A DNA stretch of 40,043 nucleotides from Minisyncoccota bacterium (GTDB lineage Bacteria > Patescibacteriota > Minisyncoccia > Phycocordibacterales > UBA9973): NCBI GenBank assembly GCA_017991515.1, contig JAGOQI010000006.1, positions 1-40,043 of the forward strand, read 5' to 3'. The translations under genes and the position numbers were made by a program. Under the pieces are notes generated by a model that made no database searches, was not told where the DNA came from, and saw nothing but the letters and a program-made list of their open reading frames with translations. Shown piece after piece: positions 1 to 40,043 of this stretch. Position 1 is the first letter of the stretch. Each line of letters begins with the position of its first letter.

Positions 1-80
1 CCGTTCTTTGAATCAGTAACAACCAAGCGAAATGCCGCCTCGTTTTTCCGTCCAATTCTTTGTAGTCGTATCTTTAACAT
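1..80 (-). CDS. rpsP: 30S ribosomal protein S16, N-terminal part (cut by window edge)
   Basis: The minus strand from 80 reads MLKIRLQRIGRK, then NEAAFRLVVTDS, then KN. This is the conserved start of S16, a small-subunit protein that binds 16S rRNA during 30S assembly. Only 26 codons lie in the window. Two in-frame ATGs lie upstream (87-89 and 102-104), but one follows the -10 box directly and the other falls inside the promoter spacer. The family pattern M-x-K-I-R-L also supports 80 as the start. The gene faces away from rnr. The identification rests on the N-terminal motif alone. Confidence 0.88.
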   Translation of the reverse strand, partial: MLKIRLQRIGRKNEAAFRLVVTDSKN

Positions 81-90
81 GTGTGGCATG

Positions 91-119
91 ATAATAGCAG
101 ACATTAGAAAAAGAGTCAA
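91..119 (-). promoter_or_regulatory. Promoter of rpsP (leaderless or nearly so)
   Basis: On the minus strand TTGACT (119-114) is followed after 17 bases by TATTAT (96-91). This is a near-consensus sigma-70 type promoter. Transcription should start near 84, only a few bases before the ATG at 80, so there is no room for a ribosome binding site. Confidence 0.75.
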
Positions 120-162
120 AGTATTTCTATGAGTATTTCAGAGCTCGTGTTAAAGTAGTTTT

Positions 163-2103
163 GTGCAAAACACTACTATCAAAGAACTAAAAGTTGGAGC
201 TCAGTTTGAAGGCTCTATAAATATCTCCACAAAAGGTGTCGGCTATGTAAAGGTCCGAGATTTGGGTATTTCTATTGAGGTCCCCCGTGAGTCATTAAAT
301 AGAGCTTTCCATGGCGACACTGTGTTAGTAGAAGTTACTTCCCTACCACCTGCCGAAAATCCTAAAGGAAAGGTTATAGACATACCAAGGAGGGCAAAGG
401 TTGGTTACTCTGGAACACTATCTTTTGAACAAGGCTCTCACTGTATCGTTACTAACGATGGCAGAATGTATACACCTATCATTATCCCTGAAGACAAACT
501 CTCTGGAGCTAAGGCTGGCGACAAAGTTTTTTGTTCTATTACTGACTGGCCAGATCCTATGAATACTCCTAGTGGAGAGATCACTAGAGTTCTCGGTAAA
601 CCGCTTGAAAACAACGCTGAGATGCTTTCTCTGGCCCTTGAAAAAGGTTTTGATGATACTTATCCACCGGCCGTAGAAGAAGAAGCGAAAGCAATTCATG
701 AAAAAGGAATAACTGAAGAAGAAATAAATAATCGAAGAGACTTTAGAAAAATAACTACATTTACTATCGACCCAGCAGATGCCAAAGACTTCGATGATGC
801 TATCTCGGTCCAATTTTTAGAAAACGGTAATACTGAAGTCGGTATTCACATCGCTGATGTATCTCACTATGTAACTCCTGGAACAGCTCTTGATGCTGAG
901 GCTTATCGTCGCGCAACCTCTGTTTACCTTGTAGACCGAACAATACCGATGCTTCCAGAAGTTCTTTCAAACGAATTGTGTTCACTAAACCCTGATATAG
1001 ACAGACTAACAATGAGTGCAGTTTTTGAAATCACACCAAAATTTGAAGTAGTAAATGAATGGTTTGGAAAAACTGTAATTCACTCTCACTATCGTTTTAC
1101 ATATGAAAATGCTCAAGAAGTATTGGATAAAAAAGAAGGTTCTTTCCTAAAAGAGCTACAAGCTGCTTTAGCTATTGCTCAAGACTTAGAAAAAAAGAGG
1201 TTTGAGTCTGGCGCTCTTTCTTTGGATTCAGCAGAAGTTAAATTTATATTAGACGAAACAGGTCACCCGACAGGTGTTTATACAAAAGTTCGCGGACAAA
1301 CTCATCATATGATCGAAGAGCTTATGCTTTTGGCAAATAAAAAAGTAGCTAAGTTTATAGCCACCAGAGATAACAATGCTCAAGAAATATTTATGTACCG
1401 TATTCACGACAAGCCTGACTTAGACCGAATGAATGATTTGCATTTATTCTTGAAAAGACTTGGGCACACATTGCCACTGGATAAAGATGGGTTGATACCT
1501 TCTAGAGCTTTGAACGACTTATTGATATCTTTGGAAGGAAAACCAGAAAAAGAAACAGTCCAAATATCTATCATAAGAAGTATGGCTAAAGCTATTTACT
1601 CTACAAAAAACATCGGCCACTATGGACTAGCTTTTGAATACTATACTCACTTTACTTCCCCTATTCGTCGCTACCCTGACCTTGTAGTTCACAGACTTCT
1701 AGAATCATATCTTCATAATGAAACTGTTGGTAAAGAGACTTGGGCAAGTTATGAAAAAATAGCAGCGCATTCTTCAACACGAGAAAAAGAAGCAGCTGAT
1801 GCGGAGAGAGCTTCTATTAAATACAAACAAACAGAATATATGGCAGATCGAATAGGTCAGCAGTTTGATGGCTCTGTTACTGGTATTTCTATGAATGGTA
1901 TCTTTGTCGAAGAAAAAGAAAGTAAATGTGAAGGGATGATAAGGCTTCGAGATTTAGGAAATGATTATTATGAATACAACGAAAAAGAGTTGGCTATCGT
2001 CGGCAAGAGGACTGGCAAGAAATTTGTTATAGGAGACAAAGTTAAAATCAAAGTAGCAAGTGCAGATATTACAAAGAAAATGATCGATTATAAGCTTGTT
2101 TAG
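163..2103 (+). CDS. rnr: Ribonuclease R (RNB family 3'-5' exoribonuclease)
   Basis: 646 residues. Degrades RNA processively from the 3' end, including structured RNA, in the cytoplasm. An N-terminal OB/cold-shock part is followed by the RNB catalytic domain, whose metal-binding motif TIDPADAKDFDDA is at residues 202-214. The conserved HFTSPIRRYPDL segment lies near 490, and a C-terminal S1 domain covers about 563-646. It is much shorter than the E. coli enzyme (about 813) and lacks the N-terminal helix-turn-helix and the lysine-rich tail. The start is GTG: an in-frame TAA at 151-153 rules out anything earlier. A weak -10-like TAAAGT lies six bases before the GTG. The next gene starts one base after the stop. 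Confidence 0.93.
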   Translation: MQNTTIKELKVGAQFEGSINISTKGVGYVKVRDLGISIEVPRESLNRAFHGDTVLVEVTSLPPAENPKGKVIDIPRRAKVGYSGTLSFEQGSHCIVTNDGRMYTPIIIPEDKLSGAKAGDKVFCSITDWPDPMNTPSGEITRVLGKPLENNAEMLSLALEKGFDDTYPPAVEEEAKAIHEKGITEEEINNRRDFRKITTFTIDPADAKDFDDAISVQFLENGNTEVGIHIADVSHYVTPGTALDAEAYRRATSVYLVDRTIPMLPEVLSNELCSLNPDIDRLTMSAVFEITPKFEVVNEWFGKTVIHSHYRFTYENAQEVLDKKEGSFLKELQAALAIAQDLEKKRFESGALSLDSAEVKFILDETGHPTGVYTKVRGQTHHMIEELMLLANKKVAKFIATRDNNAQEIFMYRIHDKPDLDRMNDLHLFLKRLGHTLPLDKDGLIPSRALNDLLISLEGKPEKETVQISIIRSMAKAIYSTKNIGHYGLAFEYYTHFTSPIRRYPDLVVHRLLESYLHNETVGKETWASYEKIAAHSSTREKEAADAERASIKYKQTEYMADRIGQQFDGSVTGISMNGIFVEEKESKCEGMIRLRDLGNDYYEYNEKELAIVGKRTGKKFVIGDKVKIKVASADITKKMIDYKLV

Positions 2104-2104
2104 T

Positions 2105-3091
2105 ATGAAGCTAAAATTATTTTTATTACTTATATGTCTTTTGGGACTAATATTCTTTAGTGCTTCTTCTGTTTTTTCTCCTAATTTTATTAAGCCTATT
2201 GAAAAACAACAATTTTCTATAGGCTGGGTTGGTGATATGGTGCCAGCAGGAAATGAGTCTTTCAATATAAATGGATTAAATTATGTTAAAGATTTAACCC
2301 AAGAACCTAGTTTTATGATGGGCAACCTTGAAGGAACTTTTGCAAAAGAAGATAGAGTTTCAAAATGCTCTTATATCCCCACTAAGTGTCATGCCTTTAG
2401 ATCTGGAACATCTTTTGCTTATGCGCTTAAAGATGCGGGTTTTGACTTTATAAGTTTAGTTAACAACCATTCATATGACTACGGGGACGAAGGTCTCTCT
2501 GATACAGAAGAAGTTTTAAAGTCTTTTGGAATTCCTTTTATTTCCCCTACCAAACCAAGTACTATAGTTGTGGTAGAAAATAAAAGAATTGGTATTTTAG
2601 GAGTCTCTAGTACTCCTCCAAAATCCACTATTACTAATTATAGTTTTATAAAAGAAGAAATAGAAAAACTGAAAGAAGATTCTGATATTGTTATTTTAGT
2701 ATTTCATGGAGGTTCTGAAGGTTCCGACAAAACCATTGTGACTGGAGAATATGAATACTTAGGTACAGAAAATAGAGGTAATGTTTTACTTGTTGCCCAA
2801 ACAGCAATAGATGCCGGTGCTGATATTGTGCTTGGCTCTGGTCCGCATGTACTACGAAAAGTTTCTTATTATAAAAACAAGCCTATTATTTTTAGTGCAG
2901 GAAACTTCTTTGGAGGAAACGAAAGGCTTACTACTTCGGGTAACTTAGGTATCTCAGCCGTATTTACTCTTACAGAAAAGAACAATTCTTTTGTTAATAA
3001 TCTAACTTCTATACTCTTAACCAAGAGCGGTATTCCTTATCCTGACCCTACAAACAAAGCTTTTTACTTACTTGAATCACTAGCAAACTAG
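2105..3091 (+). CDS. CapA-like metallophosphatase-fold protein (PGA_cap family)
   Basis: 328 residues from the ATG at 2105, one base after the rnr stop; an in-frame TTG at 2096 would overlap rnr and is less likely. A hydrophobic N-terminus (about residues 5-25) acts as signal or anchor, so the domain is extracytoplasmic. The family signatures are in order: WVGDMVPAGNE, then GNLEGTF, then VNNHSYDYGDEG, and near the C-terminus SGPHVLRKV and SAGNFFGG. CapA proteins take part in poly-gamma-glutamate or other surface polymer export, but many members are not tied to a capsule. No capB or capC gene is nearby, so the substrate is unknown. Probably cotranscribed with rnr. Confidence 0.82.
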   Translation: MKLKLFLLLICLLGLIFFSASSVFSPNFIKPIEKQQFSIGWVGDMVPAGNESFNINGLNYVKDLTQEPSFMMGNLEGTFAKEDRVSKCSYIPTKCHAFRSGTSFAYALKDAGFDFISLVNNHSYDYGDEGLSDTEEVLKSFGIPFISPTKPSTIVVVENKRIGILGVSSTPPKSTITNYSFIKEEIEKLKEDSDIVILVFHGGSEGSDKTIVTGEYEYLGTENRGNVLLVAQTAIDAGADIVLGSGPHVLRKVSYYKNKPIIFSAGNFFGGNERLTTSGNLGISAVFTLTEKNNSFVNNLTSILLTKSGIPYPDPTNKAFYLLESLAN

Positions 3092-3100
3092 TGCTATAAT
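3072..3100 (+). promoter_or_regulatory. Promoter of secG
   Basis: TTGAAT (3072-3077), a 17-base spacer and TATAAT (3095-3100), with the extended -10 element TGC directly before TATAAT. It overlaps the end of the CapA-like gene. The expected start near 3107 leaves a leader of about 10 bases before the secG ATG. Confidence 0.8.
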
Positions 3101-3116
3101 CTTCCTGTTTCTAAAT

Positions 3117-3341
3117 ATGGCTCAAACACTACAAATCATTCAAATAGCCTCTAGTATCCTCATTGTAATACTAGTTCTAATCCAAAAAGTTACCCCTGAT
3201 ACAGGTGCGACTTTAGGTGGAGACGGTGGATCATTCCTACAAACTCGTCGTGGAGCTGAGAGGTTCTTGTTTATACTGACTATACTAGTTTCTATTGTTT
3301 TTGTTGGTGCAAGTATTGCGTCATTGGTGCTATCACGATAA
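3117..3341 (+). CDS. secG: Preprotein translocase subunit SecG
   Basis: 74 residues, the usual size for SecG. Two membrane helices (about 7-24 and 50-71) flank a conserved glycine-rich cytoplasmic loop: VLIQ, then GGDGGSFLQTRRG, then RFLF. SecG is the small auxiliary subunit of the SecYEG channel and assists SecA-driven export. It has its own strong promoter, and the solute-binding protein gene follows after 35 bases. It probably serves export of the CapA-like and solute-binding proteins beside it as well as the pilins further along. Confidence 0.9.
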   Translation: MAQTLQIIQIASSILIVILVLIQKVTPDTGATLGGDGGSFLQTRRGAERFLFILTILVSIVFVGASIASLVLSR

Positions 3342-3376
3342 AAGTTAAAATCTTTTAATAAAAATCTATATAAATC

Positions 3377-4843
3377 ATGAGATTACATTTATCATCGTTT
3401 TTTTCTTTCTTAAAGAAAAACCTTCTTCCAAACAAAGAAGATATTGAAATACTTAAAAACTCTTCAGCATCTAAATCTAAGATATTTTTAATACTGTCTT
3501 TTTTTCTAAGTGCGATATTATTCTTAAATATTTTAATGTACATTAGTGCAACTTTTTCACAAGAAGTACCAGACTATGGTGGTTTTATCACAGAAGGTGT
3601 TATTGGGGCTCCAAAATACATCAATCCACTACTAGCAACAACTGAGACTGATTTGCTTTTAACTGATCTTGTTTACGCTGGCTTGATGAAAAAAAATGAT
3701 GATAATACATTATCTCCATATTTAGCAAAGAGTTGCGAATCTTCTCCTGATGGGAAAAGTTATCAATGTATACTTCCCGAATCAGCTGTTTTTTCTGATA
3801 AAAGTATATTTACTTCAGACGATGTAGTTTTCACTTTCGAAACTAAACAAAAATTAGTATTAGAAAAAGACCCTACAAGTAATTGGTCATCTATCACTAT
3901 CGCCGCACTAGACTTGAGAACAGTTGTGATTAAAACCAGTGACTCTCCAGAGTCACTGAAAGATAAACTTACCTTAGGTATTGTCCCAAAGGCTCTTTGG
4001 GGACCGGTACCACTAGATAGAATAACGGATAGTGTACTAAATATGAATCCTGTTGGAATAGGGCCTTTTGTTTTAGATAAAGTAAAAATAATAAACACTA
4101 TACCTACAGAAGTTACTTTAAATTACAATCATAAATGGACTGGCCAAAGACCTTTTGTTGATAAAATTATCGTCCACAGTTACGCTAACCAGCTTGATTT
4201 AAAATCTGGATTAAAAAATGGAAGTATAAACAGCACGAGTTCTTTGCGTGGTATCTCTATAGATGAAACTATAGAAAAGGATTTTGTTATCACAACTATC
4301 CCAAACAAAAAAGTAGTTGGTCTATTTATTAACAAAAAAGAGCTAGGGAGCAAAAATGAGAAATTCTTAAAAAGTATAGAGGTATTGGTTGACAAAAAAA
4401 ATATAGTTGATACTATAGAAAATGGTTACGGTATTTTACCGTCCTCTGAAGAAGGAAAATCTCCTACCAATCTAAGTCAAACAACTCAGATAACAATAGC
4501 GGTACAGAAAGATACTGACCTTATAAAGACAGCAGAACTCCTCTCTACAAACCTTAAAGATTTTGGTATAATCTCTACAGTTAAAGTCTTTGATCAAGGT
4601 CTTTTTAATGATCGACTAGATATAGGTGAGTATTCATATATTCTCGGAACAAATATTGATGACTACAAAGAATACCAACTTCTCCTACCTTTATACACAA
4701 AATCAATAGTTCAAATAAATAGCAAGGACATTCATGTCAGGACTCCCCAATTGGTTGAGTCTCCTCATGAATCTCTTCGTGAAGTAATTTCTTGGTACAA
4801 GAATACTGACTTCGTATGGAAGTGGTTTATAGATAAAAAATAA
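3377..4843 (+). CDS. Family 5 extracellular solute-binding protein, membrane anchored
   Basis: 488 residues. The opening after the membrane segment, GGFITEGVIGAPKYINPLLA, and the segments DLVYAGLMK and FTSDDVVFTFE, are those of the OppA/DppA (SBP_bac_5) family, which binds peptides or similar ligands. A hydrophobic helix at about 34-56 comes after a positively charged cytoplasmic stretch, so this looks like a signal anchor rather than a lipoprotein: there is no lipobox cysteine. No ABC permease or ATPase lies next to it, so its partner transporter, if any, is elsewhere. The C-terminal half is shorter than in OppA. The family call is secure; the ligand is unknown. Rnj starts 6 bases after the stop, so the two are likely cotranscribed. 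Confidence 0.82.
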   Translation: MRLHLSSFFSFLKKNLLPNKEDIEILKNSSASKSKIFLILSFFLSAILFLNILMYISATFSQEVPDYGGFITEGVIGAPKYINPLLATTETDLLLTDLVYAGLMKKNDDNTLSPYLAKSCESSPDGKSYQCILPESAVFSDKSIFTSDDVVFTFETKQKLVLEKDPTSNWSSITIAALDLRTVVIKTSDSPESLKDKLTLGIVPKALWGPVPLDRITDSVLNMNPVGIGPFVLDKVKIINTIPTEVTLNYNHKWTGQRPFVDKIIVHSYANQLDLKSGLKNGSINSTSSLRGISIDETIEKDFVITTIPNKKVVGLFINKKELGSKNEKFLKSIEVLVDKKNIVDTIENGYGILPSSEEGKSPTNLSQTTQITIAVQKDTDLIKTAELLSTNLKDFGIISTVKVFDQGLFNDRLDIGEYSYILGTNIDDYKEYQLLLPLYTKSIVQINSKDIHVRTPQLVESPHESLREVISWYKNTDFVWKWFIDKK

Positions 4844-4848
4844 TTCTT

Positions 4849-6714
4849 ATGACAGAACAAATAATAAATAATCAAACACAAGCACCAATCAAAAAACCTT
4901 TCGTTAAAAGAAAATCTTTTAACAACAGAAATCAATTTAAAAGAAGACCAGCTCATCCACCTGTAGAAATATTGGATGCAAATACTCAAGTAGCGGAAAG
5001 AAAAACTGCTCATATTCCAGATGTAGATCCTGGGGTAATTCGTATTATCCCTCTTGGAGGAGTAGAAGAAATAGGTAAGAACATGACCGTTATAGAAATA
5101 GGTGACGACATTATCGTTGTTGACGCTGGTATGTTCTTTGCTAATGGAGAAACTCCTGGTATTGACTATGTTATTCCTAACACTCGATATTTAGAAGAAA
5201 GAAAGCATAAAATCCGAGCAGTTATTGTAACTCACGGTCACTTGGACCACATCGGTGGTATCTCACTAGTACTATCTCGTATTGGAAATCCGCCAGTATA
5301 TTCTCGTAATCTATCAATCTTAATGATGCGAAAACGACACAGTGAATTCCCTCACTTACCAGCCCTAAATGCAATAACAGTAGAGAAAGATGAGTCTATT
5401 ACTGTAGGAAAAATAAAAGTTAGATTCTGGGGAGTAACACATACTGTTCCTGATTCTATGGGAATCATAATTGAAACTCCATATGGACAGATTGTTACCC
5501 CTGGTGACTACAAACTTGACCAAGTTGACGGTATTGTCAGTGATGCTGAAGAAGCGGAGTACCGACAATTTGATACTGCTAATAACCTCTTACTTCTTAC
5601 TGATTCAACAAATATAGAAAATGAAGGTTTTGCTCTTGCTGAAGTTAAAGTTCACCAAGGTATTGAAGCGATTTTCAAGCGTGAAGGTAGTCAGCGTATA
5701 TTCATGGCTGCATTCGCTTCTCACATAACAAGACTTATAAAAGTTGTAGAGATTGCAGAAAATCTTGGTAAAAAAATAGTTATTGAAGGGCGTAGTATGA
5801 AGACAAACTTAGATATTGCAATCCAAGCAGGTCTTTTGAAACCAAAAAAAGATACTCTAATAACTATTGATCAGATTGATAACTATCCCCCTGGGCGCAT
5901 TCTTGTTCTAGTAACAGGTGCCCAAGGAGAAGAGTTTGGATTTTTAAATAGACTAGCTAATAAATCTGTAAAAAAACTCTCTCTTAAAAAAGGTGATCGT
6001 ATCATTCTTTCATCTTCTATAGTCCCTGGAAATGAACGAGCTGTACAGTCTATGAAAGATGGTCTTTCGAGACAAGGCGTAAAAATCATTTCATTTAGAA
6101 CTCCTGGTGAAGATTTTGTTCACGCTACAGGTCACGGTAACAAAGAAGACATTAGATGGCTACACCGCAAGATGCATGAAAAGTTCTTTATTCCTATTCA
6201 CGGACACCATTACCACCTGGAGCTTCATAAAGAACTTGCTATGGAAATCGGTATACCTGAAGAAAACATTGTGGTACCAGACAACGGAAGCATTATTGAA
6301 ATCATTGATAATGGTACAAAAATAGTAATGCGCAAAGAAAAAGCTCCTGCTAGCCCTATGGTGGTAGATGGTTTCTCTGTAGGAGATGAGCAGTCTGTAG
6401 TCTTAAGAGATAGAAAATCTCTAGCTGAGGCTGGTATGTTCGTAATAATCGCAAGTGTTGACCAAAGAACTGGAACTTTGAGAAAAAGTCCGGATATCAT
6501 CTCTCGTGGCTTCGTCTATTTGAAAGAAAACCAAGAACTGTTAAGACACACTAGAATCCTTATCAAAAAAACAGTTGAACAATCTTTCAAATTAGGAGGT
6601 GGGCAAATAAATCTAGATAATATTAAAAACACAGTTGCTGAAACTGTTTCGAAATACTTATATCAAAAAACAGCCAAGAGTCCTGTAATAATACCTGTTA
6701 TACTTAACTTCTAA
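4849..6714 (+). CDS. rnj: Ribonuclease J (metallo-beta-lactamase/beta-CASP)
   Basis: 621 residues. RNase J cuts RNA internally and also degrades from the 5' end; it is central to mRNA decay and rRNA maturation in bacteria lacking RNase E. The zinc motif HGHLDH is at residues 129-134, followed by the beta-CASP segment with LLTDSTN and the late motifs ATGHGN and PIHGHHYHL. A basic, glutamine-rich extension of about 45 residues precedes the catalytic domain and is poorly conserved in such enzymes. No strong ribosome binding site is visible; the gene probably relies on the upstream transcript. Together with rnr this gives both directions of exonucleolytic RNA decay in one block. Confidence 0.95.
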   Translation: MTEQIINNQTQAPIKKPFVKRKSFNNRNQFKRRPAHPPVEILDANTQVAERKTAHIPDVDPGVIRIIPLGGVEEIGKNMTVIEIGDDIIVVDAGMFFANGETPGIDYVIPNTRYLEERKHKIRAVIVTHGHLDHIGGISLVLSRIGNPPVYSRNLSILMMRKRHSEFPHLPALNAITVEKDESITVGKIKVRFWGVTHTVPDSMGIIIETPYGQIVTPGDYKLDQVDGIVSDAEEAEYRQFDTANNLLLLTDSTNIENEGFALAEVKVHQGIEAIFKREGSQRIFMAAFASHITRLIKVVEIAENLGKKIVIEGRSMKTNLDIAIQAGLLKPKKDTLITIDQIDNYPPGRILVLVTGAQGEEFGFLNRLANKSVKKLSLKKGDRIILSSSIVPGNERAVQSMKDGLSRQGVKIISFRTPGEDFVHATGHGNKEDIRWLHRKMHEKFFIPIHGHHYHLELHKELAMEIGIPEENIVVPDNGSIIEIIDNGTKIVMRKEKAPASPMVVDGFSVGDEQSVVLRDRKSLAEAGMFVIIASVDQRTGTLRKSPDIISRGFVYLKENQELLRHTRILIKKTVEQSFKLGGGQINLDNIKNTVAETVSKYLYQKTAKSPVIIPVILNF

Positions 6715-6731
6715 TATAATATATTAGAAGT
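6707..6731 (+). promoter_or_regulatory. 25-base perfect palindrome over the -10 region and start of the MFS gene
   Basis: ACTTCTAATATA and TATATTAGAAGT flank a single central A. The repeat begins inside the last codons of rnj and ends at the base before the ATG at 6732. It contains TATAAT at 6715-6720, a plausible -10 box. It could be an operator, a hairpin that hides the start codon, or simply AT-rich symmetry. Confidence 0.5.
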
Positions 6732-7874
6732 ATGAGACATATAAGATTTATTTTTCTAGCAGCATTTTTCTTTGCTTTACACATGGCTCTTATCGCCTAT
6801 GTAAATTCAAGCATGCTAGGACAATTTGCTTCTTCAAACCTTGTTAGTATTACATACGCTATAGCATCAATACTCTCTCTTATCTTTGTAATGATAGCTC
6901 CTCAAATAGTTAGGATTATTGGTAACTTCAAATATATAACAATAGCACTACTTGCTAGTAGTGTTTTATTGTTTTTTATAAGTAACAATAGTAGTCCTTC
7001 AGTTATACTTTTATTTGTTTTATATTTCTCTTTAAATTCAGTAGTCCTATATGGTTTAGATATTTTTCTAGAACACTATTCACTAGAGAGTAGTACTGGA
7101 AATATTCGAGGACTTTATTTAACACTTGGAAATATGGGTTGGGTATTGGGACCTATAGCCTCTGGGGCACTTGAGGCGAAATTTGGCTTCCCTGTTATAT
7201 ATTTAATAGCATCACTTAGCGTAGCTACGACTTTGTTTATAATCTATTTTAGTCAAAAAGGCTTTGTTGATCGTATCTATGATAGAAGTCATTTATCTGA
7301 TAGCTTAAAAATCTTGAAGTCTAATAAAGATCTAAGAACTATTACTATACTCAACTTTCTACTTCAACTGTTTTTTGTAATCATGGTTATTTATAGCCCT
7401 GTATATCTTGTTTCTATTATTGGATTTTCTTGGAAAGTATTAGGGTTATTATTGAGTATTATGTTGCTACCTTTTATTATCTTTCCTTATCCAGCTGGTT
7501 ATATAGCAGATAAATATATCGGTGAAAAAGAGTTACTATATGGCTCATTAATATTAATGGGATTATCAACTATCTTCTTTTCTCAGATAGGGGCCGGGGG
7601 TTTTGCAATTTATGCAGTTGCACTATTCTTAACTCGTGTGGGTGCAAGCATTATGGAGGCTATGTCTGATAGCTCTTTCTTTAAAAGGGTAAACGATGAA
7701 GACTCTTCTGTTATCAGTGTTTACCGTAACATGATGCCTGTGGCTTATATTATAGGACCACTAATCGGCGCTCTAGTTCTAAGTGTTACTTCATATCAAA
7801 CACTTTTCATATTACTAGGTATATGTATGTTACTTGCAAGCTTCTTGGTTCTTAGACTCAAAGATACTAAATAA
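6732..7874 (+). CDS. MFS transporter
   Basis: 380 residues with about 11-12 hydrophobic segments. The layout is two halves joined by a charged loop near residues 178-198 (KGFVDRIYDRSHLSDS), as in major facilitator superfamily carriers. The segments RGLYLTLGNMGWVLGPIASG and AGYIADKYIGEK resemble the conserved loops of drug:H+ antiporter type members. The substrate cannot be read from the sequence. The start at 6732 directly follows the palindrome described separately. The gene is the last of the plus-strand block and ends at a hairpin facing the minus-strand SIMPL gene. Confidence 0.78.
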   Translation: MRHIRFIFLAAFFFALHMALIAYVNSSMLGQFASSNLVSITYAIASILSLIFVMIAPQIVRIIGNFKYITIALLASSVLLFFISNNSSPSVILLFVLYFSLNSVVLYGLDIFLEHYSLESSTGNIRGLYLTLGNMGWVLGPIASGALEAKFGFPVIYLIASLSVATTLFIIYFSQKGFVDRIYDRSHLSDSLKILKSNKDLRTITILNFLLQLFFVIMVIYSPVYLVSIIGFSWKVLGLLLSIMLLPFIIFPYPAGYIADKYIGEKELLYGSLILMGLSTIFFSQIGAGGFAIYAVALFLTRVGASIMEAMSDSSFFKRVNDEDSSVISVYRNMMPVAYIIGPLIGALVLSVTSYQTLFILLGICMLLASFLVLRLKDTK

Positions 7875-7903
7875 AAAAAGACCTTTTTAGATAAGATCTT
7901 TTT
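7873..7903 (+). terminator. Weak intrinsic terminator after the MFS gene
   Basis: AAAAAGA pairs with TCTTTTT across a 15-base loop, ending in a T-run. The stem is AT-rich and weak, but its place directly after the stop codon between convergent genes fits a terminator. Confidence 0.45.
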
Positions 7904-8152
7904 AATAGGATTTATTTATAAATTTTATACCAGTATATTAACAATAAAATTATGTGAATCTTTGCATGGCTTAACTAATAATTCTTTTACAATGAAAGTG
8001 AGTATTTACAGACTTCGAGTAAACAAATATTATAAGCCAAAATTATTATAGTGTTTATTCACCAATCTCTTTGTTAACAGAAATGGATAAATTACTAATA
8101 ATATTCGACCCTACATATATTAATACGATCTAAATAAATATTTCTTTCAAAA
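7904..8152. other. Intergenic stretch between convergent genes, nothing identified
   Basis: About 250 AT-rich bases between the MFS terminator and the SIMPL stop. I see no convincing open frame, tRNA or strong hairpin here. Confidence 0.5.
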
Positions 8153-8827
8153 CTACTTCAAAAGGAATCTAAGTGTTGAAACTAAACGAATCTTCTTATA
8201 TTCACGAGAAGCTGGGTCTTTGTCTGTAATATCAAACACACCTTGGTTTCCGCGAGTCACATGCCCTACAGAAGCTCCAGAATTCTCTGCTAGTTGATTT
8301 GCTGTGTCTCTGGCGTTCTTTATGGCTTCAGCTAACATTTCAGGTTTAATACTATTTAAATCAGAAAATTCAAAAGAAATATAATTTTGATTCAACACCA
8401 CACCCTTTTTTACCAATAGTAAGGTTTCATTTGAAGCTGCTTTTGCAAGGTCAACTTTTTGTGTATAAACAGAAACTTGATTGCTTGAATTATATCTATA
8501 AGCTGCATCTTTATAAGTATCTTGATAAATATTTACCGGAGCAATATTTATTTCTGAATCTTCAAAGCCTTTTTCTTTAAGAAAGTCCTTAATAATAGTA
8601 TTGTTCTTTTCTATATCAGCATAAAGACCTTCTATGTTATTTGATTTAATATCAAAACTCATACTCCAAATAGCAGTATCAGCTTTCACTATTTTCTCAG
8701 ATAGACCTTTCACTTCCGCATAAGAGCCTTGTTTAGAAAAGTCTTTTGCAGCTACAAAAAATGCTATAGAAAATAACACCAATGCTCCACTAATAATCAA
8801 TATCCAGTTTTCTTTGAATTTTTCCAT
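8153..8827 (-). CDS. SIMPL domain-containing protein (DUF541)
   Basis: 224 residues. One N-terminal membrane helix (about 10-28) is followed by an extracytoplasmic SIMPL domain. Family marks are the early YAEVKGLSEKIVKADTAIWS strand, the KGFEDSEINIAPVNIYQDTY segment, and the late motif in which a run of alanines and NARDTANQLAENSGASVG precedes the final beta strand. SIMPL proteins form oligomeric rings in some species, but their function is poorly defined. The start at 8827 is fixed by a -10 box six bases upstream. It lies downstream of the SanA-like gene, with its own promoter. Confidence 0.85.
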   Translation of the reverse strand: MEKFKENWILIISGALVLFSIAFFVAAKDFSKQGSYAEVKGLSEKIVKADTAIWSMSFDIKSNNIEGLYADIEKNNTIIKDFLKEKGFEDSEINIAPVNIYQDTYKDAAYRYNSSNQVSVYTQKVDLAKAASNETLLLVKKGVVLNQNYISFEFSDLNSIKPEMLAEAIKNARDTANQLAENSGASVGHVTRGNQGVFDITDKDPASREYKKIRLVSTLRFLLK

Positions 8828-8833
8828 ACCTAC

Positions 8834-8842
8834 ATTATAGCA
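8834..8842 (-). promoter_or_regulatory. Extended -10 promoter of the SIMPL gene, leaderless geometry
   Basis: On the minus strand TGC-TATAAT ends six bases before the ATG at 8827. A transcript starting seven bases after the box would begin at the A of the start codon. The -35 region is poor, which the TGC extension can offset. Confidence 0.7.
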
Positions 8843-8877
8843 CTAAACAAACTTAGTATTATTTCTTAAATTATAAG

Positions 8878-9519
8878 CTAATTATCTCTACCATCTCCTG
8901 TCAAAGGTATTTCTTCACCTAAGTATTTTGGCTTTCTTTTAAAGACTAAGTTAAGTACTGCTTTTTCATTAGCAAAAATTTCTCGTATATAGTTTGAATT
9001 TTTATAATGACCATTGTCAGCACTATATCCATATGCCTCTATCCCAAGCCCTCTAGCTATAAATACTGATCTTGGTAAGTGAAATGACTGAGTAACTACC
9101 GTCATAGATCTCGCCAAAAATATATCCCTCCCCCTATACATAGAACTGTAAGTATCAAAACCAGCATGATCTAAAAATATATCTTTATCAGGAACACCTT
9201 TGTCTAATAAATAAAGTCTTATAGGATTTACTTCGTCATAAGAAAGTCTACTGTTGTCCCCTGTCACCAATATTTTATCTACTTTTTCTGCTTCATATAG
9301 CTCTATCGCAGCATCTATCCTATCTACCAATATAGGAGAAGGTTTCCCATTTTTTAAAATTGAAGCTCCTAGAATAACAGCAGCTTCGGTATTCGGAACT
9401 TTTGAAATTTCATCTGTTATATAAGCTTTTGTAGAAAATCTAACAATTAGAAATATATCTAAAATAAGAAAAGTCACTAAAACTATCAGGGAAATTATTA
9501 CTTTGAGAACTTTTTTCAT
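8878..9519 (-). CDS. SanA/YdcF-like protein with DUF218 domain
   Basis: 213 residues. An N-terminal membrane helix (about 5-27) is followed by a DUF218 domain. The signatures are AAVILGASILKNGKPSPIL, then LVTGDNSRLSYDEV, then VVTQSFHLPRSVFIARGLG, which follow the SanA pattern closely. SanA in enterobacteria affects envelope barrier function, and the wider family may act on cell-wall or lipid intermediates; no enzymatic activity can be assigned here. It has a recognisable -10 box six bases before the ATG. It is transcribed in the same direction as the SIMPL gene, 50 bases apart. Confidence 0.82.
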   Translation of the reverse strand: MKKVLKVIISLIVLVTFLILDIFLIVRFSTKAYITDEISKVPNTEAAVILGASILKNGKPSPILVDRIDAAIELYEAEKVDKILVTGDNSRLSYDEVNPIRLYLLDKGVPDKDIFLDHAGFDTYSSMYRGRDIFLARSMTVVTQSFHLPRSVFIARGLGIEAYGYSADNGHYKNSNYIREIFANEKAVLNLVFKRKPKYLGEEIPLTGDGRDN

Positions 9520-9525
9520 ACCTTT

Positions 9526-9534
9526 AGTGTAGCA
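9526..9534 (-). promoter_or_regulatory. Extended -10 promoter of the SanA-like gene, leaderless geometry
   Basis: TGC-TACACT on the minus strand ends six bases before the ATG at 9519. The architecture is the same as at the SIMPL gene, and the six bases before the ATG share AGGT. Confidence 0.62.
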
Positions 9535-9550
9535 CCTAAAAAATCTGTTT

Positions 9551-9606
9551 TGCTGCCGAACCTGGACTCAAACCAAGATAAACGGTACCAGAAACCGTTG
9601 TCCTAC
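9551..9606 (-). pseudogene. 3' part of an interrupted tRNA-Gln (anticodon CTG)
   Basis: From GTAGGAC onward the minus strand repeats the intact tRNA-Gln at 9647-9720 almost base for base through the anticodon arm and T arm. It ends with acceptor strand TTCGGCA (9560-9554), discriminator G and no CCA. That strand does not pair with the intact gene's 5' strand but pairs perfectly with TGCCGAA at 9799-9793, beyond the intact gene. The T loop is TTTGAGT, so the near-invariant C56 is T. It is either a decayed copy or the second exon of a split tRNA; pseudogene is used here as the cautious type. Confidence 0.7.
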
Positions 9607-9782
9607 TTACAAGCGAGTGAATAGGAAATAAAAGATTTTATACGCATGGCTGCCAGACCTGGACTCGAACCAAGATAAACGGTACCAGAAACCGTTGTCC
9701 TACCATTAGACGATCTGGCAGCCATAAGCACAAAATGTTCTTTTATTTCTTTGAACGAGCGCAGTAAGTATGAAATTCATAC
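9603..9782 (-). repeat. Long imperfect inverted repeat with a tRNA-Gln at its tip
   Basis: On the minus strand TACTTAC (9770-9764) pairs with GTAAGTA (9610-9604) next to the exon junctions. A poorly matched internal loop follows. Then AAATAAAAGA (9748-9739) pairs with its complement at 9626-9635. After a three-base bulge, the 15 bases up to 9721 pair with the 15 bases ending at 9646 (G-T wobbles allowed, one mismatch). That stem runs straight into the acceptor stem of the tRNA at 9647-9720. A second small palindrome, GTATGAA-T-TTCATAC, sits at the 5' junction (9782-9768). Confidence 0.75.
9647..9720 (-). tRNA. tRNA-Gln (anticodon CTG), intact
   Basis: Cloverleaf: acceptor TGCCAGA with TCTGGCA, D stem GTC with GAC, anticodon stem ACGGT/ACCGT around loop TTCTGGT (CTG reads CAG), T stem CTTGG/CCAGG around TTCGAGT, discriminator G, then an encoded CCA. 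It is the only complete tRNA in the window with CCA in the DNA, but that CCA is also part of a stem that extends the acceptor by five pairs (ATGGC with GCCAT). The first pair is U1-A72, the known mark by which GatCAB recognises tRNA-Gln; gatC and gatA are present at 21909-23598. The gene lies inside a second, interrupted tRNA-Gln. Confidence 0.93.
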
Positions 9783-9799
9783 CCTTAGACGATTCGGCA
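9780..9799 (-). pseudogene. 5' part of an interrupted tRNA-Gln
   Basis: The minus strand from 9799 reads TGCCGAA-TC-GTCTAAGGGTA: acceptor strand, linker, first D-stem strand and D loop with its GG. It matches the intact tRNA-Gln except for two swapped acceptor bases and one loop base. Those acceptor changes are matched by compensating changes in the 3' part at 9560-9554, so the two parts once formed, or still form, one tRNA. The break falls at the end of the D loop. Confidence 0.7.
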
Positions 9800-9836
9800 A
9801 TAACAAGGCTGATTATACATCAATCAGTCTTGTTAT
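9800..9836 (+). repeat. 15-base-pair hairpin abutting the interrupted tRNA-Gln
   Basis: ATAACAAGGCTGATT (9800-9814) pairs with AATCAGTCTTGTTAT (9822-9836) around a seven-base loop, with one G-T wobble. It starts at the base next to the tRNA 5' end. No T-run follows, so it is not a standard terminator in either direction. Confidence 0.65.
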
Positions 9837-9837
9837 C

Positions 9838-9882
9838 AAGAAATATAAAAAGCATCCATAAAGGACGCTTTTTATATTTCTT
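9838..9882. terminator. Bidirectional intrinsic terminator
   Basis: A 16-base perfect stem (9838-9853 with 9867-9882) has AAAAAGC facing GCTTTTT. The loop part extends it by TCC/GGA. The A and T tracts make it usable from both sides. It separates the minus-strand protein gene at 10172-10708 from the tRNA-Gln locus. Confidence 0.75.
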
Positions 9883-9890
9883 TAGAAAGT

Positions 9891-9926
9891 AAAATTGTTT
9901 GTGCCCTGTCAAAGTCAAACAATTTT
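9891..9926 (+). terminator. Hairpin followed by a T-rich tract
   Basis: AAAATTGTTTG pairs with CAAACAATTTT around a 14-base loop, then ATTTTTATT. It looks like an intrinsic terminator on the plus strand, but no plus-strand gene precedes it. Confidence 0.45.
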
Positions 9927-10171
9927 ATTTTTATTAAAGATGCTTTTGAAGAATAAAACGATAGAAGAATCCTTCTTTTAGTTTTTCTTCTGATACTATT
10001 TTAGCATCAAGAGTCGTATTAGTTAAGTCTATTTTTATAATAACTTATTATTAATTTATAAAATTCTCTGTAGGATTATATCTGTTAAATAACTATCCAA
10101 CCTACACATAAAAGACGAAATAACATTAAAGCTATTACCTTGAAAAAAATATTTATTATGGTTTTATAAAA
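9927..10171. other. Intergenic stretch, no gene identified
   Basis: About 245 AT-rich bases after the hairpin. Short symmetric words such as GATGCT and AGCATC occur about 65 bases apart, but I can support neither a coding frame nor a known RNA. Confidence 0.45.
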
Positions 10172-10708
10172 CTATCTTATACCAGAGTCACAATCAATAT
10201 TCTTTATAACAGTCTTGTCTTGCTGAACTATAATAGTTTCATTTATTGGGCATATAGGAAATATATCACCTCCTTTTGCATGAACATTATAACTACCAGC
10301 AGGTAAAGATATAGAGTATTTTCCACTTTCATCTGACATAGTTTCATATGTTTTTTTAGAGCCCAAGAAACTAATAGTTGTCTGATAACCTCTTGGCTCA
10401 CACCCTTCGTTTGGAGGCAATGTTTCTGGTCCTCCACAAGTTGGAGATACGGATATCTTACCTTCTAATGTGCCAATAATTATTGGGGGATTTGTAGGTT
10501 TTGGAGTAGGTTTTACTTCAGGGCAGATGAACTGACAGTCTGGACCAGTACGACCGACATATGAGCCATCAGGGCACTGCATAGCATCCATAGTACAGGC
10601 TACTGGACTTGGAGTAGGCGTGGGAGCTACTACTTGTTTCTTATCATAATTAATAGCAATAAAGGCCCCTATCAAAATAAGTACTGCAATAATTGTTCGT
10701 GTAGACAT
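10172..10708 (-). CDS. Anchored hypothetical protein with cysteine-rich segment and carboxypeptidase-regulatory-like domain
   Basis: 178 residues, not a recognised enzyme. A membrane helix at about 5-20 is followed by a proline/threonine linker. A short cysteine segment comes next (CTMDAMQCPDGSYVGRTGPD, then CQFIC), and after a second proline-rich linker a beta-rich C-terminal domain. Its SDESGKYSISLPAGSYNVHA stretch is typical of carboxypeptidase-regulatory-like (CarboxypepD_reg) folds. It is likely an exported surface or adhesion-type protein; the cysteines would form disulfides outside. A TACAAT box ends six bases before the ATG. Cysteine spacing is loosely like small protease-inhibitor repeats, but I would not assign that function. 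Confidence 0.62.
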   Translation of the reverse strand: MSTRTIIAVLILIGAFIAINYDKKQVVAPTPTPSPVACTMDAMQCPDGSYVGRTGPDCQFICPEVKPTPKPTNPPIIIGTLEGKISVSPTCGGPETLPPNEGCEPRGYQTTISFLGSKKTYETMSDESGKYSISLPAGSYNVHAKGGDIFPICPINETIIVQQDKTVIKNIDCDSGIR

Positions 10709-10714
10709 AAAACA

Positions 10715-10720
10715 ATTGTA
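10715..10720 (-). promoter_or_regulatory. -10 box six bases before the start of the 10172-10708 gene
   Basis: TACAAT on the minus strand, then TGTTTT, then ATG. The spacing matches the other proposed leaderless genes; no clear -35. Confidence 0.5.
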
Positions 10721-10758
10721 TACCTACTCCAACTCAAATGCCAGGATGACTAATTCTT

Positions 10759-12417
10759 TTATTTTTTCTTTTTATAAATTATCGCGGCTTTTATGAAACC
10801 ATTAAATAATGGATGTGGAACTAAAGGACGAGCTTGAAACTCTGGATGAAACTGACAACCTACGAAAAATGGATGTTCTGATTTTTTTAATTCCATAGTC
10901 TCCATCAAGGTTCCGTTTGGTGAAGTTCCAGAAAATATTACACCTGCTTTTTCTAAATGTGGGATAAAAGCATTATTTACTTCATAACGATGCCTATGGC
11001 GCTCAGATATATTCTTCTTACCATAAAGTTCTTGGACAATAGTTCCATTTTTTAAAATAGCCTCATAACTACCTAGTCTCATACTCCCACCATAATGATT
11101 TTTTTTCATTAATTCTTTTTGAGAGTCTAGTATATCAATAACACATTCCATACTCTTAGACTCTATTTCTCTTGTTGTAGCGTTCTTTATACCTGCTAAA
11201 TGTCTAGCAATCTCAACAACTGCCAACTGCATACCGTAACAAATACCGAAATAAGGAATTTTGTTTTTACGAGCATATTCTATAGCTCTTATCTTCCCTT
11301 CTATACCACGAGATCCAAAGCCTCCCGGAACAAGAATTCCATCATACTTTTTAAGTTTATTTATACTCTTTGTGTCCTTCTCAAATTCCAAAGCATTAAC
11401 CCAGTCAATAACTGGTTTTTTACCTAGAGCAAAGCATGAATACTTCAATGCCTCAATAACACTAAGGTACGAGTCAGTCAGGGTAAAATCTCCTGTATCA
11501 AAATATTTTCCAACTATAGCAATACGAACTTCATCTTTAGGGTGATGAATATTGTGGACCATTTTTTTCCATGCTTCTTCTGAAGAAGACTTACCTTTTT
11601 TGTATTTCAAATTCAAAAGTTTTCCGACCATTTTTGAAATACCTTCTTTTTCAAAATTTATTGGAATATCATAAATACTATCTACATCAGGAGCCGAGAT
11701 AACTTGCCCTTTTGGAACATTACAAAAAAATGACAGCTTTTCTTTTCGCTTCTCATCAATACTAAGCTTTGATCTTGCAATAATTATATCTGGTTGTATC
11801 CCTGAAGCGTTCAGCGTTCTAACCGAATGCTGTGTTGGTTTTGTTTTCATTTCGCCCAAAGATGATGGCGTTGGCAAATAAGAAACTACCACAAACATAA
11901 CACTCTCTGGACTTCGGAGCTTGAGCATACGAGCAGCTTCTAGAAAAAGAATGTTTTCATATTCTCCTACTGTCCCCCCTATTTCTATGACTGTAACTTC
12001 TGCTTTAGCATTTTTCTGGGCTCGCTCTATTCGTCCGACTATTTCCAGTGGAATATGAGGTACAACCTGAACACATGCACCTTTATACTTAAGAGCTCTT
12101 TCGTTTTCGATCACGCTTTGGTAAACACGACCAGTAGTCATATAGTTAATACTTGTGAGATCAACATTTAAAAATCTCTCATAGTTTCCCATATCTTGAT
12201 CACATTCATCTCCATCCACAGTAACAAAAACCTCACCGTGTTCGGTGGGGTTCATAGTACCAGCGTCTATATTTACATAAGGGTCTATTTTTATAGCTGT
12301 GACAGAAACACCTTTGTCCTGAAGAATCTTAGCTATAGAGGAGGCTGTTATTCCTTTTCCGACTCCGGAAATTACACCACCAACAACGAAGATGTACTTA
12401 GGAATAATCTTGCCCAT
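10759..12417 (-). CDS. pyrG: CTP synthase
   Basis: 552 residues, full length. Converts UTP to CTP using ATP and glutamine. The N-terminal synthetase domain carries the P-loop-like GGVISGVGKGITASSIAKIL. The C-terminal class I glutamine amidotransferase domain has the nucleophile elbow FGICYGMQ (cysteine near residue 390) and the His-Glu pair in CQFHPEF. It starts 2 bases after the ftsX stop, so it is most likely translated from the ftsE-ftsX transcript. Pyrimidine synthesis is often incomplete in CPR bacteria, which makes retained CTP synthase informative: it only needs scavenged UTP. Confidence 0.96.
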   Translation of the reverse strand: MGKIIPKYIFVVGGVISGVGKGITASSIAKILQDKGVSVTAIKIDPYVNIDAGTMNPTEHGEVFVTVDGDECDQDMGNYERFLNVDLTSINYMTTGRVYQSVIENERALKYKGACVQVVPHIPLEIVGRIERAQKNAKAEVTVIEIGGTVGEYENILFLEAARMLKLRSPESVMFVVVSYLPTPSSLGEMKTKPTQHSVRTLNASGIQPDIIIARSKLSIDEKRKEKLSFFCNVPKGQVISAPDVDSIYDIPINFEKEGISKMVGKLLNLKYKKGKSSSEEAWKKMVHNIHHPKDEVRIAIVGKYFDTGDFTLTDSYLSVIEALKYSCFALGKKPVIDWVNALEFEKDTKSINKLKKYDGILVPGGFGSRGIEGKIRAIEYARKNKIPYFGICYGMQLAVVEIARHLAGIKNATTREIESKSMECVIDILDSQKELMKKNHYGGSMRLGSYEAILKNGTIVQELYGKKNISERHRHRYEVNNAFIPHLEKAGVIFSGTSPNGTLMETMELKKSEHPFFVGCQFHPEFQARPLVPHPLFNGFIKAAIIYKKKK

Positions 12418-12419
12418 AA

Positions 12420-13343
12420 TCAGACATTAAGATATTTACGAGCTGCAAAATAACTAGAGATAGCTCCTAGAAGTAATCCTACCAAAAGAACAAACAGTCC
12501 AACAGATAAAAGGTGAGAAATGTAATATTTATAAAGATTCATAGCTATCAGAGAACCTACTTGCCTCGTGACAATATATGTAATAGGTAAGAAAAGCACA
12601 GTAGTTGCAAGCCAGGCAAAGAATCCATAAAACATACCTTCCACTATAAATGGCCCTCGTACATATGAACTACTTGCACCCACAAGTCTCATAACCCCTA
12701 TTTCTTCTCGTGACATGTAAATAGTAAGTCTGACAGTTGTATACATTATTATTATTGAAATTAAAGAAAGAATTAGTGTTGTAGCCAAGCCACCACTTTT
12801 TGCAGTTGCAATAATATTGTTTAATTTTTCAATCACTATCTTATTTTGAGCAAAGTTTATTCTCTCTATAATCTGACTATTTTCTCTAGCCACCTGACTA
12901 TCGCCTTCTAAAAGAGAGGCTATAGCTTCATATTGAGACGAATCCTTGGCCTTTATACGAATAGATCCACCGAAGGGATTACTACCTATCTCGTCCAGTG
13001 CTTGTAGTGTTAAATAGTCGTCAGCATGTCTATTTCGAAAATCCAAAACTTCTTCATCTGCTGAAATATACTCTACACTTTTAACTTCTGGGGTTTTAAT
13101 TAGTGTTTCTTTAAGTTCAAGAATTCTATCTTCTGGGGCATCAACAGTGAAATAAACTGCTATGTCTACTTTGTCTTGCAAAGAAATTATTGTTGAAGAG
13201 AGTACGGCATTAAAAAGAAACAGCGCAGTAATAAAAGAAAGGGTTATAGTAGTAACCAAAACCGCAGCAGAAGAAACCAATCCATTTCTCTTGAAATTAA
13301 TCCACCCTGATTTAAATACTCGTTTTAGTGTTATCCAGAACAT
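12420..13343 (-). CDS. ftsX: Cell division protein FtsX
   Basis: 307 residues from the ATG at 13343, seven bases after the ftsE stop. An earlier in-frame start at 13385 would overlap ftsE and adds a non-conserved stretch. The topology is that of FtsX: a first helix (SSAAVLVTTITLSFITALFL), a large extracytoplasmic domain with the SVEYISADEEVLDFR motif, then three helices including the conserved cytoplasmic loop MSREEIGVMRLVGAS. FtsX with FtsE forms an ABC-type complex that activates cell-wall hydrolases at division. No partner hydrolase is seen nearby. Confidence 0.92.
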   Translation of the reverse strand: MFWITLKRVFKSGWINFKRNGLVSSAAVLVTTITLSFITALFLFNAVLSSTIISLQDKVDIAVYFTVDAPEDRILELKETLIKTPEVKSVEYISADEEVLDFRNRHADDYLTLQALDEIGSNPFGGSIRIKAKDSSQYEAIASLLEGDSQVARENSQIIERINFAQNKIVIEKLNNIIATAKSGGLATTLILSLISIIIMYTTVRLTIYMSREEIGVMRLVGASSSYVRGPFIVEGMFYGFFAWLATTVLFLPITYIVTRQVGSLIAMNLYKYYISHLLSVGLFVLLVGLLLGAISSYFAARKYLNV

Positions 13344-13350
13344 ATATTTA

Positions 13351-14037
13351 TTATACCTTATGTTTAGTCTTAGGCTTATTATCATCTCCTACAATACGAC
13401 CTCCTTCCATGGTTACCACTCTAGATGGAATAGCATCCATAACTTGCCTATCATGAGTAGTCAAAATAACAGTAGTACCGAGATCATTTATTTTTTTCAA
13501 AATATGAATAACTTCAGCAGTGTTAGAACTATCTAAGTTTCCTGTTGGTTCGTCTGCAATCAAAATCTCTGGCTGATTAATAATAGCCCGAGCTATAGCA
13601 AGTCTTTGTTTTTCCCCACCAGAGAGCTGGCTTGGGAAATGAAACATTCTATCCTCCAAATCAACAAGCTGTAAAACATGTGGCACATCAGAAACTATCT
13701 CCTCATCACTTTTACCAGCTGCCTCCATAGCAAAAGCTATATTTTCATAAGCTGTCCTGCTCTGCAAAAGACGAAAATCTTGAAAAACTGTTCCTATTTT
13801 TCTACGCAGATTTGTAAGCTCTGAAGTAGAAAAGCTTTGGAGGTCAACATTATCATAAAGCACCGTACCTTCTGTCGGTTCTTCTTCTCCTGAAATAAAT
13901 TTTGTTAGGGTTGTTTTACCTGCACCTGAGGGTCCAACTAGGGTAAGAAATTCACCTTTTTCTATTTCAAGGTTAGCGTGCTCAACACCTATTGCTCCAT
14001 TTGGAAAAACTTTTGATACGTTTACGAATTGAATCAT
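13351..14037 (-). CDS. ftsE: Cell division ATP-binding protein FtsE
   Basis: 228 residues. ABC ATPase with Walker A GPSGAGKTT (about 34-42), signature LSGGEKQRLAIARA, Walker B ILIADEPTGNLD and switch LTTHD. The early VFPNGAIGVEHANLEIEKGE stretch is typical of FtsE. It powers FtsX at the inner face of the membrane. A TGC-TATAAT box lies 11 bases before the ATG (14049-14057), giving a leader of about five bases. It begins an ftsE-ftsX-pyrG transcript. Confidence 0.94.
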   Translation of the reverse strand: MIQFVNVSKVFPNGAIGVEHANLEIEKGEFLTLVGPSGAGKTTLTKFISGEEEPTEGTVLYDNVDLQSFSTSELTNLRRKIGTVFQDFRLLQSRTAYENIAFAMEAAGKSDEEIVSDVPHVLQLVDLEDRMFHFPSQLSGGEKQRLAIARAIINQPEILIADEPTGNLDSSNTAEVIHILKKINDLGTTVILTTHDRQVMDAIPSRVVTMEGGRIVGDDNKPKTKHKV

Positions 14038-14048
14038 TACAGTAAAGT

Positions 14049-14057
14049 ATTATAGCA
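14049..14057 (-). promoter_or_regulatory. Extended -10 promoter of ftsE-ftsX-pyrG
   Basis: TGC-TATAAT on the minus strand between the prfB stop and the ftsE start; 11 bases to the ATG. The box lies directly before the prfB stop region, so prfB read-through is also possible. Confidence 0.6.
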
Positions 14058-14061
14058 TACA

Positions 14062-14934
14062 CTATTTTTCCCCAAGGAATGGTTCTAGATTTCCTCTCTC
14101 AAGAACACTCTCTACATCACCAACTTCTACACCAGAGCGATGATCTTTGACCATTTTGTATGGATGAAGTACATAAGAACGGATTTGATTTCCCCAAGTA
14201 ATTTCAGTAGTTTTTGAAATATACATACCTTTTTCTTTTGCTATTCTTTCTTCTTCTGTTTTTGTATAAAGTTTGGCTTTCAACATACCCAAAGCAACAT
14301 CCCTATTTTGCTCCTGGCTTCTTTCGGAAGTAACATGAACAGCCAAACCTGTAGGAATATGGACCATTCGTACTGCTGTTTCTCTTTTATTCACATTTTG
14401 ACCTCCTGGACCACCTGATTTTGCAAAAGAAATATCAATATCATCTTCAGGTATTTCTATAGAAGTATCTGTCTTGGAAAATTCTGGCAAAACTTCAACC
14501 ATAGCAAAAGAAGTATGTCTTTTAGAATTAGCATTAAACGGGGAGAGGCGAACAAGCCTATGAACACCTGATTCATTTTTTAGAGTTCCATAAACACCTT
14601 TTCCTTCAATAATAAAAGTAACATTACGATATCCACCTCTGTCTGTTTTATGTTCATGAACAAAAGAAATACTCCAACCTTTTTTTTCAACAAATTTCAT
14701 ATACATTTGTAACAACATAGAAACAAAATCCTCAGAATCGTCTCCTCCAGCACCGGCAAACAAATTCATAACCGCATTACCTTTATCATATTTACCAACA
14801 CCTTCAAGTTGATCTTTCAAATCTTGAAGTTCACGAACTATTCTTTGAGCTTTATTTTTGTCAGCCCAAAAATCCCCGCTATTCATAGCAGTTTCTATTT
14901 CTAAAATCTTATTTTGTATCTCTTCCTTTTCCAT
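14062..14934 (-). CDS. prfB: Peptide chain release factor 2 (short form)
   Basis: 290 residues. Releases finished proteins at UGA and UAA. The codon-recognition tripeptide SPF (131-133) marks RF2 rather than RF1, and the catalytic GGQ is at 177-179 within SGGPGGQNVNKRETAV. The usual N-terminal helical domain is largely missing: RF2 is normally about 365 residues and this one begins just before the segment SGDFWADKNKAQ. The frame is continuous, so the in-frame-stop frameshift control found in many prfB genes is absent. Its presence argues against UGA recoding. Confidence 0.94.
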   Translation of the reverse strand: MEKEEIQNKILEIETAMNSGDFWADKNKAQRIVRELQDLKDQLEGVGKYDKGNAVMNLFAGAGGDDSEDFVSMLLQMYMKFVEKKGWSISFVHEHKTDRGGYRNVTFIIEGKGVYGTLKNESGVHRLVRLSPFNANSKRHTSFAMVEVLPEFSKTDTSIEIPEDDIDISFAKSGGPGGQNVNKRETAVRMVHIPTGLAVHVTSERSQEQNRDVALGMLKAKLYTKTEEERIAKEKGMYISKTTEITWGNQIRSYVLHPYKMVKDHRSGVEVGDVESVLERGNLEPFLGEK

Positions 14935-14960
14935 TAAAAATTAAAGTTTTTTTAAGCGAG

Positions 14961-15031
14961 GGCGAATAATATATTATACGCAACGAGGACTCTGCGTAGG
15001 CATCCGCAGTAAGTATAAGATATTATTCGCC
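14961..15031 (-). repeat. GC-rich palindromic element at the end of the methyltransferase gene
   Basis: A 19-base stem (14961-14979 with 15013-15031, one mismatch) surrounds an inner hairpin in which CTGCG pairs with CGCAG. The outer arm covers the methyltransferase stop codon. The inner words AACGAG and CGCAGTAAGTAT also occur, joined without the 17 bases between them, at 9753-9770 in the tRNA-Gln locus. No T-run follows on the minus strand, so it is not a typical terminator. Confidence 0.65.
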
Positions 15032-15739
15032 TGAGCGCCTCTCATAATAACAAGTAATACTTCTCCTCTTATTAGGCTTCCCTCTAATATTATGTTGATG
15101 AGAAAGCTCTTTGTGTTGAAGGATAAATTGCTGACCAAATGCCTCGTGTAGAGCTTCATCTGTCCAGACATATTCATAAACTTTCATTCGAGGATGAATA
15201 TAGGCGTTATGTTCTCCCGCACTTTCATTCTTGATAAGGTCTTGTGCGTGTTTATCACCTTTGCCATAAAAAGACTTGAAGAAAAGTATCCCTTGAGGTT
15301 TGAGTACTCGATGGAGCTCTTTGATATATCTCTCTCGTTCTATCTCTTTCAAAAAGTGACTAGCCATCATATCGAGCACCACATCTACTGACTGATCAGG
15401 AAGCGGGATAGTTTGTCCGATAGAGTGAACAATAAATGTGAGTTTGCTTCCCCACTTTTGTTTCTCTGCTCGAGCTTTCGCTTGGTTGATAGCTTCTTCA
15501 GAAATATCATAACCAAAACCTCGCACACGAAACTCATCGTTCATCCACAGTAAATTGCGACCATTGCCACATCCTGCGTCCAAGACTGTTATATCAGAGC
15601 GAAATACATCTTTACCATACTCTTTCTGAGCCCAGCGAGTAAACTTCTGTAAGTCAGCCGAAGACTCTTCCGAAAGCTGAAAAAACGCCGGTTCTTTATA
15701 TTCTTTATTCCAAAATTCTTTAAGTCGCTTTTCGTTCAT
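15023..15739 (-). CDS. Class I SAM-dependent methyltransferase
   Basis: 238 residues. Motif I LDAGCGNGRN (about 53-62) and the following acidic FGYDISEEAI bind S-adenosylmethionine. The post-motif segments DMMASHFLKE and ELHRVLKPQGILFF match the Methyltransf_11/25 group. The substrate is unknown. The C-terminus is basic and ends within a palindromic repeat. It starts five bases after the stop of the 43-residue membrane protein, so the pair forms an operon. The somewhat higher G+C of its codons compared with neighbours hints at separate acquisition, judged by eye only. Confidence 0.82.
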   Translation of the reverse strand: MNEKRLKEFWNKEYKEPAFFQLSEESSADLQKFTRWAQKEYGKDVFRSDITVLDAGCGNGRNLLWMNDEFRVRGFGYDISEEAINQAKARAEKQKWGSKLTFIVHSIGQTIPLPDQSVDVVLDMMASHFLKEIERERYIKELHRVLKPQGILFFKSFYGKGDKHAQDLIKNESAGEHNAYIHPRMKVYEYVWTDEALHEAFGQQFILQHKELSHQHNIRGKPNKRRSITCYYERRSGE

Positions 15740-15744
15740 ATAAA

Positions 15745-15876
15745 TTAAACAGAAGATCCAGAACCAATCATGGCAAGAATATTTATTATTTTAATAAGAA
15801 AATAAATCAACAAAATTATTCCTAATATCGCTATTAAAATAACAATTACTTTATGTCTTTTTGGTTCACCCTTCAT
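15745..15876 (-). CDS. 43-residue single-helix membrane protein
   Basis: The frame opens at ATG 15876 and stops at 15745-15747. It begins MKGEPKRHKVIVILIAILGI: a short basic N-terminus, then one long hydrophobic helix (about 10-37) and a small polar tail ending GSGSSV. Positive charges at the N-terminus suggest an N-in orientation. A well-formed promoter lies 8 bases before the ATG, and the methyltransferase starts 5 bases after the stop, which supports a real gene. No homologue is recognised; it could be a toxin-like or regulatory small protein, but nothing shows that. Confidence 0.62.
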   Translation of the reverse strand: MKGEPKRHKVIVILIAILGIILLIYFLIKIINILAMIGSGSSV

Positions 15877-15879
15877 GAA

Positions 15880-15908
15880 TTGACATTCTAACAGAAAAGT
15901 TGTAATAT
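15880..15908 (+). promoter_or_regulatory. Consensus promoter of the 15925-16311 gene
   Basis: TTGACA (15880-15885), a 17-base spacer and TAATAT (15903-15908). It is the best -35 match in the window. The leader would be about 10 bases and contains no Shine-Dalgarno sequence. Confidence 0.78.
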
Positions 15909-15913
15909 AGCAA
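15885..15913 (-). promoter_or_regulatory. Promoter of the small membrane protein and methyltransferase
   Basis: TTGCTA (15913-15908), 17 bases, then TAGAAT (15890-15885) with a TG extension. The predicted start is one or two bases before the ATG. It occupies the same DNA as the divergent promoter for the 15925 gene. Confidence 0.68.
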
Positions 15914-15924
15914 AAAAAGTAATT

Positions 15925-16311
15925 ATGGAAAAAATAGTACTAATCGCTATGGTAGTAGAAGGTCTTTCTCTTGAAAAAGAACTCCGAATTAATTATTTAA
16001 TGATCGGAATTGATCAAAAAGCATATGAAAGTGCTAAGTGTAATATCACTAGCATATCTCCATTTCTTGATGAAAAAATATTTTTGGAAGCGGGATCTTT
16101 AACTGCTTTAGCGAAGGTATATTCTACCTTTAGAAAAACTAATAGAGGAAAGCTTGTACAAACCCTTTTTGATAAAACGGAAGACATATTAGATGATGAT
16201 ACTCGAAAAAAACAGAAAGGTCCCGGTGTTATTACTCGTATTAGACCCTTTACTAATATTGAAAGGAAAAAGCTTTCAGATATACTTTTTCAAATTCCAT
16301 TTTTAAATTAA
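15925..16311 (+). CDS. Hypothetical protein, 128 residues
   Basis: Not recognised. The protein is mixed alpha/beta in composition with no signal peptide or membrane helix, so probably cytoplasmic. A hydrophobic start (MEKIVLIAMVVEGLSLEKEL) is followed by a middle part with one cysteine and a basic stretch DDDTRKKQKGPGVITRIRP. The basic part could contact nucleic acid, but there is no motif for it. Evidence for a real gene is the near-consensus promoter, the ATG at the right distance and a strong terminator 3 bases after the stop. It is a stand-alone plus-strand gene in a minus-strand neighbourhood. Confidence 0.7.
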   Translation: MEKIVLIAMVVEGLSLEKELRINYLMIGIDQKAYESAKCNITSISPFLDEKIFLEAGSLTALAKVYSTFRKTNRGKLVQTLFDKTEDILDDDTRKKQKGPGVITRIRPFTNIERKKLSDILFQIPFLN

Positions 16312-16313
16312 TT

Positions 16314-16347
16314 AAAAAGCTGAAACAAATTTGTTTCAGCTTTTTTT
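16314..16347. terminator. Strong bidirectional intrinsic terminator
   Basis: AAAAAGCTGAAACA pairs fully with the mirror copy ending in GCTTTTTTT. T-runs lie on both sides. It serves the plus-strand 15925 gene and the minus-strand typA, which ends at 16358. Confidence 0.88.
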
Positions 16348-16357
16348 ATTTCTAAAA

Positions 16358-18163
16358 TTACTGATTCTTCGGTCGTCTTGCTTTCGCGCGATCTGTTTCA
16401 GTTAGGTATTGTTTTCTTAGACGCACAGACAGTGGTGTCACTTCCAAGAATTCATCGTCCACCATCACTTCAAGACCTCGCTCAATAGTCATAGTCCAAG
16501 CAGGGATAACATTCACGGCTTCATCTGTACCCGATGCACGCATATTGGTGAGCTGTTTTCCTTTGGTAGGGTTTACTTTCATTTCTTCTCCCTTACTAGT
16601 ATTTCCTATCACCATACCTTCATAAACTTCAGTTTGTGGACCGATATACAGAACTCCGCGATCTTGAAGACCCCATAGGGCAAAGGCTAAAGCTTTACCG
16701 CTCTCCATAGAAACCATAGAACCCACATTTCGGCGTGTGATTTCACCTGCATAAGGTTTAAATCCTATAACACGACTACTCATGATACCTTCTCCTTTTG
16801 TATCTACTAAGAATTGATTTCTGTAACCAAGAAGACCTCGAGTTGGTCCTGTGAAGACCATACGAACTGTAGAGTTTTTCAAATTCATATCTCCCATGAT
16901 GAAACCTCTCATACCAAGTTTTTCAATAACAACACCTTGAAATTCTGCAGGTGCATCAATAGTCACCTCTTCAAAAGGCTCACTCTTAACTCCGTCAATA
17001 TTTTTAATAATAACTTGTGGTTGAGAAACTTGTATTTCATAACCTTCACGACGCATAGTTTCTAGAAGCACAGCGATATGCATTTCTCCACGACCAAAAA
17101 CAGTGAAACCTTCGGCGACACGATCTGGATTTGGAGTGAAGTCTACTTTTAGTCCCACATTCACTTCGAGCTCCTTCTCCAAGCGCTCTCTTATTTGTCT
17201 TGAAGTTACAAACTTTCCTTCTTTACCTGCAAATGGAGAGTTGTTAACCAGAAAGTCCAGAACGATAGTAGGCTCATCAATAGTAATAGCAGGCAGAAGT
17301 TCTGCATCTTTAACTACAGTAATAGTCTCACCGATGAAAATATCTGGAATACCTGCAATCATGACAATATCTCCGGCTACTGCTTCTGATACTTCATCTC
17401 TCTTCATTCCGTGGAATGTAAAGAGTTTGATAATCTTTGCAGTTCGGTCTGCACTTCCGCCAGACTTGATATAAACAGTGTCACCTACTTTTGCCACTCC
17501 TTCATATACTCGTCCAACAGCAAGTCTTCCTAGGAAGTTATCATATGCTAGGTTAAAAGCCTGCATACGAAATGGTTTTGTAGTATCGTTTGCCGCAACA
17601 GGAACTTTCTCTAATATTGTTTCAAAAAGTGGTTCCAGATCTTTCTTTTCATCATTTTCATTTTTCATGGCTACACCATCTCGTCCAATAGCATAAACAG
17701 TAGTGAAATCAAGTTGTTCATCATTTGCACCAAGCTCAAGGAAAAGCTCAAAAACACCATCATGAGTTTGTTGGCAGTTACTTCCTGGTTTATCTATCTT
17801 GTTTATAACAACGATAGGTTTAAGTCCGAGTTCAAGAGACTTTTTCAAAACGAAACGAGTCTGTGGCATTGGACCTTCTTGAGCATCAACAATAAGTAAA
17901 ACAGAGTCGATACTTCGAAGCACGCGCTCTACTTCTGAACCGAAATCGGCGTGACCTGGTGTATCCACGATGTTGATTTTTGTTCCTTTATATTTAACAG
18001 CGGTATTTTTGGCATAGATAGTGATACCACGCTCTTGTTCAATAGCATTTGAGTCCATAGAAGCACCGTCTAAAACTTCGCCACAAAAGGCTAACATTTT
18101 ATCTGTCAGAGTTGTTTTTCCATGGTCCACATGGGCAATAATTGCAATATTTCGAATTTCCAT
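16358..18163 (-). CDS. typA: Ribosome-associated GTPase TypA/BipA
   Basis: 601 residues, the normal length. Translational GTPase of the EF-G type that binds the ribosome and helps growth and 50S assembly under stress. G1 is [12 protein letters not shown] (about 10-21), then RGITI, then DTPGHADFG, then NKIDKPG. Domains II, III and V and the TypA-specific C-terminal domain follow, the last including [27 protein letters not shown] box lies five bases before the ATG (18169-18174). tRNA-Thr is 58 bases upstream in the same direction, so some transcripts may come from there. Confidence 0.96.
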
Positions 18164-18168
18164 AATTA

Positions 18169-18174
18169 ATTATA
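18169..18174 (-). promoter_or_regulatory. -10 box of typA
   Basis: TATAAT on the minus strand, five bases before the ATG at 18163. No clear -35. The geometry is close to the six-base spacing seen at other genes. Confidence 0.5.
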
Positions 18175-18221
18175 TTTTTATTAAAACTAAAAAGCGCTCT
18201 TGATAATACTACGAACACTTG

Positions 18222-18293
18222 AGCCGTCTGTGGGAATCGGACCCACGCTCTCTGTCTTACCAAGACAGTGCTTTACCACTAAGCCAAGACGGC
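18222..18293 (-). tRNA. tRNA-Thr (anticodon GGT)
   Basis: Acceptor GCCGTCT/AGACGGC, D arm GCTTAGTGGTAAAGC, anticodon stem CTGTC/GACAG around TTGGTAA (GGT reads ACC), T stem GTGGG/CCCAC, discriminator T, no encoded CCA. The T loop is TCCGATT: position 55, nearly always the pseudouridine site, is C. A small hairpin abuts the 5' end. Confidence 0.93.
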
Positions 18294-18312
18294 GGTATCT
18301 GCTTAAGATACC
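18294..18312 (-). repeat. Hairpin abutting the 5' end of tRNA-Thr
   Basis: GGTATCT pairs with AGATACC around a five-base loop. It lies between the helicase stop (18329) and the first base of the tRNA with no gap. No T-run follows, so it may shape 5' processing of the tRNA rather than end transcription. Confidence 0.55.
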
Positions 18313-18328
18313 ATAAAATATTTGTTTT

Positions 18329-19843
18329 TTAAATAAATGTCAGTGCAGTTCCTGTTTTCGATGCTCTTCCTGTTCGTCCGATACGGTGAATATAAGTATC
18401 GTATGTTGAAGGAGTATCATAGTTGATAACATGAGTAACATCTGGAATATCAATACCACGAGCAGCCACATCTGTAGCAACTACTATTTGAAGTAAACCT
18501 TTTGCAAGATTTTCAACTGCGCGATTTCTTTCTCGACTTCTCATGTCTCCATGTAATGCAGAAACTTTAAAGCCTCTTGTTCTTAAATCTCTTGCTAGTT
18601 CATCTGTATTTCTTTTTGTCTCTCTAAAGATCAAAACTTTTTTAGCTTCTGGTCGGATTAAGATATTGTGAAGTGCATCAAGTTTTTCACTTCTAGGTAC
18701 ACGGATAACATCTTGATCAACAGAGCTCGATGTGTCACGAGTTTTAACAGAAACAGTTATTGGATCTTTCAAAAAGTCTGTACAAAGTCTTTTGATCTCT
18801 GGAGCAAATGTCGCAGAGAAGAACATTCCTTGTCTGTTCTCTGGAAGCAATTTCAATATCATCTTCATATCATCAATAAATCCCATATCTAACATTCTAT
18901 CTGCTTCATCAAGCACAATAGTAGAAACTCTTTCCATGGGGATTTTATTTCGAGCTATTAAGTCCTTAACACGCCCTGGTGTACCAACTATCATATGAGC
19001 ACCATGTTCTAGGTCTCTCATTTGCTTACCGATAGGCATACCACCTACTGCAGCAACAGAGAAAAGTCTCATGCCTTGTGTGAATTGTTTAAATTCTTCT
19101 TGTACTTGGATAGCAAGCTCACGAGTTGGAGCTAGAACCATAGCTTTGTGATTTCTATCACTGACCATTTTGTTAATAATAGGTATTAGGAAAGCTGCAG
19201 TTTTACCTGTACCTGTACTTGCAATACCAATAATATCTCCTCCTTTAAGTGCAACAGGTATTGATTGGTCTTGAATTGGAGACGGATGCATGATACCTTT
19301 CTTGATAAGATTCATCGAAAGAGTTTCGTGAATATCAAAATCAGTAAAAGCATGAGTTGCTACATACTTTTCTTCTTGAGTCACAGTTGCTTTGTTGATG
19401 AACATATTTTCATCAATACGGTCTTTTTTAAACCCACCTCTTCCTCCTCCACCAGATCTTCCTCCTTTTGAAAAAGAAGGTCTTCCAGAACCGAAACGGC
19501 TTGCTCCGTTTGACGGTCTTCCTCCGTAACCTCCTGTGCGAGCTTTTGGATATGCATAAGGAGACGCACTTGAAGATGAGTCAGTTGTTCTTGGTTTAGA
19601 ACCATAAGAGCCGGAATATGTACTTACTCCACTAGTAGAAGGTCTTCGTGACGAAGAACCACCTTTGAAGCTTGGTTTTGAAAAACTAAATGCTTTTTTA
19701 GGAGCAGAAGAATATCCTGGCTTTGAAGCAGAATATGTTGATCTTCTAGAAGAAAGTGGGCTCTTTGAAGAACTTCCACTAGCTGCTGGCGAATAAGAAC
19801 GGCGCGGGGCTGACCCGCTATTTGATTTATTATTTGAATTCAT
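18329..19843 (-). CDS. DEAD-box RNA helicase with low-complexity N-terminus
   Basis: 504 residues. ATP-dependent RNA unwinding, likely in ribosome assembly, RNA decay or cold adaptation. The N-terminal 145 residues are Ser/Gly/Arg/Lys-rich and probably disordered and RNA-binding. The core follows: Q motif near 190, motif I ASTGTGKT (208-215), PTRELA, VGTPGR, DEAD, SAT, and motif VI HRIGRTGRA. The protein ends only about 12 residues after motif VI, so the basic tail is at the front instead of the back as in most bacterial RhlE/CsdA proteins. Its mRNA leader is structured and about 65 bases long. Confidence 0.93.
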   Translation of the reverse strand: MNSNNKSNSGSAPRRSYSPAASGSSSKSPLSSRRSTYSASKPGYSSAPKKAFSFSKPSFKGGSSSRRPSTSGVSTYSGSYGSKPRTTDSSSSASPYAYPKARTGGYGGRPSNGASRFGSGRPSFSKGGRSGGGGRGGFKKDRIDENMFINKATVTQEEKYVATHAFTDFDIHETLSMNLIKKGIMHPSPIQDQSIPVALKGGDIIGIASTGTGKTAAFLIPIINKMVSDRNHKAMVLAPTRELAIQVQEEFKQFTQGMRLFSVAAVGGMPIGKQMRDLEHGAHMIVGTPGRVKDLIARNKIPMERVSTIVLDEADRMLDMGFIDDMKMILKLLPENRQGMFFSATFAPEIKRLCTDFLKDPITVSVKTRDTSSSVDQDVIRVPRSEKLDALHNILIRPEAKKVLIFRETKRNTDELARDLRTRGFKVSALHGDMRSRERNRAVENLAKGLLQIVVATDVAARGIDIPDVTHVINYDTPSTYDTYIHRIGRTGRASKTGTALTFI

Positions 19844-19846
19844 TGT

Positions 19847-19884
19847 TTGTCGTACCGTGTCATGCAGACACTGATTGTCGACAA
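19847..19884 (-). promoter_or_regulatory. Structured leader of the helicase mRNA
   Basis: On the minus strand TTGTCG (19884-19879) pairs with CGACAA (19852-19847), enclosing a second stem GTGTC/GACAC (19871-19867 with 19861-19857). The structure ends three bases before the ATG at 19843. It may control ribosome access, for example by temperature. Confidence 0.6.
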
Positions 19885-19914
19885 CACAAGTAGTTATTAA
19901 TTTATTACTCGGCT

Positions 19915-19943
19915 ATTGTAATACATAACCTTAAAATAGTCAA
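19915..19943 (-). promoter_or_regulatory. Promoter of the DEAD-box helicase gene
   Basis: TTGACT (19943-19938), 17 bases, TACAAT (19920-19915). The predicted start is near 19908, giving a leader of about 65 bases. It lies just after the stop of the slipin gene. Confidence 0.75.
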
Positions 19944-19945
19944 GC

Positions 19946-20686
19946 CTACTTTTTTGTAAAACCTTCTACTGCTTTGAGTATTTCAACCGGAAGCATAAAT
20001 ACTACAGTGTTCGACTGATCAGAAGACATATCATTTACCGACTGAAGAGTTCGCAAGTGTAGCGCTCCAGGAGTCTGCGCCATCATGGCTGCGGCCTTAG
20101 AAATATTTTCAGCAGCAGCTAATTCTCCTTCTGAGTTGATAATAACAGCTCTTTTTTCTCGTTCTGCTTCTGCTTGCTTACCAATGGTTCTTTCAAGGTC
20201 TGGTGGCAAACTAACATCTTTAAGTTCTACATTTTGAACATTAAGCCCCCATGCGTCAGTTTCTTTGTCTACTATCTCTCTGATTCTATCGGCTATTTTA
20301 TCTCGACTTGAAAGTAGCTCATCGAGTGTTACTTCGCCAACAATATTACGCATGGTTGTTTGTGCATATTGTGAAATAGCATACTTAAAGTCTTCTACTT
20401 CAATAATAGCTTTTGGCGCATCACTGACTTTATAATAAATAACAGCATTAACTCTGACTGAAACATTATCACGAGTAATAGCATTTTGATCTGGAACGTC
20501 TACTGCTTTGGTACGGATATCGACTTTTTGATAACTCTGAACGATAGGAAAAACCAGTCTCCAGCCCGGCTCCATAACACCTGTAAATTTACCCAGAGTA
20601 AATCTAACTCCTTTTTGATACTGATTTATCTGACGAATACTAATAATAATAACAAATAAAATAACTCCTAGAATTAATATAACCAT
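19946..20686 (-). CDS. SPFH/Band 7 domain protein, slipin (stomatin-like)
   Basis: 246 residues. An N-terminal membrane hairpin (about 1-17) is followed by the SPFH domain with YQKGVRFTLGKFTGVMEPG and the VDIRTKAVDVPDQ strand. A heptad-like helical region follows, including IGKQAEAEREKRAVIINSEG, and a conserved C-terminus. Slipins form large rings on the membrane that organise lipids and often pair with an NfeD-type protease partner. No nfeD is visible next to it. The TATAAT box six bases before the ATG predicts a leaderless message. Confidence 0.9.
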   Translation of the reverse strand: MVILILGVILFVIIISIRQINQYQKGVRFTLGKFTGVMEPGWRLVFPIVQSYQKVDIRTKAVDVPDQNAITRDNVSVRVNAVIYYKVSDAPKAIIEVEDFKYAISQYAQTTMRNIVGEVTLDELLSSRDKIADRIREIVDKETDAWGLNVQNVELKDVSLPPDLERTIGKQAEAEREKRAVIINSEGELAAAENISKAAAMMAQTPGALHLRTLQSVNDMSSDQSNTVVFMLPVEILKAVEGFTKK

Positions 20687-20692
20687 ACTTTT

Positions 20693-20698
20693 ATTATA
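20693..20698 (-). promoter_or_regulatory. -10 box of the slipin gene, leaderless geometry
   Basis: TATAAT on the minus strand with six bases to the ATG at 20686. The -35 region is not clear. Confidence 0.6.
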
Positions 20699-20726
20699 CT
20701 ACATTCATTAAGATACAATTGAAGTC

Positions 20727-20755
20727 TTGCGAAATCTCATTTTCTGTCGTACAAT
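20727..20755 (+). promoter_or_regulatory. Promoter of initiator tRNA
   Basis: TTGCGA (20727-20732), 17 bases, TACAAT (20750-20755). Start expected near 20762, about 18 bases before the tRNA. Confidence 0.68.
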
Positions 20756-20779
20756 GCAAAATGTTAACTTTTAATATAT

Positions 20780-20850
20780 CGCGGGGTAGAGAAGAGGTAT
20801 CTCGCAAGGCTCATAACCTTGAGGCCCCTGTTCGATTCAGGGCCCCGCAA
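20780..20850 (+). tRNA. Initiator tRNA-Met (anticodon CAT)
   Basis: Acceptor CGCGGGG faces CCCCGCA, leaving position 1-72 as an unpaired C and A, the mark of bacterial initiator tRNAs. Anticodon stem CAAGG/CCTTG around CTCATAA; only two of the three G-C pairs usual for initiators are present, the third being A29-T41. T stem CCCTG/CAGGG. Discriminator A, no CCA encoded. Confidence 0.92.
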
Positions 20851-20873
20851 CAATAAAATTTAAGACGTTAGTC

Positions 20874-20901
20874 TTGAAAAAACTTTATAATGTGCTATAT
20901 T
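20874..20901 (+). promoter_or_regulatory. Possible promoter of the Met-Asp tRNA pair
   Basis: TTGAAA (20874-20879), 16 bases, TATATT (20896-20901) with a TGC extension. The transcript would carry two hairpins before tRNA-Met. Confidence 0.55.
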
Positions 20902-20926
20902 TTTGTAGCCAGTAAACCAAATTGGT

Positions 20927-20969
20927 GAACGAATTTGTCGGGGGAAGAAATCTTGCCCCGACTTCGTTC
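20927..20969 (+). repeat. GC-rich hairpin upstream of tRNA-Met
   Basis: GAACGAA pairs with TTCGTTC and, after a three-base bulge, GTCGGGG pairs with CCCCGAC. GTCGGGG is identical to the 5' acceptor strand of tRNA-Met at 21011. It could be a remnant of a tRNA copy, a palindromic repeat or a leader structure. Confidence 0.6.
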
Positions 20970-20975
20970 GGACGT

Positions 20976-20999
20976 AAAGACATAGCGAGCTATATCTTT
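20976..20999 (+). repeat. Second hairpin upstream of tRNA-Met
   Basis: AAAGA pairs with TCTTT and ATAG with CTAT, with one C-A mismatch between, around CGAG. It lies 11 bases before the tRNA. Confidence 0.5.
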
Positions 21000-21010
21000 C
21001 GCTCCTCACT

Positions 21011-21084
21011 GTCGGGGTAGCTCAGTTGGTTAGAGCGCAGCACTCATAACGCTGAGGTCGAGAGTTCAAATCTCTCCCTCGACA
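21011..21084 (+). tRNA. tRNA-Met, elongator (anticodon CAT)
   Basis: Acceptor GTCGGGG/CCTCGAC (one G-T), D arm with AGCTCAGTTGGTTAGAGC, anticodon loop CTCATAA, T arm GAGAG TTCAAAT CTCTC, discriminator A, no CCA. The anticodon stem CAGCA/CGCTG has an A31-C39 mismatch next to the loop. CAT is shared with the lysidine-modified tRNA-Ile, which cannot be fully excluded from sequence alone. Confidence 0.82.
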
Positions 21085-21126
21085 CAATACACAAACTGAT
21101 GATATTGTGTAGACGCAACAAAGGTT

Positions 21127-21200
21127 GCGGACGTAGCTCAACTGGTTAGAGCACCCGCCTGTCACGCGGGAGGTTACGGGTTCAAGTCCCGCCGTTCGCG
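21127..21200 (+). tRNA. tRNA-Asp (anticodon GTC)
   Basis: Acceptor GCGGACG/CGTTCGC, anticodon stem CCCGC/GCGGG around CTGTCAC, T arm ACGGG TTCAAGT CCCGC, discriminator G, no CCA. Its G1-C72 pair keeps it apart from GatCAB substrates. Confidence 0.95.
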
Positions 21201-21205
21201 CAAAT

Positions 21206-21238
21206 AAAAAAATCTTCACAATTTGTGAAGATTTTTTT
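21206..21238. terminator. Bidirectional terminator after the tRNA cluster
   Basis: A 15-base stem of seven A-T pairs and TCTTCACA/TGTGAAGA around a three-base loop. It ends the plus-strand tRNAs and the minus-strand gene that stops at 21240. Confidence 0.85.
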
Positions 21239-21239
21239 A

Positions 21240-21887
21240 TTAATCAATAACTTCTAAGTCTCTAAAAACAATTTCATAGTAAGAAAGTACTCTGCGAGCT
21301 TCAGGCATGGTTAGAATAAAACCTGCACCATCATGAGCTATACGATTTCTGACTTTGTGTGCTTCCCAGGCTATTTGAATAGAAGGTAATTTATCTGGAG
21401 TAATTTGTTTAAACTTATCTCCGAGTGTATCTCCATAAAAACCTTTTTGATCTAAAGATTTATCTAGATAAATATCAGCTTCTATAATAGCTAGTTTCCA
21501 ATCACTAGGTGTATCGGACAAAAGTTTAGCTCTTATAGAATTCCATGTTTCATTGACTCTAGTAGCACCATGATCAATAAAATGCGGTCCCTCATTAGAA
21601 CTTTGAGAAGTAATATCTTTTATATTTGTAGCTGATTTAACCTTTTTTGGTTTACCTTCTTGTTCTATTTCATACAAACGAACAAGGGAGTACAAAATAG
21701 ATGTTATTAATAAAATAACTAAAATAGTAGCAAAAACTTTCAAACCACTAAAAACCCTACCCCCAGCGTCTGGGTCATTAATATTCCCACCAAAAATAAA
21801 ATTAAAAAATCGAGCTACGGCTCTATATATTAAAAAGAATATATATTCCAAATTTAAGAAAACAGGATTTGGTATTTGAGATTCCAT
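21240..21887 (-). CDS. Membrane protein with soluble HEPN-like C-terminal domain
   Basis: 215 residues, no known family name recalled. Two hydrophobic segments (about 14-33 and 47-70) anchor it. After a charged linker, a helical soluble domain (about 110-213) contains WKLAIIEADIYLDKSLDQKG and AWEAHKVRNRIAHDG. R180-x4-H185 fits the R-x(4-6)-H pattern of HEPN domains, many of which are RNases or nucleotide-binding scaffolds. The match is a short motif and may be coincidental. The gene follows gatA by 21 bases in the same direction. The role could be RNA cleavage at the membrane or purely structural. Confidence 0.6.
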   Translation of the reverse strand: MESQIPNPVFLNLEYIFFLIYRAVARFFNFIFGGNINDPDAGGRVFSGLKVFATILVILLITSILYSLVRLYEIEQEGKPKKVKSATNIKDITSQSSNEGPHFIDHGATRVNETWNSIRAKLLSDTPSDWKLAIIEADIYLDKSLDQKGFYGDTLGDKFKQITPDKLPSIQIAWEAHKVRNRIAHDGAGFILTMPEARRVLSYYEIVFRDLEVID

Positions 21888-21908
21888 ATTTATATATTGT
21901 ACCCTAAA

Positions 21909-23315
21909 CTAGTATTTTCTTACACTCTCAACAACCTTTCCAAGTTCAAAAAGTTTCTCTTCGGCAAATCGAGGTCCTATAAATTGGACTCCTAATGGTA
22001 AATTTTCCTTAGTCTTCCCTGACGGTATAGATATAGCAGGATGTGAGGCTATGTTAGCTGGTACAGTAAAAAGATCTGCTAAATACATAGAAACTGGATC
22101 ATTTACTTTTTCTCCTATTTTAAAAGCTGGAGTTGGAGTTGTTGGGGTGAAAATAGCGTCATACTCTTTCAGTACTTCTTCTAACTCTTCTCTTATAATA
22201 GCGCGCAGTGCCACTGCTTTGTTGTAATAAGCATCATAATAACCATGAGATAGAACATAAGTACCGAGCAAGATTCTTCTACGAACTTCTTTACCAAAAA
22301 GTGCACCTCTAGTATCTCCATACAAATCTTGTTGCTTTTGACTAATTCCTACCCTCTCTCCATATCGGATACCATCAAGTCTTGCTAAGTTTGAAGAAAC
22401 TTCTGCTGGCATCAAAATATAATAAACTGCTAATGCGTCACCAAAGTGTGGTAATTCAACCTCTGTAAAAGAAAATCCTTTATTTTCCATTTCTTTTTTA
22501 ATTTTTTCAAAATTTTCTTTAACTTCCTCATCAATACCACCTTGATTAAACATTCCTTTTGGAACCGCAATCTTTTTCTTCAAAGTATTATCAAAAATCC
22601 TATCTACTTTTTTAATATTTGTAGCATCAAACTGATCATCTACAGAAATAATGTTATATAAAGTTTTTGCATCAGAAACCGTTTTAGTAATAGGACCAAT
22701 AACGTCCAGTGAGCTTCCCATAGAAATAAGACCGTGACGAGAAATTGTTCCGTATGTTGGCAAAAGCCCAACAACACCACAAAAAGCAGCTGGTTGCCTG
22801 ATAGAACCTCCTGTGTCTGATCCTAAAGAAACAACAGCAAAATCTGCTGCAACTGATGCTGTCGAACCTCCTGAAGAGCCTCCTGGAACGCGAGTATTAT
22901 CAAAAGGATTTAGTGTCGGACCATAAGCCGAGTTCTCTGTACTTGAACCCATAGCACCATCATCCATATTTGTTCGTCCGATAATAATAGCTCCTGCTTC
23001 TTTCAGTACTTTTATAACAGTACTGTCATAAGCTGCCCTGTGGTGATCAAGCATATGCGAACAAGCTCCTGCTATGTGTCCTGCAAACATAATATTGTCT
23101 TTTATAGATATTGGTATCCCTGTAAGAGCTGTTGCCTTACCTTCTGCAAGTATTTTTTCAGCATAAGAAATCTGTTCGTCTATATCACCAAAAACTTCTC
23201 GATAAACATTGAGTTTTTCATTTTTTGATTTTTCAACATAAGAAGAAGCTAAATCTTTTATCTTTATTTCTCCAGAGATTATTTTTTTGTGCAAATTTTC
23301 AATAGTATTTTCCAT
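21909..23315 (-). CDS. gatA: Asp-tRNA(Asn)/Glu-tRNA(Gln) amidotransferase subunit A
   Basis: 468 residues. The amidase subunit releases ammonia from glutamine; the GatCAB complex uses it to turn Glu-tRNA-Gln into Gln-tRNA-Gln (and Asp-tRNA-Asn likewise). The Lys-Ser-Ser triad is intact: K72 in SIKDN, S147 in the GGSSGGS loop and S171 in GSDTGGSIRQP, with the same spacings as the family. It starts two bases after the gatC stop, with GGAGAA in the end of gatC possibly acting as ribosome binding site. gatB is not in the window. The nearby tRNA-Gln has the U1-A72 pair GatCAB reads. Confidence 0.95.
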   Translation of the reverse strand: MENTIENLHKKIISGEIKIKDLASSYVEKSKNEKLNVYREVFGDIDEQISYAEKILAEGKATALTGIPISIKDNIMFAGHIAGACSHMLDHHRAAYDSTVIKVLKEAGAIIIGRTNMDDGAMGSSTENSAYGPTLNPFDNTRVPGGSSGGSTASVAADFAVVSLGSDTGGSIRQPAAFCGVVGLLPTYGTISRHGLISMGSSLDVIGPITKTVSDAKTLYNIISVDDQFDATNIKKVDRIFDNTLKKKIAVPKGMFNQGGIDEEVKENFEKIKKEMENKGFSFTEVELPHFGDALAVYYILMPAEVSSNLARLDGIRYGERVGISQKQQDLYGDTRGALFGKEVRRRILLGTYVLSHGYYDAYYNKAVALRAIIREELEEVLKEYDAIFTPTTPTPAFKIGEKVNDPVSMYLADLFTVPANIASHPAISIPSGKTKENLPLGVQFIGPRFAEEKLFELGKVVESVRKY

Positions 23316-23316
23316 A

Positions 23317-23598
23317 TTATTCTCCTATAACCTTTGGTACTTGTACAAAACCATCTTTATGTAGTGGTGCTGCTTCGACAAGGTCATAAACACTTTCAAT
23401 AGGTGCTACTACATCTTCGCGTGCTACATTTTTTTGAGTAAATTTCTTTTCATCAGAATCAGAGAGTTCAACCTTTTGGATAGTATCAATAAAACCAACG
23501 ATATTAGATATATCTTTTGCCAACTGTTCCTTTTCCTCTTCCGGCACTGTCAGACGGGCCAAATGAGCTAAGTGGTCTAGAGTTTTTGCGTCGATCAT
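23317..23598 (-). CDS. gatC: Asp-tRNA(Asn)/Glu-tRNA(Gln) amidotransferase subunit C
   Basis: 93 residues, normal size. Small subunit that wraps around GatA and stabilises the complex. It shows the family pattern DHLAHLARLTVPEEE near the start, then the DISNIVGFIDTIQKVELSD segment and a C-terminal stretch with LHKDGFVQVPKVIG. It is the first gene of gatC-gatA. A TGC-TATATT box is six bases before the ATG and overlaps the end of ligA. Confidence 0.92.
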   Translation of the reverse strand: MIDAKTLDHLAHLARLTVPEEEKEQLAKDISNIVGFIDTIQKVELSDSDEKKFTQKNVAREDVVAPIESVYDLVEAAPLHKDGFVQVPKVIGE

Positions 23599-23604
23599 TG
23601 TCTA

Positions 23605-26123
<2,519 letters not shown>

Positions 26124-26124
<1 letters not shown>

Positions 26125-26747
26125 TATGGTGTCCAATTAGTTAAAAGCACTGACTGAGTGAGAGACTTTGTGACCGATCCATTTAGCCATGTTATTGTCC
26201 CTGTAACGATAACTTGGTCAGGGTTCGTTGCAGATTCTGATACTTTTATAGTTCTATTAAAAGATGTTTGATAAGGAGATGAAACAGATGAGAAAGGATA
26301 AGAAGCACTGTAACCATAAAATTCATTATCTGGATAATACAAAATAGAAGGACAAGTACCTGAGCACTGCTTGATAGCTGGAGATATAGAATATGGGTCA
26401 ACAATACAGCCGTATTGATTGAAACAACCAGAGTTAACACCTCCTGTTTGATTGCCATTAACATCTACCTTGAGAGTATCTTGCCAGTTTTGGAAAGATA
26501 AACCTCCAATAACTGAAGTATCTCGAGTATTACGAACATATTCTAAGGATTCTTGAAGAAGATTATTGGCAACTATTTGATTTCTAGCATAACGAACAGA
26601 ATAAAATCCGCCAGCAGCCAACGAAAGAAGCCCTCCTATAGACATAGTCAAAATAAATACGGCAACAATCACTTCAACTAGGGTAAAACCCCCACTTCGC
26701 TGAAGCTTCGCGGGATAAACTTTTTGGTTGTAAAATAGATTTTTCAT
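26124..26747 (-). CDS. Type IV prepilin-like protein (PilV/PulG-type minor pilin)
   Basis: 207 residues. The leader ends in SGG, then FTLVEVIVAVFILTMSIGGL: prepilin peptidase cut after glycine, glutamate at +5, long hydrophobic helix. The exported part contains several cysteines (GCFNQYGCIVD and KQCSGTCPS) likely forming disulfides and has a beta-rich end. It is probably a low-abundance pilin of the pilus tip. The leader is long (20 residues) because of a GC-rich stretch encoding PAKLQRSGG. It lies three bases downstream of the preceding minor pilin and overlaps the PilX-like gene. Confidence 0.8.
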
Positions 26748-26750
26748 ATA

Positions 26751-27332
26751 TTATTCACTCGCTCTCTCAGAGATATAAGTTTGTACAGCAAAAGGAGAAA
26801 CGACATTATTTGCTGAGGCTTCCCCTGAAATAAACATTTGTACAGATGTCTGAATATCATCTGAAGAACTAGCTCCATCTACATAAAATAATAATTTCTT
26901 TATATCTATTTCAGGTGCGGTCAAAGAAATCCAGTTACTCCAAACTCCCGACTCTTGCAACCTCTTTTGTACTGCACCTTTCCCGTTTGAATGGAAACCT
27001 AGCCTATACTCAACGAGCTGCTCCGTCCCAAGAGTTGAGGCAACCAATAAATAACTATTTTGTCCCTGGTCAGAGAAAATACAGTTTGGATTGCCAGAGG
27101 TATTGAAAGATCCTCCACAAACAACAGAGTTTGCTGTACGAACAGTTCTAGACATACTCTCTATGGCAAATGTTAAGTTGTCTAAAACACTACGCATTGC
27201 CTGAACTTTTCTTGAAGCGCTATTTACTGTATACAAAGAACCAACAGCTGCGAGAACTACTATTGTAAATATCATGAGTGAGACCATCACTTCAACTAGG
27301 GTAAAACCTGATTGTTGTTTTTTATGTTTCAT
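26751..27332 (-). CDS. Type IV prepilin-like protein (PilW/PulJ-type minor pilin)
   Basis: 193 residues from the ATG at 27332, which gives a proper short leader MKHKKQQSG before FTLVEVMVSLMIFTIVVLAA. A start at 27365 would overlap the previous gene and add an untypical leader. The exported part is beta-rich, with AIESMSRTVRTANSVVCGGS near the helix end as in PilW/PulJ-like minor pilins. It is the third in a run of four pilin-like genes served by pilD upstream. Function: pilus initiation or tip complex, by family and position. Confidence 0.8.
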   Translation of the reverse strand: MKHKKQQSGFTLVEVMVSLMIFTIVVLAAVGSLYTVNSASRKVQAMRSVLDNLTFAIESMSRTVRTANSVVCGGSFNTSGNPNCIFSDQGQNSYLLVASTLGTEQLVEYRLGFHSNGKGAVQKRLQESGVWSNWISLTAPEIDIKKLLFYVDGASSSDDIQTSVQMFISGEASANNVVSPFAVQTYISERASE

Positions 27333-27334
27333 AT

Positions 27335-27982
27335 TTATTCTACATTTATCTGTCCAGTATTCCAAACTGAGACAGTCCTGATTAATCCTTTTGCTGATCT
27401 TAATTTAATCTTTGCATATGAAGGTATTTGAGTTGTACAAACATCTTGACTACTTGGAATAAGACAAATTATAGCGTCTGGGCTAGGACGACGAAATGTG
27501 ATGACAACACTACCTGTAGTTTGAGAACCTAAAACATCAGTCTCTATTTCTATTATCGAATCCGAACTATTAATAGAGATACTTTCTATACATTCAGCTC
27601 CTTCTGACGGAGAGCCACATGTGCCATTGGAGTCATACTTTTTATTTGGAGTACTTTGTCCAGATGGGATAATATCAGCAAAAGATATAAACCTTTTTGA
27701 ATTAGGTGAAAAAGTATCAATATTGGGTTCTAAAGAAAAAACTATACCGTAAGCTGGATACTGAGCAGTTCCCCCCGGACTAATACCTCTTACACTAGTT
27801 GCAAAAGTTTGAGATTTTCGAATACTAAGAGCTATATCTTGAGAAAGATTTCTTATAGAAACATTTGTACTAAAATCAGAATAGTTAAAAAGTAAAACAG
27901 AAGAAACAACAGCAAAAATACCAATAACTACTATAAGTTCGATAAGTGTGACACCGGATTGTTTGTTGTGTTTTTTTACCAT
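27335..27982 (-). CDS. Type IV prepilin-like protein (GspH/FimT-type minor pilin)
   Basis: 215 residues. Leader MVKKHNKQSG, then VTLIELIVVIGIFAVVSS: the cleaved protein starts with valine instead of phenylalanine, with glutamate at +5 kept. NLSQDIALSIRKSQTFATSVRG after the helix is the conserved GspH/FimT word. Two cysteine pairs lie in the C-terminal half. The ATG overlaps the end of pilD by 7 bases, so the pilD-minor pilin genes are translationally coupled. Confidence 0.82.
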   Translation of the reverse strand: MVKKHNKQSGVTLIELIVVIGIFAVVSSVLLFNYSDFSTNVSIRNLSQDIALSIRKSQTFATSVRGISPGGTAQYPAYGIVFSLEPNIDTFSPNSKRFISFADIIPSGQSTPNKKYDSNGTCGSPSEGAECIESISINSSDSIIEIETDVLGSQTTGSVVITFRRPSPDAIICLIPSSQDVCTTQIPSYAKIKLRSAKGLIRTVSVWNTGQINVE

Positions 27983-28761
27983 ATTGGGAAAAGACTTTGG
28001 AGAGTAACTCCAAAGATACTTACAATAAATACAGCGACGATAAGAAAAGGTGCAAAAGCCACTTCGCTTTTTATACTAGCTTTTGAAGAAGCCATAAGTA
28101 AAAGTCCAACTATAGCTCCCAACCAAAAAGATAAGAAAAATACCGCTAAAGACCCAGCTAGTCCGAGTAACCAACCTATACCAAGAGTAAGTTTAACATC
28201 ACCAAATCCCATAGCTCTGCCTTTAGAAAAGAACCACAAAAAGAAAAATGGTGCAGATAATGCAGGTCCAGCCAAAAGACTTGGTATCAATGAACTATCA
28301 AAAGTAAATGCATGTCTCCAAAAAACACTAATAAGAGAAACAATTATAAAAGGATAGACTATTTTGTCAGGAATAATCTTGTGCTTAATATCATAAGCTA
28401 AGATAACTATCAAAAGAGAAGCTACAGTAGCTGAGCCCAAGAAAGAAACAATCCCCACAAAATTAAAACCTAGAGATAAAATTATCTTTGTATATAAAAT
28501 AATAAATGTAAGAGCAGTGACGAGCTCTACTACTGGATACTGAAATGAAATAGGGTTCTTACATGTTTTACACTTCCCTCTAAGATGTAAAAAAGAGAGA
28601 ACAGGAATAAGTTCATACCAAGCTAAAGTATTACTACACCTTGCACATTTAGATCTACCTTTTGCAACACTTCTACCAGTGTTTAATCGCAAAATAACAA
28701 CATTAAGAAAACTTCCGATAATAAGTCCTAGACCAAAAACAATAATCGGTAAAAAAATCAT
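27976..28761 (-). CDS. pilD: Prepilin peptidase/N-methyltransferase PilD
   Basis: 261 residues, eight or so membrane helices. Cleaves the leader from prepilins and methylates the new N-terminus. The N-terminal methylase part has GSFLNVVILRL and the zinc tetracysteine (KCARC, then KCKTC). The aspartate protease residues are in AYDIKHKIIPD and GFGDVK, both intact. It heads the minor pilin operon, with a TGA-TATAAT box six bases before the ATG. Its substrates are the pilin-like proteins around it. Confidence 0.95.
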   Translation of the reverse strand: MIFLPIIVFGLGLIIGSFLNVVILRLNTGRSVAKGRSKCARCSNTLAWYELIPVLSFLHLRGKCKTCKNPISFQYPVVELVTALTFIILYTKIILSLGFNFVGIVSFLGSATVASLLIVILAYDIKHKIIPDKIVYPFIIVSLISVFWRHAFTFDSSLIPSLLAGPALSAPFFFLWFFSKGRAMGFGDVKLTLGIGWLLGLAGSLAVFFLSFWLGAIVGLLLMASSKASIKSEVAFAPFLIVAVFIVSIFGVTLQSLFPIW

Positions 28762-28767
28762 GTCTTT

Positions 28768-28776
28768 ATTATATCA
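28768..28776 (-). promoter_or_regulatory. Extended -10 promoter of pilD and minor pilins, leaderless geometry
   Basis: TGA-TATAAT on the minus strand, six bases before the ATG at 28761. Confidence 0.65.
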
Positions 28777-28798
28777 CGCACAAAGACCTAATAAAATA

Positions 28799-29326
28799 CT
28801 AAAGAGTGTTACAAAGTGCAGTATTTGTATCTATAACACCAGTCTTAACAGACGGGTCACCGTTTTGTGAACCTTGTCCATACATACCATTGTAAGCAGC
28901 ATTAGAGTTCCCATCTACAACAGTTCCTGTGTTTACAGAATCTATACAAAAATAATCATTAGTACTTTTTAATTTAACCACAATACCAAATGTTTTTGGT
29001 GAACTAAAACAAACAACATGATCAACACCTCTATCAAGTTTCATTTGATTTACAGCAAGAGTAACAACTGGTTCAGAGAAAAGACCAATTGTACAATCAT
29101 TACTAAGAGGGATACTTTGATCTGGACCATAACTTCCCCCACCTGTGCCATCAAAATAAAGCTGTGCTTGAGTACGAACAGTTAACATATTTGCCTGAAT
29201 AGCTTTGTCTATTGCTTTATTTTTAGCTGAAGTTAAAGATGCAATAGTAATAGCTATAAGAGTAACAACAATAATAATAACAATCATAAGTTCTATTAAT
29301 GTGAATCCCTTATTTTTTTGTTCCAT
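28799..29326 (-). CDS. Type IV prepilin-like protein
   Basis: 175 residues from the ATG at 29326; the earlier ATG at 29341 would overlap the -10 box. Leader MEQKNKG, then FTLIELMIVIIIVVTLIAIT. The stretch SLTSAKNKAIDKAIQANMLT after the helix resembles the major pilin next door, so the two probably arose by duplication. Four cysteines in the C-terminal part (DCTIG, VVCFS, YFCID, TALC) could form the usual D-region disulfide. It has its own leaderless-type promoter and is separated from the major pilin by a strong terminator, so its level is set independently. Confidence 0.82.
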   Translation of the reverse strand: MEQKNKGFTLIELMIVIIIVVTLIAITIASLTSAKNKAIDKAIQANMLTVRTQAQLYFDGTGGGSYGPDQSIPLSNDCTIGLFSEPVVTLAVNQMKLDRGVDHVVCFSSPKTFGIVVKLKSTNDYFCIDSVNTGTVVDGNSNAAYNGMYGQGSQNGDPSVKTGVIDTNTALCNTL

Positions 29327-29332
29327 TGTTAA

Positions 29333-29338
29333 ATTATA
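29333..29338 (-). promoter_or_regulatory. -10 box of the second pilin gene, leaderless geometry
   Basis: TATAAT on the minus strand, then TTAACA, then ATG at 29326. The box directly follows the terminator of the major pilin gene. Confidence 0.6.
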
Positions 29339-29343
29339 CATTA

Positions 29344-29382
29344 ATAAACAAAAAAACCACAGAATGTGGTTTTTTTGTTTAT
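29344..29382 (-). terminator. Strong terminator of the major pilin gene
   Basis: An 18-base perfect stem with CCACA/TGTGG at the tip, flanked by seven A-T pairs and a T-run on the minus strand. It lies 21 bases after the pilin stop. Confidence 0.85.
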
Positions 29383-29403
29383 AAAGAAATATCTTTTAAA
29401 GAT

Positions 29404-29883
29404 TTAGATACAAACAAAACCACCTGTAGCTAAAGGTGTTGTTGTTTCTTTAGAAGCTCCTGTTGAGTCTACACAACTATATGTAGTTGCTGAAGGAGAT
29501 TTAAGTTTAACTGAAGCTGCCCATGCTGTACTAGAAGCATTACAGTTAGCAGTTAAGGCTGTCTGAACTGCGCCATTAATAACAATAGTACCAGTTCCAG
29601 CTGCTGTTGAAGCTGCTTGAACATTAGCACCAATTCCTGCTGCTCCACCAACTACACCATTAGTACATACACTAGTATATGTATTTGGAGCAACTGTATT
29701 TGAATCATAGAAAAGCTCTGCTTGTGCACGAGCATTTGCTAGGTTTGCTTTAATAGCTGCATCAGCTCCTTTTGAACGAGCTGAATTAAGTGATGCAAGC
29801 ACCACTGAAGCTAGTATTCCGATAATTGCGATCACCACCAACAATTCGATGAGGGTAAAACCGCTTTGTGAATTCTTTTTCAT
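29404..29883 (-). CDS. Major type IV pilin
   Basis: 159 residues. Leader MKKNSQSG, then FTLIELLVVIAIIGILASVV, the classic class-a pilin helix with E5. SARSKGADAAIKANLANARA continues the long helix. The exported domain is rich in Ala/Thr/Ser/Gly and has three or four cysteines (VCTNG, ANCNA, YSCVD, FVCI) for the D-region loop. Its own promoter, structured 70-base leader and strong terminator make it the likely main structural subunit. It sits between pilC and the minor pilins. Confidence 0.85.
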   Translation of the reverse strand: MKKNSQSGFTLIELLVVIAIIGILASVVLASLNSARSKGADAAIKANLANARAQAELFYDSNTVAPNTYTSVCTNGVVGGAAGIGANVQAASTAAGTGTIVINGAVQTALTANCNASSTAWAASVKLKSPSATTYSCVDSTGASKETTTPLATGGFVCI

Positions 29884-29921
29884 AACAATTTAATTTTAAT
29901 TAAAAATAATATTTGAATCTT

Positions 29922-29952
29922 AATAATCGATTATTACAAATTCCTTTGTAAT
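29922..29952 (-). promoter_or_regulatory. Structured leader of the major pilin mRNA
   Basis: ATTACAAA pairs with TTTGTAAT around four bases, and the adjoining 14-base palindrome AATAATCGATTATT (29922-29935) gives an alternative fold that shares bases with it. Both lie in the first third of the 5' leader. Confidence 0.5.
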
Positions 29953-29959
29953 TAGATTA

Positions 29960-29990
29960 ATTATATCATAAGTCCTCTTAGAATACGCAA
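29960..29990 (-). promoter_or_regulatory. Promoter of the major pilin gene
   Basis: TTGCGT (29990-29985), 19 bases, TATAAT (29965-29960) with a TGA extension. The start is expected near 29953, about 70 bases before the ATG. Confidence 0.65.
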
Positions 29991-30003
29991 GTGGATAAAG
30001 GTT

Positions 30004-31209
30004 TTATTGAATTCCTCCGGCAATATTGTAGATAGGCACCAAGACAGAGACCAAGAGTAGTCCAACACCTAAACCAAGAGAGATAATCATAAAAGGTTCA
30101 ATAAGTCCAACAAGAGTGTCTACTGCTTCATCAACTTCTCGTTTATAAAACTTTGCCAACATTTTCAATATTTGCCCCATAGAACCAGTTTCCTCTCCTA
30201 CTCTTATGATTTGAGGCATGATTTTTGGTATTTCCTCGTGTATTTCAAGAGACTGAGAAAAGCTTTTACCTGCTTTAACTGCAAGCATAGATTCGTTGAG
30301 TATGGCTTGGTAACGCTTGTTTCCTACAACATTACTAGTGATTTCAATAGCTCTAACTATAGGAATACCTGAGGAGAGCATGGTATCCATGTTATCAGCA
30401 ATACGAGCTAGATATATTTTTTTGAAAAGTGTTCCGACAACAGGCACGCTCAGCTTTACTTCATCTATAAGTTTCTTACCTTTCTTAGAACGAGCAAGTC
30501 TAAATATATAAATACCAAGAACAACAAAGAAAATAAGGAAGAAAATACCATAGTTAACCAGAAAATCACTAATCCATAAAACTATTTTTGTATAAAATGG
30601 CACCTCTTGCCCACTTTCTAAAATAATACCTGAGAGTTTAGGGACAACTACTGTAAACATCAATACCATAACGATGATAAAAATACTTATAACGAATGCT
30701 GGATAAACTAAAGCATGTTTTGTTTTTGAGGTAAGAGCATATTGACGATCGAGGTAATCTGCTAAATATTCAAATACCTGGGTCAGTTTACCTGATTCTT
30801 CACCTGCCTTTACCATGTTTATATAAAAATCAGAAAAAATGTCTGGATGTTTTGATAACGCCCCAGCAATAGAAGCTCCAGCTTGTAGATCTGAAACTAT
30901 TTGATTCATTTTTCTAGATAGAAGTTTGTTTTCTGTATTGGCGGCAAGTAAAGAGAATGCTTTCAAAGCTGAGACTTGAGCTTCAAAGAGCGTCGACATT
31001 TGTCTTGAAAGAATAACTATTTCTTTCATTGGTACTTTTTCAAAAATAGTTATTTCGAACCATTTTTTTGCTTCCTCTTCGCTTTTAACAGAAGTTACAA
31101 TCAACCCTCTTCTTTGAAGACCTGAGATAGCCAAGTCCCGACTAACAGCCTCGATGACACCATCTCGTTTTTCTCCTTTGTCTGTTACTGCTGTATATCT
31201 AAAATTCAT
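30004..31209 (-). CDS. pilC: Type IV pilus inner-membrane platform protein PilC
   Basis: 401 residues, usual length. GspF-type platform with two repeated cytoplasmic domains and three membrane helices. Signatures: FRYTAVTDKGEKRDGVIEA at the start, RQMSTLFEAQVS, then AGEESGKLTQVFEYLADYLD, and the repeat GEETGSMGQILKMLAKFYKREVD. PilC connects the PilB/PilT motors to the growing pilus. The start follows the pilT stop by one base. Confidence 0.95.
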   Translation of the reverse strand: MNFRYTAVTDKGEKRDGVIEAVSRDLAISGLQRRGLIVTSVKSEEEAKKWFEITIFEKVPMKEIVILSRQMSTLFEAQVSALKAFSLLAANTENKLLSRKMNQIVSDLQAGASIAGALSKHPDIFSDFYINMVKAGEESGKLTQVFEYLADYLDRQYALTSKTKHALVYPAFVISIFIIVMVLMFTVVVPKLSGIILESGQEVPFYTKIVLWISDFLVNYGIFFLIFFVVLGIYIFRLARSKKGKKLIDEVKLSVPVVGTLFKKIYLARIADNMDTMLSSGIPIVRAIEITSNVVGNKRYQAILNESMLAVKAGKSFSQSLEIHEEIPKIMPQIIRVGEETGSMGQILKMLAKFYKREVDEAVDTLVGLIEPFMIISLGLGVGLLLVSVLVPIYNIAGGIQ

Positions 31210-31210
31210 A

Positions 31211-32269
31211 TTATAAAAGTCTCTCTAAATTTTTAGGATTTGTCGAATAAGCAAAAGCGTTCTCGACTGTTATCTCTCCTGCTCTTACAAGTTCAACTAA
31301 AGATCTATTCATATCTATCATACCTTGTTCAAACCCTGTTTCAATAACAGTATCTATTTCATGAGTTCGCGCCTCTCGAATAAGATTTGAAATAGCGTTG
31401 TTGTTTATCATAAGTTCATAAGCTGGAACTCTTCCACCTGATATTCTTGGTATCAATCTTTGTGAAAAAACTCCAATCAAAGAAGAAGCTAGTTGTATTC
31501 TTATTTGATCTTGCTGTGTTGCTGGAAACGAATCAATAATACGGTCAATAGTCTGAGAGGCTGTATTGGTGTGAAGAGTTGATAGAACAAGGTGTCCTGT
31601 TTCAGCAGCAGTAACAGCAGTACCAATAGTTTCTGTGTTTCGCATCTCTCCTATCAAAATAACATTAACATCTTGTCTAAAAGCACTCTTTAGTGCATCT
31701 GAAAAATCAGGTGCATCTATACCTATTTCTCTTTGATCTATAATCGCCTTTTTTTGTTCATAAACATATTCAATAGGATCTTCAATAGTTAATATATGAG
31801 CTTGTTTTTCTTCATTAATAAGACTAACCATAGAGGCCATTGTTGCACTTTTACCTTGTCCAACAGGACCAACAACCAAAAAGAACCCTTGTCTTTTTCT
31901 AGCAAATTCAGCAAGAGAAGCTGGTAAGTTTAACTCTGCTAATGTTTTAACATGAGGAACAAGACGCAAGACAACAGCAAATTTACCTTGTTGGATAAAG
32001 GCATTTCCTCTAAGTCTGTTTGTAGACTTATAGTCATAAGAGAAATCAATCCCTTGAGATTTTATGAAATTGTTATATTGATCATCTGAAAATATTGTTT
32101 TCAATATGCCCTCTAGATCGTTTTGAGTTAACTCTTTTCTAGACATTAAAAAGATAAGCTCTCCATTTACTCTAACAGCAGGAAATCTATCGACAGAAAG
32201 ATGGAGATCAGAACCATCTTCTCTTATCAAGGTTTCTATTAAATCTTCAAATAAAGCTTTATATTCCAT
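31211..32269 (-). CDS. pilT: Type IV pilus twitching/retraction ATPase PilT
   Basis: 352 residues. Hexameric ATPase that pulls pilus subunits back into the membrane. Walker A is GPVGQGKSAT (about 134-143), with glutamine where most have serine. The Asp box is TIEDPIEYV, Walker B VILIGEMRN, the His box GHLVLSTLHTN, and the retraction-specific word appears as NAISNLIREARTHEID, close to the AIRNLIRE motif. Overlaps the response regulator gene by 11 bases. Its presence means the pili retract, as needed for twitching or DNA uptake. Confidence 0.95.
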   Translation of the reverse strand: MEYKALFEDLIETLIREDGSDLHLSVDRFPAVRVNGELIFLMSRKELTQNDLEGILKTIFSDDQYNNFIKSQGIDFSYDYKSTNRLRGNAFIQQGKFAVVLRLVPHVKTLAELNLPASLAEFARKRQGFFLVVGPVGQGKSATMASMVSLINEEKQAHILTIEDPIEYVYEQKKAIIDQREIGIDAPDFSDALKSAFRQDVNVILIGEMRNTETIGTAVTAAETGHLVLSTLHTNTASQTIDRIIDSFPATQQDQIRIQLASSLIGVFSQRLIPRISGGRVPAYELMINNNAISNLIREARTHEIDTVIETGFEQGMIDMNRSLVELVRAGEITVENAFAYSTNPKNLERLL

Positions 32270-32660
32270 GTTCTTTTAAGACCTTATTTACATGAGTGAC
32301 TACCTCACTAGGTGTACTATTGGCTTTTACTATATAACTTGCCGCTCCTAAATCTTTACCTTTGGCAATATCTTCTTCTTGTCCCAAATTTGTAAGATAT
32401 ATTTTTAATGTCTTTGGGATAAGATTTTCTTTATTAATATTATCCAGCATTTCAAAACCATCAGTCACTGGCATAACTACATCAAAAAGGCATACATCTG
32501 GAACTAAACCGTCATGAAGTTTTTGCATAACTTCAGACGCATTCATAGCAGTCTCCACATCATAGCCTGATTGAGAAAATCGCATAGCGTACATATCGAG
32601 CAAAAACGAATCATCATCTACTATTAAAACTTTTGTTTTTTTAACCTCGGCGTTATCCAT
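32259..32660 (-). CDS. Single-domain response regulator (CheY-like) in the pilus operon
   Basis: 133 residues, receiver domain only. Acidic triad DDD at 15-17, phospho-acceptor D60 in CLFDVVMP, the threonine of YLTN and the lysine of YIVKANS are all present, so it should be phosphorylatable. No output domain or histidine kinase is nearby. Between pilB and pilT, and overlapping pilT, it probably adjusts the extension and retraction motors, as PilG/PilH do in Pseudomonas; that role is inference. A TATAAT box sits 8 bases before the ATG, so it may start its own transcript with pilT and pilC. Confidence 0.88.
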   Translation of the reverse strand: MDNAEVKKTKVLIVDDDSFLLDMYAMRFSQSGYDVETAMNASEVMQKLHDGLVPDVCLFDVVMPVTDGFEMLDNINKENLIPKTLKIYLTNLGQEEDIAKGKDLGAASYIVKANSTPSEVVTHVNKVLKEHGI

Positions 32661-32694
32661 GTCTATATATTATACCGCTCCTTTACTAAAGAGC

Positions 32695-34431
32695 CTAGTT
32701 AAAACTAAAAACTTCTTGCATTAAAATATCCCCTTCTAGTGCCTTCATCAAAGCATCTTCTCTCAGTGTTAACATACCTTTGTTTCGACATAGCTTATAA
32801 AGCTCAGGCTCAACAGGATTCTTTAGTATTTGTTCTTGAATATCTCTATCAACCTTAAACATCTCAAAAACAGCAACTCTACCACGAAGACCTGATGGAG
32901 ACTCTGAAGTAGGTTTTACTTCATACATAAAATCAGGAATAGTTAGTTTATCTGCATACTTTTTATCCAAATCTTCAAATTGTTTTCTGATCAGTTCTCT
33001 AGTTATTTCATCCATTGGGATTTTATGACGAGCCTTTGGATCTACCTTGCGAACCAGTCTTTGGGCCATAGCTAAAATAAGTGTTGGAGCAATAAGATAC
33101 GGATCTACTCCCATATCAACCAATCGAGGAACAATACCAATAGCTGAGTTGGTGTGGATAGTAGAGAGCACTAAGTGACCAGTAAGAGCAGCTTGAATAG
33201 CCAACTGTGCTGTTTCTTTATCTCGAATCTCTCCCACCATTATAATATTTGGGTCTTGTCGCAAAATAGATCTAAGTCCTGAGGCAAAAGTATAACCTAT
33301 CTCTGGCATAACCTGAGATTGAGTCACTCCTTCTATTTGATACTCAACAGGATCTTCAAGAGAGACAACATTACTTCCCTCTTTGTCCACTTGGTTTAAC
33401 ATAGAATATAGCGTTGTACTTTTTCCAGAACCTGTTGGTCCGGAGATGAGTATAAGCCCGTAAGGTCTAGTAATGGCATCTTTAATCATATCTAGATTTT
33501 CTTTTGTTAAATCAAGATCTTCTAGTGACTTAACACCTTTTTCTGAATCCAAGATACGCATCACAACTTTTTCTCCGTAATAAGCTGGGAATGTCGAGAT
33601 ACGAAATTCTATTTTTCTACCATCTAGAACAGTAGCAAAAGAACCGTCTTGTGGTTTCCTTTTTTCATCTAGTCGGAGCTTGGCTAAAATCTTTATACGA
33701 GCGACTATTCCATCAAAAGAAGTTAAAGGTAAGACAAGAGTCTTGTGTAAAACACCATCTAAACGATATCTTACTTGTACCTTTTCTCCTGTATTTTCAA
33801 TATGGATATCAGAAGCATTGCCTTCTACTGCGTGGTTGATGATAACAGCAACAATCTTAATGATTGGCGCATCTTCAACAATTTTTTCTTGATCTAAAAG
33901 TTGAGGCTTTGATGAATCTTGATTTTTAGAATTTTTTTTAGAAATAAGACTTAATTCTTCTTCTATTTCACTATCGAGCTCTACGAGAGCATTGCTTACT
34001 TCTTGAGAAACAGCTTTGTAGTTCTCAGCCACAGCGACAAAATCAGAATAAGAAATAAGAAAAACCTTAAACGGAATACTCAGCTTTACTGAAATAAATT
34101 GCAAAGCATTCATTCCTTCTATATTTTCTGGTTCAGTTACCCCGATAGATAAAACACCATCAGAAAAAGCTATAGGGACAAATTTGTAATGCCTAGCTGA
34201 TTCTTCAGAAATATAATTAACTACTTCATAAGGAACATCCCTAGTAGTTATTTTTTGATAAGGAATTTTATAAAAAGAAGCCTTGGATTGAGTTAAGCTA
34301 TCCTCAGATATACCAACAGAAAGTATTGCATTGGTTAGGTTGCCTTCAAACTTAGTGTCGACTTCTGCAAGCACTTTATTGTACTGCAGTTCAGTAATAA
34401 TATTTTGTGATAATAGAAAGTCTAAAAACAT
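32695..34431 (-). CDS. pilB: Type IV pilus extension ATPase PilB
   Basis: 578 residues. GspE/PilB motor that drives pilus assembly. A MshEN-type N-terminal domain (about 1-140) and linker come first, then Walker A ISGPTGSGKSTTLYSML, Asp box SLEDPVEYQIEGVTQ, Walker B NIIMVGEIRDKETA and His box GHLVLSTIHTN. The four cysteines that usually bind zinc after QRLVRK are absent: the region reads VRKVDPKARHKIPMDE and there are no CxxC pairs before GLRGRVAVFE. TATACT lies seven bases before the ATG. A 7-base hairpin follows the stop (about 32676-32693). Confidence 0.94.
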   Translation of the reverse strand: MFLDFLLSQNIITELQYNKVLAEVDTKFEGNLTNAILSVGISEDSLTQSKASFYKIPYQKITTRDVPYEVVNYISEESARHYKFVPIAFSDGVLSIGVTEPENIEGMNALQFISVKLSIPFKVFLISYSDFVAVAENYKAVSQEVSNALVELDSEIEEELSLISKKNSKNQDSSKPQLLDQEKIVEDAPIIKIVAVIINHAVEGNASDIHIENTGEKVQVRYRLDGVLHKTLVLPLTSFDGIVARIKILAKLRLDEKRKPQDGSFATVLDGRKIEFRISTFPAYYGEKVVMRILDSEKGVKSLEDLDLTKENLDMIKDAITRPYGLILISGPTGSGKSTTLYSMLNQVDKEGSNVVSLEDPVEYQIEGVTQSQVMPEIGYTFASGLRSILRQDPNIIMVGEIRDKETAQLAIQAALTGHLVLSTIHTNSAIGIVPRLVDMGVDPYLIAPTLILAMAQRLVRKVDPKARHKIPMDEITRELIRKQFEDLDKKYADKLTIPDFMYEVKPTSESPSGLRGRVAVFEMFKVDRDIQEQILKNPVEPELYKLCRNKGMLTLREDALMKALEGDILMQEVFSFN

Positions 34432-34452
34432 TACTATAAGTATACTCTAAAT

Positions 34453-35094
34453 TTAATTTTTTGATGTAACAAAGCTTGTTGTATTAGCTGTTACAGTAGT
34501 TGATCCGACTATAGCAATTGCTCTAATATAATAAAGTGTTTCTGGTGTTAGTCCTGTAAGAGTACTAAGAACTGTAGTATTTTTTGTAACAAGCACTGAT
34601 GGTGTTACTGTTCCAAATGTATCAGTTGTGCCGTATTCAAAAATAATACTAACTGGCAATGAACCTGACAAAGACACTTGAGCCCCTGCTTCTGCTGTGT
34701 TTTTTGTAATCTTACCAGTTTGAAGTGTTTGAACTGTAGCACCTTGATTATCAATAGGGTTATCAACACCTATTGGAGCAAAAGGATTACTTCTCCCTAC
34801 TACATCAGTCCCCAAAGATACAGGAAAGTCTCGTAATAATGTATAAGCTCTATTTTGCAATACGGATGTATCTATAACTATATTTTTTATACTTGATAAA
34901 ACTTTAGAAAACTCATCATTACTTACAGTTGTATTAGCTCCAGGCAAAGGAATTACTCCTGTTGATGAGGAAAGTGGACTATTTGGATTATTATTAGTTG
35001 CACTTTTTTTATCTCCAGACAAAGAAGTTGCCAGATAAATTACGACTGCTAAGCCGAGAACTACTAAGGTAAAGATTTTTGTTTTTTTGCTCAT
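34453..35094 (-). CDS. Anchored protein with Fn3-like domain in the PilP position
   Basis: 213 residues. An N-terminal helix (about 7-24), a Ser/Asn/Pro-rich linker, a helical part with the conserved-looking DTSVLQNRAYTLLRDFPVSLG and GRSNPFAPIG, then a beta domain in which VSIIFEYGTTDTFG and LTGLTPETLYYIRAIA match fibronectin type III-like folds. GRSNPFAP is the type of word seen in pilus alignment proteins (PilP-like DPFxP). It lies between pilO and pilB, where pilP would be, so it may do PilP's linking job in a cell without a secretin. Confidence 0.6.
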   Translation of the reverse strand: MSKKTKIFTLVVLGLAVVIYLATSLSGDKKSATNNNPNSPLSSSTGVIPLPGANTTVSNDEFSKVLSSIKNIVIDTSVLQNRAYTLLRDFPVSLGTDVVGRSNPFAPIGVDNPIDNQGATVQTLQTGKITKNTAEAGAQVSLSGSLPVSIIFEYGTTDTFGTVTPSVLVTKNTTVLSTLTGLTPETLYYIRAIAIVGSTTVTANTTSFVTSKN

Positions 35095-35098
35095 ATAA

Positions 35099-35665
35099 TT
35101 ATTTCTTTAACCAATAAGTTTTTATTGTTATCTTATAACTTAAACTATCCCCTAGAGACTTTTCACCTTCTGAAACATTAAACTGAACAGCTGAAATATC
35201 AACTAACCTTAAATTTTGCTCTAAATCTGAAATAAAAGAAAGGAAATTTTTATATTGACCTGTTGTTGTGAAAGACATTGTGAACTCTCCATATGATTTT
35301 GTAGCAACAGGTTGGTTCTCAAGAGTTTTCTGAGGCTCTGTTTTCAAAGCATCATACTCAACACCACGAAGTGAAGACATACCATTTTTTGTAGCCAATG
35401 AATCTAGTTGTATTATCAGTCTGATATTATCAACAGTATCAGGTAGAAGTATTTTAAGATTATCTAAATCTGTTTTGGAAATACTATTGTATCTAGCGAT
35501 AAGTTCTTCTCTAGACTGTTTCAACCTATCTGCTGTGGCAAGCCTACTATCAAAACTAGCTACATCCGCCCTCATAACCTGAACCTCTTTGTACCTAGGA
35601 ACAACCAAGGTAACAAATGCACCTATTGATACTGCTATTATTATTAGAAGGAAAAGCTGTCTCAT
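35099..35665 (-). CDS. pilO: Type IV pilus alignment protein PilO-like
   Basis: 188 residues. One membrane helix at the start (LFLLIIIAVSIGAFVTLVV), a coiled coil with SFDSRLATADRLKQSREELI, and a ferredoxin-like beta domain with YGEFTMSFTTTGQYKNFLSF, the PilO hallmark. PilO pairs with PilN and connects the cytoplasmic PilM ring to the pilus machine across the membrane. The gene order M-N-O and the 2-base gap to pilN support the call. Confidence 0.87.
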   Translation of the reverse strand: MRQLFLLIIIAVSIGAFVTLVVPRYKEVQVMRADVASFDSRLATADRLKQSREELIARYNSISKTDLDNLKILLPDTVDNIRLIIQLDSLATKNGMSSLRGVEYDALKTEPQKTLENQPVATKSYGEFTMSFTTTGQYKNFLSFISDLEQNLRLVDISAVQFNVSEGEKSLGDSLSYKITIKTYWLKK

Positions 35666-35667
35666 AT

Positions 35668-36360
35668 TTATGGTGTTGGATTATTATCTTCTAAAGGTAT
35701 CGGCGTAGGTGCCACAGGCGAAATAGGAGCAGACTGTTTACTTGTCATACTATCGATAAATCCTTGGTAGGATAAATCACTTAGAGAAACATTAAAAGTA
35801 AGTTTAAAATTAACAGTTCTGTTTTTTTCATCAATAGTAAGATTTGAGAAAACAGGATTTTTAATAAGTGTATTTGTAGAAAAAGCGTCTGACTGAAGAG
35901 CAATAGTTCCATAGTTTTTTGCTGTTCCTACTATGTCTACTACAACAGTTTGACTTCCTTTATTTAAACTATCAGCGGTTATACTATAACCTAAACTTTT
36001 ATACTGAATAGATCTAAGAGTTGATACTTCTAATGATTTAAAAATAGGAGTTATAACTATGTGATTTTTGATAATGTCTTTAACTCCACTAATACGAGCG
36101 TTTAGTCGACTCATATCAGCAACAAAGTCAGTACCTATACCATCTTTGGCTTCACTTATAGATTGTTCAAGTTTGCTTTTTTGAGAGACTAATTGTTTTT
36201 GGTATAAAAATACTCCAACAAATGCAACTATAGTTCCTGCAGCAATAACAAATGTTAATAAAGAAAGCAATCCAACACTTCTGCCTAAGTGCTTACTTGG
36301 TTCTATACTAGAGCTTATAGGTTTCTTTGGAATAAAAGATGTGGTAACGGATGGTTCCAT
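35668..36360 (-). CDS. pilN: Type IV pilus assembly protein PilN-like
   Basis: 230 residues. A cytoplasmic N-terminal tail (about 30 residues, which in PilN binds PilM), one helix (about 32-54), a coiled coil and a beta domain with YSITADSLNKGSQTVVVDIV. The C-terminus is an added proline-rich tail. Similarity is by architecture and position rather than long motifs. TATACT lies nine bases before the ATG, and 54 bases separate it from pilM, so pilN-O and following genes may have their own promoter. Confidence 0.78.
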   Translation of the reverse strand: MEPSVTTSFIPKKPISSSIEPSKHLGRSVGLLSLLTFVIAAGTIVAFVGVFLYQKQLVSQKSKLEQSISEAKDGIGTDFVADMSRLNARISGVKDIIKNHIVITPIFKSLEVSTLRSIQYKSLGYSITADSLNKGSQTVVVDIVGTAKNYGTIALQSDAFSTNTLIKNPVFSNLTIDEKNRTVNFKLTFNVSLSDLSYQGFIDSMTSKQSAPISPVAPTPIPLEDNNPTP

Positions 36361-36414
36361 GTATAAATAAGTATACCACTGTTTTGTTTTGATTTGTACA
36401 ACTTTTACAGTGGA

Positions 36415-37545
36415 TTACTGAAGTTGTTTAAGTGCAAGACCTAAAGCGACAGAAAATTCTGGACCAGTAGTTTTCAAAACACCTTGCAAGAAAACCGGAG
36501 ACTCAACTTTTGTAAATGGATCAGCCAAAGATAGTTCTGCAGAGAAACTTTGCTTAGCATACTCAAGCAAACCTTTTGTAAGCGCTCCCCCGCCTGTAAA
36601 TATAATTTTTCCTATATTTTTATTGTATCTTTTTTCATAAGCTAAAATATTTCCATTAATTTCTTGGAAAATATCTGACAAGTGGACTTTTATAATTTCT
36701 TCTATCTTTGGATGCTCTATATTTGGTACTAGTCCGTACTCTTTCTTGATCGACTCTGCTTTGTCAAAAGGTATCTCTAGTGAGTGTGCTATAGCAAGAG
36801 TTATATCTTGAGAGCCTTTATTAGCCAATCTGAAGGTTTCAACAATTCCGTGCTCTATAATAGATAACTTTGTCTTTGAGGCACCAATATCTACTATCAT
36901 CACTGGGAATAATTCTCTAGTTAAAACACTTCTGATATGACTGAAAACTTCTATTTCAAGAGCGTCCATCGGAAGACCTGCCTTTTGCATTATTTCAGTA
37001 TATTTAACTAATGTTTCATTAAGTGTTGCAACAACTAAAACTGATATACGCGCCTCTCCACCACTTTCTGAAAGAGTTCGACTTTCGTCTCCTGAGTCTT
37101 CTCTTCGAGGGATAACATACCAATCGAGCGATACATCATTCATAGAAACAGGAATAAATTTCTTGGCTTCGTTTGGAATAACAACACCAAAATCTCTCTC
37201 TTCTACTGCAGCTGGTAATTGTAAAATAAAAATAATACAAGATACTGATGGCAATCCGAGTACAACATTTTTACTAGTTATATGTGTCTCTGCTAAAACA
37301 TCACCTAATGCTTTGGCTAAGGTTTGAGCATCTAAATTTGTTACTTGTCCAACAGACCCTCCTTCTCCATATTGACCCAAAGCTAATGCGCCATAAGTAT
37401 CAAGCACAGCTACACCTCCTTCTCTCTTGATTTGAACTACTTTTATAGAAGAAGTCCCAATATCTATACCAACAGCAACATTGTCTTTTTTGGTACCAAA
37501 TAGCCCAGAGAAGAACTGTTTCAATCCATTTAGTATACTATCCAT
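36415..37545 (-). CDS. pilM: Type IV pilus assembly ATPase-fold protein PilM
   Basis: 376 residues from the ATG at 37545; starts at 37554 or 37695 are in frame, but the latter runs into comF. Actin-like fold: phosphate 1 motif AVGIDIGTSSIKVVQIK, phosphate 2 MIVDIGASKTKLSI, adenosine motif KIIFTGGGALTKGL. PilM is the cytoplasmic ring protein that binds the PilN tail. A TATACT box (37560-37555) lies nine bases before this start. It heads the 12-kb pilus block and is divergent from comF, 16 bases apart. Confidence 0.93.
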   Translation of the reverse strand: MDSILNGLKQFFSGLFGTKKDNVAVGIDIGTSSIKVVQIKREGGVAVLDTYGALALGQYGEGGSVGQVTNLDAQTLAKALGDVLAETHITSKNVVLGLPSVSCIIFILQLPAAVEERDFGVVIPNEAKKFIPVSMNDVSLDWYVIPRREDSGDESRTLSESGGEARISVLVVATLNETLVKYTEIMQKAGLPMDALEIEVFSHIRSVLTRELFPVMIVDIGASKTKLSIIEHGIVETFRLANKGSQDITLAIAHSLEIPFDKAESIKKEYGLVPNIEHPKIEEIIKVHLSDIFQEINGNILAYEKRYNKNIGKIIFTGGGALTKGLLEYAKQSFSAELSLADPFTKVESPVFLQGVLKTTGPEFSVALGLALKQLQ

Positions 37546-37561
37546 ATAACCCATAGTATAA

Positions 37562-38230
37562 ATGAAAAAGCTTTTATTTACTATACAAGAGTATTTATAC
37601 AGATTTGTCTTCGGAAGATCTTGTTCTGGCTGTAAAACTCCAGGAGAATCCATCTGCTCAAAATGCCTACTCTCTATCCCTTTATCACAAGACACTGATC
37701 ACTACGGTATTTATGGTCTTTATGACTATGGAAATGTTTTGGTCAGCGAAGCTATCTGGAATTTGAAATATAAACACAAAGGTCAAGAAGCTAAGTTACT
37801 AACAAAAAATGCTTCTGTTTTATTATCAGAAATAATAGCCGAACACCTCCAATCAGACACGCCGAGCAATATAGTTTTAGTGCCAGTACCTCAATATAGA
37901 AAAAAGACTGAAACAAGAGGTTTCAATCAAAGCACACTGATAGCCAAATGGTTCGCTTCTGAAATACCAAATTCAAAAGTTCAAGAAGTTTTAATAAAAA
38001 ATAAAGAAACCGTTCCCCAAAGCCATCTCTCTGATAGAAAAATGAGATTAAAAAATATTGCCAATACGATGGTGGTTAAAAATAAAGTGGATAGAGACAA
38101 GATCTATATAGTAGTGGATGATGTCACCACAACCGGTGCAACTTTTCTAGAAGCAACTCGCGCCCTCAAATCTGCTGGTGCAAAAAATATCCTTTGTATT
38201 GCTTTGGCGCATGGGTATAAGAGGAGGTAG
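37562..38230 (+). CDS. comF: ComF family protein (competence-associated phosphoribosyltransferase)
   Basis: 222 residues. An N-terminal zinc ribbon (C21, C24, C32, C35) is followed by a phosphoribosyltransferase domain with the PRPP loop IYIVVDDVTTTGAT (about 180-193) and the ComF words VPVPQYRKKTETRGFNQS and QSHLSDRKMRLKN. ComF is needed for natural transformation, probably helping single-stranded DNA handling after uptake. Divergent from pilM with shared upstream DNA, which fits pilus-dependent DNA uptake. comEC and comEA are not in the window. Confidence 0.92.
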   Translation: MKKLLFTIQEYLYRFVFGRSCSGCKTPGESICSKCLLSIPLSQDTDHYGIYGLYDYGNVLVSEAIWNLKYKHKGQEAKLLTKNASVLLSEIIAEHLQSDTPSNIVLVPVPQYRKKTETRGFNQSTLIAKWFASEIPNSKVQEVLIKNKETVPQSHLSDRKMRLKNIANTMVVKNKVDRDKIYIVVDDVTTTGATFLEATRALKSAGAKNILCIALAHGYKRR

Positions 38231-38259
38231 ATTTATATTTTTTTAGCTTCAAGGTTATT

Positions 38260-38700
38260 TTGAAAATCTTCAAGAATATCACTTGTGGAATGTGCGAGTC
38301 AGGGATAACGGCACAAGAGAAGTACAAGGAACTCAAAGATGGTACGACCGCAAAGTATGTCTACTACTCATGCTCGAAATCTAAAGACAGGAATTGTAAA
38401 AACAAATATATACGAGAAGAAGAACTGATTGAGGAACTATTCAAAGTCATCGACAAAGTGAGCATCAACGAACTAGGCATGCGAATGAAGCTTGAAGATG
38501 AGATCAAGCGATTTAACAGACTGCAACGACTGGCAACTAAAGGCACACCCAAATACAACATCAATGAAGACGATGTGAATACGAGAGAGTATGCCAAGTA
38601 TGTACTAAGAGAAGGAACTCCACTTGAGAAGCGAGAATTGATGGGACATTTAAGGAGTAGGCTGATATTGAAGGAAAAAAAGATTACTCTAGTAGACTGA
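38260..38700 (+). pseudogene. Serine recombinase remnant (zinc ribbon and coiled-coil C-terminal part)
   Basis: About 146 codons whose only start candidate is TTG; the frame stays open upstream into comF without a start. ITCGMCESGITAQEKYKELK, then YYSCSKSKDRNCKNKYIR, is the recombinase zinc beta ribbon of large serine integrases, with its four cysteines, followed by a charged helical part and the typical C-terminus LRSRLILKEKKITLVD. The catalytic serine domain and DNA-binding middle are missing. It is a scar of a mobile element between comF and the copper genes. Ends in TGA. Confidence 0.82.
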
Positions 38701-38712
38701 CATTTTGAAACT

Positions 38713-38744
38713 TGCTATTATACCCCCTAGGGGGTATAATAGCA
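38713..38744 (+). promoter_or_regulatory. CsoR-type operator and promoter of csoR-copA
   Basis: A perfect 32-base palindrome centred on CCCCCTAGGGGG, with core TATACCCCCTAGGGGGTATA. It overlaps TTGCTA (38712-38717), a 17-base spacer and TATAAT (38735-38740). The G/C-rich core fills the spacer, so a bound repressor would block RNA polymerase. The ATG follows the -10 box by six bases. Confidence 0.85.
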
Positions 38745-38746
38745 TT

Positions 38747-39010
38747 ATGCATAAAGATAAACAAAAACTCATAACAAGGCTCAAAAAAATAGAAGGACAA
38801 GTTCGAGGTATCCAAAAAATGATTGAAGAGGAAAAGTACTGTATCGATGTCATTACCCAGACCTCTGCCGTAAAACAGGGTCTTTCAAGTATTGAGGATA
38901 TTCTCCTTGAGAACCACCTTGGTCATTGTGTTGTTGGTCAAATTAAAAGTGGCAAAGTCGATGTTGCTACTAAAGAAATTTTAAAAGTTTATCAGCTTAA
39001 GCGAAAATAA
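38747..39010 (+). CDS. csoR: Copper-sensing transcriptional repressor CsoR family
   Basis: 87 residues from the ATG at 38747; an in-frame start at 38705 lies upstream of the operator and is unlikely. All-helical DUF156 protein with RLKKIEGQVRGIQKMIEE. The copper ligands C32, H57 and C61 have the same spacing (25 and 4) as C36, H61 and C65 of M. tuberculosis CsoR, so it should bind Cu(I) and then leave the DNA. It is followed 3 bases later by the copper ATPase gene. Alternative: a related nickel or sulfur sensor, less likely given the neighbour. Confidence 0.92.
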   Translation: MHKDKQKLITRLKKIEGQVRGIQKMIEEEKYCIDVITQTSAVKQGLSSIEDILLENHLGHCVVGQIKSGKVDVATKEILKVYQLKRK

Positions 39011-39013
39011 TTT

Positions 39014-40043
39014 ATGAATACTCCAAAGATATACAAAATTAAAGGTATGCATTGTGCTTCGTGTGCAAGTATTATTGAAAGAACAGTAAAAAAAATCGAT
39101 GGAGTGGAAGATATTTCAGTAAACAATGGTACCGAGAACGCAAAGATTGTTTTTGATAGTTCAAAAACTAACGCTGAATCTTTTAATAAGAAATTGGAAC
39201 CGCTTGGGTATTCTTTGATAGCACCCATGGATCATAGTATGGAAAGCATGTCTGCGAGTTCTATGGGTATGAGTGAAAACGAACATGCTGAGCACTTAGG
39301 ATTAAATCAGTCAAAAAAGGAAAAGATTAAAGAGATAAAAGATATGAAATCTAAAGCCATGTCAGCTATTCCACTAGCCATCTTTAGTGTTTTCGTTATG
39401 ACTTGGGATATTCTTGCTCAGTACAGTATTGTCCCCATGATGAGCTATACACTCAAAGAATTTTTTCACCATCTATTACCTATTTTTGCGACCTATACTC
39501 TATTTGTTGTAGGGAAACCATATCTTCTGGGGTTTTATCGTTTCTTAAGATATGGCAAAGCTAACATGGATACACTTATCGGTATCGGTACTGTTGCCGC
39601 TTTTTTATATAGTTTTGCTGTCAGTGCATTTGAAGAAGTACTCAGACCTTTTATAAATGTAGATCATACTTACTACGATGTGACCATTGTAGTGATTACT
39701 TTTATCGCTCTTGGTAAATATTTAGAAGCTCGTTCAAAAATTAAAACAGGAGATGCGATAGAAAAACTTTTAAATCTTCAAGCAAAAACAGCCTTGGTTG
39801 TGCGTGAAGGTAAGGAAGTAGAGATTTCTATAAATGAGGTTAAGCATGGAGACTTAATTATTGTTAAACCAGGAACAAAGATTCCAGTAGACGGAGTCAT
39901 TGCGGAAGGAACATCATTTGTTGATGAATCAATGGTAACAGGAGAGCCAATGCCAGTACAGAAAAAGATTGGAGATAGTGTAGTAGCAGGAACAATTAAT
40001 ACAAGTGGATCGTTTGTTTTTAAAGCCACAAAAGTTGGCTCAG
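39014..40043 (+). CDS. copA: Copper-translocating P-type ATPase, N-terminal part (cut by window edge)
   Basis: 343 codons in the window. A heavy-metal-associated domain with GMHCASCAS (about 11-19) is followed by a Met/His-rich linker (about 74-98, including [16 protein letters not shown]). Then come four membrane helices and the actuator domain with [11 protein letters not shown] and [13 protein letters not shown]. The CPC membrane motif and DKTGT lie beyond the window. Expected role: Cu(I) export. Same operon as csoR, so induced by copper. The single HMA domain and methionine-rich linker are usual in acquired copper-resistance ATPases. Confidence 0.92.

Follow-up and report, generated by a model that had tools for sequence, protein, structure and literature searches.

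Split, permuted and intron-bearing tRNA genes occur in archaea (see the reviews PMC3978253 and PMC4033280); in these a tRNA gene is interrupted and its parts can pair within one transcript. Bacterial tRNA genes may contain group I or group II introns, structured insertions that tolerate cargo in their loops. Rickettsia palindromic elements are hairpin repeats devoid of genes that invade both genes and spacers. In mitochondria, gene-less hairpin repeats have likewise entered genes and spacers (RHE, PMC2800124), and the REP/BIME repeats of bacteria, with their RAYT systems, are short palindromic non-coding sequences present several times per genome. The locus described here has features in common with each of these systems: a tRNA-Gln gene is split by a long hairpin, probably a diverged copy of a structured repeat, hereafter E, and an intact tRNA of the same kind sits at the hairpin's tip.

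The window, that is, the whole stretch of 40,043 nucleotides that was analysed, belongs to a Minisyncoccota genome of 570,666 bases with an estimated completeness of 98%. E consists of a hairpin P1 with a CUGC/CUUC loop, a small hairpin P2 and a bulged stem P3, the loop of which can hold an intact tRNA. Read along the minus strand, the nested tRNA-Gln locus of the window is composed of the following features:

9812–9839, minus strand: promoter-like site TTGATA-16 nt-TATAAT, with 11 of 12 consensus bases, positioned for the outer 5′ part (consensus match only).
9780–9799, minus strand: 5′ part of the outer tRNA-Gln, TGCCGAATCGTCTAAGGGTA, with the 5′ strand of the acceptor (TGCCGAA) and the greater part of the D arm.
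9769–9781, minus strand: P1-like hairpin TATGAATTTCATA, shortened and without the CUGC/CUUC loop of other copies (fold; comparison with A2/A3).
9745–9756, minus strand: P2-like motif GTTCAAAGAAAT, a TTC-AAA-GAA hairpin followed by AAT (sequence).
9721–9748, minus strand: left arm of P3, AAATAAAAG, with bulge AAC and ATTTTG...TGGC (fold and arm pairing).
9647–9720, minus strand: inner tRNA-Gln(CTG), intact, with CCA encoded; the working gene (ARAGORN, Rfam RF00005).
9626–9650, minus strand: right arm of P3, GCCATGCGTATAAAAT-CTTTTATTT, opening with GCCA, which is the 3′ end of the tRNA and is paired with the leader TGGC (fold).
9605–9625, minus strand: right tail CCTATTCACTCGCTTGTAAGT, partially complementary to 9769–9756 (fold).
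9553–9604, minus strand: 3′ part of the outer tRNA-Gln, AGGACAACGG...TTCGGCA, then GCA, comprising the end of the D arm, the anticodon arm, the T arm with C56>T and the acceptor 3′ strand.

What a previous sequence-only reading had observed at this locus was confirmed. The single intact tRNA-Gln(CTG) that it placed between the outer parts, at 9720–9647 of the minus strand, was identified by ARAGORN and by Rfam RF00005 (56.2 bits), and the outer parts lie where it had put them, at 9799–9780 and, for the 3′ part, which begins here at 9604, down to 9553, with the break in the D arm. The outer acceptor strands, proposed to pair with each other, do so at 7/7 positions, and when the two outer halves of the window are joined in silico ARAGORN reads a complete tRNA-Gln(CTG). 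Six of 70 positions distinguish these joined parts from the inner tRNA. Two fully compensated acceptor pairs make up four of them, the remaining two being a T>G change in the D loop and the T-loop change C56>T, which had also been pointed out. The inverted repeat said to run into the inner acceptor stem gave a pairing score of 35 for the arms around the inner tRNA, against a maximum of 26 among 200 shuffles, and folding of 9540–9810 (271 nt), suggested at the time as a check, yielded a structure far more stable than the shuffles (−97.1 versus −64.2 ± 4.4 kcal/mol; z −7.5; 0/200 shuffles equal). What that reading could not see, from one sequence alone, is that the locus holds a recurrent structured element.

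A tRNA search over 147 genomes of the family returned several loci with two neighbouring matches, which were then read individually, and a covariance model of the left side of the element (R1) brought in further loci. Nested tRNA-Gln genes were found in 10 of the 147 genomes (that of the window, G005, G038, G061, G064, G104, G106, G125, G130 and G139), with the TTG isoacceptor nested in G005 and G038, as well as in three further records or species assigned to Kaiserbacteria (L194), Nomurabacteria (L196) and, by label, Saccharibacteria (L198). These loci follow a common plan, in which the outer 5′ part up to the D arm is succeeded by P1, by P2 and by P3, whose two arms enclose an intact tRNA-Gln, and finally by the outer 3′ part. 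A tRNA-Leu(TAG) sits in P3 inside a broken tRNA-Leu in a Yonathbacteria record (L174), and G074 retains the left side alone. The points of insertion in the split tRNAs range from the D arm to the anticodon loop. Misassembly is unlikely as the source of the arrangement, because the same plan recurs independently, with different sequence, in at least 12 other assemblies.

Comparison of loci in the same position gives states with and without the insertion. In many members of the family tRNA-Gln(CTG) comes after the gene for CTP synthase, which occupies 12417–10759 in the window; at this place the tRNA is nested in the window, L097, L098, L101, L194 and L196, plain in L006, L008, L009, L021 and L027, and plain with a 5′ relic in L011. 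At the TTG locus G005 and L198 have the nested form, and L013, L015, L016, L017 and the window's own genome, where tRNA-Gln(TTG) is also present, have the plain one. Since the same locus is seen both nested and plain, the outer 5′ part keeps the place of the ancestral tRNA. As a separate observation, the acceptor stems of tRNA-Gln vary strongly among species of one genus (L002–L018), in several genomes of which the CTG and TTG isoacceptors have the same or nearly the same acceptor sequence.

The stems of E are conserved as structures. In 12 copies compared with the tRNA omitted, the 38 pairs proposed for P1, P2 and P3 are formed in 92.4% of cells, 20 of them having changed on both sides, and the covariation score reaches 0.433, against 0.169 ± 0.018 for shuffled data and 0.076–0.127 when the partner strand is slid. 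P1 alone, followed over 69 copies, contains 814 Watson-Crick pairs and almost no mismatches. G-U pairs outnumber A-C mismatches in the stems by 29 to 8 (p 0.0008), and by 21 to 8 (p 0.024) when one column possibly inherited once is left out, p values that are rough because the cells are not independent; an earlier unguided alignment of the arms had given 38 wobble pairs versus 16 A-C. This excess points to pairing, with the RNA of the tRNA strand as the selected molecule. Cargo inspected by eye in 35 copies consisted of tRNAs only, with no ORF seen, and no Rfam family matches E at relaxed thresholds. The window copy shares the anatomy of P3, namely the AAAT start, the bulge in the 5′ strand, the ATTTT/AAAAT segment and the continuation of the stem into the acceptor, together with a P2-like motif. 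Its P1 is short and lacks the conserved loop, an extra stem is present and R1 gives no full-length match, so that we treat it as a diverged member of E on the basis of plan, locus and P3/P2 details instead of model score.

The distribution of E extends beyond glutamine tRNAs. A 35-letter pattern covering P1 and its 3′ flank was searched in 84,980 GTDB genomes and in IMG/VR. It matched 35 stretches in GTDB, where all records with a named phylum or group are Patescibacteria, and viral carriage was set aside, as the exact pattern had zero matches in IMG/VR. In 21 of the 35 stretches a tRNA gene on the same strand (Glu, Ser, Leu or Gln) starts 67–171 nt downstream, and in 16 of these 21 E is preceded by an exact match to part of that tRNA, most often beginning at its first base, that exceeds the longest found in 200 shuffles. 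Copies without a nested tRNA stand upstream of genes for tRNA-Glu, tRNA-Ser and tRNA-Leu, where a truncated copy of the tRNA in question precedes them. Near tRNA-Glu genes of several species the piece that follows E is antisense to tRNA positions 19–37 over 11–15 nt, and at some tRNA-Ser and tRNA-Leu genes the element is closed by the 5′ fragment repeated in antisense. Two tandem units, each opening with the first 12 bases of tRNA-Ser, lie before one intact tRNA-Ser in L166 (G096:C2). Other copies are intergenic with no tRNA nearby. Several copies of E are decayed, and E is missing from most orthologous tRNA loci. Several copies may reside in one genome, four of them 80–94% alike in G063 and two other pairs 87–91% alike. 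E-like P1 hairpins in reverse orientation were also noticed immediately before tRNA-Leu in L112 and L122.

The fate of the outer gene bears directly on its function. In relatives the outer 3′ part starts near the anticodon loop and the anticodon stem no longer pairs; the outer T stem or T loop is broken in L078, L079, L083 and L196, other hairpins have been inserted in L158 and L162, and the 3′ half is lost in G104 and L198. Overall, the anticodon stem, the T arm or a whole half of the outer tRNA has disappeared from most nested relatives. In the window the outer gene carries, besides the D-loop change, the change at the invariant position C56. The outer 3′ half is closest to the inner tRNA of its own genome in 7 of 8 genomes, which suggests that these halves arose locally or are kept alike by conversion. 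The outer gene of the window, with two changes outside the compensated pairs, is young or converted, and therefore its near-intact state is no proof of function. Neither is the compensation in the acceptor, because a working inner gene can account for both double changes by itself. This second tRNA-Gln gene is probably dead.

The sequence-only reading had offered two interpretations, of which a decaying duplicate fits as far as it goes. The other was a functional split tRNA: RNase P and RNase Z would excise the inner gene, while the acceptor stem and the inverted repeat would keep the outer halves together, to serve, joined or nicked, as a second tRNA-Gln. The fully paired outer acceptor, the in silico joined tRNA-Gln(CTG), the strong fold and the promoter-like site before the outer 5′ part would all agree with it, and we nevertheless consider it very improbable, because in relatives E and the inner tRNA are retained whereas the outer halves have decayed. 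Such decay is what that reading itself had set against the proposal, and the halves are not intact across the relatives, having lost anticodon stems, T arms or a whole half. Against it count also the loss of C56 and the altered D loop, the presence of an intact copy in any case, and the tRNA-Gln(TTG) of the genome, expected to decode CAG as well through wobble. A dedicated joining mechanism is not apparent, and Rfam gave no intron match at E-values up to 1 in the window or up to 0.05–0.1 in relatives. The nested arrangement hence traces to E and is unlikely to be a bacterial split tRNA.

Two other explanations deserve attention. Two tandem tRNA-Gln genes might have been rearranged by template switching or gene conversion, so that fragments came to enclose an intact copy, with the inverted repeat produced by quasi-palindrome repair and no special element involved. 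The closeness of the outer halves to their own inner tRNA and the non-canonical P1 of the window are in line with such a history, as are the tRNA fragments that flank many tRNA-Gln genes of the family, which exceed shuffles at 30 of 99 genes in a sample partly biased towards such cases and at 8 of 40 loci that were added irrespective of fragments. Tandem genes by themselves are insufficient, however, since the stems P1 to P3 have sequence in common and covary among genera and E also occurs between genes and at tRNA genes for Glu, Ser and Leu, and we regard this origin as unlikely. Alternatively, E could be a functional RNA device within the pre-tRNA, whose paired leader and trailer, together with the segments antisense to the tRNA, would regulate how the tRNA below is folded or processed. 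The strand-specific wobble bias, the constant orientation and spacing before tRNAs, the 11–15 nt complementary to tRNA-Glu in several species and the pairing of the leader with the CCA end in the window would fit this role, but the intergenic copies without a tRNA, the absence of E from most orthologous loci and the decay of several copies make it improbable as well.

The explanation that we favour, with a probability of roughly 0.7, is that E, a hairpin repeat of Patescibacteria, has inserted in the D arm of a resident tRNA-Gln(CTG), so that the working tRNA-Gln lies in the P3 loop and the outer gene is a relic. It draws on direct observations: the anatomy of the locus, the relatives in which this anatomy recurs and its stems covary, syntenic loci that have or lack the insertion, the decay of the outer halves in relatives, and the E-like copies at other tRNAs. 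Transcription would begin at the old promoter, ahead of the outer 5′ part, and yield a single RNA from which RNase P together with a 3′ nuclease would free the inner tRNA; excision of the inner tRNA from one transcript, as envisaged earlier, is plausible given the TTGATA-16-TATAAT site. Pairing of a leader with the CCA end of a tRNA can hinder RNase P. Release might be slowed at this locus, because the leader TGGC pairs with the encoded GCCA end. The outer halves would then remain as by-products with no decoding role. With less confidence, we propose that E spreads as a mobile or copied element and that an insertion may survive only if the tRNA it has hit is still present as an intact copy.

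The mobility of E is suggested by its dispersal and by the loci with and without it; against it counts that no transposase is linked to E. RAYT-like Y1 transposases (PF01797) are common in the family, scoring above the cut-off in 93 of 146 genomes, and they were discarded as movers of E, since the palindromes flanking them in the inspected Y1_Tnp loci are different ones and E does not stand at the flanks. In the window's genome, for instance, CTAGAACTGTTCTAG is found on both sides of a Y1_Tnp gene. Perfect or near-perfect palindromes (CTAGAACTGTTCTAG, CCAGGAGGCAAGGCCTCCTGG) border RAYT-like Y1 genes on one or both sides in L211 (G000:C17:36263-36946), L212, L217 and L219–L222.

E thus departs in several respects from the systems to which it can be likened. 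The nested locus differs from the split tRNAs of archaea in its bacterial host, in the intact tRNA of like kind that occupies the interruption and in the decay of the outer gene among relatives; nor was a splicing motif identified. As in REP systems, dispersed palindromic copies 80–94% alike exist within genomes, but in the inspected loci no RAYT gene is flanked by the same palindrome, and E is built of three conserved stems and is concentrated, in a fixed orientation, at tRNA genes. Compared by description, it differs from Rickettsia palindromic elements and RHE in sitting inside tRNA genes and in being able to enclose a whole tRNA. Introns and other known RNA families were rejected as its identity for want of an Rfam match at relaxed thresholds, and unlike group I and II introns E has variable insertion points and does not keep its exons. 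No description of nested tRNAs or of E was found in a literature search whose incomplete coverage makes this weak evidence of novelty.

A second structured element lies 3′ of many tRNAs in the window's own genome (L046, L047, L054, L057, L059, L060, L061 and L062; Lys, Leu, Val, Ala, His, Pro and Tyr). It often comprises a hairpin whose loop reads ACTGCT, a segment antisense to the T arm and acceptor of the tRNA, and a GACGGAGC...GCGAGTC stem, sometimes with a distal sense copy of the tRNA 3′ end, which is clear for Val-GAC (L060), and it had no Rfam match. Downstream of tRNA-Leu(TAG) 1830–1914, L114 holds a second tRNA-Leu-like gene with palindromes CCTGCCTGCCGGCAGGCAGG and CCTGCCTGTCCGGTAGGCAG in its D loop and anticodon loop, the stems apparently kept.

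Tentatively, and as a conjecture that we hold to be more doubtful than the insertion of E itself, E and the related 3′-side element could form an undescribed class of structured mobile elements in Patescibacteria. Such elements would enter tRNA genes and provide an intact replacement for the tRNA concerned, which the Gln and Leu forms would carry inside their own hairpin, so that host and element would be tied together.

Taken together, E is an apparently undescribed conserved structured repeat, concentrated at tRNA genes of Patescibacteria and capable of housing a working tRNA within its loop. The case illustrates how, in genomes of some 0.6 Mb, a tRNA gene may be disrupted and its replacement installed at the same site, and it provides concrete loci in the same position with and without the insertion. 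Being strand-specific, missing from Rfam and situated around many tRNA genes of Patescibacteria, E could distort the annotation of tRNAs in these organisms, in which it may be a mobile element associated with tRNAs, or an RNA device, of a new kind.
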